Position numbers and translations under genes: made by a program. A stretch of DNA of 55,925 bases from Candidatus Kaiserbacteria bacterium. GTDB taxonomy: Bacteria; Patescibacteriota; Minisyncoccia; Phycocordibacterales; JABAAK01. Location: positions 1 to 55,925 of the forward strand of contig JAPPJI010000026.1 in assembly GCA_028820405.1 (NCBI GenBank). The letters run 5' to 3'. Below the pieces are notes generated by a model. That model did not search any database and was not told where the DNA came from. It was given only the letters and a program-made list of their open reading frames with translations. Position 1 is the first letter of the stretch. Each line of letters opens with the position of its first letter. Below are positions 1-55,925 of the stretch, one piece after another.

Positions 1-42
1 CTGCCTAGCACCCTTGCGTAAAAGGTGGTATTGTGTGGTTAT

Positions 43-309
43 ATGGACCATCGGTCAGGCAGCCCTTCATACAGCTCACTCTTTGCGATTCTGCTCATCA
101 TCGCTATTATGATTGTCGGTGCACGTATCGGTCTTGAGACACTCGTCGCAAGCAGGCAGGCAGACCACACCATCTCTATCGAAGGGCAGTGGACCCTGTC
201 AGAAGATGTTACCGCATCTGAGGCATCCGCCTACATAGAACGTATTCTCAACACGACTGAATCTGACCGGAACGCCATTACCGAACTCCAGGAACGACTG
301 AAACGATAG
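43..309 (+). CDS. small single-TM protein, hypothetical
   Basis: ORF 25..309; M at 43 (MDHRSGSPSYSSLFAILLIIAIMIVGARIG...) has one hydrophobic helix and lies directly upstream of trigger factor. Confidence 0.55.
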   Translation: MDHRSGSPSYSSLFAILLIIAIMIVGARIGLETLVASRQADHTISIEGQWTLSEDVTASEASAYIERILNTTESDRNAITELQERLKR

Positions 310-324
310 TCACCCATACCAAAC

Positions 325-1386
325 ATGACCATACAAGAACTATTCTCTCTCACGACAGAAGAAAACAAAGACCTCTCAACCATTCGTGTCTCCGGCACGA
401 TCCCAACCGCTGTTATTGAACAGCACCGGGATGGTGTTGTACAAAAACTGACGGAAACGACACCTGTTGACGGCTTTCGGCCCGGGTCAGCCCCGAGCAA
501 TGTAGTCACACAGCAGGTCGGAGACCTTGAGATATGGCGGCGGTGCGGTCTTGCCGCTATTGAACAGGCGTTCCCGGATATTGTGAAAGTGACCGGCCAG
601 ACCCCCATCAGTCAGCCAAACCTGCAATTTACCGCTCTTCCCGTGCATGGTGATATTTCCTTCTCTATCGATTTTTTTGTCATGCCTGCTATCACGCTTC
701 CTGACTACCAAACAACGCTTTCATCAGTGGGGAAGCGGGAAGACCCTGACCCGGTTACCGACGACGATGTTACCAATGTCATTCTTGATGTGCGACGAGG
801 GCTCTATCGAAACGCACACCCAGAAAAATCAATTCCAACCGACGAGTCACTCCTGCCGGAGTTAACAAATGAGCAAATCACGTCAATTTCGAGTATGTGC
901 AAAGACATGGAAAGTTTTCGCACACATATTCGCGAAGGATTGGCGGAAGAGAAGAAGACGGAAAAGAAAAACAAGCATCGGGACGCTATTCTTAAAGCGA
1001 TCATGGATGCGGTCGGAGACATCACTATCCCTGACATTGTTGTTGAAGAGGGGGCAAAAAACAGCTTTGAGGAGTTCAAAGCAAAAGCAGAGCGTCTCGG
1101 AACAACAGTTGAGAAGTACTGCGAATCAGAGAACATGAAAGAGGAGGACCTCTGGAAAGAGTTGCGGGAAACATCCCGAGAACGGGCAAAAACCCAAATG
1201 GTACTCAACGCGATCCGGGAGCAGGAATCTATCACGCCGGACAAGGAGACGGTTGATCAAGAACTGAAGCGATTCAAGGACCGGGGCGGAGAAGGGGGAG
1301 ATGAGGAACAGGCACGTATCTATATTGAATCAGCCCTTGCCAATGAATCAGTCCTGCAGTTTCTTGAAGGTGTTGCAGAAAACTAA
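325..1386 (+). CDS. tig: trigger factor (peptidyl-prolyl isomerase chaperone)
   Basis: Trigger-factor-like N-terminal ribosome-binding region ([10 protein letters not shown]) and C-terminal helical domain; precedes clpP. Confidence 0.88.
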
Positions 1387-1421
1387 CCATCACCAGCAGT
1401 GATACGCTATACTACGTACAT

Positions 1422-2000
1422 ATGAGTCCAATTATTCCAACAGTCATTGAACAAACCGGCGGCGGCACCCGCGCCTACGACATTTATTCACGCCTTCTTA
1501 ACGACCGCATCATGTTCCTCGGCGGACCGATTGACGATCAAAGTGCTAATCTTGTTGTTGCTCAAATCCTTCTCCTTGAGTCACAGAACAAGGAAAAGCC
1601 TATGTATCTCTATATCAACTCACCGGGCGGATCGGTCACTGCAGCAATGGCAATTCTCGATACGATGAACCATGTCAACGCTGAAGTTGCAACCGTTTGT
1701 GTCGGTCTTGCTGCCTCAGCCGCTGCAGTTATTCTTTCAAGCGGAACAAAAGGGAAGCGATCGGCGTTGAAAAACGCTGAAGTTATGATCCACCAGCCCC
1801 ACGGCGGTGTTGAAGGACAAGTGTCGGATATCACTATCGCGGCAAAGCGCATGCATGACGTTCGGGAACGAACCAACAAAATTCTTGCAAAAAATACCGG
1901 AAAAACCTTGTCAAAAATAGCAACTGATGTTGAACGGGATAAATATATGACGGCAGACGAGGCAAAAGCGTACGGTATTATTGACAAAATTCACGCTTAG
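1422..2000 (+). CDS. clpP: ATP-dependent Clp protease proteolytic subunit
   Basis: Motifs [36 protein letters not shown] typical of ClpP. Confidence 0.97.
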
Positions 2001-2110
2001 CACAGAAATACCCTACCAATGTTTCTTTTCCTCCCCTCCTGATATACTAGACGCATGGGGATTGAGCCCCTTGATACCAATCATTACCACTACACAAAAC
2101 GCACAGCAAC

Positions 2111-2389
2111 ATGATGAACAAAGCAAATTTAGTTGAGAAAATACAAGATGACACCGGAAGTACTCGATCAGAGGCAGAGCGAATCGTGGAAACACTCTTT
2201 GATTCTATTATTGACGAAGTAAAAAAGGGTGAAACCGTTTCTATCGCAGGCTTCGGTATTTTTGAGGCAAAAGAGCGAGCAGCTCGAACAGGGCGGAACC
2301 CGAAGACAGGAGAAACTATTCAAATTAAAGCATCGGTCTCTCCGAAGTTCAGGGCAGCCAAGGCGTTCAAAGACGCGGTGAACGGGTAA
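2111..2389 (+). CDS. HU/IHF family DNA-binding protein
   Basis: MNKANLVEKIQ...VSIAGFGIFEAKERAARTGRNPKTGETIQIKAS. Confidence 0.97.
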   Translation: MMNKANLVEKIQDDTGSTRSEAERIVETLFDSIIDEVKKGETVSIAGFGIFEAKERAARTGRNPKTGETIQIKASVSPKFRAAKAFKDAVNG

Positions 2390-2416
2390 CACCGGAGCAA
2401 TCTTTGCACTCAACAA

Positions 2417-2450
2417 ACAACAGCGACATCTGTCGCTGTTGTTTTTTTTT
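2417..2450 (+). terminator. Rho-independent terminator after the HU gene
   Basis: AACAGCGACA tc TGTCGCTGTT followed by GTTTTTTTTT. Confidence 0.85.
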
Positions 2451-2482
2451 ACTCCACACAGAAACGGTATACTGCAACAGAT

Positions 2483-3175
2483 ATGCAGCCGCACCTTTTC
2501 TGCAACTGGAAAACCTACCTACCATCGGAAGAGCAGGCAGCACAAATTGCCGCTGCCATGAAGCAAACAACAGGTGTCACGGTCGCTCTCTTTCCGTCAA
2601 TGCTCCACATACCACGGGTCGCATCCGTTATCGAAGGATCCGGCATCCTGCTCGGTGCACAAGACATCAGCAGGAACAGCACTGCTCCGCACACCGGACG
2701 AGCCAGTGGTGAACAGCTCACATCAATCGGGGTTACGCACGTTCTGGTTGGGCACGTTGAGACGAGAAACAGCGGTGTTACCAACGCCATGGTTGTTGAA
2801 AAAGTCCGACATGCTCATGAATCAAACCTTGTGCCCGTGCTCTGCGTCTCCGACACTGACGGACGTGATCCGATGCAGGAAGTTTCCCGTGCTCTCGACA
2901 GTCTCACTCACCCGCAAGCCGTCATTGTCTACGAACCGTCAGACCATGTTGGCACGGATCGTGCGTGCAACGAAGAGCATATTGCCGCTGTGTGTGATCA
3001 GATTCGATCAGTCCTCCAATCTATCGCACCGGAAACCCCCGTACTCTACGGCGGTTCTGTTAATGAAGCAAATGCGAAACAAATTATGACCAACGGCTCT
3101 GTTGACGGATTTCTCATCGGTCGTGCGAGTATTGACCAGAAAGAAATCCTTGCTCTTAGTAAATCTCTATGTTAG
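2483..3175 (+). CDS. tpiA: triosephosphate isomerase
   Basis: FCNWKTYLP, VIVYEPSDHVGT, VLYGGSVNEANA, VDGFLIGRAS. Confidence 0.93.
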   Translation: MQPHLFCNWKTYLPSEEQAAQIAAAMKQTTGVTVALFPSMLHIPRVASVIEGSGILLGAQDISRNSTAPHTGRASGEQLTSIGVTHVLVGHVETRNSGVTNAMVVEKVRHAHESNLVPVLCVSDTDGRDPMQEVSRALDSLTHPQAVIVYEPSDHVGTDRACNEEHIAAVCDQIRSVLQSIAPETPVLYGGSVNEANAKQIMTNGSVDGFLIGRASIDQKEILALSKSLC

Positions 3176-4329
3176 TTCCCGCACTCCACAACGAAGACAT
3201 TCCCTACGGACACCATGTTCTCCTCCGTGCGTCACTCAACGTACCCATTAACGCAACCGGTGTTGCCGGACAGTTTCGGCTTCGGGAAACGATACGAACC
3301 ATTGAATTCCTCAAGGAAAAGGGGGCTCGGATAACGATGATTGGGCACCTTGGCGGGGGAGAGACATTGGCACCCGTGCACCAAGCCCTGAATAAACTGC
3401 TCCCGATATCGTTTTTGCCCAAACTCACCGGCGAAGAGGTCTTTGCGGCACGGGGGAGTCTCCAACCGGGCGAAGTGCTCCTCCTTGAAAACACCCGAAC
3501 CGATTCCCGAGAAGAGGAGAATGATCCGCTTTTTGTCGAAGAACTCGCCGCACAAACAGACCTTTTTGTCTTTGATGATTTTTCCGCCGCACATCGGAGT
3601 CATGCATCAACGGTCGGTCTTATACAGGAACTTCCGTCATGCGGCGGTATTCGCTTCTATGAAGAACTCACCGGTCTCTTACGAATCACCGAACGGTTGA
3701 TATCACCGGCACTTGCGGTCATCGGCGGTGCAAAATGCGCAACAAAACTGCCGATTATCGAACGTCTGGCGGAAACATACGATACTGTTTTTGTCGGCGG
3801 CGTCACCGCCAACACCATATTCAAACAACAAGGTTATGAGGTCGGTGACTCGGTAACAGAGTCGGTTGTTGTACCGGACTCACTTCTCTCAAACCGACAC
3901 ATCACCCTCCCGCACGATGTCCTCGTGCAACGCCAGCAGAGCACGACACAGTCAATCCCCATTGGTGACGTGCAACCGAATGATCGCATTGTTGATATTG
4001 GCGATCAAACACTTGCGACACTCGGTCGACAGGTGGAACGGGTAAAGACCGTTGTGTTTAACGGACCTCTCGGCTGGTACGAGCATGGATTCTCTCAGCA
4101 GACCCTCTCGTTTTCAGACATGGTTGCACAGTCAGACACCTATTCGTTTGTCGGCGGAGGAGATGTCGTCACCATTCTTGAGCAGCACAATCACATGGAT
4201 GACTGGAAGTTTGTTTCAACAGGCGGCGGCTCACTCCTCGACTACCTCAGCACCGGCACCTTACCCGTTCTCGACGCCTTTGCAGCAAAACGGCACAGTG
4301 CAGCGGTACATGCACCGTCATTATCGTAA
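3169..4329 (+). CDS. pgk: phosphoglycerate kinase
   Basis: VLLRASLNVPI, RITMIGHLGG, LLLENTR, AVIGGAKCATKLPII, VVFNGPLGWYE, FVSTGGGSLLDYLS; overlaps the tpiA end. Confidence 0.95.
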   Translation: MLVPALHNEDIPYGHHVLLRASLNVPINATGVAGQFRLRETIRTIEFLKEKGARITMIGHLGGGETLAPVHQALNKLLPISFLPKLTGEEVFAARGSLQPGEVLLLENTRTDSREEENDPLFVEELAAQTDLFVFDDFSAAHRSHASTVGLIQELPSCGGIRFYEELTGLLRITERLISPALAVIGGAKCATKLPIIERLAETYDTVFVGGVTANTIFKQQGYEVGDSVTESVVVPDSLLSNRHITLPHDVLVQRQQSTTQSIPIGDVQPNDRIVDIGDQTLATLGRQVERVKTVVFNGPLGWYEHGFSQQTLSFSDMVAQSDTYSFVGGGDVVTILEQHNHMDDWKFVSTGGGSLLDYLSTGTLPVLDAFAAKRHSAAVHAPSLS

Positions 4330-4341
4330 TATACTGTCTCT

Positions 4342-4902
4342 ATGAAACGAACATCCGCCACGGCAGTTCATCCACAATTTCCTGACCGATGGAGTAGTCG
4401 ATCTTTTGACGGCACTCCGCTCTCTCAAGAACAGCGGGACAGCCTCTTTGAGGCGGCACGGTTCGCTCCTTCAAGCTACAATGAGCAACCGTGGCTCTTT
4501 GTCATCCCAAACCCCGACCAATTTGAAGCGTCTTTCAGCCTTCTCAGTGAAGGAAATCGTGAGTGGGTACGGCAGGCAGGCCTCCTCTGCTTCCTCACCA
4601 CAAAGCGGATTCTGGAAAAAACAGGAGAAGCGAATCGATTCTTTGCATTCGACGCCGGATCGGCATGGATGTCACTTGCTCTTCAGGCACACCATATGGG
4701 ACTGAGTGCCCATGCAATGGGCGGATTTGATGTTGAGCAATCATATAAGGTGCTTGGTGTTGACAAAGAGAAGTATGAGGTGCTTGCCGCTATTGCAGTC
4801 GGCACACCGACACCGGATGCACGAGCATCTGAAGAGCGGACTGATCGCAAACAGATCTCAGAGATCACACGCCCCTGTGATACCATAGAGGGTAATGGAT
4901 AG
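4342..4902 (+). CDS. nitroreductase family protein
   Basis: RWSSRSFDGTPLSQEQRDSLFEAARFAPSSYNEQPWLFVI typical nitroreductase N-terminus. Confidence 0.9.
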   Translation: MKRTSATAVHPQFPDRWSSRSFDGTPLSQEQRDSLFEAARFAPSSYNEQPWLFVIPNPDQFEASFSLLSEGNREWVRQAGLLCFLTTKRILEKTGEANRFFAFDAGSAWMSLALQAHHMGLSAHAMGGFDVEQSYKVLGVDKEKYEVLAAIAVGTPTPDARASEERTDRKQISEITRPCDTIEGNG

Positions 4903-6055
4903 GTCGGATGAAGCGATCCGTGCGCATCGAGAACATCACGGAAAAATCGAAACCGGCTTAAAGATGGCGGTGCAAACAATGGATGACTTATCTCTTGCGT
5001 ACACACCCGGCGTCGCCGCTGTCTGTCAGGAGATTCAAAAAAACCCCAAAATCGCACAATCACTCACCATCAAAGCGAACACGGTTGCTGTTGTCACTGA
5101 CGGATCGGCTGTACTTGGACTCGGTAACATCGGTGCCGAAGCATCCCTCCCGGTAATGGAGGGAAAAGCACTCCTTCTCAAACGGTTCGCTGATGTTGAC
5201 GCATTCCCGATTTGCCTGAATACCCAAGACCCCCATGAAATTATCGAAACCGTGAAGCGTATTGCACCGGTATTCGGCGGTATTAACCTCGAAGATATTG
5301 CGGCACCAAACTGCTTTACCGTCGAGCGGGAGTTGCAGGGAATCGGCATACCGGTTTTTCATGATGACCAGCACGGAACAGCGATAACGACACTTGCGGC
5401 ACTGATAAATGCTTCGATTGTGGCACAGAAAGACTTGACGGCTATGACTATTGTTATTGCCGGGGCAGGGGCGGCCGGCACCGCTATCGCGAATCTTCTC
5501 GCCAGCAGTGCATTTTCTGACGCTTTTGACAGTCCGCGAGATATTCTCATTTGTGACAGCACCGGTATTATCCATACCGGACGAGACCGTCTGACTGACC
5601 ATAAAAAAGAGCTTGCCGCTATAACGAATGCGTCAAAAAAATCGGGAACACTGTCAGACGCATTGCACGGATCAGACGTATTTATTGGTGTTTCGCAGGG
5701 CGGCATTGTGTCCAAAGAGATGGTACAGACGATGGGTGATCGACCTATTATCTTTGCGATGGCAAACCCAACGCCGGAGATTCTCCCTGAAGAAGCACAA
5801 TCCAGCGGTGCGTACGTAGTCGGAACCGGGCGAAGTGACTACAAAAACCAGATAAATAACGTCCTTGCATTCCCGGGTATTTTTCGCGGCGCGCTTGCCG
5901 GCGGTGTTGTGGAAATAACGACAGCGATGAAGGTTCGGGCTATTGCCGCACTTGCCTCGGTATGTAAAGATCCAAGCCCTGACTACATCATTCCTGATGT
6001 TTTTGACCCGGCAGTTGTCCCTGCAGTCGCACAAGCGGTACAGAATAATCCCTAG
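4895..6055 (+). CDS. NAD(P)-dependent malic enzyme
   Basis: LAYTPGVAAVC, VVTDGSAVLGLGNIG, MEGKALLLKRFADVDAFPICL, DDQHGTAITTLAAL, VIAGAGAAGTAIANLL. Confidence 0.95.
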   Translation: MDRSDEAIRAHREHHGKIETGLKMAVQTMDDLSLAYTPGVAAVCQEIQKNPKIAQSLTIKANTVAVVTDGSAVLGLGNIGAEASLPVMEGKALLLKRFADVDAFPICLNTQDPHEIIETVKRIAPVFGGINLEDIAAPNCFTVERELQGIGIPVFHDDQHGTAITTLAALINASIVAQKDLTAMTIVIAGAGAAGTAIANLLASSAFSDAFDSPRDILICDSTGIIHTGRDRLTDHKKELAAITNASKKSGTLSDALHGSDVFIGVSQGGIVSKEMVQTMGDRPIIFAMANPTPEILPEEAQSSGAYVVGTGRSDYKNQINNVLAFPGIFRGALAGGVVEITTAMKVRAIAALASVCKDPSPDYIIPDVFDPAVVPAVAQAVQNNP

Positions 6056-6468
6056 CAGGCATCATGTATTGCTTTCGCAAATGAGGCAGATTCTTCCGAA
6101 TCCGCATACGTTGTGTGCGGAAGCGGTTGAAATTCGCCGCGTCGGACCCGGGGGATGATATGGAAATGGAGGTGCAGTACTTCCTGACCGGCCTCAAACC
6201 CGTTGTTTGAGATAACATTGACACTCGGAGCCTTGGTTGCGGTACGTACTGCACGAGAGATGGTGACAATAGCCTGCATAAGGTGTGCTGCGTCACTGTC
6301 TGAAAGGGAAAAAATGTCTTGTACGGGATGTTTCGGTATGACGAGCGTATGACCTTTTGCAACCGGAGCAATGTCAAGAAACGCAAGAACATCATTCGTT
6401 TCAAAAACAATATCTGCAGGAATTTTTTTCTCAATAATGTCTTGAAAAATCGTTCGCTCGGTATCCAT
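6052..6468 (-). CDS. HIT family (histidine triad) hydrolase
   Basis: IFQDIIEKKIPADIVFETNDVLAFLDI ... HLHFHIIPR histidine triad. Confidence 0.95.
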   Translation of the reverse strand: MDTERTIFQDIIEKKIPADIVFETNDVLAFLDIAPVAKGHTLVIPKHPVQDIFSLSDSDAAHLMQAIVTISRAVRTATKAPSVNVISNNGFEAGQEVLHLHFHIIPRVRRGEFQPLPHTTYADSEESASFAKAIHDAC

Positions 6469-6574
6469 ATGAGAACAGTATATACCGCTCCCTTCACCAA
6501 CACTGCCCCTCCTCTTTCATTTTTTTCATTTTTCCCCACTTCGCAAACGTGTCGCACGTGATACCATACCAGGT

Positions 6575-8275
6575 ATGTACCTCGTACGAGATGACCCGCC
6601 CAAAGACGTGCAAGAGTCTCTGAAAGACTTTGACGCCATATCACAACGACTCCTTTTTACAAGAGGCATCACCGACAAGGAATCAGCTGATGCGTTTTTC
6701 GATACGGCCTGGAGAGAAACTGATCCGTATCAATACCAATCCATGTATCGTGCAGCAGAACGGGTACTGCAGGCGGTTCGTGATAATGAGGTGATTGGCA
6801 TCTACAGCGACTATGACTGTGACGGGATCCCGGCAGCCGCGGCACTCTTTTCAACACTTTCCGCCCTGAACCACAGCAAGATCGTCTATGAAGTGCCGGA
6901 CCGAAATATACAAGGATTTGGCGTGCATGCGGAAAACACACAGCGAATGCTTGAGAAGGGTGTATCTGTTGTTTGTGTACTTGACTGCGGAACCGCACAC
7001 CCGGACGAAATTGCACGCATACAAGAATCCGGTACTGACGTTATCATCCTTGACCACCACCTCCCCGGTGAGAGAACACCCGAAGCATTCGCCCTGATAA
7101 ATCCGACAATCGAGGAGTCAGTTGCAGAGCCGTACCCGTGTGCTGCAGGTGTCGTCTTCCTTTTTATCCAGGCATTGGTCAAACAGGCGCAGCAGATACT
7201 CCCGTCAACCAAACTGCCTCTCGGGTGGGAACGGTGGCAACTGGACATCATCGGACTTGCAACGATCTCAGACATGGTGCCGATTCGCGGCATCAATCGA
7301 CAGTTTGTTCGATATGGTCTCGCTGTTTTTCAAAAAAGTCCGCGACCCGGAATCAGGGCATTGTGCAGTCTCCTCAAAATCAAACAGGAGCGGGTAACAC
7401 AGGACGACCTCACCTATCTCGTCATACCGAGAATCAATGCGGCATCACGTATGGGAGACGCGAATCTCGCCTTTGACCTCCTCACCGCAACATCCTTTGA
7501 AAAAGCAGCGGAAATTACCAATGCCCTCACCACACTGAATAACAGACGGAAGTCGACCGTTGCAGCAATGGTTCGCGAAGCTGAAAAAACAGCTCAACAC
7601 AAAAACAAGGAATCGGATGTGTGGGTGTTCGGCAGTCGGTCATGGAAGCCGTCGCTTGCGGGACTCGTTGCCCAGAAGTTGGCAGAGAAGTATGGAAAAA
7701 CGGTATTTGTGTGGGGACAGTGCACCGATACGGACAAATCCAAACAGCAGGTAAAAGGATCCTGCCGATCAGCAGACCGTGACATATTTACCCTTATGCA
7801 ACAAGCATCTCACCTTTTCACGGAATCCGGCGGTCATAAACAGGCAGGCGGTTTCACACTAACCGACGGTGCTGAAGTGTGTCTTGAGGATGAGTTAAAT
7901 CAAGTACCGTCGCCATCAACGGACGAAAATCAAGACGAGCAACAGGTTGATCTCATATGCAACCTGCGGGACATTCCTGACATCCTTGCGGTAAGTGACT
8001 CATTTGCACCGTTCGGCATGCAAAACGAGCATATACGTATTGCACTCAATACCTGTCGTATCAAATCGATTCACCAATTCGGCAAACAGAAGGACCACGT
8101 CCGATATACACTCACTGACGGCAACAGCAATCTCCAGGGGATTAAGTTTTTTGCCGGCGACGTGTCAAATCAAAAAACGGGGGTTCCTTGTCAGATCATC
8201 GGATCTGTCGAACGGGATGTGTTCAGTAACCGACCTCGTATACGAGTGACCGACATCTTCAGCAGTCATGAGTAG
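6575..8275 (+). CDS. recJ: single-stranded-DNA-specific exonuclease RecJ
   Basis: DHH-family motifs: GIYSDYDCDGIPAAAAL, VIILDHHLP, INPTIE; C-terminal SGGHKQAGGFT. Confidence 0.94.
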   Translation: MYLVRDDPPKDVQESLKDFDAISQRLLFTRGITDKESADAFFDTAWRETDPYQYQSMYRAAERVLQAVRDNEVIGIYSDYDCDGIPAAAALFSTLSALNHSKIVYEVPDRNIQGFGVHAENTQRMLEKGVSVVCVLDCGTAHPDEIARIQESGTDVIILDHHLPGERTPEAFALINPTIEESVAEPYPCAAGVVFLFIQALVKQAQQILPSTKLPLGWERWQLDIIGLATISDMVPIRGINRQFVRYGLAVFQKSPRPGIRALCSLLKIKQERVTQDDLTYLVIPRINAASRMGDANLAFDLLTATSFEKAAEITNALTTLNNRRKSTVAAMVREAEKTAQHKNKESDVWVFGSRSWKPSLAGLVAQKLAEKYGKTVFVWGQCTDTDKSKQQVKGSCRSADRDIFTLMQQASHLFTESGGHKQAGGFTLTDGAEVCLEDELNQVPSPSTDENQDEQQVDLICNLRDIPDILAVSDSFAPFGMQNEHIRIALNTCRIKSIHQFGKQKDHVRYTLTDGNSNLQGIKFFAGDVSNQKTGVPCQIIGSVERDVFSNRPRIRVTDIFSSHE

Positions 8276-9746
8276 TCTTTTTGTGCCGGCAGTTGCACTC
8301 GCTGCAATCGCCGGCTGCTATCTCGGGTCACTGTTCAGTGCGCCGACAGAGATCTTTGCACTTATTCTCATCGGTGCCTCCCTCTCCCTGTTTCTCTTCA
8401 GAAAACATCGCCGCATTGTACTTGTCACTGCCGCCATCATCGCCCTTCTTCTCGGCTTTCTCAGGATAGCTGCCGATATTTCAAGACAGACGGACGCACT
8501 TATCGCAGAACACCCCGGCACTGTTTCCGTCACCGGATCGGTTATCAGTGACATTGAACACCGGAAGTCATACAGTCGATACACCGCTGCAGTCAGGACA
8601 ATAAACAATGTGCCGATTGATCAGGAATCGTCGATCCTTGTGTATGAACCATATCCGTCACGATGCGTTACTGGCGAAGACGTCACTTTCTCCGCAACAC
8701 TCATTGAGCCGGAAGACTTCGTCACTGAAACAGGTCGTGTCTTTCCGTACCGACAGTATCTCCGACAATTTAACATACACGCTCTCGCCTTCGTTGATGG
8801 AACATCGTGCGAAGGATCACCTGATCAATTGATGTTATTTGCAACACTGCGACAGAAGTTTATGCATGCGATGCATCGTGTTCTCCCGATGCAGGAAGCA
8901 TCACTCCTCGGCGGCCTCATCCTCGGTCTGCGCGGATCTTTGTCACCGGAACTTCTTGATGCATTTCGAATAACAGGACTTATTCATATCATTGTTCTCT
9001 CCGGACACAATGTGACACTTGTCGCAGAAGCAACAAGACGACTTGCCGCACGAGCAGGGAACAGAGCATCTCTCATCATCGCTCTCATTACTATCATTGC
9101 ATTTGTTCTTCTCTCAGGAGCACAGACTGCAGCAATCCGTGCAGGAACAATGGCAGTCATTGCACTGATCGCCCGGTCCGCACATCGTGAATATGACGGC
9201 ATACGCGCCCTCCTCTTTGTTGCAATGATCATGACACTCCTTGACCCGAACCAGGCGTTGTTTAATATTTCATTCCATCTTTCCTTTCTTGCCACACTCG
9301 GCCTTCTCTTGTTCGCCCCAATCCTTGAACACTATGTTCGGTGGGTGCCGGAAAAAATGGAGTTGCGCGGCGTTGTTGTTTCCACCATCGCCGTTCAGTG
9401 CACCCTTCTTCCGTACCTTGCATATGCAATTGGTGAAGTTTCGATCATTGGTATTGTTGCAAACATTATCATCCTCCCCCTTGTGCCGATAGCAATGGCG
9501 GCGGGTGCGGCGGTAACCATTGTTACCCTCTTCTCATCAGTACTCGGCATACTCATCATGCCCGCAGCATACATACCGCTGCACACAATACTGCAAACCG
9601 CTTCACTCCTCTCCGAAGTACCGCACGCAACAATGACGCTCCCGGCATTTCCGGTCCTGCTGACCGCTGTCGCAACGGTTATCGTTATCGGAATCGGAGC
9701 AGCACTGCACCGCCGCCACAACGAACATGTCTTTGATGCAAAATAA
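8268..9746 (+). CDS. comEC: ComEC/Rec2-type competence membrane protein
   Basis: Multi-TM; LLGGLILGLRGSLSPELLDAFRITGLIHIIVLSGHNVTLV is the ComEC core motif; overlaps the recJ end. Confidence 0.92.
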   Translation: MSSLFVPAVALAAIAGCYLGSLFSAPTEIFALILIGASLSLFLFRKHRRIVLVTAAIIALLLGFLRIAADISRQTDALIAEHPGTVSVTGSVISDIEHRKSYSRYTAAVRTINNVPIDQESSILVYEPYPSRCVTGEDVTFSATLIEPEDFVTETGRVFPYRQYLRQFNIHALAFVDGTSCEGSPDQLMLFATLRQKFMHAMHRVLPMQEASLLGGLILGLRGSLSPELLDAFRITGLIHIIVLSGHNVTLVAEATRRLAARAGNRASLIIALITIIAFVLLSGAQTAAIRAGTMAVIALIARSAHREYDGIRALLFVAMIMTLLDPNQALFNISFHLSFLATLGLLLFAPILEHYVRWVPEKMELRGVVVSTIAVQCTLLPYLAYAIGEVSIIGIVANIIILPLVPIAMAAGAAVTIVTLFSSVLGILIMPAAYIPLHTILQTASLLSEVPHATMTLPAFPVLLTAVATVIVIGIGAALHRRHNEHVFDAK

Positions 9747-9778
9747 AAGCGTCCGAGAGATGTTCTCTCGGACGCTTA
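9747..9778. terminator. Bidirectional intrinsic terminator between convergent comEC and ankyrin gene
   Basis: AAGCGTCCGAGAGA tgtt CTCTCGGACGCTT. Confidence 0.75.
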
Positions 9779-9783
9779 GTCGT

Positions 9784-10491
9784 CTAGAAGGTTCTGTGTT
9801 TGATGTCTTCTGCAATTTTTTTGCAGAGTATTCTCGGAATCACCTCCGATTGCTCAAAATAATCGATCGGCATTTTGCCGGATCGATCCATCTTGCAGAC
9901 ATTAGCACCGGCGTTGACCAGGTGATCAACAACCTTCGGGAGTTTTCTCTGACACGCAATCATGAGTGCCGTCCTCCCCAAGTTATCACACTGATCAATT
10001 TCCGCACCGACATCAGCGAGAAGAATGGTTACCCGCTCACTGTCTTCCGACACTGCGTGAAACAGCGGGGTCCTCCCCTCACTGTCACGTTTATTGATGT
10101 CAGCCCCCATCCCGACAAGGAAGGAGGATGTTTCCACGTCGTCGCATATTGCGGCAATGTGGATTGACGTTTTCCCCTCCTTATTTTCCGAGTTGACCGT
10201 GACGCCCGATTGCATGAGCAGGTCAACGATCTCAAGGCTGATGCCTTCTTCGCCAAAGAGGGCGTAGAAGAGCACCGGGTCTCCGACAAAGTCACGCGTA
10301 TGCGGATCGGCCCCGCTCTGGATCAGAATTTCAACCGCCTTCGTACGACCTTGTTCTACGGCGTACATAAGCGGAGTCATTCCGTCACCATCACGAATCA
10401 GGACCGCACTTTTTTCCTTCTCGATGATCTGACGAAGCCAGGGAACATTTCCCCTGGACGCCGCCTCGAAAACCGACCTTACCTTTGACAT
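9784..10491 (-). CDS. ankyrin-repeat protein
   Basis: Repeated DGMTPLMYAVEQGRTKAVEILIQSGADPHTRD / EGKTSIHIAAICDDVETSSFLVGMGADINKRD / LGRTALMIACQRKLPKVVDHLVNAGANV. Start at 10491 (MSKVRS) preferred because it follows AAAGGGGAGAT. Confidence 0.93.
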   Translation of the reverse strand: MSKVRSVFEAASRGNVPWLRQIIEKEKSAVLIRDGDGMTPLMYAVEQGRTKAVEILIQSGADPHTRDFVGDPVLFYALFGEEGISLEIVDLLMQSGVTVNSENKEGKTSIHIAAICDDVETSSFLVGMGADINKRDSEGRTPLFHAVSEDSERVTILLADVGAEIDQCDNLGRTALMIACQRKLPKVVDHLVNAGANVCKMDRSGKMPIDYFEQSEVIPRILCKKIAEDIKHRTF

Positions 10492-10672
10492 ATCTCCCCT
10501 TTCTACTACGTGTGTTAGTGCTACTGGTTGATGCTTGTACAAATGTCATGGCAAATTAGTTGTATGTCCACATAGTGCCATAAATTGGTCAATTTGTACA
10601 GAAAACCCTTCTATTACAAGGCTTTTTGACCATTTTATTTTATATTTGTCAATAATTTTAGATATGAGGGCA

Positions 10673-10763
10673 TAAAAAATGGGGCGGATCCGTAGATCCA
10701 CCCCGCAAGACCTGGAGAGTCTTTGGCACTACCAATCCTCGCCTCGTGGACTAATCAGTGCTT
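10673..10763 (-). ncRNA. putative small RNA A1 (novel; three predicted hairpins, last is terminator)
   Basis: Minus strand: -10 TATACT (10770-10775); GCACU/AGUGC long hairpin; AAGACU/AGGUCUU hairpin; terminator GGGGTGGATC TACG GATCCGCCCC ATTTTTT; no ORF. Confidence 0.6.
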
Positions 10764-10805
10764 ACCCTTAGTATAGCGGTTTTTTGAAGGGTACTGGCAG
10801 TGCAT

Positions 10806-10883
10806 AAAAAATAGGTGCATAACTTGCAGAAACGTTATGCACCTACCACAGGAGGTACCCGGGTAATGAAGATCCATTACCTC
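10806..10883 (-). ncRNA. putative small RNA A2 (novel)
   Basis: Minus strand: -10 TATACT (10890-10895); GGAGGTA...TACCTCC hairpin; terminator AGGTGCATAAC gtttctgcaa GTTATGCACCT ATTTTTT. Confidence 0.6.
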
Positions 10884-10950
10884 CACAAGAGTATACCGCT
10901 TTTTTACCGCCAAGCAAACACTCGTGCACAGCGGTGTATACTTGCACTAT

Positions 10951-11394
10951 ATGCGGTTTCAGGTCCCTCAAAATCTCGACATACCGGATACTATTTTTTT
11001 CGGCATGAGCTTTAAACAGATTCTCTACATCGGCGGCGGCATCGGATTTCTCCTCATCCTCTACCTGGTCACCGGCAGTTTTGTCATTTCTGTCGTATTT
11101 GGTGCACCGGTTTGTATGCTGGCCGGTTTCCTTGCATTCTTTCGTCTGAACAATCAGTCATTCATCGTCATCCTCCAGTCGATGATGCAATTTATGACAA
11201 AGAAAAGAATGTACGTGTGGCGACAGGAAGGGAGTCGTGTGTATACCCAGCGGAAGGTTAACAAAAAGAGGGGAAAGAGGGAATCGAAACATCAGGATGG
11301 TGAGAGTGACCGCGGTCGTGTGCAGAACCTCAACTCCAATCTTATTTTCGACGATAATCCCATTGATAACCAGGAACCTGATGTCGTCATATGA
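10951..11394 (+). CDS. PrgI family protein (type IV secretion-like)
   Basis: MRFQVPQNLDIPDTIFFGMSFKQILYIGGGIGFLLILYLV with TM pair; immediately upstream of VirB4/TraC-type genes; ATG at 10951 sits 8 nt after TATACT. Confidence 0.85.
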   Translation: MRFQVPQNLDIPDTIFFGMSFKQILYIGGGIGFLLILYLVTGSFVISVVFGAPVCMLAGFLAFFRLNNQSFIVILQSMMQFMTKKRMYVWRQEGSRVYTQRKVNKKRGKRESKHQDGESDRGRVQNLNSNLIFDDNPIDNQEPDVVI

Positions 11395-11993
11395 CCACCA
11401 CTACCACGCAATCATTCGTACCGGTCAAGGAAATTCGCGACGGCATTATCATTCGTGATGACGGTATTCTCTGTGCAGTTATCCTTGTCTCACCAATCAA
11501 TTTCAACCTGAAGTCAGATGCTGAACGCGAGGCAATCACGTTTCAGTTCCAATCGGTTCTCAACTCACTTGAGGTCGGCGTCCAAATACTCATCCAGTCA
11601 CGGCGACTGAATATCAAGGGATACCTCACCTTTCTGGAGGATGTTTATAAAAATCAGCCGAACGAACTGCTCGGGCTGCAAACTCGTGAGTACATCAACT
11701 TCATCAAAGATTTCACCGAGTCAAATGAAATCATGACAAAGCAATTCTTCGTTATCGTAACGTACTCACCGATACAGGCAAAGGGATTTTCTCTGCCGTT
11801 TGTGAAAAACAACACCGGATCTGACAAGTCACTGAGCGAAAACATATCGCAACTCTTGCAACGAACCTCGTTTATCCAAAACAACATTCGTTCGCTCGGT
11901 ATTCGCACCGCCCAGCTCGGAACAGACGAAGTAACCGAGCTGTTGTACCAAACATTCAACCCCGGTGATACACAGGCACCGCCTTCTGTATAA
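11391..11993 (+). CDS. TraC/VirB4-like N-terminal domain protein (separate polypeptide)
   Basis: FVPVKEIRDGIIIRDDGILCAVILVSPINF...; position between PrgI and the VirB4 ATPase. Confidence 0.75.
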   Translation: MTTTTTQSFVPVKEIRDGIIIRDDGILCAVILVSPINFNLKSDAEREAITFQFQSVLNSLEVGVQILIQSRRLNIKGYLTFLEDVYKNQPNELLGLQTREYINFIKDFTESNEIMTKQFFVIVTYSPIQAKGFSLPFVKNNTGSDKSLSENISQLLQRTSFIQNNIRSLGIRTAQLGTDEVTELLYQTFNPGDTQAPPSV

Positions 11994-12004
11994 TAGAGGG
12001 AGGT

Positions 12005-13807
12005 ATGGGACTGTTTGACGTATTCAAAAAAAATGAAAAAGGGGATCCGACCGACGACTTTATCCCCGAAGAGATGTTCGGGCAAGAATCTGTCGGCATT
12101 CGTGATGTTATTGCTCCGGCAGCAATTCAGGTGACTCCGAAAAACATATCACTCGGGAACAAGTATGCCCGATCATTTGCCATTGTCTCGTATCCCCGTT
12201 TCCTCAACGAAGGGTGGTTCACTCCTATCATCAACCTCAACAAAGAATTTGATATCTCCATCTTCGTGCACCCGATGACGTCAAAGGATGTTCTGAGAAA
12301 GTTTCGGAAGAAGGTTGCACAGGTTGAGGGGCAAGTGATTGAACGTGAGCAGAAAGGACTTGTTCGTGATCCGAAACTTGATACCGCATACCACGACCTT
12401 GAAGAGCTTCGGAGCAAGATTCAGCAGGCAACGGAGCGTATGTTTGAAGTCGGTGTCTACATCACTATCTACGGAGAAAGTCTGGAAGAGATTGAAGATG
12501 TTGAGAAGGAAATGCGATCTGAGTTAGAAGGGCGCCTCATCTTTATCAAACCGACCGTATTTCAACAAGAGCAGGGATTCAAGAGCACGAGCCCGTTCGG
12601 CACTGACGTGCTTGCCATTCACACCAAGCTCAATTCAGACCCGCTCTCCAGTTTGTTCCCATTCGTCTCCTTCAACCTTTCCGCGGAGAAGGGTATTCTC
12701 TACGGCGTTAATCAACACAACGCCTCTCTCATTCTCTTTGACCGATTCTCACTGCCAAACTACAACTCTGTCACCTTCGCGACGTCCGGTGCGGGAAAGT
12801 CATACGCCATGAAGCTGGAGGTGCTCCGATCTCTCATGATCGGTGTCGATGTTATCGTCATTGACCCCGAACGTGAGTTTGAGCAGCTTGCAAAAGCGGT
12901 CAACGGACGATATTTTAACGTCTCCCTCAACTCAGAACATCACATCAACCCGTTCGATCTTCCGCCGGTTGACGAAGATGAGAATCCGGCAGACGTGCTG
13001 AAGAGTAACGTGATCAACCTTATCGGCTTCTTCCGAATCTTGTTTGATAATCTGAATAAAAATGAGGAGTCAATCATTGACCGTGCCATTTATGAAACCT
13101 ATGCCCTAAAAGATATTACCCCGTCTTCTGAGAGTTTTGAGAATATAGAGCCGCCGCTTCTCTCTGACTTCGCTCTCGTTCTCGGCGGTATTGAAGGCGG
13201 TGAAGATCTTGCGGAACGACTCAGCCGATACACGACGGGAACGTGGGCCGGGTTTGTGAATGAACCGACCAATATCAGCATGAATAAAAATTTGGTCGTG
13301 TTCTCCATTCGAGACATGGAAGAGGAACTCAAAACGGCGGCGATGTACATCATCACGAGATACATCTGGAACAGTATTCGACAAAATATCAGGAAACGTC
13401 TTCTTGTTGTCGACGAGGCATGGATCATGATGCAGGCGGAAGACACTGCGGCGTTCCTCTTCGGTCTGGTGAAGCGGGGAAGGAAATACTACCTCGGTAT
13501 CGGCACTATCACACAAGACGTCGGTGACTTCCTGGAATCCCGGTACGGCAGATCCATTCTCAACAACTCCTCACTCATTCTCCTCCTCCGGCAGTCAGCC
13601 ACCACCATTGATCTCGTGCAGGAGATATTTAACCTTACTGACAACGAAAAATACCTCCTCTTGGAGGCGAATGTCGGTGAAGGTCTTTTCATTGCCGGCT
13701 TGAAACGTGTTGCGATCAAAATCATCGCATCACTGACAGAAGACAAGATCATCACCACTGACCCGTCACAACTACTCAATATTGAGCGGGAAAAGATAGA
13801 GGTCTGA
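12005..13807 (+). CDS. VirB4/TraC-type conjugation/T4SS ATPase
   Basis: Walker A ATSGAGKSYAMKLE, Walker B RLLVVDEAWIMM, VIDPEREFEQL. Confidence 0.93.
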   Translation: MGLFDVFKKNEKGDPTDDFIPEEMFGQESVGIRDVIAPAAIQVTPKNISLGNKYARSFAIVSYPRFLNEGWFTPIINLNKEFDISIFVHPMTSKDVLRKFRKKVAQVEGQVIEREQKGLVRDPKLDTAYHDLEELRSKIQQATERMFEVGVYITIYGESLEEIEDVEKEMRSELEGRLIFIKPTVFQQEQGFKSTSPFGTDVLAIHTKLNSDPLSSLFPFVSFNLSAEKGILYGVNQHNASLILFDRFSLPNYNSVTFATSGAGKSYAMKLEVLRSLMIGVDVIVIDPEREFEQLAKAVNGRYFNVSLNSEHHINPFDLPPVDEDENPADVLKSNVINLIGFFRILFDNLNKNEESIIDRAIYETYALKDITPSSESFENIEPPLLSDFALVLGGIEGGEDLAERLSRYTTGTWAGFVNEPTNISMNKNLVVFSIRDMEEELKTAAMYIITRYIWNSIRQNIRKRLLVVDEAWIMMQAEDTAAFLFGLVKRGRKYYLGIGTITQDVGDFLESRYGRSILNNSSLILLLRQSATTIDLVQEIFNLTDNEKYLLLEANVGEGLFIAGLKRVAIKIIASLTEDKIITTDPSQLLNIEREKIEV

Positions 13808-13817
13808 TGCGGGCGGT

Positions 13818-14408
13818 ATGAATGACACCGAGAACAACGCCACCGAACAGTCCGCCGATCACGATGACGGCAGTCTCGGGGGAGCGGTCAGACAGGCTCG
13901 AGAACATGCCGGATCAGCGATTCATGGCAGTCTTGCCATTCTCTCATTCAGCATCGTTACCTGGCTCTTTGATGCTATTGGTGCCGTCATGACCAATATG
14001 CAGATATCACTCCTGAAGACATTGGTTACATTCTGGCCGATCAGTCTCGTTGTCGGCGTCACCACCGGCATCTTGTCAGCTATTTTTGAAGAGGTCGGTG
14101 AAACTGCTCTTGCAACCATCGGGTTTGTATTCGGTCTCCAGGCACTGCTCTCAACCATCGTTCTCTGCCTATTCATCTTCATTGCCACAACAGCACCTCG
14201 CGGCTATTTTTCTATCACCGACTACCTCGTGGCAGTTGGCGTCTTCCTCCTTGAGTGCATTCCTTTTCTCTCCAGTTTTGCATTCTGGGGTACGTTCAGT
14301 CTCTTCCTCCGAAGAAAATTGCTCCGAAAAGCGACCGGTCATATCACACCGGGGTCTTCTTTAGGAAACATCGGATCATCGATCGGAAGGGTGCTGGGTA
14401 AAAAGTGA
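13818..14408 (+). CDS. polytopic membrane protein, hypothetical (T4SS-like operon)
   Basis: Several hydrophobic helices; co-directional in the PrgI-VirB4 operon. Confidence 0.7.
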   Translation: MNDTENNATEQSADHDDGSLGGAVRQAREHAGSAIHGSLAILSFSIVTWLFDAIGAVMTNMQISLLKTLVTFWPISLVVGVTTGILSAIFEEVGETALATIGFVFGLQALLSTIVLCLFIFIATTAPRGYFSITDYLVAVGVFLLECIPFLSSFAFWGTFSLFLRRKLLRKATGHITPGSSLGNIGSSIGRVLGKK

Positions 14409-14425
14409 GCGTATACTAGTGGTAT

Positions 14426-15427
14426 ATGATCGCCCTTCGGTTTGCAGTGCCGCTCCTCTTCGGTCTTCTTTTTTTTATTCCGACCGCTCTTTTTGCCCAA
14501 CAGGTCGGAAGTCCGACCGCCTACCTCCTTGAAATAGATGAGGGAGTGCCGTCACCGGGGAAAGAGGTGACCGTACATATCCGAGGAGAAGATGAGCGGG
14601 TAACGAGTATTCGGTCCATTCGGTGGTTTGTCGACGGTCAGGAACGAACTGCATATACCGACAAGATGTCGCTGAAAGAAGTTGTCGGCAATCAGCAAAA
14701 ACGGATCGTGGCACGCATCGTCTATTCAGTCCAGGGCGGCATACGTCGATATATAAACGCAACCACCGCTATCAATCCCGTTACGTTTGATCTGCTGTGG
14801 GAGGGGCACTCCGTTACCACCCCCCGATATCGCGGATATCCGCTTGCCGGTCCGCAGGTTCCCATCCATGTGTACGCAGAAATCCAGTATATTGACAGAA
14901 ATGGCATAACCTATGATGAAAATGATTTTTCCTTTGTGTGGGAGGTCGAAACATCGTTTCATGAAGACACCGGACCGGGAGTGAGCAGTATTGTCTATGA
15001 AAAAGGGGGGTCACTGATTAACAATGACGTCTACATACTCGCACGGGCGACACTCATCAATGACCACACCGTTCGGTTTCGAAAAGCTGTCAGTATCCCG
15101 ATAACAGAATCCCGCATCATCGTCTACCCCTACACCGTTACCCGAGGCCTTATTACCGAACGAGCCATCCCATCAGACGTCGCAATACGAAAACAACCGC
15201 TAACCACCTCACTGTACCCGTTTTTCTTCAGTAGGGAAGATTTTGAAAATCCGAACGCCATATCCTACACCTGGAATATCCGTGACGGTCTGTCACCGCT
15301 GCAGCAGGGGAGGAAAGTTGATATCTCACTGCGCGGAGAAGATACGATAATTCCGGTACAGGTGTCAGCACAAAACAGAGAAAAGACGCAACAGAAAGCG
15401 CAAAACACACTGAACGTCAGTCTCTAA
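14426..15427 (+). CDS. exported beta-rich hypothetical protein
   Basis: Signal peptide MIALRFAVPLLFGLLFFIPTALFA; Ig/PKD-like segments (YTWNIRDGLSPL). Confidence 0.7.
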   Translation: MIALRFAVPLLFGLLFFIPTALFAQQVGSPTAYLLEIDEGVPSPGKEVTVHIRGEDERVTSIRSIRWFVDGQERTAYTDKMSLKEVVGNQQKRIVARIVYSVQGGIRRYINATTAINPVTFDLLWEGHSVTTPRYRGYPLAGPQVPIHVYAEIQYIDRNGITYDENDFSFVWEVETSFHEDTGPGVSSIVYEKGGSLINNDVYILARATLINDHTVRFRKAVSIPITESRIIVYPYTVTRGLITERAIPSDVAIRKQPLTTSLYPFFFSREDFENPNAISYTWNIRDGLSPLQQGRKVDISLRGEDTIIPVQVSAQNREKTQQKAQNTLNVSL

Positions 15428-15454
15428 GCCATCAAACTACGTTATACTGGCGAT

Positions 15455-16591
15455 ATGCGTTTGTGCAAGCGAACACTGTACAACATACTCCTCATCGCAC
15501 CGATCTGCTTCATTATTTTTTCTAGTACTATTGCCATACATGCACAGGAAGAATCTGATTCGGGAGAAAAATGCAACGTTCAGACAGACGGTCTGAAATG
15601 TATATCATTTGTCACTGAGGTGGGGGATTGGTTTAACCTTACCGGCGGTGAGGGGAGAGGGGTTCCGAGTGTTATCAACGGCATTATACGAATTGCGTTC
15701 TCCGTTTCCAGTGTTCTCCTCGTCCTCTATATCGCATGGTATGGTACCGCCCTCATATATCAACAAATGACCGGTGATATTTTTCGGGCGGGGAAAGCAA
15801 AGAGTAACATGATCGGTGCAATTTACGGCATCAGTGTTCTCCTCTGCTCCTACATCATTCTCGACTTTTTTGTCCCCAGCCTCCTCAACAAGCAGGCATT
15901 CCTCGAGAGTGAATATGACGAAGTGTGGGAGCAGGCACCCGAAGATTTCGTCTTTCTCAATCGTCCGATATATGACTGTGGCGGCGATCTCTCCGACAAA
16001 GTAATACATTCCTTCATAGCGTCAGCCCCTCTCACCAAAGGATACGGAACAGACAGCAGAGATTTACGGTATCCGGCTCTCGACAAGATAGATTTTTCAT
16101 TGGAAGTAAAACCATATACCGAAATAGAGTTGTTTGATCCTGAAACATGCTCTAAAAAGTTGGAGTATCCGGGGGATTATGATCTGGATATCAAACTCCT
16201 CTACTCATCATCGCAAGCAAACCCTTCGATAGTGTCCATCGACATTCCATACAATCCGTCACGTACCATACAAGAAATCAAAAGAACAACGGCAGGGCAA
16301 CCGCAACCGAATATAAGTAGGAAGGTTTTTGCCATTGTTTTGGTAAGTATTGGAGATAAACAGTATAGGAGCAGACTCTTTGAAGAAGATTTAAACCCTA
16401 CTGCCGTGTGGGAGTATACTGTCACGGAACGACGGTCCGGGTCATGCCCGAACAGAAAGGGGTACATTGCATTCATGTATGAATTTATTGACGTAATGAA
16501 CGATTGGTCGTGGAATGATTGCAAGATTGAACTAACCGGTCCGGTAGAGGCATCGGCGTACGAAAAGCATATTCAAGGTATTCGAAACTAG
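15455..16591 (+). CDS. exported/membrane protein, pilin- or VirB2/TrbC-like N-terminal membrane segment
   Basis: Signal peptide plus two central TM helices (IIRIAFSVSSVLLVLYIAWYGTALIYQ; MIGAIYGISVLLCSYIILDFFV). Confidence 0.6.
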   Translation: MRLCKRTLYNILLIAPICFIIFSSTIAIHAQEESDSGEKCNVQTDGLKCISFVTEVGDWFNLTGGEGRGVPSVINGIIRIAFSVSSVLLVLYIAWYGTALIYQQMTGDIFRAGKAKSNMIGAIYGISVLLCSYIILDFFVPSLLNKQAFLESEYDEVWEQAPEDFVFLNRPIYDCGGDLSDKVIHSFIASAPLTKGYGTDSRDLRYPALDKIDFSLEVKPYTEIELFDPETCSKKLEYPGDYDLDIKLLYSSSQANPSIVSIDIPYNPSRTIQEIKRTTAGQPQPNISRKVFAIVLVSIGDKQYRSRLFEEDLNPTAVWEYTVTERRSGSCPNRKGYIAFMYEFIDVMNDWSWNDCKIELTGPVEASAYEKHIQGIRN

Positions 16592-16656
16592 CCGTAATTA
16601 AACAAATGAAGTATTATCAGTAAGTCTCGGGTGGTATATACTACATTCACGCATAC

Positions 16657-17385
16657 ATGGGATTCCTCTTCACCGTCTTCTATCAGCCGACCGCAAATAT
16701 ACTGTTCTTCCTCATGGAACTTCTGTCCACAAACAGTATTGTGGTCGGTATTCTTGCCCTCGTTATCGCCTCAAAACTCATCCTTCTCCCATCATCTGTT
16801 AAAAACACCCGCATGCAGATTAAGATGCGGGATGTTGCCGATGAATTACAGGAAATTAAGAAGTCGACGGATGATCGGAAGGAACAAGCAGAGAAAACAT
16901 TAGCGGTGTACAAGAAAAATAACATCAACCCGCTCACACCTATTGCGTCACTGTTCATCCAAATCCCCATATTCATCAGCATCTTTTTCGTTGTCCGAGA
17001 CCTCGGAACGGGAGAATTTCCTTTTTCTGACGTTTTCTATTCGTTTGTCACCGCCCCTGAATCTATTAACTACACCTTCCTCTCCTCGTCAGTTCTTTTT
17101 GTCAAAGGGGGAATACTTGTCGCTGTCCTTGTTTTCCTGACCCAACTGCTCATCACACACTTCACCACCAAAAATACACCGGGAAGCGGGAAAAAGACCC
17201 AGAAGATTATCTTTTTTGGTGTCATGCCGATCCTCATCGCTATTTTTTCATTCTTCATGACCGCCACCGTCGGTCTCTACTGGCTGTTCAACAACCTGGT
17301 CACCATCTTGCAGGAGGTTCTTGTTATGAATAAATTTCGACAGGAAGATGCAGTGCTAGAACAAGCGGAGCATCCAGAGGGATAG
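16657..17385 (+). CDS. yidC: YidC/Oxa1 family membrane protein insertase
   Basis: LLPSSVKNTRMQIKMRDVADELQEIKK, NINPLTPIASLFIQIPIFISIFFVVRDL, ATVGLYWLFNNLVTILQ. Confidence 0.93.
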   Translation: MGFLFTVFYQPTANILFFLMELLSTNSIVVGILALVIASKLILLPSSVKNTRMQIKMRDVADELQEIKKSTDDRKEQAEKTLAVYKKNNINPLTPIASLFIQIPIFISIFFVVRDLGTGEFPFSDVFYSFVTAPESINYTFLSSSVLFVKGGILVAVLVFLTQLLITHFTTKNTPGSGKKTQKIIFFGVMPILIAIFSFFMTATVGLYWLFNNLVTILQEVLVMNKFRQEDAVLEQAEHPEG

Positions 17386-18693
17386 ATTGTTTTTGTTTAT
17401 AAAAAAGAGGTATTCCGCACTGTCACTCACGTACGGGTGAGTGATGTCAAACAACTCGCCGCCGGAGAGAAGCTGTATGTCTGTTTCACTTTGTGACATA
17501 ACCTGCCGTACCGATCCTGTCTTGGTGTCAATACGGAGCACAACGTCAATAAATGAGAGGTCTCCCTGATACCAGGAATCGGGGAAAACCGTTTCGTAGC
17601 CGGAGAGTGTTTCATACGGTATCTCTTCCGGAACGGCACAGAAAAAGAGACCGTTGAAGCCGTCACATTTTTCCGGAAGCGTCATGGGCATGGTGATGGT
17701 GTGCTCCCTTGAGAGATCCGTTACTACCGTGCTGCCGGAAAACGCATCTTTCTCAACTTCATAGAGCACGACATAGCCGGAGTACGCATCAACAAAGGCT
17801 GACCCGCCGAACACCGGTTCGACAACCCGTTTGAACGGCTGCTCGCCCTCCGGATCAAGAATATACACGTTACCCCGTGCCTGAGATGAGATTGGGGTGG
17901 TGATGGTAACAAAGGGGTTTCTTCCCCAGCGGGGAAGCCAGTATGAGAAACCGGACTGCCAAATCACTTTTGTTTCATCGGGATTCTCGACATCAACTGC
18001 AATACCGACCACCCTGTCATTGACCCGCCGTGTGTAGAAGAATCTGTTCTCGTGGTCTGTTGCTACCCGAATATTGTCCTCAAACCGCTGCAACCGTTCA
18101 TTTGATTCACGGGTATTGAACGGCACAAACACCGATTTGATGGCTGATTCGTCATCACCTTCATAGAGAAGGAGAGCAGAATCATTGGCGAAGAGGTGTG
18201 CTTCAACCACTTTTCGAACCTCTCCCGGCGAGGCGAGCGTGAGAACGTACGGATCAACGGTAATCCTGTATCGAGACCCCGTTCCGGCCTCCACCACCTT
18301 TACCACCATCGCACCGTCTTCCTTATCGACACGATATCCTGCAACCTGACCGGCAAAGAGACGGGTGAGCCGCGATATTCTCCCCGATACTTCCTGCTGA
18401 TCGCCGAGCACCGCAGTCTCACTGCCGAGACCGACTTCCGGCTCTCTGGCGGGAATGATAATACGATCATCGCGACGTTCGGTAACATCAATCTCCCGAT
18501 CAACGCCGCTGCCGTCAAACGGAATGGTTTTGATGTCGCCGAGACCAAACGTGTCATCTTGAACGGTGACGGATTCACCGGTATCGGTTGGCGGTGCAGG
18601 CTCTTCCACGTCTGGCTGTGCGGTATACCATGCAAGAAACACAATAGCTGTGAGGACAAGGATGACAAGAGAGATACTCACCAGCCGATTCAT
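17356..18693 (-). CDS. membrane-anchored exported hypothetical protein, possible beta-propeller
   Basis: N-terminal TM (MNRLVSISLVILVLTAIVFLAWYTA) and long beta-rich ectodomain; overlaps the yidC tail by 30 bp (convergent). Confidence 0.75.
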   Translation of the reverse strand: MNRLVSISLVILVLTAIVFLAWYTAQPDVEEPAPPTDTGESVTVQDDTFGLGDIKTIPFDGSGVDREIDVTERRDDRIIIPAREPEVGLGSETAVLGDQQEVSGRISRLTRLFAGQVAGYRVDKEDGAMVVKVVEAGTGSRYRITVDPYVLTLASPGEVRKVVEAHLFANDSALLLYEGDDESAIKSVFVPFNTRESNERLQRFEDNIRVATDHENRFFYTRRVNDRVVGIAVDVENPDETKVIWQSGFSYWLPRWGRNPFVTITTPISSQARGNVYILDPEGEQPFKRVVEPVFGGSAFVDAYSGYVVLYEVEKDAFSGSTVVTDLSREHTITMPMTLPEKCDGFNGLFFCAVPEEIPYETLSGYETVFPDSWYQGDLSFIDVVLRIDTKTGSVRQVMSQSETDIQLLSGGELFDITHPYVSDSAEYLFFINKNNLSLWMLRLF

Positions 18694-18701
18694 ACCTACG
18701 G

Positions 18702-19022
18702 TTATGATACCAGGTATTCTCCTTCCTTGAAAATCGTCTGCAGAGTATCTCGAGCCTGTTGCTGCGACAAATCTCTCCGGCAGAGAACAACAAACGGATA
18801 CGGGACGGTGGGGAGTGATCGGATCGCTTCCCGAACCAACCGCTTTATCCTGTTTCGATCAACACTGTGCCTCGCCACCTTCTTGCTCACGACGACGGCA
18901 AATCGACCGCTCCTCTCCTTTTCCGAACCGAATACGACAACGAGTCCGTCACCGACATATCGGCGACCTTTTTTCAGTATTGTCTGAATGTCACTGCCGG
19001 AAAGACCGGTTTTCATACCCAC
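18702..19022 (-). CDS. rnpA: ribonuclease P protein component
   Basis: RFAVVVSKKVARHSVDRNRIKRLVREAIRSL; adjacent to rpmH. Confidence 0.95.
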   Translation of the reverse strand: MGMKTGLSGSDIQTILKKGRRYVGDGLVVVFGSEKERSGRFAVVVSKKVARHSVDRNRIKRLVREAIRSLPTVPYPFVVLCRRDLSQQQARDTLQTIFKEGEYLVS

Positions 19023-19145
19023 CTATACCGTTACTCTTGTTCGAGCCTTCTGTCGACGCCGTGCAATAACGCGACGACCTCCCGTCGTTTTACTCCTCGC
19101 GAGAAATCCGTGCTTTCGCAGTCGCTTCTTGTTGTTCCGTTTCAT
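19023..19145 (-). CDS. rpmH: 50S ribosomal protein L34
   Basis: MKRNNKKRLRKHGFLARSKTTGGRRVIARRRQKARTRVTV. Confidence 0.95.
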   Translation of the reverse strand: MKRNNKKRLRKHGFLARSKTTGGRRVIARRRQKARTRVTV

Positions 19146-19209
19146 ATGTTTCTGTTTCGGTGAGTATACACCGCGGCAGGGGTGAGAGCAACTGTACGTT
19201 TTTTGCATC

Positions 19210-19229
19210 TCATCCACATGTTATGCACA
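19210..19229 (+). promoter_or_regulatory. two DnaA-box-like sites upstream of dnaA
   Basis: TCATCCACA (19210-19218, one mismatch to TTATNCACA) and TTATGCACA (19221-19229, exact). Confidence 0.6.
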
Positions 19230-19288
19230 TACCGACCCTTATTTTTGTCTCTTGTTAGTCATCGGTCAGTAGGGAATACTATTTGCAT

Positions 19289-20647
19289 ATGACCGTGAGT
19301 CACAATCTGGATATTCAGACACTCTGGAGTGAAGTTTCAAAAACAATACAAGAACACATCCCTATCAACAGTTACCAAACATGGCTGTCCGGTGTCTATC
19401 CGATGAAAATTGATGACAACGGAAAGACATTTGTTCTCGGTGTTCCGAATGAACTCACGAGAAGCTGGATTCAAAAAAACTATCAAACCGTTCTCGCTTC
19501 CGAAGTGATGAAAAAGAGTCCGTCAGTGAGAAATCTCAAGTTCATCATCTCACGACGGACGTCGAGAAAGCAGATGCAGCCTTCACAGACAAAATCTCTC
19601 CCGCTTGATTTAAAAACATCTGACCGAGACACCAACCTTAACACCGATCTTGTCTTTGAAGAATTCATCATCGCCCCCTACAATCGTTTCGCATACACCG
19701 CCGCACAGGCGATCATTGAGAAGTTCGGCACGATGTACAACCCGTTCTACGTGTACGGACCGACCGGTGTCGGTAAAACACATCTGCTGCAGGCAATCGG
19801 CAACCGTGTGCATCAGTTGAACCCGAGCATCAAGATCTTCTACACCACCACGGAGTCGTTTATGGAAAACTACATCAACGCAATCAAGAAAGATCATGTG
19901 AAAGAGTTCCGCGGCACCTACCAAAACTACCAGCTCTTCATTATTGATGATGTCCACTTCCTGCAAAAGAGTGAATCAACGCTCATTGAGGTCTTCCACC
20001 TCTTCAATGCCCTGGTCAACAAGAACGCACAGATTGTCCTTTCATCAGATCAGCCGCCATCAGAGCTTGACAAGATGGAGGATCGAATCAGGACACGGCT
20101 CAACTCGGGTGTTGTTATTGATATTGAGAAGCCGAAGTACGAAGATATGAAGATCATCTGCAATGAGAAGGCGAAGAAATTGGGAATATCAATTGCGAGT
20201 GATGCTGTCGACTATATCGTTGAAAACATTCCGCAGAACATTCGGGAAATCAACGGAGCACTCAAAAGTATTCACCTCCACACCATGAATACCGGCAATA
20301 TGTCGGTTGACCTTGTAGATGTAAAGAAGTTTATCAAGAACCACGTTCAGTCAAAAACAAACATTTCATACGAAAAAGTTATCGAAACCGTTTGTGACTA
20401 CTATGCTATCAACCAAGACCTCCTCTCAACCAAGCTGCGAAAGAAGGAGGTGGTGCATACCCGACAGGTGATTATGTACATCTTCCGGGAACAGCTCGGA
20501 CTCTCCTACTCCTTCATCGGTAAACAGTTCGGTAATCGAGACCACACAACCGTAATGCATGCGTGTGAAAAAATATCTGACAAACTGCAAGAGAGCTCGC
20601 TCATACAAAAAGATCTCGAAACCCTGCTCCGAAAAATGGGGATATAG
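19289..20647 (+). CDS. dnaA: chromosomal replication initiator protein DnaA
   Basis: YNPFYVYGPTGVGKTHLLQAIGN, LFIIDDVHFLQ, GNRDHTTVMHACEKI; ATG 19289 preferred over upstream TTG 19283. Confidence 0.97.
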   Translation: MTVSHNLDIQTLWSEVSKTIQEHIPINSYQTWLSGVYPMKIDDNGKTFVLGVPNELTRSWIQKNYQTVLASEVMKKSPSVRNLKFIISRRTSRKQMQPSQTKSLPLDLKTSDRDTNLNTDLVFEEFIIAPYNRFAYTAAQAIIEKFGTMYNPFYVYGPTGVGKTHLLQAIGNRVHQLNPSIKIFYTTTESFMENYINAIKKDHVKEFRGTYQNYQLFIIDDVHFLQKSESTLIEVFHLFNALVNKNAQIVLSSDQPPSELDKMEDRIRTRLNSGVVIDIEKPKYEDMKIICNEKAKKLGISIASDAVDYIVENIPQNIREINGALKSIHLHTMNTGNMSVDLVDVKKFIKNHVQSKTNISYEKVIETVCDYYAINQDLLSTKLRKKEVVHTRQVIMYIFREQLGLSYSFIGKQFGNRDHTTVMHACEKISDKLQESSLIQKDLETLLRKMGI

Positions 20648-20883
20648 GTGTGGAGAACGAGGGGGAATTGACCGTGACACCGTCTTGAAAACCGGTGTAA
20701 AACTGGTGGACGACGGCACCGTTTTCCACACCACTAAACGTATCTGTGCAGATATCCAGAACCTGCCGAATAACATCCACCCCTTCTTCCACACCCTGAT
20801 CGTGTAAAAAACATAACAATAGAAACCCAGCACACTGACAATCCACTTTTACCCTATACTAAAAATAATAATAAATTTAATAT
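20648..20883. promoter_or_regulatory. candidate oriC: dnaA-dnaN intergenic region
   Basis: DnaA-box-like TGTGGAGAA (20649-20657), TTTTCCACA (20722-20730), TCTTCCACA (20785-20793), then an AT-rich stretch (AAAAATAATAATAAATTTAATAT) before dnaN. Confidence 0.5.
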
Positions 20884-22002
20884 ATGAAATTCACTGCACA
20901 GACTGATGTACTAAAAAGCATTACCGGGATATTCACCAAAGCTGCAGATAAAACAGCTCTTTCAGAAACCAGCGGTATCTATATTGAGGTTTCCGGTACT
21001 ACGGTTTCATTTAAGATGCATCAGTTTGATTTCTTCATCTCATACACCATCGAAGGAACTGATTGTTCTGACGGAACGATTTTCGTTGCACCGCAGGCAC
21101 TCGACACCGTCATCGTTCCGATCATTGACGCCCTGACAACCATTGAGCTCTCCGGGAGCAAGCTTCTGGTTCGCACGAAGAGTAGTGAGTCTGACCTCTT
21201 TACCCTCTCCCTTGAGGATAGGAATGTGTTTTTAGTTGATACTGCATCAATTGCGGACAAAAAGCCGACGGTTTCATTGCAGCGGGAAGTCGTCATTCGC
21301 GGATTTAAGGATGTACAACATGCTGCAGCGGAAAGTGTGGTGAAGCCGGAGATTGCAAGTGTGTACCTCTACACAAAAGGTGAGACCGTCTACTTCGCTG
21401 CGACAGATGGCTTCAGACTTGCTGAAACTCGCTTCCTTGCAGAGAATGTAGATGCGGACGTTGGTATTATCATCCCGATAAAGAACGTGCAGAAAATCGT
21501 GCGAATTTTAGAAAATAGTGCAGACACTGATGTGCACTTGTTTGTCGAAGGTGACACGGTACACCTTAGGACAGAGACGGTGTATATTCGAACAAGCAGC
21601 GTGCAGGGTACCTTTCCGAACTATGCGGCTATCATCCCCGCATCGTTTGCCGCTGAAATCACCGTTATCAAAAAAGACATCCTCAACTTTCTGAAAAAAG
21701 CCCGCCTTTTTTCGAATAAATTAAACCGTCTCTCATTTGGTGTGCATGACGAAAAAAATATATTCCTGTCGTTCAGCAATGAAACAGCCGGTTCTACAAA
21801 AAACATCATTGCCGCTTCGGTGAAAGGGCAGGTTACCGCCTTTCCGTCATTCAACTACCTTTTTGTCAGTGACGCACTTTCCGTTATCCCCGATGATCGG
21901 GTTGTGCTTAAATTAGTTGATGACAGCACAAAGCCGCTCACTATCTGCGGTGCAACGGACACGTCACTGATCACCATCGTCTCACCGCTTCTTGAGGAAT
22001 AG
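20884..22002 (+). CDS. dnaN: DNA polymerase III beta sliding clamp
   Basis: MKFTAQTDVLKSITGIFTKAADK...; ATDGFRLAETR; position after dnaA. Confidence 0.95.
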   Translation: MKFTAQTDVLKSITGIFTKAADKTALSETSGIYIEVSGTTVSFKMHQFDFFISYTIEGTDCSDGTIFVAPQALDTVIVPIIDALTTIELSGSKLLVRTKSSESDLFTLSLEDRNVFLVDTASIADKKPTVSLQREVVIRGFKDVQHAAAESVVKPEIASVYLYTKGETVYFAATDGFRLAETRFLAENVDADVGIIIPIKNVQKIVRILENSADTDVHLFVEGDTVHLRTETVYIRTSSVQGTFPNYAAIIPASFAAEITVIKKDILNFLKKARLFSNKLNRLSFGVHDEKNIFLSFSNETAGSTKNIIAASVKGQVTAFPSFNYLFVSDALSVIPDDRVVLKLVDDSTKPLTICGATDTSLITIVSPLLEE

Positions 22003-22006
22003 TTCG

Positions 22007-24355
22007 CTATCGATCAAATACCCGTTCTATGTCGTAGGTTTCTTCAGCAAGGTAGATACCGTCATCGGTGATGGCAATGATTTGTATGGTCACCTCACGG
22101 TCTCCGGGGTCAACATCCTTCGGTTCAAAGAAAAAGATCGGGTCTCCGTCTTTTTCTGCGTAGAAGGTGTCGTTGTAGTAGATTTCATAGGTCGGGTTAT
22201 CCAGACCGATCGCATTCGCCCTGACAAGTGTCGGCTGGGTTGCTGAAAGTGTATTTCGCTGTTTTGGTGTTTCTATGTAGAATATCCTCTCATTGACGGT
22301 CACATTCTCATACTTTCCGATATCACTCTCGTTGAGCCAGTCCTGTACGCCGAATTCCCAGTTTTCATACTGCGGATCTTGTTCGGGGTCTTCGGTCGGC
22401 TTGGTCGGGTTGTCTTTGCTGATGTAGTGGAGGATTGCGTGCTGCTCGTCGTGGTCGATAAAGCCTCGGACAATGTCCGGCGTGTCCGGTGAGGTCACGG
22501 GTATGTTCGGGGTGAAGGAGGTGTATCGCTTGCCGTACGTGTTGATAGCGGTGGTTATGACATCCCGGAACAGGGGGGCGAGTGAGAAACCGACGGCGTT
22601 GTTTTCCAAGACACCGTTGTCTGAGTTCCCGGCCCAGATGAGGGCGACGATGTTGGGTGAGTATCCGACGATCCAGATGTCACGGGAGTTGTTCGTTGTT
22701 CCGGTCTTGACCGCAACTGATCCGTCGTCAATGTTGAGCGGTGAATGTCTGCCGAATGTCTGCGACCGTGCATTGTCGTCTGAGAGAATGTCGGTGATGT
22801 CTCGCACGACTGATGTGCTGAGAATACGTTTTCTGATCGTCGGCTGCATCGACTCTTTTTTCCAGGTGTAGGGGACAAAGATGCCTTCGTTGGCAAAGAC
22901 ATTGTATGCCTGTGCAAGTTCAAGCGGGGTGATGTCGGTGCTTCCGAGTGCGAGACTAAGACCGTAGTGTTCGGGCTGCTCGGTGATTGAGGTAATCCCC
23001 ATTTTCTTGGCGAGGCTGATGGTTTCCGGGATACCGGCGAGGTAGAGGGCTTTCACTGCGGGTATGTTGACTGATGAAGCGAGTGCATTACGGAGTGAGA
23101 CCGGTCCTGAGAACCGACCGGTGTAGTTGAAAGGGGAATAGCATCCGTCACTCGTTGTCTCAAACAGGTCTTCATCACATGATTCGCTGAATTGTGTTTG
23201 GACATCATAGACGACGGTCTCCGGCCGCAGCCCTTTTTCAAATGCCTGTGCGTAGACGATTGGCTTGAAGGTGGAACCGGGTTGCCGCAGTGAGGTGGTG
23301 AGGTTAACACTGCCGTCGATGTCGCTGTCGAAAAAGTCTCTCGATCCGATCATGGTGAGAATCTCTCCGGTATTCGCGAGGAGTACCAGAGCCGCGATGT
23401 TGTCAGCTCCGTGTTTTTCTTCAAGTGCCGGTGCGAATGCCTGAATCTGTTCCTCAATTTCTTGCTGCATTGCAAGGTCAAGTGTTGTCCGGATTTCCTT
23501 CCCTTCAAGCGGTTTCATACTCGGTCCGTACTCACGCTCGAGGATTTCTTTGACAAAGAAGACAAAGTGGGGTGCTTTGATAGAAAAGACATCGCGGCTC
23601 TGGAAATGAACATTTTCCCGTTTTGCTGTTTCATATTCGTCACGGGTGATCCTGCCTTGATCAAGCATGAGTCCGAGAACGCGATTTTTCCGTTCTTCAA
23701 GCAGTTTTTTGTTCGATCCGTATGGTGAGTAGAAGGTCGGGGCATTCGGTATGGCGGCGAGGTACGCTGCTTCAGCAATCGTTGCCTCATTCGGGTCTTT
23801 TCCGAAAAAAGCGCTGCTTGCCTCAGCGACACCGTACGAGACACCGCCGTAGGGGATGGTGTTGAGGTATATTTCAAGAATCTCCTCTTTGCTCAAACGC
23901 TCTTCAAGTTTGAGAGCGAGGAACATTTCCTTTATTTTTCTCGTCACCTTCTTCTCGCTGGTGAGGAATATGTTTTTAATGACCTGCTGGGTGATGGTTG
24001 ATCCGCCCTGACTGAATGATCCTGACTTGATGTTGTTCCAGACCGCTCTGGCAAATGCTTCCGGTCGAATTCCTTTGTGCTGGAAGAAGAGATCATCTTC
24101 GATGGCGATTGTTGCGTTGATGATGTGCGGGGACACCTCATTGATGGGAGTGAAGAGCCGCTTTTCATCTTCGGAGAAATCAAAGAGAAATTCATCATTT
24201 CGATCGACAACAATGATTGATTGTTTTGATGAGATGGTGTCGATTTCAGTTGCCGGAAGTGCGGTGAAGGTGTAGAAGAGGACGAGGTAGCCGACGGTGA
24301 TGAAAAAGAGGGAGAGGAGGGTGAGGAATATATTTTGTAAATGTCGAAACGTCAT
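22007..24355 (-). CDS. penicillin-binding protein 1A-type transglycosylase/transpeptidase
   Basis: IAIEDDLFFQHKGI, GGSTITQQVIKN, RQPGSTFKPIVYAQAF, SSVNIPAVKAL, VKTGTTNNSRDIW. Confidence 0.96.
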   Translation of the reverse strand: MTFRHLQNIFLTLLSLFFITVGYLVLFYTFTALPATEIDTISSKQSIIVVDRNDEFLFDFSEDEKRLFTPINEVSPHIINATIAIEDDLFFQHKGIRPEAFARAVWNNIKSGSFSQGGSTITQQVIKNIFLTSEKKVTRKIKEMFLALKLEERLSKEEILEIYLNTIPYGGVSYGVAEASSAFFGKDPNEATIAEAAYLAAIPNAPTFYSPYGSNKKLLEERKNRVLGLMLDQGRITRDEYETAKRENVHFQSRDVFSIKAPHFVFFVKEILEREYGPSMKPLEGKEIRTTLDLAMQQEIEEQIQAFAPALEEKHGADNIAALVLLANTGEILTMIGSRDFFDSDIDGSVNLTTSLRQPGSTFKPIVYAQAFEKGLRPETVVYDVQTQFSESCDEDLFETTSDGCYSPFNYTGRFSGPVSLRNALASSVNIPAVKALYLAGIPETISLAKKMGITSITEQPEHYGLSLALGSTDITPLELAQAYNVFANEGIFVPYTWKKESMQPTIRKRILSTSVVRDITDILSDDNARSQTFGRHSPLNIDDGSVAVKTGTTNNSRDIWIVGYSPNIVALIWAGNSDNGVLENNAVGFSLAPLFRDVITTAINTYGKRYTSFTPNIPVTSPDTPDIVRGFIDHDEQHAILHYISKDNPTKPTEDPEQDPQYENWEFGVQDWLNESDIGKYENVTVNERIFYIETPKQRNTLSATQPTLVRANAIGLDNPTYEIYYNDTFYAEKDGDPIFFFEPKDVDPGDREVTIQIIAITDDGIYLAEETYDIERVFDR

Positions 24356-24852
24356 GATTTGCGGAGGAGGGAACCTCTCGATGCGAAAAGGTGGGTCAAG
24401 CTGATCGCAATCGCATCATATTCATCATCATACCTCTTTTTTTGATCGAGGGGTAAGAGGCGATGGATCATGCGTGTGATCGTTTCTTTTCCTGCCCGAC
24501 CGTCACCGGCGATGCTTGACTTGATCGTTGACGGTCCGTACTCGGTGACGGGGAGTCCGTGATCTCTTGCAACCAGTATCACCGCACCGCGCATTTCGGA
24601 AACATTCATGGCAGTTTTCTTATTTTTTGAGAAAAACAGCTTCTCAAGTGCAATGCACTCGGGTTTCTGTGTTTCAATGTGGTGCCGAAGCCGGTCACAG
24701 ACAGCGTGGAGCCGGTCAAAGAAGGGGAGGGCTCGGCTGGTCTCAAAACACTCAGAGAAGAGGAGTCCGGTTTTATTCTCCGGTGTCTTCTCAAGAACTG
24801 CAAAACCGCTCCTGTCAAACCCCGGATCTATCCCTAACACCCGCATACTCAT
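24352..24852 (-). CDS. ruvC: crossover junction endodeoxyribonuclease RuvC
   Basis: MRVLGIDPGFDRSGFAVLE, CIALEKLFFSKNKKTA, YDDEYDAIAISLTH. Confidence 0.95.
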   Translation of the reverse strand: MSMRVLGIDPGFDRSGFAVLEKTPENKTGLLFSECFETSRALPFFDRLHAVCDRLRHHIETQKPECIALEKLFFSKNKKTAMNVSEMRGAVILVARDHGLPVTEYGPSTIKSSIAGDGRAGKETITRMIHRLLPLDQKKRYDDEYDAIAISLTHLFASRGSLLRKS

Positions 24853-25385
24853 GCTGTGCGGTTGGTATATACCTGCTGTACATCATCATGATCTTCAAGT
24901 TCGGTGACGAGAAGGCGGAGTTTCTCCGTGTCGTCATCATTGAGGTCAACGGTAGTTGAAGCGGTCACCGATCCGTCGCTTTCTTTGGTGAAGAGCCATG
25001 ATGCTGACCCCGCGCCGTTAATTGTGCTGTTGTGTCGGGAGAGGAGGTGTCGTATTTCTGCCGCGGTGCGGTTCTTGTTATCGGTGAGTGTTTCGATGAG
25101 TATGGCACAGCCGCCGGGGCCGAATGTTTCATAGGTGATCCCCTGCATTGCCTGGGTGTCTGCGCTGGCACCGCGGTCAATGGCTCGTTGGATATTGTCA
25201 GCGGACATATTTACCGCTTTCGCCTGTTTGATTGCCGATTTGAGACCGGGGCTTTGCACATTACCGTCACACTGCTTTGACTCGGTGATGAGGAGTTTGA
25301 CCATTTTGCCGAACACCTTGCTCTTCTGTGCATCGGTTCCTGCCTTCCGATGCTTTATCTTCGACCACTTATTATGTCCTGCCAT
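24849..25385 (-). CDS. YebC/PmpR family regulator
   Basis: MAGHNKWSKIKHRKAGTDAQKSKVFGK, AIDRGASADTQ; start 25385 is 7 nt after TATACT. Confidence 0.94.
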   Translation of the reverse strand: MAGHNKWSKIKHRKAGTDAQKSKVFGKMVKLLITESKQCDGNVQSPGLKSAIKQAKAVNMSADNIQRAIDRGASADTQAMQGITYETFGPGGCAILIETLTDNKNRTAAEIRHLLSRHNSTINGAGSASWLFTKESDGSVTASTTVDLNDDDTEKLRLLVTELEDHDDVQQVYTNRTA

Positions 25386-25449
25386 TGGTGGTAGTATATA
25401 AATAGAAAATCGAAACGACAACAAATATACCCATCAAGGAGGAAAAGAT

Positions 25450-25869
25450 ATGAGTATGGTCGGTAGTTGTTTTGTTGATGAACATTTCGTGAGTGTATCA
25501 GACGCCACCCTTATCAAAGTCGGCAGAAAGATGGTAGACTTTTTGTTAGATGATCGACTTGCGGGTGAATCAGTGTTAAACCTTTCAGAAGAGCGGGGCA
25601 TGCTTCTCTATTTTTCAGAACGATGTCGTCGACGTTATGGTGTGTTCGTGAGAGATGGAGTTCAGGGTGTGTTTTCTTTCTCATGCCACGCTTCTCGCAA
25701 ACGTTGTGAAGAGCGGGAGGAGGAGATTGCCCACAACCTTTTTCTGTTGATTTGCGACGCTGTTGATGCGGAATATGCTGATCGTTTTGCAAGCCGAAGA
25801 GTATACCTCCAAATCCTCCACCACATAGTTTACGTTCTTGGTGTGCCGAGGTGGGGGAAACCGACATGA
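25450..25869 (+). CDS. hypothetical protein (139 aa)
   Basis: ORF with strong SD (AAGGAGGAAAAGATATG) and a terminator downstream. Confidence 0.65.
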   Translation: MSMVGSCFVDEHFVSVSDATLIKVGRKMVDFLLDDRLAGESVLNLSEERGMLLYFSERCRRRYGVFVRDGVQGVFSFSCHASRKRCEEREEEIAHNLFLLICDAVDAEYADRFASRRVYLQILHHIVYVLGVPRWGKPT

Positions 25870-25872
25870 CAA

Positions 25873-25905
25873 GAGGGGCGGAATGATTCCGCCCCTTTAT
25901 TTTTG
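25873..25905 (+). terminator. Intrinsic terminator
   Basis: GGGGCGGA atga TTCCGCCCC TTTATTTTT. Confidence 0.8.
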
Positions 25906-25914
25906 CATTGCGGG

Positions 25915-26072
25915 ATAAAAATGGGGGTATGAACGGTGCGTCCATACCCCCTCATCGTCACCGTGGTGTTGGCAAGGCACCGTGGTGTCGGGACGAAACG
26001 AGAGGTGATAATAGCCCACCACCTCCCGCTGTCTGTTCCTTTTCCGTGCCGAAGCTGGTACGGAACCCAGAC
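25915..26072 (-). ncRNA. putative small RNA B1 (novel, ~155 nt)
   Basis: Minus strand: -10 TATGAT (26079-26084); outer GCTGTGTCTG...CAGACAGC; direct repeat ACACCACGGTG x2; terminator GGGGGTATGG acgcaccgtt CATACCCCC ATTTTTA. Confidence 0.5.
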
Positions 26073-26092
26073 ACAGCTATCATATCACAAAA

Positions 26093-26175
26093 GAAAAAAT
26101 GAGGTACGAACTAATGTCCGTACCTCGTTCACTCCCCTAATGAGTGTTTGCCTCTCCGCTCCCTCGCGAGGAGAC
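26093..26175 (-). ncRNA. putative small RNA B2 (novel, ~80 nt)
   Basis: Minus strand: -10 TATACT (26182-26187); CTCCTCGCGAGGGAG and CACTC/GAGTG hairpins; terminator GAGGTACG gacattagtt CGTACCTC ATTTTTT. Confidence 0.55.
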
Positions 26176-26220
26176 GATAGTAGTATACACAGAAAAACAG
26201 GCTGCAAGTATCAAGACCTG

Positions 26221-27204
26221 CTATCTGACAGACCGAAGGTATGAGACTCCCTTTTTTGTGATGCTTCGTCCTCGCGGTGTTCGGTCAAGGAACCCGACCT
26301 GTATTAAGAACGGTTCGTACACTTCTTCAATGGTTTCCGGGTCTTCAGACAGTGTTGTCGCAAGTGCCTTGATGCCGACCGGTCCGCCGTTGAAGACGGT
26401 GTTGATCGTCTCAAGCACGGATCGGTCCTCATTTGTCAGACCGTACGCATCAATATCCCGTTCGGTGAGTGCCTGCTTGACGATGTCGGCGGAGATGTCT
26501 TTTTCGTGCACCTGTGCGTAGTCACGAACTCGCTTGAGGAGGTAATTGGCGATTCTCGGCGTGTTCCGAGATCGCTTTGCAATCTCTCGCACTGCCTCGT
26601 CGTCCGGGGGAGAAGTTTCAAGAACGGCGGCAGACCGTTTCAGGATCTGTGCAATTTCACCATCGCTATATGGTGCGAGCTTGAGAGTGCCGCCGGAGAA
26701 TCGTGTTCTCAGCGGTGTTGAGAGTTTTCCCGCCTGAGTTGTTGCGGCGATGATAACGATGGGCGGAAGGTCAAAAGTGACGGATTGTGCCGCCGGTCCT
26801 TTGCCGAGCATGACCGAGACAGTACCGCTCTCCATGATGGGGTAGAGTGATTCTTCGATGTTTTTCTTGAGTCGATGAATTTCGTCGATGAAGAGGACGC
26901 CGCCGTTTTCAAGTGTTGAGGCGAGTGAAGCGATGTCGCCGACCCGCTCGATCATGGGACCCGAGGCGGTTTGTATGGGGACGCCGAGTATGGATCCGAT
27001 GATGTAGGCGAGGGTTGTTTTTCCGAGCCCTGCCGGTCCGTAGAGGAGAATGTGTTCAGGCATCTGTCCCCGCTGCTTTGCCGCACTGATCAGGACGTCA
27101 AGGTTTTTCTTTACCTTCTCCTGACCGATGTAGTCGTCCCACGTCTTGGGGCGGAGGAGGCTGTCGAGTGAGTGTTCGAGCGGTGTCTCTTGAGATGTGC
27201 TCAT
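26221..27204 (-). CDS. ruvB: Holliday junction DNA helicase RuvB
   Basis: LRPKTWDDYIGQEKVKKNL, LLYGPAGLGKTTLAYIIG, LFIDEIHRL, FLDRTPRGR. Confidence 0.97.
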   Translation of the reverse strand: MSTSQETPLEHSLDSLLRPKTWDDYIGQEKVKKNLDVLISAAKQRGQMPEHILLYGPAGLGKTTLAYIIGSILGVPIQTASGPMIERVGDIASLASTLENGGVLFIDEIHRLKKNIEESLYPIMESGTVSVMLGKGPAAQSVTFDLPPIVIIAATTQAGKLSTPLRTRFSGGTLKLAPYSDGEIAQILKRSAAVLETSPPDDEAVREIAKRSRNTPRIANYLLKRVRDYAQVHEKDISADIVKQALTERDIDAYGLTNEDRSVLETINTVFNGGPVGIKALATTLSEDPETIEEVYEPFLIQVGFLDRTPRGRSITKKGVSYLRSVR

Positions 27205-28877
27205 ATACCCAATCCTAACACCCGATCCAGTTCACTCAATGAAGAGATGCCGGTCACCACCTTATACACGCCGTCATCTTCAATTGACGGAAGGTTTTGT
27301 TCCTGAATCGCCTTACTCAACTCGGTGATGCTGTTGTTCTGCTCGTACACTGAGCGAAGGTTGTCATCCATTTCAAACATGCCGTAGACACCGATACGTC
27401 CTTTGTAGCCGTTTGTACACTTAGTGCATGACTCGCTCGCTTTCCCCACCTTCCTAATGCCGTCCGGTGTGAGGTTTTCTGATCGGTATCCCTCAGGCAT
27501 CTTATCAATCAACGCCCGTATCTTCTCCTTCTGCTCGTCAGTGATCTCGTCGATCTCTGAGCAGTGCGGGCAGAGTTTTCTGAGTAATCGCTGGGCAATG
27601 ACAATGTTTACCGATCGGGAGAATGTTTGCGGGTCGATACCGAACTGTTCGAGTCGGGAGAATGCACCGATTGCGTTGTTGGTGTGCATGGTGGAGAGGA
27701 CAAGGTGACCGGTGAGCGATGCCTGGGTCGCAATGTTGGCGACCTCCTCATCTCTGATCTCGCCGACAAGGATGATGTCCGGGTCTTGGCGAAGAATGGT
27801 TCTCAAACCCGATGCGAAGGTGTACTCATCATCGGTTTGTGTCTGGACGATTCCGGAGAGTCGGTATTCAATAGGATTTTCAATAGTGATAACTTTTACC
27901 TCCTCACTCTTTGCAACGTTGAGGAGGGAATAAAGGGTGGTCGTTTTCCCTGAGCCGGTCGGTCCGGTGGTGAGGATCATGCCGTTCGGCTTTCTCACCT
28001 GTCGCTTGAACAACTCAAGTGCGACGGGGTGCAGTCCGAGGTGCTCAATATCTTTAATGACATTTTCAGGATCAAGGATTCTTGCGACAAAAGAACCCCC
28101 TTTTTCTTCCGGGATAACGGAAGATCGGACGCTGATAGTTCGGCCGGGGAGGTGGACAACAAATCCGCCGTCCTGTGCACCCTTTGAGGTGATTTTCATG
28201 TTTGAGAGGAGCTTCATGCGGATGAGCACCTGAGAGAACTCTTTTTCTTTCAGTTCGATAATATCGGTCAGGACGCCGTCAATGCGGTACCGAATCACAC
28301 CACCGGTCATGGACGGCTCCATATGGATGTCGGATGCTTCAATGGCAATGGCGGTTGAGACAATGTATTCAACGCTTTTTGATATCTTTTTTGACCAACT
28401 CATCGTTCCGAAATCTTTGAATAGTTCGTGAACCGCTTCAATGGAGTGGATATTTTTTGCCGCCGCTTCAAGGTCTTCGTTTGAAATGAGGAGGGTGCCG
28501 GGTTTTGTCTCGCTCGTTGCGACAATGTCCCGGTACGATTCCCAGATTTGCCGTATGGTTTTCATTGATGTGATTGAGAGTTTGCTGTCATATCCGCGGC
28601 CCTCAAGATCACGGATTACCTCTGCCAGTTTCTGGTTGCCGGGCTCATGTGCCGCAATGTGCAGAACCCCTTTGATTCGTCCGTAGACCGCCATCACCGC
28701 CTCCTGTGCATCTGCCTCCTTTACAAGCTGCAGGGCAGTCGGATTGACACTGATGTCCTCTATGTGGACGATGGGGAGTTTGTATTTTTCTGACAAAAAT
28801 TGTGTGAGGCGCTCATCTTCTTCCGCATTATGTTCTTTTATCTTCTGATTGAGTATCTGCGTTGCACCGGTATTCAT
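27201..28877 (-). CDS. type IV pilus/type II secretion ATPase (PilB/GspE)
   Basis: GMILTTGPTGSGKTTTLYSLL, LRQDPDIILVGEIRDEEVANIATQASLTGHLVLSTMHTN, tetracysteine CPHC...CTKC. Confidence 0.96.
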   Translation of the reverse strand: MNTGATQILNQKIKEHNAEEDERLTQFLSEKYKLPIVHIEDISVNPTALQLVKEADAQEAVMAVYGRIKGVLHIAAHEPGNQKLAEVIRDLEGRGYDSKLSITSMKTIRQIWESYRDIVATSETKPGTLLISNEDLEAAAKNIHSIEAVHELFKDFGTMSWSKKISKSVEYIVSTAIAIEASDIHMEPSMTGGVIRYRIDGVLTDIIELKEKEFSQVLIRMKLLSNMKITSKGAQDGGFVVHLPGRTISVRSSVIPEEKGGSFVARILDPENVIKDIEHLGLHPVALELFKRQVRKPNGMILTTGPTGSGKTTTLYSLLNVAKSEEVKVITIENPIEYRLSGIVQTQTDDEYTFASGLRTILRQDPDIILVGEIRDEEVANIATQASLTGHLVLSTMHTNNAIGAFSRLEQFGIDPQTFSRSVNIVIAQRLLRKLCPHCSEIDEITDEQKEKIRALIDKMPEGYRSENLTPDGIRKVGKASESCTKCTNGYKGRIGVYGMFEMDDNLRSVYEQNNSITELSKAIQEQNLPSIEDDGVYKVVTGISSLSELDRVLGLGI

Positions 28878-28948
28878 ATCTCCATTGTATGGTACTTGCT
28901 GAGATTGGCGGTGCGGTGTGTTGATACCACTTTACCAGGTATTAATAA

Positions 28949-29230
28949 TTATCGTACCAATGATACTATTAATGATATTATTGCTGCAATCGCAATAATG
29001 AAGGTTGACGCTGTTGGGACAAAAAATTTCCAGTTACGGAAATATTTTTCATATGCCGCTATCTTTTGTGTTTTATTATTTTCTTCTATCATTTCGCCAC
29101 AAGTATTCTTAACCATGTCTACCACATCACCTGAATCGCACACAACATCTATTATTCTCTGTCGTGTTACTTCAGAGTTTAGTAAGCCAGAAAACTGATT
29201 TATTTCTATTTTTTCAATCTCTTTTCCCAT
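28949..29230 (-). CDS. small C-terminal-TM hypothetical protein
   Basis: 93-aa ORF overlapping the upstream 67-aa ORF; C-terminal hydrophobic helix. Confidence 0.5.
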   Translation of the reverse strand: MGKEIEKIEINQFSGLLNSEVTRQRIIDVVCDSGDVVDMVKNTCGEMIEENNKTQKIAAYEKYFRNWKFFVPTASTFIIAIAAIISLIVSLVR

Positions 29231-29417
29231 ACCTGTCCTTCAACTCAACATTACCATCTTCGTATAATTTTTGTACAAGATAGAGAGCAAAGTTTAATGT
29301 CTGTTCACGGTCTTTAAATTGATAGTTTTGAGTCATCTCGTCCAAGGTTTTCAATGCCCCGTTTGAGTATGTTATCGTAAACTTTTCTTTCTCATCTTGT
29401 TTAGTGTTTGTGTTCAT
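29214..29417 (-). CDS. small hypothetical protein (67 aa)
   Basis: ATG preceded by TATACT with 6-nt spacing (29424-29429); translationally coupled to the 93-aa ORF. Confidence 0.55.
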   Translation of the reverse strand: MNTNTKQDEKEKFTITYSNGALKTLDEMTQNYQFKDREQTLNFALYLVQKLYEDGNVELKDRYGKRD

Positions 29418-29506
29418 ATCACAAGTATATCACACGCCAATAATGTAGCATCAGTATGAGGGTGTCAAGGAGTGGTTGGTGGGTGAGAAAATGGTACGAT
29501 GTGCGT

Positions 29507-29944
29507 ATGACGGTAGTAATTACAACCATGGATCAGATGAAAACGTATGCCGGTGACCTCCTGCAGGCGTTGCGACGATTCCGCACCAAGGATTCAACAA
29601 CCTTTCTCACCCTTGAAGGACCGCTCGGGGCAGGGAAAACAACCCTCGTTCAGCACCTCGCATCCTTGCTCGGTGTTTCGGTACCGGTCACCAGCCCCAC
29701 CTTCACCCTTCGGTCAGAGTATGAAACGACTGATGCACTGTTTCAATCACTGGTGCACATTGATGCGTACCGTATTGAAGGTGACCGTGACGGAGCGACT
29801 CTTGGCTGGCATGACCTCTCTTGCAACGGTGAAATGTTGGTTGCTGTTGAATGGCCGGAGCGCGTGCAATCGTTCCTGCCGGAGCATCGATATGACGTTA
29901 CCATCACCCTTGATGGCGATACTCGTACTATCACCGCACCATGA
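29507..29944 (+). CDS. tsaE: tRNA threonylcarbamoyladenosine biosynthesis ATPase TsaE
   Basis: TLEGPLGAGKTTLVQHLASLLG...VTSPTFTLRSEY...HIDAYR. Confidence 0.93.
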   Translation: MTVVITTMDQMKTYAGDLLQALRRFRTKDSTTFLTLEGPLGAGKTTLVQHLASLLGVSVPVTSPTFTLRSEYETTDALFQSLVHIDAYRIEGDRDGATLGWHDLSCNGEMLVAVEWPERVQSFLPEHRYDVTITLDGDTRTITAP

Positions 29945-32259
29945 CTATCTATATTGACGCACTTGCCCTCCTCTACCGGGCATACCACGCTATCCAAAAC
30001 CTCTCAACGAGTGACGGGACACCGACCGGTGCTCTCTTCGGTTTCATCAACTCACTCCTTCGGGTGACCGAAGAGCTCAAGCCGGATCATATCGTCGCCT
30101 GCTTTGACCGACCGGAAGTGACGCATCGGCAGGAGAGTTTTGCGGGGTATAAAGCGGATCGGGAGATTCCTGAGAATGATCTCATTGAACAGATTGAAGC
30201 GGCGAAGCAGATTCTGCAGTTCCTCGGCGTGCATGTTGTTGAAAAAGCCGGCTACGAGGCAGATGATTTGCTGGGGACCCTGGCAACTGCTGACGCGGAT
30301 CGGGGAGAACCCGTCGTTATCGTCACCTGTGACGGTGACCTGTTGCAGCTGACCGTGCACGAGCATATTCGTGTCTACTTTCTCCGGAAGGGAATGAGTG
30401 ACTTTTCAATACTTGACAGTGAAGGTGTTGCGAAGAAAAACGGGTACTCGGCAGAGCGTGTTGTTGACTACAAGGGGTTGGCGGGGGATAGTTCTGATTC
30501 CATTCCCGGCGTTGCCGGTATCGGTGACACCTATGCAAAACGGCTCATCAGTGCGTACGGCAATCTCGATGACATCTATCGGGCACTCGACCAGGATCGT
30601 CTCATTGAGGACGGATTTACCAAACGAATTACCACCCTCCTCAAGGAGGGAAGAGAAAGTGCCTTTCTCTCCCGAGACCTTGCGACCATTCAGACGAATG
30701 TCCCGATTGCCTCCATTGCAAAAAAGCAGTCATGGCGTGACCGTGTTTCCGTGCAGGAGGTGCATGCTGCTTTTGATCGGTATGCGTTTAAGGATCTGCT
30801 CCATCGATTTACGCGGCTCGTTGGCGGCGACGACGGAGAGGAGGAGAGCAGGGCGGGTGTGCAAGAGACCGGACCTGAGGTTCGGGAGGCAAGTATTGCA
30901 CTGTGGGTACTTGATGCAATGCAAACTGATGCGAGTGCACATGAGGTGCTTGCATACACCGGAGAGCAGACAATTTCTGAAGCATCTGCACATATCAAGC
31001 GGAAGATGCAGGAGAAGGAAGTGCTGTCGGTGTGGGAGGATATCGAACGGCCGCTCATACCGGTTGTTGACCGCATGAAAGAGGTCGGCATTCGATTTGA
31101 TACGGAAGGAGCTCATAAACTGCAGAAGTCATATGAGAAAAAGATTGCGTCAATTGAGCGGGATATATACAAACATGCCGGCAAAGAATTCAACGTCTCC
31201 TCTCCCAAGCAGCTTGGTGAAGTGCTCTATGCCGACCTCGGTCTCAAGCCGCGTCGTGCGGCGAAAACCGCGTCAGGCCGGAAGACGACAAAAGAGTCAG
31301 CATTGCTTCAACTTGTCGACAGGCATCCGATCATTCCCGCGGTGCTCTCATACCGCCACTATGAAAAACTTCGGTCAACGTATGTCACCGCACTGCCGAG
31401 GTTTGTTGACAGCGGCGGGAGGATACATACCGAACTGATCCAGAACGGCACTGAGAGCGGCCGCTTCTCATCCCGTGACCCTAATTTGCAAAATATTCCG
31501 GCATCTGAGGGTGACGGTGCAGATATCCGTAATTTATTTCTCGCGACTGAGGGATGGACACTGGTTGCAATTGATTACGTTCAGTTTGAACTCCGTATCG
31601 CGGCCATCCTCTCCGGTGACGTTGCACTGCTCAAGGTGTTCTCAACCGGCGGCGATGTGCACCAATTTGCCGCATCTGAAATATTCTCAATCCCTGAGGA
31701 TGCGGTTTCTGGCGAGCAGCGGAAACACGCAAAGACGATCAACTTCAGTATTTTGTACGGCACCGGCGTCCGGTCACTGCAGCAGTCCCTCGGTGTGACA
31801 CAGCAGGAGGCCACGCTGTTTCTCAAGCGGTACAAGGATGCATTTCCTGAACTGTTCTCCTACATGCAGGCACTCAAAGAAGAAGCGGCGGAGAAGCAGG
31901 AGGTGAGAACGGCTTTCGGCCGCATTCGGCCGGTTCCGGAGATTGCATCAAGCATTGCCTATGTTCGGGCCCGTGCGGAGCGGGTGGCAATGAACTCCGT
32001 TATTCAGGGAACAGCGGCAGACATTATGAAAATCGCAATGATTCGCATTGACGAACTGTTCGAAAAGAAAGGCGTGCGGGACAAAGCCCGCATGCTCCTT
32101 CAGATCCACGACGAGTTGCTCCTTGAGGTGCACCCTGATGCAGAGGATATTGTTCAGGAGATCAGCATCATTATGGAGTCGGTGTACCCGCCAAACCGGA
32201 ATCCGATATCGCTGCCGGTGACGAAAAAGCAGGGGGTCGCCTGGGGGTCGCTGTCGTAG
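29941..32259 (+). CDS. polA: DNA polymerase I
   Basis: 5'-3' exonuclease domain (DALALLYRAYHA) and polymerase motifs LIQNGTESGRFSSRDPNLQNIP, KTINFSILYGTGVRSL, LLQIHDELLLEV. Confidence 0.96.
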   Translation: MTIYIDALALLYRAYHAIQNLSTSDGTPTGALFGFINSLLRVTEELKPDHIVACFDRPEVTHRQESFAGYKADREIPENDLIEQIEAAKQILQFLGVHVVEKAGYEADDLLGTLATADADRGEPVVIVTCDGDLLQLTVHEHIRVYFLRKGMSDFSILDSEGVAKKNGYSAERVVDYKGLAGDSSDSIPGVAGIGDTYAKRLISAYGNLDDIYRALDQDRLIEDGFTKRITTLLKEGRESAFLSRDLATIQTNVPIASIAKKQSWRDRVSVQEVHAAFDRYAFKDLLHRFTRLVGGDDGEEESRAGVQETGPEVREASIALWVLDAMQTDASAHEVLAYTGEQTISEASAHIKRKMQEKEVLSVWEDIERPLIPVVDRMKEVGIRFDTEGAHKLQKSYEKKIASIERDIYKHAGKEFNVSSPKQLGEVLYADLGLKPRRAAKTASGRKTTKESALLQLVDRHPIIPAVLSYRHYEKLRSTYVTALPRFVDSGGRIHTELIQNGTESGRFSSRDPNLQNIPASEGDGADIRNLFLATEGWTLVAIDYVQFELRIAAILSGDVALLKVFSTGGDVHQFAASEIFSIPEDAVSGEQRKHAKTINFSILYGTGVRSLQQSLGVTQQEATLFLKRYKDAFPELFSYMQALKEEAAEKQEVRTAFGRIRPVPEIASSIAYVRARAERVAMNSVIQGTAADIMKIAMIRIDELFEKKGVRDKARMLLQIHDELLLEVHPDAEDIVQEISIIMESVYPPNRNPISLPVTKKQGVAWGSLS

Positions 32260-32277
32260 GTGGTATATAGTGGGGAC

Positions 32278-32985
32278 ATGCTCTACGTATTCTACGGAGA
32301 TCGGTATGCAGCGAGGGAGCTGAGTCGGCAGTATGTTGCTGTGTGTAAGAAGAAGCGGCCACATGCCGAATACCTCTCTATCTCACCGCTTTCGGCATCG
32401 CGATCGCTTGAAGAACTCCTGTTCGGACAGGGGTTGTTTGAAAAAAAATACATAGTGTTTTGTGACGAGGTGCTCGGTGACAAAACATGTTCCGGTCACC
32501 TCCAACAGAACCTGGAACAGTATCACCAGTCACCGCACATGTTCATCATTTTCGAGCCGTCACTGAAGCCGACTGAAGAAAAGAAACTCTCTCGTGCCGG
32601 TGCAACGATGCAAAAGAGTGAAGAACGGCAAAAGCAGCACGATCACCGCCGCCTCTTTTCATTCACCGATACGTTTCTCAAGCGGGATGTTGGTAAGACG
32701 TTTGCAGCATTGCATCAGCTCCTTCGGGACGGTGAGCCGGCAGATTCACTCACTCAGATACTCCTCTGGCAGCTGCGGACCCTCTGTGCAACAGATCGGT
32801 CAGACAATGCGGAAGACGCAGGACTCAAACCGTTTGTCTACCAGAAAGCAAAGCGGTCACTTACCGCACTCAAGGAAGACCCATATGATCTCTTCCTTCA
32901 TGCCGAACAGGTGGTTCGATCCGGCAGATTGGCGGGGCTCTCTGACGAGGAAATCATTGAATATGTGGTTCTTGAGACGGGATAA
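32278..32985 (+). CDS. DNA polymerase III delta subunit-like (HolA-like)
   Basis: MLYVFYGDRYAARELSRQYV...SLEELLFGQGLFEKKYIVF...LLWQLRTL. Confidence 0.7.
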   Translation: MLYVFYGDRYAARELSRQYVAVCKKKRPHAEYLSISPLSASRSLEELLFGQGLFEKKYIVFCDEVLGDKTCSGHLQQNLEQYHQSPHMFIIFEPSLKPTEEKKLSRAGATMQKSEERQKQHDHRRLFSFTDTFLKRDVGKTFAALHQLLRDGEPADSLTQILLWQLRTLCATDRSDNAEDAGLKPFVYQKAKRSLTALKEDPYDLFLHAEQVVRSGRLAGLSDEEIIEYVVLETG

Positions 32986-33021
32986 TTTGCTTTTTTGACG
33001 ATCCTTTTGTATGGTGTTGAT

Positions 33022-33127
33022 GCCTCTGTGCAGAGGGTGATCTGGCGGTTTCGTCAATAACACTCTCCCCATTTCGACACCGCCAGCAGGTACACCGCCT
33101 ACAACACATCGTTGTGGGCGGTTTTAT
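33022..33127 (+). ncRNA. putative small RNA C0 (novel, ~105 nt)
   Basis: -35 TTGCTT (32987-32992), 17-bp spacer, -10 TATGGT (33010-33015); CCTCT/AGAGG hairpin; CTGGCGGT...ACCGCCAG; terminator CCGCCTACAAC acatc GTTGTGGGCGG TTTTA. Confidence 0.55.
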
Positions 33128-33163
33128 TTTGCTTGATACATATAAAAGGTGTATACTCCCGAT

Positions 33164-33233
33164 ACTCGAATTGAAGAGTGGAGTGGCGGGTGTGGTTCAG
33201 GGAGAGACCTTGACGATCACCCGCTTTTTTTTT
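33164..33233 (+). ncRNA. putative small RNA C1, member of a three-copy family
   Basis: -10 TATACT (33152-33157); 3' element GCGGGTG tggt TCAGGG AGAGA CCTTGA cgat CACCCGC T9. Confidence 0.72.
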
Positions 33234-33285
33234 GCACAAAATACCGTCGGTGGTTTTGTGGGGCGTAAAAGTATATACTGTCCAC

Positions 33286-33360
33286 ATCTCTACTCAGAAG
33301 AGTGGGTTGTGTGGCGGGCGTGGTTCAGGGAGAGACCTTGACGATCGCCCGCTTTTTTTT
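33286..33360 (+). ncRNA. putative small RNA C2, member of a three-copy family
   Basis: -10 TATACT (33274-33279); 3' element GCGGGCG tggt TCAGGG AGAGA CCTTGA cgat CGCCCGC T8. Confidence 0.72.
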
Positions 33361-33449
33361 GCAAATGAGAAGAAGGTGTCACAATCCTTCCGACGTTTCC
33401 TTACAGGCATATGCCTTGTTTGGTGGGTGTCGGCATGTATACTACCCAT

Positions 33450-33520
33450 ACCCTATATAAGGGTGCGTTTATGTGGGCGTGGCTCAGGGAGAGACCCTGA
33501 CGATCGTCCACTATTTTTTT
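33450..33520 (+). ncRNA. putative small RNA C3, member of a three-copy family
   Basis: -10 TATACT (33438-33443); 3' element GTGGGCG tggc TCAGGG AGAGA CCCTGA cgat CGTCCAC TATTTTTTT. Confidence 0.72.
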
Positions 33521-33551
33521 GCAAAAATGTGTGGTGTACACTGGGTATGTT

Positions 33552-35477
33552 ATGGTCCTGTCGATACTCGCCCTCTCTGCCATCTTCATACCCGTCTTTC
33601 TCTTCGCTACTGCCTCGCACGCTGAGTCATTGGGAGAAATTCAGTATGCTCAACTCAAAGAAGTTCGCGACGGCGATCTCCTTATTCGATACAGTAATCC
33701 GAGCGGAGAACAGTTTTTCTCCTGTAGTATTGATACAGATGTATGCGAACCGGTCACGGAAGAGCATCCGACACTATTTCCTCGCACTGACAAAAGCAGT
33801 GGCACGATTCGGACTGAAAAGAAGAGTTGGGACGGGCAGTATCGGGTTGAACAGCGAGTCGTTGAGGAAGGACAGTGTTCGTGTGATCGAACGGCGGCGG
33901 TATATCAGTACATGCTTGTTGATGTCTCGGCGGATGTTGCAAAGGATATTGCGGTGATACCGGTCACCGGAGGTGTCACTTCATACAAATTTTCTCTCCT
34001 GAATGGTCAGGTTGTGTTCTTTGGAACAGATGGCACTATCTCAGTGTATGACATTGCTTCTCAGAAGATGCGAAGGGTACCAGCGACAACGGGCTTGTCA
34101 TATCACATCGTCTCACCACTCGCTCGGTATGCTGGTGGGTATAACAGCGGTAGCAGGGAGTACCGGTTATGGAATACCTATTCTGGCGAACGGATCACTA
34201 TTCCTGCTGAGCCATCTGGGTTTTTCGCAGAATTTTCATACGATGAGTCACGCTTCTCATTCCTCGATCATGATGAATCAGGGCACGTGACCCTCTTTAT
34301 CACCGACCTTGCTGATTGGATGAAAGGTGGTGATCGATCTGTTGAACGAGTGTTTGATGAAACCTTTGTCATCGCTGACTATGTCTTTCTCAACGACGGA
34401 TTGCTCTACGTTATCGGAAACACTGAAAAAGAGCCGTATGCCTGGGTGCTCTGCCAATACAATCCGATAACGGGTACAACTCGGCGTATTCGCGATGATG
34501 TCTCATACGGCGGCTGGATACGACCGATTCGTGGGCGAGACCTTCAATTTGTCATCATCGAAGGAAAAAATGCACACATTGCTCTGTACAATTCTGACCG
34601 AGATGAAGTGCGGGTGTTCCGTCCGGTTAACCCCTCACCGGCGTCAGAGAACATCGATCGGAGGGTTATTTCAGTCAACGGCATTCACGGCGTTCTCTAC
34701 ACTCCCAAACGAAACCCTTCCCGTCAGTCGCAAAAACTCTTCGTCTGGCTCCACGGCGGACCGATGCGACAAGCCAGTCTTGGCTACCACTCATTTTCAT
34801 CCTATGCACGGTTTGATGAACTCCTCGAACGGTTTGTTGATGGTGGGTCATACGTGCTGAAGGTTGATTTCACCGGGAGCTACGGATTCGGGAGACCATT
34901 TATGGAAGATTTGCGGGGGCAGTTGGGGAAGATTGATGTCGCTGACGTTGTTGCAATGACAAAGGAGGTGCAGCGACAGCACCGCGGTATTGATGAAACC
35001 TACCTCATCGGCTTAAGTTATGGTGGCTACCTCGGACCGAAAGCACTTGTTGAGCATCAACACCTCTTTGACGGTGCCATCACCATTAACGGTGTGTTTG
35101 ATTGGCTCATCTGGCTTGAAGAACGCCCGAAAGCAGATTCTTTCAAGAAGTGGTTTAACGGAACGCCCAACCTGTTTGACCTTGAAGACAATTTCTCCCT
35201 CTATGAAGAAGCTTCTATTATCAAAAAGTTACCAGACCTCGATGACGACAAGCCAATACTGATCATCTATGGAGAGGACGATACAACGATTGTGCCCGCA
35301 CAAAGCCGATGGTTCTTCTACCTTGCGAAAGCGTTCGGCAAGGATGCAAGACTGTTGGAGGTTGCGGATGAGGGGCATGTCATATCACGTCGAGAGAGTA
35401 TGAATCAAATCTGCCGGTATATTACTGATGAATTGCACCTCGGATCTGTTGTGTGTGGTGGTGGATCAGTTGAATAG
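33552..35477 (+). CDS. S9 family (prolyl oligopeptidase-like) peptidase, exported
   Basis: Signal peptide MVLSILALSAIFIPVFLFATASHA; GLSYGGYLGPKAL (GxSxGG), YGEDDTTIV, ADEGHVI. Confidence 0.9.
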   Translation: MVLSILALSAIFIPVFLFATASHAESLGEIQYAQLKEVRDGDLLIRYSNPSGEQFFSCSIDTDVCEPVTEEHPTLFPRTDKSSGTIRTEKKSWDGQYRVEQRVVEEGQCSCDRTAAVYQYMLVDVSADVAKDIAVIPVTGGVTSYKFSLLNGQVVFFGTDGTISVYDIASQKMRRVPATTGLSYHIVSPLARYAGGYNSGSREYRLWNTYSGERITIPAEPSGFFAEFSYDESRFSFLDHDESGHVTLFITDLADWMKGGDRSVERVFDETFVIADYVFLNDGLLYVIGNTEKEPYAWVLCQYNPITGTTRRIRDDVSYGGWIRPIRGRDLQFVIIEGKNAHIALYNSDRDEVRVFRPVNPSPASENIDRRVISVNGIHGVLYTPKRNPSRQSQKLFVWLHGGPMRQASLGYHSFSSYARFDELLERFVDGGSYVLKVDFTGSYGFGRPFMEDLRGQLGKIDVADVVAMTKEVQRQHRGIDETYLIGLSYGGYLGPKALVEHQHLFDGAITINGVFDWLIWLEERPKADSFKKWFNGTPNLFDLEDNFSLYEEASIIKKLPDLDDDKPILIIYGEDDTTIVPAQSRWFFYLAKAFGKDARLLEVADEGHVISRRESMNQICRYITDELHLGSVVCGGGSVE

Positions 35478-35544
35478 AGGGGTGCCTCTGACAAGAAAAA
35501 ACAGAAAATCTCCTTATTTTTCAAGGTATTTTTGGAGAAAAAAT

Positions 35545-35600
35545 TACTTGTAAAATGTAATTGACAAGTAATCTTGCTACATGTAAACTATATTTGACAA
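35545..35600 (+). promoter_or_regulatory. inverted/direct repeat operator candidate upstream of the AAA ATPase
   Basis: ATTACTTGT...ACAAGTAAT inverted repeat, then a second direct copy within TTTGACAAGTAATTG; TTGACAAGTAAT occurs twice. Confidence 0.5.
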
Positions 35601-35608
35601 GTAATTGT

Positions 35609-37057
35609 ATGGATTCCCAAAAAAGACAGTTGGTCAAAGATTACATAAAGAAGCAGATGGAGCGGGGTGATAATCGTGCGTCGGAGTATATTTTAGATGC
35701 GCAAGGAAAGAGAAATCCAAATCGTGATTGTTTTCTCACTTTGAAAAAATATTTACATGATTACACTCAAAAGAAGGGGAAAGACCCACTCCGCTTTTTT
35801 GTGCTATATGGATTGCGTGGTACAGGAAAGACAACATTACTCTCTCAATTGTATGGCGAAATATATCACATGAAATATCGATTACTGCTCTCTGTTGATG
35901 AAGTGGTCAAAGTTATGGGAGTCGCTTTGAAAGATGTGTTGGATGTGTATGAAGAGGTGCTCGGTTTTCCTTTTGGAAGTCTTCCGCAGCCAGTATTCCT
36001 CTTTCTCGATGAGGTTCATTTTGATGATGAGTGGGCTATTTTACTGAAAACAATTTACGACCGAACGAAAAACATTTTTTTTATCGTCACTGGTTCATCT
36101 GCACTTGCACTTCAGTCAACTCCTGACATTGCGAGGCGGGCGTTGTTTGAAAAAATACACCCCATGCAATTCACTGAGTACATCAAAATCCGTCATGGCG
36201 TGCATGAAAAAGAAGGGCTTTCGCAAAAACTTCGAGATATTGTTTTTAATTCATCAAGTGCAACTGAAGTGTATGATGCTTTACAAGACATTGAGTCGGA
36301 AATGCGAGAGTATTGGTCAGATCTGGAAAAAAAAGATATTAACGACATTGACACCTATCTTGGGTATGGAACATTTCCATTCACAGTCGTATCTCCGGGT
36401 GAGATGTCTGCCTACGAACAGATAAGTGAGATATTGGATAAAGTTGTCAACATTGACATACCTCATATTGAAGAATTTTCCACTGACACTATTTCAAAAA
36501 TACCCGAATTACTCTACACTCTCGCCGCAAGCGATCAGTGTGACACGGTCAATCTCTCAAAATCAACAGGAATCAGTCGTCCAACACTCAGCTCAATCCT
36601 CAAGACACTTGAAAAGACTGAGATAGTCTGGCGTGTTCGTCCGCATGGACAACCTCATAAGCAAGTTCGGAAACCATCAAAATATCTCTTCACTAGTCCC
36701 GCATTTCGGTCAATGTACTTCAATTTGATCGAGAGTGTTCCGAATCAAGGGGTCTTGAAGGGAAGAATGCTAGAAGATGCTGTCGGTCTTTCATTGAGAA
36801 GGCTTTTTTCTGAGAGACCGGGGTTTTCAGTGACATATGATAGTTCAAAAGGAGGAGCTGATTTTATTGTTCGTCGAGGGGAAAAGATTTTTATTATTGA
36901 AGTCGGATATGGTCATAAGAACATGGGTCAGGTTATTCAAACTATGGGTAAAATACAGCAATATTCCTATGGAATCATCATTTCAGAAAACCCTCTCAAC
37001 ATAGATCACGATAACAACATTGTTTGGGTGCCAATTAGGTATTTTTTACTAATCTGA
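35609..37057 (+). CDS. AAA ATPase with DUF4143-like C-terminal domain
   Basis: RFFVLYGLRGTGKTTLLSQL Walker A; VFLFLDEVHFDDEW; FFIVTGSSALAL; C-terminal nuclease-fold-like ADFIVRRGEKIFIIEVGYG. Confidence 0.85.
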   Translation: MDSQKRQLVKDYIKKQMERGDNRASEYILDAQGKRNPNRDCFLTLKKYLHDYTQKKGKDPLRFFVLYGLRGTGKTTLLSQLYGEIYHMKYRLLLSVDEVVKVMGVALKDVLDVYEEVLGFPFGSLPQPVFLFLDEVHFDDEWAILLKTIYDRTKNIFFIVTGSSALALQSTPDIARRALFEKIHPMQFTEYIKIRHGVHEKEGLSQKLRDIVFNSSSATEVYDALQDIESEMREYWSDLEKKDINDIDTYLGYGTFPFTVVSPGEMSAYEQISEILDKVVNIDIPHIEEFSTDTISKIPELLYTLAASDQCDTVNLSKSTGISRPTLSSILKTLEKTEIVWRVRPHGQPHKQVRKPSKYLFTSPAFRSMYFNLIESVPNQGVLKGRMLEDAVGLSLRRLFSERPGFSVTYDSSKGGADFIVRRGEKIFIIEVGYGHKNMGQVIQTMGKIQQYSYGIIISENPLNIDHDNNIVWVPIRYFLLI

Positions 37058-37134
37058 CATATCATATGCTGTAACTATTCTACTGGGTCCTCTTACCAGT
37101 CACAGCACCCAAACTCAAGAAATGCTCTACAGAA

Positions 37135-37165
37135 GAAAAAGGCCCGGATTACCCGATGGGCCCGG
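37135..37165 (-). terminator. terminator downstream of tRNA-Lys (minus strand)
   Basis: Minus: GGCCC atcgggtaatcc GGGCC TTTTTC. Confidence 0.55.
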
Positions 37166-37263
37166 TACCTTATTCACCTATAATTTAATAATGCTCCCAT
37201 GAAACACAAAGATCAAGTGCTTGTGTGTATAACATAAGACTGGTGAAAGGGTTTACTGTTGGG

Positions 37264-37336
37264 TCCGCCCACCAGGACTCGAACCTGGGACCGTCGGCTT
37301 AAAAGGCCGCCGCTCTACCAACTGAGCTATGGGCGG
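37264..37336 (-). tRNA. tRNA-Lys (anticodon UUU)
   Basis: Minus strand CCGCCCA TA GCTCAGTTGGTAGAGC ... CTTTTAA loop ... CCAGG TTCGAGT CCTGG TGGGCGG A. Confidence 0.95.
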
Positions 37337-37363
37337 GTGATGTACCTGCATACTACCACCACT

Positions 37364-38488
37364 CTAGTTATACATGAGTGTGGCAACAAGGCGATCTTCC
37401 TCGTCAACGAGGTAGAGGATGTTCTTTTCCCGATCCTCCCAAAGTGACCGGCCGGATCCGAGAAAGACACGCCATTCCGGAACATAGAAGTCAGCATCGT
37501 TTCGATGGAGTTCGATACAGCCTTGTTCATTCATACTATGCTCAAGAAATCGTCTACATGCCAGGGTTACCCTGTCCGGCACTTCTGTGACGGTCTCACA
37601 TTCGCGGAGAGACTGCACGGTTTCATAACAGGCGTTGTCGGTGTAGGGGATGGTACCGTCAGCGATGAATTCATCAATCGGTTTCGGACATGCCGTCTTT
37701 ATTGACGGAACGAACTGCTTGAACTGTGATCGGAATCCTGAGCACTTGTTCAGTCGGAACGAGAAGCCGGTCGGTGACTGACCGGATGAGACGATGACAA
37801 TATCACCGCCGGAGACGCGGATAGATTGATTTTTGCTCTCAAGAGACCCGAACAGTTCCTTTCCGGTCGGAATGGCATAGGAGATTTTTTCTTTGTGATC
37901 AAACACCTTCCATCCGGTTATTGAAATGGGTTCAGATACTGAGTCAGCGACAGAGAGGATGAAGTACTCAAATTCCGGTCGGTACTCGTTCAGGTTTTTT
38001 GATCGGTCAAGGAATATAATACTTCCCGCATACGGTGATGGTTGGTACCGCTCTTGTATGATGTCGAGTGCACCGCGGAGATAATAGTCGTTCACCCGAC
38101 CGCTGATTGTGTGCAGTGCTGAGGCAACCGCTGCTTGATTGCCGCTCCTTTCATCAGGAATGTCTTTTGCGTCTGAGTCAACAACTCTCCCGTTGCCGAA
38201 ACGTACCCGCTGCGTCTCAGTGAATGAGCCGATGCTGACCGCGTTGCGGTTTGCTGCTTCAGCAGATGATACTGCCTGAGAAGACGAATCACCGGATTCT
38301 GATCCGTTGGAACCGGAAGACGGTGCGGTCGATGGTTTGGCGGTGGCGATGTCGGGTACGTAGGGGTTGTAGAAGCGGGCAACAGCCTCTGATTCAAGAA
38401 TTTCCTCAGAGTAAATGACAACCATGCCGACAACGAGAACAAAAAGGAGGAGAATGGTGATGAGGGGCCCTGCTTCTTTCAGTTCCAT
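37364..38488 (-). CDS. membrane-anchored protein with lamin-tail-like domain
   Basis: N-terminal TM; EFEYFILSVADSVSEPISITGWKVFDHKEKISYAIPTG...SGGDIVIVSSGQSPTGFSFRLNKCSG resembles LTD-type domain. Confidence 0.6.
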   Translation of the reverse strand: MELKEAGPLITILLLFVLVVGMVVIYSEEILESEAVARFYNPYVPDIATAKPSTAPSSGSNGSESGDSSSQAVSSAEAANRNAVSIGSFTETQRVRFGNGRVVDSDAKDIPDERSGNQAAVASALHTISGRVNDYYLRGALDIIQERYQPSPYAGSIIFLDRSKNLNEYRPEFEYFILSVADSVSEPISITGWKVFDHKEKISYAIPTGKELFGSLESKNQSIRVSGGDIVIVSSGQSPTGFSFRLNKCSGFRSQFKQFVPSIKTACPKPIDEFIADGTIPYTDNACYETVQSLRECETVTEVPDRVTLACRRFLEHSMNEQGCIELHRNDADFYVPEWRVFLGSGRSLWEDREKNILYLVDEEDRLVATLMYN

Positions 38489-38513
38489 ATGGTCGCATCA
38501 TATCACAGGACAC

Positions 38514-39074
38514 CTACGGACGTCTCATGTGTTTGAGTGCTTCCTGTATCTGTTGCTCAACGGTTTCTCCGGAAAGGGTCACGTCTCGGAATGTCTCAGC
38601 AATTTCTTTTCGGTCATAGCCGAGTGCGATCAGTGCGGTGATAACATCGCTGGTGATACCGGACGAGTCATCAAGCACCTCGGTGCTCTTTTGCAGGTCA
38701 AGGATGATACGCTGTGCCTGTTTCCTTCCGACGCCGAACGAGACAAGGGTATCCACATCTTCTTTCTTAATAGCGGCAATGAGGGGTTGCGGCGGAACGG
38801 TGGAGAGAATGGAGAGGGCTTTTTTGGGTCCGATGCCGCTGACGGTGAGCAGAAGCAGAAAGGTTGAGTACACCTCCTGATCAAGGAAGCCGAAGAGCTT
38901 CATGGTATCTTTTTGAATTGCGGTGTGGGTGAAAAGGGTGCTTTCTTTTTGAGAGAGGACCGCATTCTTGACCGCATCGGAGACGGTGACCAGGTAGCCG
39001 ACTCCGCCTGATGTTTGGACAACAATCATATCTTTCCCTGCGTCTGAGGTCATTCCTGTCAGGACACCAATCAT
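38514..39074 (-). CDS. ruvA: Holliday junction DNA helicase RuvA
   Basis: MIGVLTGMTS...LLTVSGIGPKKALSIL...GVGRKQAQRIILDL. Confidence 0.92.
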   Translation of the reverse strand: MIGVLTGMTSDAGKDMIVVQTSGGVGYLVTVSDAVKNAVLSQKESTLFTHTAIQKDTMKLFGFLDQEVYSTFLLLLTVSGIGPKKALSILSTVPPQPLIAAIKKEDVDTLVSFGVGRKQAQRIILDLQKSTEVLDDSSGITSDVITALIALGYDRKEIAETFRDVTLSGETVEQQIQEALKHMRRP

Positions 39075-39130
39075 GGCGGTATTGTACCATCCGCCTTGTG
39101 TGTTGCCCGGTTCTGGGGTATCGTACCTCT

Positions 39131-39397
39131 ATGCCAATTACTGCTTCGGCAAAAAAGGAAATACGGGCTTCGGGGAGAAAACACATCTACAATCTGCGGA
39201 GACTCCGTGCTATGCGAACCCTTATGAAACAGCTTATTATCAAGCACCGATCCGGTGACAAGGAGGCGGTGAAAGAGGGGTACCGTCTTGCACAGAAGGC
39301 GATCGATAAGGCGGCGAAGTGCGGGGTAATCAAAGAGCGAACCGCTTCTCGCAAGAAAGCAATGCTGTCGCGAATGACGAAGATGCAAACTTCGTAG
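39131..39397 (+). CDS. rpsT: 30S ribosomal protein S20
   Basis: MPITASAKKEIRASGRKHIYNLRRLRAMRTLMKQ...KAIDKAAKCGVIKERTASRKKAMLSRM. Confidence 0.9.
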   Translation: MPITASAKKEIRASGRKHIYNLRRLRAMRTLMKQLIIKHRSGDKEAVKEGYRLAQKAIDKAAKCGVIKERTASRKKAMLSRMTKMQTS

Positions 39398-39427
39398 TAT
39401 TGCCGGTGTGTACAATTGAGATGTGGT

Positions 39428-41134
39428 ATGCCGGCTTCAACTCCACAACATATTCTCATTGCACAAGCGTGGCCGTATGCAAACGGATCACTGCACCTCG
39501 GCCACATCACCGCGTTTCTCGGAGCTGATATTCTCGCGAGATACCATCGGCTGAAAGGAGATTCCGTGCTGTTTGTCTCCGGCAGTGACTGCTACGGCAC
39601 ACCAATTGCGGTTGAGGCGGCGGCACAACAGGTGTCTCCGGCAACAATCGCAGAGAAGTATCATCAGGAGTTTAGAAAAACACTCATCAATGACCTCTCT
39701 TTTTCATACGATCATTACGGTGCGACAACTGATGTACCGCACCGGGAGTTTGTCCAGGATATATTCCTCTCTCTGCATAAAAAAGGACACCTCTATACCA
39801 AGAAGGACACCGTCCTCTTCTCTCCCTCCCTCAACCAGTTCCTCCCCGATCGTTTCGTTGAAGGCGAGTGTCCCCACTGCGGTTTTGCATCAGCCCGGGG
39901 AGATCAGTGTGATGAGTGCGGCCGGCTGCTTGATGCCCGATCGCTCAAAAATCCGCATGCGAATCCGAAGATATTCGGTGACCGTGCAAAGCAGGGAGAA
40001 CGCCTTGAAGAGCGGGAATCTGAACACTTCTACCTCCGACTCAGTGCATTTCAAGATGAGATTGGGCAACTGGTAGAAGAGCGGGGCGGTGCATGGCGAC
40101 AGCAGGCTGCTCAGTTTACCAAACGTTTTGTCGAGAACGGTCTCCAGGATCGACCGGTAACACGGGATACTGATTGGGGTATTCCGATTCCGATTGACGG
40201 GTATGACGGGAAGCGAATCTACGTGTGGTTTGAGGCGGTTCTCGGGTACCTGTCAGCTGCAAAGGTACGTGCAGGTGCAGACTGGGACCGGTGGTGGCGA
40301 TCAGACAAAGCGAAGCACTACTATGTGCACGGTAAAGATAACATTCTCTTCCACACGGTCATTCTTCCCGCGATCCTCGTGGGGTCTGACAAGGACCTGC
40401 ACCTTCCTGATGCGGTGTTCTCTTCTGAGTATCTTCTTCTTGAAGGCAGGCAGTTTTCAACAAGTCGAAACTATGCGGTGTGGGCACATGAATTTTGTCG
40501 GTCGTTTGACGGAGAGCTGCTCCGCTATTTTCTCACCGTGCAAGGTCCCGAAACATCGGATACTAATTTTCAATGGTCGTCGTTTGGCGAATTGGTGAAT
40601 GGCGAGCTGATCGGCACCTTCGGCAATCTCGTACATCGCATCTGCTCATTTGTTGAAAAACATGTCCCGGAGGGAGTCACTGTTGATGCTATGAGTGAAT
40701 CGGCAGAACAGCTCTGCACGGCTGCACGTCAGCTGCACAAAACGGTTGGTGAGCATATTGAGTCAGGGCAGTTTCGCAAAGCACTCCGATCAATTATTGA
40801 GGTTGCAGAAGCGGGGAACCGGTTCGCACAGCAGACGGAGCCGTGGAAGCGGATACAAGAGGACAGAGAGCGGGCAACAAGTGATCTCGCTGTTCTCTTG
40901 CACGTCATTCACACTCTCTCAATAGCGGTGCAGCCGTTTTTGCCGAAGACGTCGAAAACAATACAGTCATTCTTTGGCGGTGAGACGGTATCAAGTGATC
41001 AAGACTCTCCGACAAAGGGAGCGTGGGGAAAGGAATCGCCGACAACATTCAAGATACGGTCAACTGCACCACTGTTTCAAAAAATTGAGGAAGCGGTTGT
41101 TGAAAAACAAAAAGAAGCACTGTCCGGGGAATAG
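39428..41134 (+). CDS. metG: methionyl-tRNA synthetase
   Basis: AWPYANGSLHLGHITAFLGADILARYHRLKGD (HIGH-like), zinc-binding CPHCGFASARGDQCDECG, VHGKDNILFHTVILPAIL; the KMSKS position reads FSTSRNY. Confidence 0.95.
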   Translation: MPASTPQHILIAQAWPYANGSLHLGHITAFLGADILARYHRLKGDSVLFVSGSDCYGTPIAVEAAAQQVSPATIAEKYHQEFRKTLINDLSFSYDHYGATTDVPHREFVQDIFLSLHKKGHLYTKKDTVLFSPSLNQFLPDRFVEGECPHCGFASARGDQCDECGRLLDARSLKNPHANPKIFGDRAKQGERLEERESEHFYLRLSAFQDEIGQLVEERGGAWRQQAAQFTKRFVENGLQDRPVTRDTDWGIPIPIDGYDGKRIYVWFEAVLGYLSAAKVRAGADWDRWWRSDKAKHYYVHGKDNILFHTVILPAILVGSDKDLHLPDAVFSSEYLLLEGRQFSTSRNYAVWAHEFCRSFDGELLRYFLTVQGPETSDTNFQWSSFGELVNGELIGTFGNLVHRICSFVEKHVPEGVTVDAMSESAEQLCTAARQLHKTVGEHIESGQFRKALRSIIEVAEAGNRFAQQTEPWKRIQEDRERATSDLAVLLHVIHTLSIAVQPFLPKTSKTIQSFFGGETVSSDQDSPTKGAWGKESPTTFKIRSTAPLFQKIEEAVVEKQKEALSGE

Positions 41135-41142
41135 ATGTTCTT

Positions 41143-41976
41143 TTAGCGGTGAGAGACGAACCTTATATCGCTGTCGTCAATATCAAGGATGGACATGCGA
41201 TAGTCATTTCCGGCAGTGGTGACACCGACAATACACGGACGACCGTCCCTTTTCAAAATTGCAACACCACCGCTCTGACCGCTCACTGCCCGTATGTTGG
41301 CCTGGTACGCTTTGTACCGATAGTTTCCCATAGTGACAATATCAAAGGTGTTCGCACTCACAACTCCGGTTTTGATCGAGAGTATTTTGTTCGGAAAACC
41401 AAAGGTTACCACGGTGTCAGGAGTGGTTGGGTTGCAGGTTCGGTAGTCGATGTGGAGCGACTGAGAACTTATCGGATACCGATAACCGCGGGCAAATCCG
41501 TTGCTGTCGATGTAGATGAATCCCAGATCAGAGGTGTCAGTGGTGTGTGCAAAGCCGGTGATAGGGAACTCGACATGCGGTGCGTATGATTTGGTGCGAA
41601 CGGTACATTGATTGCTAATTTTTCCGGAGAAGTCAGTGTATACATGACGGGCAGTGATAACAACGGTTTTGTCTCCGTTGTCGTAGAGGAATCCGGATCC
41701 GCCGCATCCTCCTTGTCCGTCACAGGTGCATGAAATCGTTACCAGTGATTGAACAATCTCACCGTACTCCGACGGTGTCAGGGTATGGGAAAGGGTATCG
41801 GGTATGGGGTACGGTCGCTTTGTCGGTACGTCCGCCCGACTGGTAATCGGAGTGCCGTCAACGGTGTGCACCGAATAACTTGTTTGATAGGTATGGTTTG
41901 CCGCCCATGAGACTGCCAATGCCGCCAACAGGGCGATGAGAAAAACGAAGGCAAGAATTTTGGTTACTTGACACAT
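41143..41976 (-). CDS. exported trypsin-like serine protease
   Basis: TM/signal N-terminus; VVITARHVY (His), TSDLGFIYID (Asp), AVSGQSGGVAIL (Ser). Confidence 0.75.
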   Translation of the reverse strand: MCQVTKILAFVFLIALLAALAVSWAANHTYQTSYSVHTVDGTPITSRADVPTKRPYPIPDTLSHTLTPSEYGEIVQSLVTISCTCDGQGGCGGSGFLYDNGDKTVVITARHVYTDFSGKISNQCTVRTKSYAPHVEFPITGFAHTTDTSDLGFIYIDSNGFARGYRYPISSQSLHIDYRTCNPTTPDTVVTFGFPNKILSIKTGVVSANTFDIVTMGNYRYKAYQANIRAVSGQSGGVAILKRDGRPCIVGVTTAGNDYRMSILDIDDSDIRFVSHR

Positions 41977-42082
41977 ATATAGGTTAGTGTTAGAAACTAT
42001 ATAATAAAACTATATATACGTCAAATAACGCTTTTACGTATCTGCACAAGCGGAAAAGAGCAAGAAGTGTTGTTCAGAAAAT

Positions 42083-42114
42083 AAAAATGCCCCACACCGT
42101 AATGGTGTGGGGCA
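42083..42114 (-). terminator. intrinsic terminator after the 42131-42871 CDS
   Basis: Minus: TGCCCCACACC attac GGTGTGGGGCA TTTTTA. Confidence 0.85.
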
Positions 42115-42130
42115 CTCGGTCGACCTCGCT

Positions 42131-42871
42131 CTAAAGCGTTGCCGACAGTTTGACGAGCACGAGAAACTCGTGATCTTCCGTCAATGCATCATCCCCCAGC
42201 TCTTTGTCGAGCCCACCCTCAACAGAAAGGTCGAGGGTGCGGTCGCCGTACGGGAACTCACTGCTGAGACCCCCGGTGGCGCGGAAGAATCGACGCAACT
42301 TGCCGTTCTCCTGATAGCCGAAGATTGACAAGTCGCCGCTGACTGGAACGTCAAACTTGATCCCGATGCCGCTCGTTATGAGCTCAGGATCATCAACATC
42401 GAGGACGTTCTGAAGCAGGTCGGTTCCGGCATAGACGTACGGTTGGTAGTTCCCGATGTGCGGAAACGCAACGTACACCAAGCTGCCCATTTTGCTATCC
42501 GAGGCGGTTTCGCGGACGTTCCAAATCTTCTGGAACGCTACCGAGGTGTTGACCTCGAGACCCTGCAGCGTTCTCTTGAACCCTGCGTAGAAGTGAGTCT
42601 TGTTGCCACCACCGTATTCACCGCCCTCCATCTCGTCCATGGAAATGACATTGAGACCCCTGAGGTAGATACCGCTGGGAAGCTCAACAGTTGCCTGCTG
42701 AAACGCCGCGGACGGCGTTGAGAACTCAGGCCGCAACTGATTGTGATTTCCGGAGCCGATTGCGAAACCGGCGTCGGCTTCGATGGGGTGGATGAGCAGC
42801 TGTTGCGCGGAGACATCCGAGATGGACAGACCGACGAGCAACGTAAAGAACGATGCGAACACTGTACGCAT
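42131..42871 (-). CDS. exported protein, beta-barrel-like, hypothetical
   Basis: Signal peptide MRTVFASFFTLLVGLSISDVSAQ; alternating beta-strand pattern; strong SD AAAGGAGGTCACGAATG. Confidence 0.65.
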   Translation of the reverse strand: MRTVFASFFTLLVGLSISDVSAQQLLIHPIEADAGFAIGSGNHNQLRPEFSTPSAAFQQATVELPSGIYLRGLNVISMDEMEGGEYGGGNKTHFYAGFKRTLQGLEVNTSVAFQKIWNVRETASDSKMGSLVYVAFPHIGNYQPYVYAGTDLLQNVLDVDDPELITSGIGIKFDVPVSGDLSIFGYQENGKLRRFFRATGGLSSEFPYGDRTLDLSVEGGLDKELGDDALTEDHEFLVLVKLSATL

Positions 42872-43184
42872 TCGTGACCTCCTTTTAGATTAGAATGTCC
42901 TCTTCTGAGGCGAATATCCTCACCTCTTCTGGAACTAACATACAATATATTCGGAAAAAAGGAAAGGGGCGGTTTTGGAATATTCTATACAATATTATTG
43001 ATATTTTGACAAGTTTATTTGGTAAGAAAGGTAAGAATATGTGGATATCTTTGTGCTACTCGATGAGCGTATCTTGTGCCACAATAGAGACAGTCCGCCC
43101 TCTCCTGCGTCAAATGTTGATGCGTGTTGAGGGGTTTTTGTCCTTTGTCACCCGAAAGGGTGCCTTTAGCTTAGGGAGCGTCTT

Positions 43185-43493
43185 ATGACCCAGAATTTGA
43201 TCAGTACCCTGATCTTTGCGGTCGTCGCTGCTGCTGCTGCTCACATCATCCCGCACGATGTTGATATGTTGGCATTGGTGGTGATGGTAGCACTTCGGTT
43301 CGTGTTGTCCTTCGGGTTTCCAACGGTGAGCCTGGTCCGAGATGCGGTCCATACCGTGTTCTGGGCTCTCATTGTCGTGATCGCCACCGATCCGGGAATG
43401 GGAATGTCCTTGGATCCGGTCTGGTTCCTCATGGCGACGGTTGCGGTATGGAGTCTTCTTTCGTACTTCTACCCGAGGACTCCGGAAGATTGA
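43185..43493 (+). CDS. small polytopic membrane protein
   Basis: Several hydrophobic helices; followed by an intrinsic terminator. Confidence 0.6.
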   Translation: MTQNLISTLIFAVVAAAAAHIIPHDVDMLALVVMVALRFVLSFGFPTVSLVRDAVHTVFWALIVVIATDPGMGMSLDPVWFLMATVAVWSLLSYFYPRTPED

Positions 43494-43512
43494 TTGCAGG
43501 GTGACCTGCGCA

Positions 43513-43549
43513 AGAGCCGGCATGCTTTACGTATGTCGGCTCTCTTTTA
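43513..43549 (+). terminator. intrinsic terminator
   Basis: AGAGCCGGCATGC tttac GTATGTCGGCTCT CTTTTATTT. Confidence 0.8.
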
Positions 43550-43675
43550 TTTCAGAAACAAGAAGGTGCTAGACCCTGACTATTTTTTATGACATAATCA
43601 TAAAAGGGAGAGGGACGGGTACTGTCCTTCTGTGTTCTGTACGACAACATCTTTCATAAAAGGGAGGCTCACCTC

Positions 43676-44260
43676 ATGACTCGAGAAATAGTGTTTGCAG
43701 TCTGCATCCTGGGTGCAACGGTTTCTGTTGGAAACGCGTCAACACTCACCGCACACCCGAACACTATTTCGGGTGTGTGGGAGAGCGTACAAGTTGACTC
43801 AACTACCGGCATGCATGTTATTGCAATGATTCAGTTTTTTGAAGACGGATCATTTGTGTGGGAAGCGAATGCACTGCCGGCACCGGTAACCCTTGTTACA
43901 CCGGAAGATGCCGGTGCTCCAAGAAGTGTCATGCCGTCAGTGGGAGATGCGGCGTGGTTTTTCATCGGGTCCTGGCACCCGGTCGCGAACAGTGACAGTC
44001 TTGTTTTAGCCATCTCAGATGCTGAGGTGGTTCGCTGTAAAGAGCGAGAGCTTCGCCGCCCGCTCGTCGCGTTGCATCAGTTCCTGAATACGGTGATGGA
44101 GCGTCGGCACATGACCGTCCTTCACCACTTTAGTCAGTACGCCCTCTCGTTTTACACGCGAGAGGAAGATGTGGTGGCAAGGCATGTTCCGCAAGAGAGC
44201 ACGCCATTTTCCACGACGGTGTGGCAGTGGAATCGTATTTATGAATCGGTACACCAATAG
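43676..44260 (+). CDS. exported hypothetical protein
   Basis: Signal peptide MTREIVFAVCILGATVSVGNA; SD AAAGGGAGGCTCACCTCATG. Confidence 0.65.
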   Translation: MTREIVFAVCILGATVSVGNASTLTAHPNTISGVWESVQVDSTTGMHVIAMIQFFEDGSFVWEANALPAPVTLVTPEDAGAPRSVMPSVGDAAWFFIGSWHPVANSDSLVLAISDAEVVRCKERELRRPLVALHQFLNTVMERRHMTVLHHFSQYALSFYTREEDVVARHVPQESTPFSTTVWQWNRIYESVHQ

Positions 44261-44267
44261 TGGTGAT

Positions 44268-44310
44268 CAAAAAGTCGGTATATCCATGCAGGTATACCGA
44301 CTTTTCTTTT
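44268..44310 (+). terminator. intrinsic terminator
   Basis: AAAAGTCGGTATA tccatgcagg TATACCGACTTTT CTTTT. Confidence 0.8.
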
Positions 44311-44401
44311 CTTGGTCGTATAAGTTCATGTAAGTGTTTGTTGTGTTGTGTGCTCAAAACTGTCAGGAAATTTTGCATATGATGGTACAGTGTTGTTGTG
44401 T

Positions 44402-45847
44402 ATGGAAGGTAAACTGACACAAAGGCATATTTTAGAAATACCTGAGGAGTCCAATGAGATCGAGTTTAAGCGGGTTGGGGGAAATGATAGTAGTGTTGTT
44501 GGGAACATACTCAAAACTGTTGTTGCCATGGCCAACACCAATGGCGGTGTTATTGTTTTGGGTGTTGATGATCCTGAAAAAACAAAACTAAAAGGAGTTG
44601 AGAGAGTGTTTGGTGTTGAGGAAAATAAGGAAAATTTTGATGAGGTTATGCGTGGTCTAAGCAAAATTACACCAGTACCAACTGTAATTAGTGATGAGGT
44701 TGTAGCATCAAACGGGAAAACTATTGTTGTGTTGAGGATCTCCAAAGCAGTCGACTCATTTTGCAGTAGAGATGATAAAGTGTTTACTCGTCTTAGTAAA
44801 AGTAATAAAGAGTTGAACCTTCAAGAAATCATTAAGTTCAATTATGCAAAAGGTTTCATCAAAGCAGGAGAAGAGTTGATTGATGATGTTGATATTGGTC
44901 TATTGGAAACTGACCACTATCGTGGTTGGGTCAAGAAAAATACCCTAGATCCTGATTCTGAAGGTATTGCGTATGTGCTTAAATCTAAGGGTTTGGCGAA
45001 GAAAGATGAAGAAACCAATGTCTTGAAGCCAACACGATCTGCTGTGATGTTGTTTGCTGAGTACCCTACCAATCTTATGGATACGAAGTGTGCAGTGAAG
45101 GTTGCGGTGTACACCACCAACACAGAAGTTTTTAGCACAACGCCAAACTTTGTCGGGGTTCCGAAGATTATTCAAGGTCCGATGATCAAGATTATACAGG
45201 ACACACAAGAGTATGTTTTAGAGGTGCTTAATGCTGGTATTGGGATGAGTGGTTCAGGATTTAGAACTAAGTCTAAATTGCCAGAACGAGTGATTACAGA
45301 GGGAATTACTAATGCGGTCATACATCGAGATTATCACGCAAAGCAAGATATAGAGATCAAAATATTCCCTAATCGAGTTGAGGTCATTAATCCAGGTCTG
45401 TTTCCTTTTAACATAACAAAAGGCAATATCGGAGAAGAGAATGCGGGACAGTATAGGAATGATTCTCTTGTTAAAACACTTCGTGAATTTCCGGAACCGC
45501 CTAATCTTGACAGGAATGAAGGTGTTCGAGCAATGCGTAATCAGATGAAGAAGAACAATCTTTATCCTCCAGTCTTTGTAACATATCCAGACTTGGACAA
45601 GCGCTCTGTAAAATTGGTACTCAAGACTGAAGAGCGGACAGCTGAATGGGAGAAGGTGCAAGAGTACTTAGAAAGGGAGAAGTCTGTGGACAATAAGACG
45701 GCACGGAAAATAACAGGAATTACTTCTGCGGTCAAGATGTCACGAATGCTAGGTGGGTGGGCTACGGAAGGATTGTTGGAAAAGATATCTCCAGTAGGGA
45801 GCAAGAAGGGTACACTTTATATTCTTCCATCAAAGAAAATTATATAA
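44402..45847 (+). CDS. AlbA_2 / Schlafen-like DNA-binding ATP-binding protein (with HATPase_c_4-like region)
   Basis: ESNEIEFKRVGGNDSSVVGNILKTVVAMANTNGGVIVLGVDD; PERVITEGITNAVIHRDYHAKQDIEIKIFPNRVEVINPG. Confidence 0.87.
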   Translation: MEGKLTQRHILEIPEESNEIEFKRVGGNDSSVVGNILKTVVAMANTNGGVIVLGVDDPEKTKLKGVERVFGVEENKENFDEVMRGLSKITPVPTVISDEVVASNGKTIVVLRISKAVDSFCSRDDKVFTRLSKSNKELNLQEIIKFNYAKGFIKAGEELIDDVDIGLLETDHYRGWVKKNTLDPDSEGIAYVLKSKGLAKKDEETNVLKPTRSAVMLFAEYPTNLMDTKCAVKVAVYTTNTEVFSTTPNFVGVPKIIQGPMIKIIQDTQEYVLEVLNAGIGMSGSGFRTKSKLPERVITEGITNAVIHRDYHAKQDIEIKIFPNRVEVINPGLFPFNITKGNIGEENAGQYRNDSLVKTLREFPEPPNLDRNEGVRAMRNQMKKNNLYPPVFVTYPDLDKRSVKLVLKTEERTAEWEKVQEYLEREKSVDNKTARKITGITSAVKMSRMLGGWATEGLLEKISPVGSKKGTLYILPSKKII

Positions 45848-45858
45848 ATCCTTGATTT

Positions 45859-46034
45859 GTGAATAAAATTATATCCTTGTTTTTCAAGATATTTTTGAGT
45901 TTTATTTAATTTTGATTTCGCAAATAAAAATTATATCCTTGTTTTTCAAGATATTTTTGAGTTTTATTTAATTTTGATTTCGCAAATAAAAATTATATCC
46001 TTGTTTTTCAAGATATTTTTGAGTTTTATTTAAG
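45859..46034. repeat. 62-bp tandem direct repeats (about 2.7 copies)
   Basis: Unit CAAATAAAAATTATATCCTTGTTTTTCAAGATATTTTTGAGTTTTATTTAATTTTGATTTCG; the CCTTG anchor recurs at 45875, 45937 and 45999 (period 62). Confidence 0.95.
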
Positions 46035-46131
46035 CAACACTCTCTTTTTGATAACGGACGGATTGTAGGATAGCTTCAAGCAAGGTTATGTACTTGATAC
46101 AACATGTTGTTTGAGGTATGTTTTCACTGCG

Positions 46132-46842
46132 ATGTCAACAAGAAACCAAAATCTTTGGGTGCCGTTTGCAGATATTATGACTGCACTCATGTTGATTTTT
46201 CTCTTGATTGTTGTTGTAATGTTTTCACTTCAAGATGACCGTCAGGAGAGCGTGGTTTTGCATGTCGCACACATTGAAAAGTTTGATAGTATTACAGACG
46301 ACCTGTTAAAAGATTTAAATAACGCCTTTTCGGGTAAGCGTGATGAATGGGGAATTCGCGTGTCAGAAGATTTGACGGTAAAGTTTGAAAAACCTGAGAT
46401 CATCTTTGATCAAGACCAATCAGAGATTAAGGATGGTTTTAAGTCCATATTAGATAGTTTTGTTCCGACTTATCTTTCCATCATCTCAAAAGAAAAGTAT
46501 CAGGATAGTATCAAGGAGGTCAGAATAGAAGGACATACTGCGGATGTTTCGCAAGTGCATGATACATATATGAAGACGGTTCATCTTTCGCAGAATCGTG
46601 CACGTGAGATATTGAGATACATATTAGAAAGCCAGCACTTCAACAATCTTGGAGAGGAAGAAAAGAATAGGTATACATTTCTTTTAAGTGCGAATGGGTT
46701 TGGTTATGGAAGGACGATTGATGATGACGGCAATTTTGTTTATAGCACCGGAAGACCAGTCAGTTCAAACTCAAGAAGGGTTGAGTTTAGAGTTGTCACC
46801 AATAGTGATGAGGTTGTGAAAAAAATAATTGGGCAAAGGTAA
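46132..46842 (+). CDS. MotB/ZorB-like membrane protein with OmpA-like peptidoglycan-binding domain
   Basis: MSTRNQNLWVPFADIMTALMLIFLLIVVVMFSL (TM with Asp), VRIEGHTADVSQ...LSQNRAREILRYIL...NSRRVEFRVV. Confidence 0.87.
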   Translation: MSTRNQNLWVPFADIMTALMLIFLLIVVVMFSLQDDRQESVVLHVAHIEKFDSITDDLLKDLNNAFSGKRDEWGIRVSEDLTVKFEKPEIIFDQDQSEIKDGFKSILDSFVPTYLSIISKEKYQDSIKEVRIEGHTADVSQVHDTYMKTVHLSQNRAREILRYILESQHFNNLGEEEKNRYTFLLSANGFGYGRTIDDDGNFVYSTGRPVSSNSRRVEFRVVTNSDEVVKKIIGQR

Positions 46843-46843
46843 T

Positions 46844-47578
46844 ATGATAGACGTAATTAGCGAATTTTTTGCAAATAATGTTGGTGTTTCGATACAGTTC
46901 GCCATACCAGGCATTTTTGTTCTAGTTATCATCATGGTCTGTCTTGCGATAAGAGGAAGGCGGTCCCCTGAAACAATTCAGGGAGTTGCCACTCTGCTTG
47001 GTATTGCAGGTACGTTTGTCGGTATAGTTTATGCACTATATGGGCTTGATGTGTATGACGTCAGTAGTAGTGTGTCAAAATTGCTTGATGGTATTTATCC
47101 AGCATTTTTATCCTCACTTTTTGGTGTAATTATGTCTTTGTCAGTTTATCTTTTTCCGAGATTTTGGAGAGATAAAAGAAGACTGCCGAGTGATGATATT
47201 GGTCCTCAGATTCTACATGAATTAAAAACAATGAATGATAATCTTGGTGATTTTGTACAAAAGGTTACAGGAGAATTGGGTGAAGTTATTAAAGGGCTCG
47301 GTAAAGAATTACAAGATTCAATCGGAGATCCTGTTAGTCAGTTAGATGGTTCTGTCGAAAAACTGATTGAACTACAAAAAGAACACGAAAGAACACTTGA
47401 GCGCACAGAAAAAGAGTTGAGTGTTGGAATAAAATCCGTTATGAAAGTTGGACTAGAAGACCTCACAGGGAAACTCAAGGCAATATCTGAAGTGCTAGTG
47501 AAAGATTATAGCAGTGTGCAGGATGCAATAAGGGAAATAAAAGAGATGAAGGATGCTGTTCCTGATCGTAAAAAATAA
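46844..47578 (+). CDS. MotA/TolQ/ExbB proton-channel-like protein (ZorA-like) with short coiled-coil tail
   Basis: IQGVATLLGIAGTFVGIVYALYGLDVYDVSSSVSKLLDGIYPAFLSSLFGVIMSLSVYLFPRFW, then ~120 aa charged helical tail. Confidence 0.83.
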   Translation: MIDVISEFFANNVGVSIQFAIPGIFVLVIIMVCLAIRGRRSPETIQGVATLLGIAGTFVGIVYALYGLDVYDVSSSVSKLLDGIYPAFLSSLFGVIMSLSVYLFPRFWRDKRRLPSDDIGPQILHELKTMNDNLGDFVQKVTGELGEVIKGLGKELQDSIGDPVSQLDGSVEKLIELQKEHERTLERTEKELSVGIKSVMKVGLEDLTGKLKAISEVLVKDYSSVQDAIREIKEMKDAVPDRKK

Positions 47579-47581
47579 TTT

Positions 47582-48310
47582 ATGGAGGATCTTAAATGCT
47601 TAAAACCTTGGGGGTTTCTGAAAGATATTGATGCAGAGCAGGTTGATTTTGTTTTTATAGATGACGTAACCAAAAAAGCACGTAAAGGAGAACTTCTTAC
47701 AAAGAATGAAGTTGATGTTTTGGTGAGGCTGAGTAAGTCGAGAGAGCCTTTTATTGACAATGGAGGAATGCCATATGTTTTATTTATCTATGATCGTCAA
47801 AGAGGATTTTTCCAACAAAACCCACAAGGAGAATGGAAGTATAAGTTTCATTTCATGTATTGCGAGACCTTGGAAAAGATGGACAAAAAAGGGACATTCC
47901 CGAAATATGCAGCTAAACATGACTTACAGGATCCATACTTTGATTCATTAAGTGGCAAGAAAGAAATGCTAGATGTGTGCAAGAATTGCTTAAATGCTTT
48001 TTCTGCAAAAACTAAGAGTTTTAATAAAAATGTTAATAGTTTTAATGTAAAAGAATTCTTTGATACTTATGGTTGGCAAGATTTGCCACAACCAACTGGT
48101 ATTAGACATGGTGACTATACACCTGATTGGTCTGATATTGCTAGAAAGAAAAAAGAATCAGTTGGGTGGGCTTGTGAGAAGTGTGGAAAGAGTTGTCTGA
48201 GTGATAGACAATCGCTACAAGTTCATCATAAAGATGGTGTGAAAAATAATAATCTTTCCGATAATCTGATAGCGCTTTGTTATCTCTGTCACAAAAAAGA
48301 ACACGAGTGA
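47582..48310 (+). CDS. HNH endonuclease domain protein
   Basis: C-terminal WACEKCGKSCLSDRQSLQVHHKDGVKNNNLSDNLIALCYLCHKKEHE; extra CKNC motif upstream. Confidence 0.88.
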   Translation: MEDLKCLKPWGFLKDIDAEQVDFVFIDDVTKKARKGELLTKNEVDVLVRLSKSREPFIDNGGMPYVLFIYDRQRGFFQQNPQGEWKYKFHFMYCETLEKMDKKGTFPKYAAKHDLQDPYFDSLSGKKEMLDVCKNCLNAFSAKTKSFNKNVNSFNVKEFFDTYGWQDLPQPTGIRHGDYTPDWSDIARKKKESVGWACEKCGKSCLSDRQSLQVHHKDGVKNNNLSDNLIALCYLCHKKEHE

Positions 48311-48445
48311 ACAATTAGGTCAAACCAGATTGATCCCGACTTGGTGGCACGAGAAAGTGTGAACAAAGAAACCCCTATTGTTTTCTACAAGTGGTTGCTG
48401 GTGGGAAGGTTGTGTGGGTTTCCTCATTCTGTCACCATATTCAAG

Positions 48446-48517
48446 TCTCCCCGGCAGGAGTCGAACCTACATTACAAGCTCCGCAAGCTTGCGTTCTATC
48501 CATTAAACTACGGGGAG
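48446..48517 (-). tRNA. tRNA-Arg (anticodon GCG)
   Basis: Minus: CTCCCCG TA GTTTAATGGATAGAAC G CAAGC TTGCGGA GCTTG TAAT GTAGG TTCGACT CCTGC CGGGGAG A. Confidence 0.92.
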
Positions 48518-48595
48518 GTGTGTGCAGTATACTGCACACACTATCCCCACCCAAATACGCAGGGAAGGTTGCCCATGATACGATTGTAATTGTAT

Positions 48596-50896
48596 ATGTC
48601 GTGCCTTGACCGTCTTACCTCCTTTCCATTTCAAGTACTCCTCCTTCTGGTTGTTGTTGCGGTAAGTGTTGTTGTCAGCCTCGCTTTTAACAACGCTCGT
48701 AGTCAGATTGCCCAACACTGCTCGTGGTGGCCGGTTGTCTCATATATGTGGAACGAGAATATTGATACCTGGGCACGGACCTCACCGGTACTGAATATCG
48801 GCGGGTTCGGAGATATTATCTCCGGATCAGATCCGCCAACTTGTGACTCTCCAAACCCGATTGAGAGCAGAAACCCGTCATTCGGTTTCCTGCAGTACTA
48901 TCACGACAACGATCCTGATTGTCCCTACTCGCAGCGTGGCTGCTGGAAAGCCTATGACACGCTCACCATCGGCAAACTGCTCGGCTATGCATGGGCACCG
49001 CTCTTTGGTGAAGTTCGCTTCTCTGAGAATGAGTTTCCGCCGAACCAGAGTTGCTATGGACTTACCGGAGCAGATAGGCAGCCCCGCGTCATCTCTTTCC
49101 TTGATCAGGGCAGCCTCCGCTTCACCATCTCCGGCTGTGCGTACGTTCCGTTTTTCAATGACTGGATCCTCTTTTCAAAATACCGATCAGACGGCACGGT
49201 GCTGACCGATTCGAAGATTCCGAGCTCGTGGGAAGGTGTTGTTGTGAACGCACACGCCACGAGCAGTCTTGTGCGGAATCGGATAACACTTGCTCAAGCA
49301 CCGTATTTGAAAATGTTTAACTGCGGCTGGTCAGCAAAGGGAGGGTATTGGTCATTCGGTCCGAACCAATCAAGCACCACCGGCTGTCTGCCGAATACTC
49401 ACTCATACATTCAGGGCGGATCAAATACCCAGGGCGACTCCTATGCTCGATTTTTTGAGAGTGTTGCGGGGAAAGTTGTCCTGAACTCACTTCGATCAAG
49501 TGCACGGGTCGGGCAGACGATTGCATACAACGTGCAGTGTCCGCAGGGGTACAAGAAGGTTACCTTTATCATCACCGAGCAGGGATCGTCCGGCACGCCG
49601 GTTGAACGGGTGCACACACCGTACGACCTCACGTACGAACAGGTGTTCTCAACCAGCATTACCGATATTAAGATTCGTTGCGAAGATCTGTCCGGTCTGT
49701 TCCCGGGTCAGAAGGATTCCGGTTCTGTGGCAGGTGTCTACGTTGACGTATTCTTTGTCCCTGTCTTTGAAGTCTCACCGGAGGTGATTGCAGAAGGTGG
49801 GTTTGTCAGCTTCAGCGGTATTGTGAGTAACTGGGGTGATCCGGACAACAACGCGGTGTGCAGTATCTATGACCGGACACCGGGTCGTCCGCACCGATTG
49901 GTGCAGGAGTTTCCTGCCCAAGGTCTGAACAACCGAGTGGACGGAAAAGAGGTGGTGGTGCGGGATACGGTATATGAACTTGAGTGCCGATACCTGAATG
50001 AGGCGGCGACACAACAGTTGCGGGACGGGACGGTGACGGATCCGACGACTTTTGCGGACACGTACTGGGAGACAACATCACCGGTCCGGTCTGTTGTTAA
50101 AGTGTTCCCGAGCCGTGTTGATGAGCGTAATGTCATCACTGACGATGTCTGTGTCCCGCGTCTGACAAAAACCGGTATCGGAACGGCGAATGAAAAGGTG
50201 ACGGTCTCGATACAGGGGGGTGCCGGCTGTGTTTCAGATGCTGCGTCTATCCAGGAAATCCGTGTCTACGCCCTCTCTCACGGCGGATCCATCACCAACC
50301 CGTTTGCATCGGTCAATTCGCAGTCAATCGTACAGAAGACGGTGTATACAAAAGGATCGCTGCTCAGTGATGCATGTTCGAAAACACTCACGACAGCGAG
50401 ACGAAAGGAGCTGGTGAACCAGGAGCACCCGGACATTTTCTCTGAGGTGGAAAAGAGCGGTAAGAAGGATGTTGAAGTGATTGACAACTGTGCCGCTGAC
50501 GGTATTGCGGACATTGCGGTTGAGCGGTCTGATCTGTCGAGAACAAACAAGGAGTTTTCCGGGAAAGTGTTCGTTGCTGAAGTGGTGACCAATGACGGTC
50601 GCCGAAGTGAGAAGGTAGTGCTGCCGATTTCGTGCGAAAATCCGCCCTGTTCGGGGGATAGCAGTATTCAACAAACTGCAATAGTTGGGCAGTGTTCGTG
50701 TTCTGAAACAACCGTTGCATGTCTGTCGGGCGGATCAAGTCAGGTCGGATCCACCGTCTATAGCAAGAGGAACTACTCCGGGTGCGGTGTTGACAGTGTC
50801 GGCTGGACGCGTTCAAGGCAGTGGACCTGCTCTGCGGGTACGGCATGTCGGGAGGTGATCTGTACCAACATTGAACGTTCGTGTACGAAAAAGTAA
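48596..50896 (+). CDS. large exported Cys-rich hypothetical protein
   Basis: N-terminal TM/signal (FPFQVLLLLVVVAVSVVVSLAF), many Cys in ectodomain. Confidence 0.75.
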   Translation: MSCLDRLTSFPFQVLLLLVVVAVSVVVSLAFNNARSQIAQHCSWWPVVSYMWNENIDTWARTSPVLNIGGFGDIISGSDPPTCDSPNPIESRNPSFGFLQYYHDNDPDCPYSQRGCWKAYDTLTIGKLLGYAWAPLFGEVRFSENEFPPNQSCYGLTGADRQPRVISFLDQGSLRFTISGCAYVPFFNDWILFSKYRSDGTVLTDSKIPSSWEGVVVNAHATSSLVRNRITLAQAPYLKMFNCGWSAKGGYWSFGPNQSSTTGCLPNTHSYIQGGSNTQGDSYARFFESVAGKVVLNSLRSSARVGQTIAYNVQCPQGYKKVTFIITEQGSSGTPVERVHTPYDLTYEQVFSTSITDIKIRCEDLSGLFPGQKDSGSVAGVYVDVFFVPVFEVSPEVIAEGGFVSFSGIVSNWGDPDNNAVCSIYDRTPGRPHRLVQEFPAQGLNNRVDGKEVVVRDTVYELECRYLNEAATQQLRDGTVTDPTTFADTYWETTSPVRSVVKVFPSRVDERNVITDDVCVPRLTKTGIGTANEKVTVSIQGGAGCVSDAASIQEIRVYALSHGGSITNPFASVNSQSIVQKTVYTKGSLLSDACSKTLTTARRKELVNQEHPDIFSEVEKSGKKDVEVIDNCAADGIADIAVERSDLSRTNKEFSGKVFVAEVVTNDGRRSEKVVLPISCENPPCSGDSSIQQTAIVGQCSCSETTVACLSGGSSQVGSTVYSKRNYSGCGVDSVGWTRSRQWTCSAGTACREVICTNIERSCTKK

Positions 50897-50918
50897 TTTA
50901 GAATGGTAAGAAGGTAGT

Positions 50919-52148
50919 ATGAATACTCACACGGCAACAGTGCATCAGCAGTTTGAACCAATCTTTCAGTACGTTGATGGTGACGATGGTGATATTGTTG
51001 ATTCTGTTGTGGTAGATCGGTTTGCCGGTGAACCTGATAGTATCAAACAACTCAAGCTCCTTTCGGAGATGACGGTTGCGGACATGCTCACCTGTATTGA
51101 GCGGTTTGCCTCGCCGAAAGGATTGCACCATTTTCTCAATCGATTGACGTTGTATCAGGAAAACCTGCTGGAAAAAGGGGTTAATCCCCGGGATATAAAA
51201 GTCGGTATTGTTCGTGATGCACTCTTTTCAATGATGGCGGACACGCCGGAGCGTGCGATATACGATGACGCTCATGATATTGTGTGCGAGAGTTGTGGGG
51301 AAGAGAACGCTCTTCCGCAACTTCGCGGCCGCTATTCTCATGTCAGTGACGGCGGTGTCGGATTTATGTATCCCGCACTGCAAGGTCTTTACCTTGAAGC
51401 GTCGGATCAAAGTGAACGGGAAGGTGATGAATTCGTTTCAGATCCGGTTGATATTGCGTCTGAGTGGCTTGCCGAAGCGGCACACTACCTCGCACCGGGT
51501 GAGCAGTTTCGAAACATGCGGGCACTGCAAGAAGCTCTCTCATGGGCTCAAATACAGGACTCAGTACTTCGCGAACGTCTTCGAAAGATGCATCACCAGG
51601 GTGAATCACTCAAAAACCTCCGTCGATTTACCGCTTCGCCGGATCAGGAAAACCTGCTCCACAAAGCCGTTGTCTTGCACGACAGTTTGTCCGACACTTA
51701 CTCGCCGATTGACTGGATCAACCACGCACCGTTTCCCTCTATCACTCGTGCACATCAGTCTCTTCAGGACGGATCAATGCTTGATGATATTGTTTCCGGT
51801 GAAGTCGTGTATATCATCCTCGGGGAAGAGCGGGGTGAGGATGATGTTGCCGCCGTTCAGTCACTGTTTGGAAAGGCAAAGCACGGTCTCTCTTCCGTTC
51901 GGAGAGATTTGGAGAATATGGTGAAAGTGGCAACGATCCTCTCAGAGCAATCGTGTCCGTATTCCTTCGGTGATGTTTCGCAAATTGCCTCCGAACGTTT
52001 TGACGGACTCTCACATGCTCTGCACCAGTATGATCTTGAAGCGGTGAAGGAATACCTCCGCTCCGGTGTCAGTCTGCGTGATGCGATGCGGGGTGCGGAC
52101 AGCAGCGTGTCATTGCTCTCTGACGACGCCGTTGCTAACGTGTCGTAG
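50919..52148 (+). CDS. hypothetical protein (409 aa)
   Basis: Long ORF with no signal peptide; co-directional with flanking genes. Confidence 0.7.
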   Translation: MNTHTATVHQQFEPIFQYVDGDDGDIVDSVVVDRFAGEPDSIKQLKLLSEMTVADMLTCIERFASPKGLHHFLNRLTLYQENLLEKGVNPRDIKVGIVRDALFSMMADTPERAIYDDAHDIVCESCGEENALPQLRGRYSHVSDGGVGFMYPALQGLYLEASDQSEREGDEFVSDPVDIASEWLAEAAHYLAPGEQFRNMRALQEALSWAQIQDSVLRERLRKMHHQGESLKNLRRFTASPDQENLLHKAVVLHDSLSDTYSPIDWINHAPFPSITRAHQSLQDGSMLDDIVSGEVVYIILGEERGEDDVAAVQSLFGKAKHGLSSVRRDLENMVKVATILSEQSCPYSFGDVSQIASERFDGLSHALHQYDLEAVKEYLRSGVSLRDAMRGADSSVSLLSDDAVANVS

Positions 52149-52170
52149 TTTCGTGTAGTATGGACAATAT

Positions 52171-52761
52171 ATGGCAGACAGGGTGCAAAAAGGGAACCGG
52201 TTGGCAATAACTTTGGTTGTGTGCACTCTTGCCCTCATCGCATTCTTCACTGTCTCCAATGGTCAGCAACCTCCTTCTGCGGTCACTGACACGACTGCCG
52301 ACAGCAATCCGGTGCGGGGTACCTACGATGTATTGGAAGATTTACTGACAAACCCACAGTATGCACATGAGTTGTGGGGTATGACCATGTCAGTGTATGT
52401 GTCAAGGAACGTACGGAATCAGTCCTCAGGTCATATTCATCTTGAGTGGAATGACAATGCCTTTGATCAGTCGGCAGACACACTGCCGGAACAGAAACAG
52501 CCCCGAAAGGCTGTCTTAGCACTTGCTGAGAAGGTGTTTGTTGACACGGAAGGCATGAAAGCAAAGTACGCAGCATGTCTTGACGCGGTGGTGGAAGAGC
52601 TGCGGGGACGGGGACCCGGCTACCTCGACCCGCCCTATGAAGGATCATGGCACTACTACAAGAGTGACGTTGCGGAAGGTGAGGAAGTTTCTTGCAAGGC
52701 AGAAAGAAAGTATGCGGGAGAGCCGATGCTCATAAAAGCTCGTTTTTTGATAAAGAGGTAG
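52171..52761 (+). CDS. exported/membrane-anchored hypothetical protein
   Basis: N-terminal TM (RLAITLVVCTLALIAFFTVSNG). Confidence 0.7.
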   Translation: MADRVQKGNRLAITLVVCTLALIAFFTVSNGQQPPSAVTDTTADSNPVRGTYDVLEDLLTNPQYAHELWGMTMSVYVSRNVRNQSSGHIHLEWNDNAFDQSADTLPEQKQPRKAVLALAEKVFVDTEGMKAKYAACLDAVVEELRGRGPGYLDPPYEGSWHYYKSDVAEGEEVSCKAERKYAGEPMLIKARFLIKR

Positions 52762-52933
52762 GGTCGGTTAAGTTGTGCAAAACACTCCCGTTTTATCAGT
52801 GTTCCGCGGCACTTTTCTTTATACACACATGAGGGGGGGGCAGGTCTTTATTGCTGGTAGAATAAAAAACATAGATTGGTGCCGAGTGTCTGTGTATGTG
52901 CAATATTAACCAACAACAATAATTCTTGTTCCT

Positions 52934-55925
52934 ATGATTACTCTTCCTTTTCAAATTAAACTGCAAGGTAGGCGATTACTTATATTCCTTGTCGCCAGTT
53001 TTCTTGTCTTCGTTTCCCTCACCACGGTTTTTGCACAGACCGCACCGACGGGGGTGACACTGCTTTCGAACCTTAGCGGAGCAACAAGTTCCGACAGTCG
53101 TATAGACACAGGCAACCAAGCCGTTTCCTTTCGTACCCTTGGAGCGGCCAGCCTGACAAGTGTTAAGGTTGATGTGAGTGTTCGGGGAGGTGGTAGCACA
53201 AATTCTGTCATTACAGTAAAAATATTCGGTGCTGATAATCAAAATAAGCCCACGGGTTCCGCCCTTGCAACGAAAACTATTCCGTCGGGTACCACTGAGG
53301 GTGCAGTAACGGTGACGTTTGATACGGCAGTGAGTCTTTCTGCCAATACTGTGTATGCGATTTCAGTAGGTAGCGGTGATAGGGACGACCGGGTAAATCA
53401 GACAGGTAATAGCGTTCGTGACCAGGGATCTCAGTGGAATTTTCGAAATAATCACTTTCATAATGGTTCAGCATGGACAACATCTGGCGGTTCATTGTGG
53501 AAGATGCAGCTGATCGGAACACCTACTGCCGGTATTGCGATAAAAGAGCCGAACTCCACCCCTGCAAACAACAAAGAGATAACAGCGTTTGTAAACATTA
53601 CCGGGACAAGCAATGCAAGTGGGTACTCAAAGTACGGTCTTGTATCTCAAGATAGTGAGTGTGCTCTCAGTAACAACGCTGATAGCGTATTTTCTAGCTA
53701 CACCTCCGGGACTACCATCACTCTGAATTCTGTGAGTGACAACGGTAAGAAAGCGTGTTTCCTCGCGTATGACGGCACCAACGGAGTAACCGCATTATCA
53801 GCAGCTATTGCCGGTATTCGTGGTACACCGAGTATCACCATCACCAATCCTGCAAACACCAACCCCGCACAGAGTAAAACGATATCTGCAGTTGATAATA
53901 TTGTTAGCACAACCGCCTGGCACTACGTAAAAGTGGCAAGTAGTAAAACCAGTTGTGTCGCGGCTGACTTCAGCGGCACACCAACCGCATACACCGAAGG
54001 GACAAGCATTACGCTCGATGTAGAGTCGTACAACGACAGTAAGATTTGTTTCCGGTCAGCACTGACCGGCACCGGCACTGGCTATGCAATCTCCGACATC
54101 ATTGACGGCATTGACGCCACGGCGCCGGGTGTACGATCTTTCATTTCGTCAAACCAACTGTGGACAACTGACGACGACAGCGGTACCACCACCATGCACT
54201 ACGTCAAATATAGTACTTCTGATGATACCAAGACGTGTGACAGCACGGCGTTCACCGGATCACCAACTACCTACACCGAAGGGACACGCCTGAACCTTGT
54301 TGAAGCAGATAACGGTCAGACCTACTGTTTCCGCTCTGTTGACCAGGTGGGGAATACCGGTTACCGAGGTAGCGAAATCAACAGAATTGACACCACCGCA
54401 CCGTCAATCACCATCACCCTCGAACTATCAAATGCGAGAATAAAGGCAGAAGATGATGAGGGAGGAACCTCTATGTACTACCTCAAGAAAACAGATAGTA
54501 GTTGTACAAGTAGTGGCCTCAGCGGCTCACCAACTACCTACACCGAAGGAGAATGGATCCCGTTAGCAGCGGCAGACAATAGTAAAAAGTTTTGCTTCAT
54601 ATCTGTTGACTCAGGTAATAACGTAGGATACGCCCTCTCCGGTGCAATCTCCGGCATTGTTGACGCACCGACCGTCACCGTCACCAACCCTGCCAACACT
54701 GATCCGGCGAAGACAAAGACCTTCTCCGCTGTAGACGACTACCACAATACGGATAACCCCACCACCTGGCATCGTGCATTCGTTGCAAGCAGTGAAGACT
54801 GTGACGATGCGGACTTCTCCGGCACACCAACCGCATACACCGAGGGAGCGGATGTGGTTCTCAATGACGAAGCAAATAACAGCAAACGAATCTGTTTTAA
54901 ATCAGCAAGCGGAAGTGATATCGGCTACGGTCTCTCTAATGTCATCGGCGGTATCGACGCCACGGCACCGGTAGTAACGGTTACCGGTCCTGCAAACACC
55001 AACCCTGCACAGAGCAAGGTCGTCTCCGCGGCAGACAATGACAGCGGTACCACCACCTGGGTATACCAGAAGGTGGCCAGTGCTTCATCGAAAACCAGCT
55101 GCTCCGCATCAGACTTCTCCGGATCAGAGAGCACCTACACGGAAGGAACTGACATCACCCTCTCTGCAGAGGGAGACAACGGCAGCAAGATCTGTTTCCG
55201 GTCAACAGACCAGGCAGGAAACATCGGGTACGGTATCTCTGTACTCATCGGCGGCATCGACACCACCGCACCGACGATCACCATCACCAACCCGAACACG
55301 AACCCTGCACAGAGCAAGGTCGTCTCCGCGGCAGACGGTGACAGCACCACTACCACCTGGCACTCTGCAAAAGTAAGTGACGCTAACTGTGATGCAACGG
55401 ACTTCACCGGATCACCGACCGGATACACGGAAGGAGGTGACATCACCCTCTCCGCAGAGGGAGACAACGGCAAACGAATCTGTTTCCGATCCGTTGACCG
55501 TGCAGGCAACACTGCCTTTGCAATATCAAACGCCATTGCAGGTATCGACACCACCGCACCGACGGTAACGGTTACCGGTCCTGCAAACACCAACCCTGCA
55601 CAGGGCAAGTCCGTCAAAGCAGCAGACGATGATTCCACCGCAACCACCTGGGTATACCAGAGGGTGGCCAGTGCTTCATCGAAAACCAGCTGCTCTGCAT
55701 CAGACTTCTCCAGTCCGGAGACATACATCGAAAATTCTTTTGTTGACAGTGACTCAGAGTCAGAAAACGGCAGCAAACTCTGTTTCCGGTCAACAGACGG
55801 GGCAGGAAACATCGGGTACGGTATCTCTGCACTCATTGCAGGTATCGACACCACCGCACCGACTATTACGATCACCAACCCGAACACGAACCCTGCGACA
55901 AGTAAAATTGTCACCGCAGCAGATG
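52934..55925 (+). CDS. giant repetitive exported surface protein (incomplete; runs off the window)
   Basis: ATG 52934, signal peptide LLIFLVASFLVFVSLTTVFAQ; I translated the frame to 55925 with no stop; ~91-103 aa Ig-like repeats with paired Cys. Confidence 0.9.
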   Translation, partial: MITLPFQIKLQGRRLLIFLVASFLVFVSLTTVFAQTAPTGVTLLSNLSGATSSDSRIDTGNQAVSFRTLGAASLTSVKVDVSVRGGGSTNSVITVKIFGADNQNKPTGSALATKTIPSGTTEGAVTVTFDTAVSLSANTVYAISVGSGDRDDRVNQTGNSVRDQGSQWNFRNNHFHNGSAWTTSGGSLWKMQLIGTPTAGIAIKEPNSTPANNKEITAFVNITGTSNASGYSKYGLVSQDSECALSNNADSVFSSYTSGTTITLNSVSDNGKKACFLAYDGTNGVTALSAAIAGIRGTPSITITNPANTNPAQSKTISAVDNIVSTTAWHYVKVASSKTSCVAADFSGTPTAYTEGTSITLDVESYNDSKICFRSALTGTGTGYAISDIIDGIDATAPGVRSFISSNQLWTTDDDSGTTTMHYVKYSTSDDTKTCDSTAFTGSPTTYTEGTRLNLVEADNGQTYCFRSVDQVGNTGYRGSEINRIDTTAPSITITLELSNARIKAEDDEGGTSMYYLKKTDSSCTSSGLSGSPTTYTEGEWIPLAAADNSKKFCFISVDSGNNVGYALSGAISGIVDAPTVTVTNPANTDPAKTKTFSAVDDYHNTDNPTTWHRAFVASSEDCDDADFSGTPTAYTEGADVVLNDEANNSKRICFKSASGSDIGYGLSNVIGGIDATAPVVTVTGPANTNPAQSKVVSAADNDSGTTTWVYQKVASASSKTSCSASDFSGSESTYTEGTDITLSAEGDNGSKICFRSTDQAGNIGYGISVLIGGIDTTAPTITITNPNTNPAQSKVVSAADGDSTTTTWHSAKVSDANCDATDFTGSPTGYTEGGDITLSAEGDNGKRICFRSVDRAGNTAFAISNAIAGIDTTAPTVTVTGPANTNPAQGKSVKAADDDSTATTWVYQRVASASSKTSCSASDFSSPETYIENSFVDSDSESENGSKLCFRSTDGAGNIGYGISALIAGIDTTAPTITITNPNTNPATSKIVTAAD
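53836..55925 (+). repeat. ~273-308-bp coding tandem repeats
   Basis: Recurring TNPANTNPAQSK-(V/T)xSAxD...TTWxyxKV...CxxxDFSGxPTxYTEGxxxxLxAxxDNxKxICFRSxDxAGNxGYxISxxIxGIDTTAPTxT. Confidence 0.92.

What the first reader, a model, noticed from the sequence alone, without database searches (positions are those of the whole stretch)
46132..48310. Compact MotB-MotA-HNH operon: Zorya-like motor-coupled nuclease candidate
Three tightly spaced co-directional genes encode (i) a MotB/ZorB-like protein with a TM Asp (FADIMTALM) and an OmpA-type peptidoglycan-binding domain, (ii) a MotA/TolQ/ExbB-like channel protein with a cytoplasmic coiled-coil tail of only ~120 aa, and (iii) a 242-aa HNH nuclease. 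Established knowledge: Zorya anti-phage systems combine ZorA (MotA-like) and ZorB (MotB-like) with effectors, and type II carries ZorE, an HNH-containing protein. Here the order is B-A-HNH, the ZorA tail looks much shorter than in described systems, and the HNH protein has an unfamiliar N-terminal ~140 aa. The operon is AT-rich relative to the flanks and ends beside a tRNA. I infer a minimal Zorya-like, possibly new, subtype in a CPR-type genome.
Basis: partly seen in the sequence, partly recalled or inferred. Interest (0 to 1): 0.86.

Follow-up and report, generated by a model that had tools for sequence, protein, structure and literature searches.

The report
Compact type II Zorya phage-defence operon
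A tiny parasitic-type bacterium carries a stripped-down version of Zorya, a known anti-phage motor-plus-nuclease system, with its genes in an unusual order and the shortest motor "rod" found in about 95 relatives, so it could test how much of that rod the defence needs.

Summary
The three genes are really there: ZorB 46132-46842 (236 aa), ZorA 46844-47578 (244 aa), ZorE-like HNH 47582-48310 (242 aa). PADLOC profiles call all three type II Zorya (E 2e-63, 3e-22, 2e-40). Solved type II ZorAB (8VVI) is the best PDB relative of both motor proteins, by sequence and, for ZorA, by fold. The TM Asp, the main peptidoglycan residues and the HNH/zinc residues are kept. Known type II loci run A-B-E (76 sampled). 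B-A-E occurs only here and in three other CPR-type genomes: Ca. Kaiserbacteria L012 and same-order L128 and L129. Their ZorBs form one supported clade. ZorA is not cut at its end. The base block and tip block of its rod remain, and the spacer between them is 2 aa, against 49-242 aa elsewhere. The locus is low-GC, sits 3' of tRNA-Arg, and is missing from a same-genus genome at the same place. Verdict: a horizontally acquired, divergent, compact type II Zorya. The gene set is not new; the architecture is a new variant. Defence activity is untested.

The parts
46132..46842 (+). zorB (ZorB2): MotB-like, TM Asp D14, OmpA/peptidoglycan-binding domain, 236 aa
   Evidence: PADLOC ZorB2 1.8e-63; PDB 8vvi_A 3e-33; D14, H135 and R215 kept
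46844..47578 (+). zorA (ZorA2): three predicted membrane-domain helices plus a ~136-aa cytoplasmic tail, 244 aa
   Evidence: PADLOC ZorA2 2.5e-22; Pfam MotA_ExbB; best PDB fold match 8vvi_C
47276..47404 (+). ZorA rod base block (ZorA residues 145-187)
   Evidence: 17.9 bits to a base-block HMM that excludes the window; best of 1000 shuffles 5.5
47411..47551 (+). ZorA rod tip block (ZorA residues 190-236), 2 aa after the base block
   Evidence: 24.4 bits to a tip-block HMM that excludes the window; best of 1000 shuffles 5.5; spacer lengths
47582..48310 (+). zorE (ZorE2): HNH nuclease/nickase homologue, 242 aa
   Evidence: PADLOC ZorE2 1.5e-40; Pfam HNH; invariant Cys/His set
45865..46033 (.). 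62-bp perfect tandem repeat, 2.7 copies, directly upstream of zorB; possible control region
   Evidence: no other copy in the genome; role unknown
44402..45847 (+). Low-GC neighbour: SLFN_AlbA_2 + HATPase_c_4 (RecG C-terminal-like) protein, co-acquired or accessory; not seen next to the other B-A-E loci
   Evidence: Pfam 9e-16 and 2e-11; GC 0.40
48445..48517 (-). tRNA-Arg(gcg); the locus lies on its 3' side
   Evidence: same tRNA without Zorya in the same-genus genome L122

Best explanation
This is a horizontally acquired type II Zorya anti-phage system of a compact lineage with gene order B-A-E, found so far only in CPR-type (Patescibacteria) genomes. Shown here: the three components and their intact key residues, the shared gene order and clade, the shortened ZorA rod, and the absence of the locus in a same-genus genome at the same place. 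Inferred from published work on type II Zorya (PMC11890865): ZorA5B2 sits in the membrane; envelope damage by an injecting phage lets ZorB bind peptidoglycan and opens ion flow past Asp14; ZorA turns; and its cytoplasmic tail recruits the ZorE nickase to the membrane, where ZorE nicks incoming DNA and also host DNA. Proposed here: the minimal rod keeps the two conserved ends, base and tip, so ZorE would be held within about one helix-bundle length of the membrane.
For: All three proteins match type II profiles. ZorB matches solved type II ZorB at 3e-33, and flagellar MotB only at 0.005. ZorA's best fold match in the whole PDB is 8vvi_C, followed by other Zorya entries. D14, H135 and R215 are kept; HNH H215/H216, N228 and H237 and zinc C198, C201, C233 and C236 are kept. 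Three further CPR-type genomes carry the same B-A-E operon, and the four ZorBs form one branch at SH-aLRT 99. The rod base and tip blocks are recognisable far above shuffles. L128 lies beside type III R-M mod/res genes. The empty site in G381 and the low GC support acquisition.
Against: No defence assay exists for this lineage. The scores miss NCBIfam's equivalog cut-offs (99 of 400, 42 of 700, 98 of 600 bits). Two of the four tested type II peptidoglycan residues differ (S143 to A137, R230 to K230). The window proteins sit on long branches, and ZorA is far shorter than any ZorA shown to work, so loss or change of function is possible. The placement of ZorE is slightly less clean: one non-B-A-E row lies inside or beside the group.
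Confidence: 0.85

Rival explanations
1. A decaying Zorya copy: ZorA has lost the middle of its rod by deletion and no longer works, and the operon is on its way out.
For: Shortest ZorA of all sampled type II loci, 2-aa spacer; long branches in the tree; rod deletions inactivate studied systems (ZorA II delta 106-550 in PMC11890865).
Against: All three frames are open with tight spacing; both rod ends are kept; the catalytic, ion-path and main peptidoglycan residues are kept; relatives in the same clade also have the shortest spacers (49, 49, 68 aa), so shortening is a trend of the lineage.
Confidence: 0.12
2. A working but distinct subtype: the short rod changes the mechanism, for example ZorE binds the motor directly at the membrane instead of being reached by a long rotating rod.
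For: Gene order and rod length set the clade apart.
Against: Same gene set and same conserved ends as ordinary type II; intermediate rod lengths exist (49-68 aa spacers in L012, L129, L128), so there is a continuum.
Confidence: 0.2
3. A TolQR/ExbBD-like or flagellar-stator pair with an unrelated HNH gene next to it.
For: General MotA/ExbB and MotB/OmpA domain matches.
Against: Zorya profiles beat all Mot models by many orders, no TolR/ExbD or TolQ/ExbB/MotA family model is matched, Zorya is the top fold match, and the HNH protein is ZorE and is conserved in the homologous loci.
Confidence: 0.01

Closest known systems
Type II Zorya of E. coli (zorA2-zorB2-zorE; plasmid copy L010, NZ_CP127005; E. 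coli ATCC 8739 in PMC11890865)
   Same: Same three components; same TM Asp, EGHT peptidoglycan motif and HNH/zinc core.
   Different: Order A-B-E; ZorA 550 aa with a 229-aa base-tip spacer (here 244 aa, 2 aa); ZorE 367 aa with a C-terminal extension (here 242 aa, none); about 21-32% identity.
Sulfuricurvum kujiense type II ZorAB (PDB 8VVI)
   Same: Closest solved structure: ZorB 3e-33, ZorA membrane part 1e-9; ZorA model aligns to 8vvi_C with TM 0.65 of the target.
   Different: ZorA 378 aa, rod residues ~110-378, about twice as long.
Candidatus Kaiserbacteria NORP88 locus L012, and same-order genomes G857 (L128) and G959 (L129)
   Same: B-A-E order, short ZorE, short ZorA, one ZorB clade.
   Different: ZorA 339, 345 and 325 aa with spacers of 49, 68 and 49 aa; different genomic places (type III R-M island; between rpsI and grpE-dnaK).
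Bacteroidota loci with B-A order (L014, L017, L025, L028, L030, L031)
   Same: zorB before zorA.
   Different: ZorA ~510 aa; where scanned (L014) the next gene is an EH_Signature (ZorC-like) protein, not ZorE; different clade.

Membership tests
Zorya type II | ZorA, ZorB and the HNH protein ZorE encoded together | tested here: met
   PADLOC ZorB2, ZorA2 and ZorE2 best hits in one operon
Zorya type II | ZorB transmembrane Asp needed for ion flow and defence (D24 in E. coli) | tested here: met
   D14 aligned to E. coli D24
Zorya type II | ZorB peptidoglycan-binding residues H141, S143, R215, R230 (E. coli numbering) | tested here: inconclusive
   H135 and R215 kept; S to A137 and R to K230. The A is shared by L012, L128, L129 and Spirosoma L005; position 230 varies widely among homologues
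Zorya type II | ZorA with extended cytoplasmic helical rod | tested here: inconclusive
   Rod present with base and tip blocks but only ~136 aa; spacer 2 aa against 49-242 aa in the others
Zorya type II | ZorE HNH and zinc residues intact | tested here: met
   H90, C94, C133, C136, C198, C201, H215, H216, N228, C233, C236, H237 present
Zorya type II | Gene order A-B-E (usual, not a formal criterion) | tested here: not met
   B-A-E here and in three relatives; A-B-E in 76 sampled loci
Zorya type II, NCBIfam equivalogs NF041787, NF041792, NF041791 | Score above the curated equivalog cut-off | tested here: not met
   99 of 400, 42 of 700, 98 of 600 bits. These are naming cut-offs, probably tuned to close orthologues; same family, divergent member
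Zorya type II | Protection against phage; 5:2 ZorA:ZorB assembly | not testable with these tools
   Needs experiment or multimer modelling
Zorya types I and III | ZorC+ZorD (type I) or ZorF+ZorG (type III) genes | tested here: not met
   No such gene found among the neighbours examined; upstream is AlbA_2/HATPase, downstream tRNA and an unmatched secreted-like ORF
Flagellar MotAB, TolQR, ExbBD | Best match to those families rather than to Zorya | tested here: not met
   ZorB2 NCBIfam 4e-28 against MotS 2e-5; no MotA/TolQ/ExbB equivalog hit for ZorA

The most novel reading that the evidence does not exclude
The B-A-E loci are a separate CPR-adapted subtype of type II Zorya, and this member works with almost no rod: base and tip are fused, showing that rod length is not needed for sensing or for ZorE recruitment and that only its two ends are.
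Probability: 0.3. Interest if true: 0.65.

Novelty: new variant of a known kind. Interest (0 to 1): 0.5.

Why it matters
How the long ZorA rod passes a signal from the envelope to the nuclease is an open question in Zorya biology. A natural system whose rod has lost nearly all of its spacer but kept both conserved ends makes the question directly testable: is the rod a ruler or lever, or just a holder for a base and a tip? The base-spacer-tip layout found across about 30 ZorA proteins gives exact places to cut and graft. It also places a peptidoglycan-sensing motor defence in cells thought to have a much simpler envelope than the usual hosts of Zorya; that last point rests on general knowledge, not on tests here.

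Tried and rejected
Simple C-terminal truncation of ZorA: rejected, the tip block is present at 24.4 bits against at most 5.5 in 1000 shuffles and 14.2 in middle segments of other ZorA. TolQR/ExbBD/stator identity: rejected. A direct-repeat remnant of tRNA-guided integration: none found. Promoters and terminators around the operon: no more than in shuffles. The 62-bp repeat unit as a strong RNA hairpin: not better than shuffles (z -0.6 and -1.3). AlbA_2 gene as a fixed partner: not next to L012, L128 or L129. Search of viral contigs with ZorE alone: no relative. DNA match of the left flank in same-genus genomes: none, so synteny was set by metG, tRNA-Arg and the downstream ORF instead. The weak hits in the wider draws are not Zorya as far as examined: the G451 hit (L130) is an OmpA lipoprotein beside an autotransporter-like gene, while G098 and G627 are weak matches inside long frames and were not followed. 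ZorE fold search: only the HNH part matches (DotN, Cap5, Cas-HNH, T4 EndoVII), none below E 0.001, so the N-terminal fold stays unassigned. The main Zorya type I structure paper (Hu et al.) is not held in the library.

Full report
What is there. Three co-directional genes lie at 46132-48310, separated by 1 and 3 bases. The ZorB start at 46132 is supported by alignment with close homologues, which begin at the same place. PADLOC profiles give ZorB2 1.8e-63, ZorA2 2.5e-22 and ZorE2 1.5e-40 as best hits. PDB searches give the type II ZorAB complex 8VVI first for ZorB (3e-33) and ZorA (1e-9); flagellar MotB follows at 0.005. A predicted ZorA model (mean pLDDT 75, tail less certain) has 8vvi_C as its best match in the whole PDB, with other Zorya entries next; the Foldseek E-value is weak (0.09) though the probability is 1.00. 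The scores are below NCBIfam's equivalog cut-offs, so these are divergent members.

Residues. ZorB D14 aligns with E. coli D24, and H135 and R215 align with the peptidoglycan residues H141 and R215; S143 is Ala and R230 is Lys here. The roles of these residues come from PMC11890865. ZorE keeps the HNH and zinc residues. Its N-terminal region carries H90, C94, C133 and C136, invariant in 51 ZorE proteins, which suggests a second metal site (inference). That region is therefore part of the ZorE family and not a new domain. Foldseek with the ZorE model matches only the HNH part.

Relatives. One scan of GTDB genomes and two of viral contigs, plus plasmid and phage records, gave 105 loci with ZorA and ZorB including the window. 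Of these, 76 are A-B-E, 18 A-B without a recognised ZorE, 9 B-A without ZorE, and 2 B-A-E: the window and L012, Candidatus Kaiserbacteria NORP88. A survey of 397 genomes of the window's own order then found two more strong loci, G857 (L128) and G959 (L129), both B-A-E, confirmed by PADLOC. A second draw of 308 genomes found no others. Wider draws of 380 phylum and 384 class genomes found only the window's own (plus one weak match each), and 97 relatives, including two of the same genus, had none. So Zorya is rare here and patchy. A second CPR record, L015 (Candidatus Parcubacteria KatS3mg096), is A-B-E and its ZorB groups with Bacteroidota, so CPR probably acquired Zorya at least twice.

Trees. 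In a careful ZorB tree, window and L012 are sisters (100/93). With L128 and L129 added, the four B-A-E ZorBs are one side of a branch (SH-aLRT 99; quick method). In the ZorE tree the four fall in a set of five at 99, with one other row. B-A order also arose in Bacteroidota, where in L014 the third gene is an EH_Signature (ZorC-like) protein.

The short rod. Intact ZorA of A-B-E loci is 363-693 aa, median about 480. The B-A-E group has 339, 345, 325 and 244 aa. Across about 30 ZorA tails two conserved blocks can be modelled: a base block around the LNxAVxKLxxWQ motif and a tip block around LSEKFVxDY. The spacer between them is 49-242 aa in the other proteins. In the window, which was left out of both models, the base block is at residues 145-187 (17.9 bits; best of 1000 shuffles 5.5) and the tip block at 190-236 (24.4 bits; best shuffle 5.5; best middle segment of another ZorA 14.2), with a 2-aa spacer. 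The other proteins score far higher on these models, but they were used to build them. The rod is thus shortened from inside with both ends kept. The published statement that component size is well conserved within each type (PMC11890865) does not hold for this wider set. A tail deletion from residue 106 abolishes E. coli type II defence in that paper; shorter internal deletions of a type II rod are not described in what I could read.

Origin. The three genes and the AlbA_2/HATPase gene upstream have GC 0.35-0.40 against about 0.50-0.53 in most neighbours. The B-A-E operons in L012, L128 and L129 are also lower in GC than their flanks. In the same-genus single-contig genome G381 the order metG - two unrelated genes - tRNA-Arg(gcg) - homologue of the downstream ORF is kept without Zorya or AlbA_2, so the stretch between metG and tRNA-Arg is a variable site and the locus is an insertion relative to G381. 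No att-like repeat of the tRNA end was found, and the mechanism of insertion is unknown. L128 lies beside type III R-M genes, a defence-island setting.

How it most likely works. By homology with studied type II Zorya (PMC11890865; a role for ZorE on DNA intermediates in PMC13192584): ZorA5B2 in the membrane, ZorB binding to peptidoglycan on phage attack, ion flow past Asp14, rotation or rearrangement of ZorA, recruitment of the ZorE nickase. None of these steps was tested for this lineage. The specific proposal is that the fused base-tip rod still recruits ZorE, close to the membrane.

Novelty. By gene content it is type II Zorya. The B-A-E order with the minimal rod is a variant that I did not find described: no paper held in the library joins Zorya with CPR bacteria, and the one that holds both 'Zorya' and 'Patescibacteria' is a marine-biofilm study that I did not read. 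That is a limited library.

Noticed in passing
L105:4995-6448 (IMG/VR UViG_3300048881_000734, 69 kb): A viral contig carries a zorB-zorA pair without zorE (ZorA 247 aa), near a thymidine kinase, a nucleotidyltransferase and a tail-fibre-like gene. Its ZorA keeps the base block (31 bits) but has no tip block (-0.6 bits): a possible phage-borne decoy or captured motor.
   Followed up: partly
L014, L017, L025, L028, L030, L031: Bacteroidota loci have ZorB close to type II ZorB, order B-A, and (L014, scanned) an EH_Signature (ZorC-like) protein in place of ZorE: a possible type I/II hybrid.
   Followed up: partly
window 35561-37336: A second low-GC gene (AAA_14/DUF4143 ATPase, GC 0.395) lies next to tRNA-Lys 37262-37336, the same pattern as the Zorya locus beside tRNA-Arg.
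   Followed up: no
window 45865-46033: A perfect 62-bp tandem repeat, 2.7 copies, upstream of zorB; present nowhere else in the genome; role unknown.
   Followed up: partly
L060, L061, L065, L069, L078, L081, L082: Helicobacter(aceae) loci have very long ZorA (815-913 aa) with no recognised ZorE after ZorB.
   Followed up: no
L011 (MT837639.1) and L107: Short records labelled phage carry a ZorA-ZorB pair followed by a ~620-650-aa gene that resembles the ZorC-like protein of L014 by eye; in L011 the next gene looks like an SNF2-type helicase.
   Followed up: no
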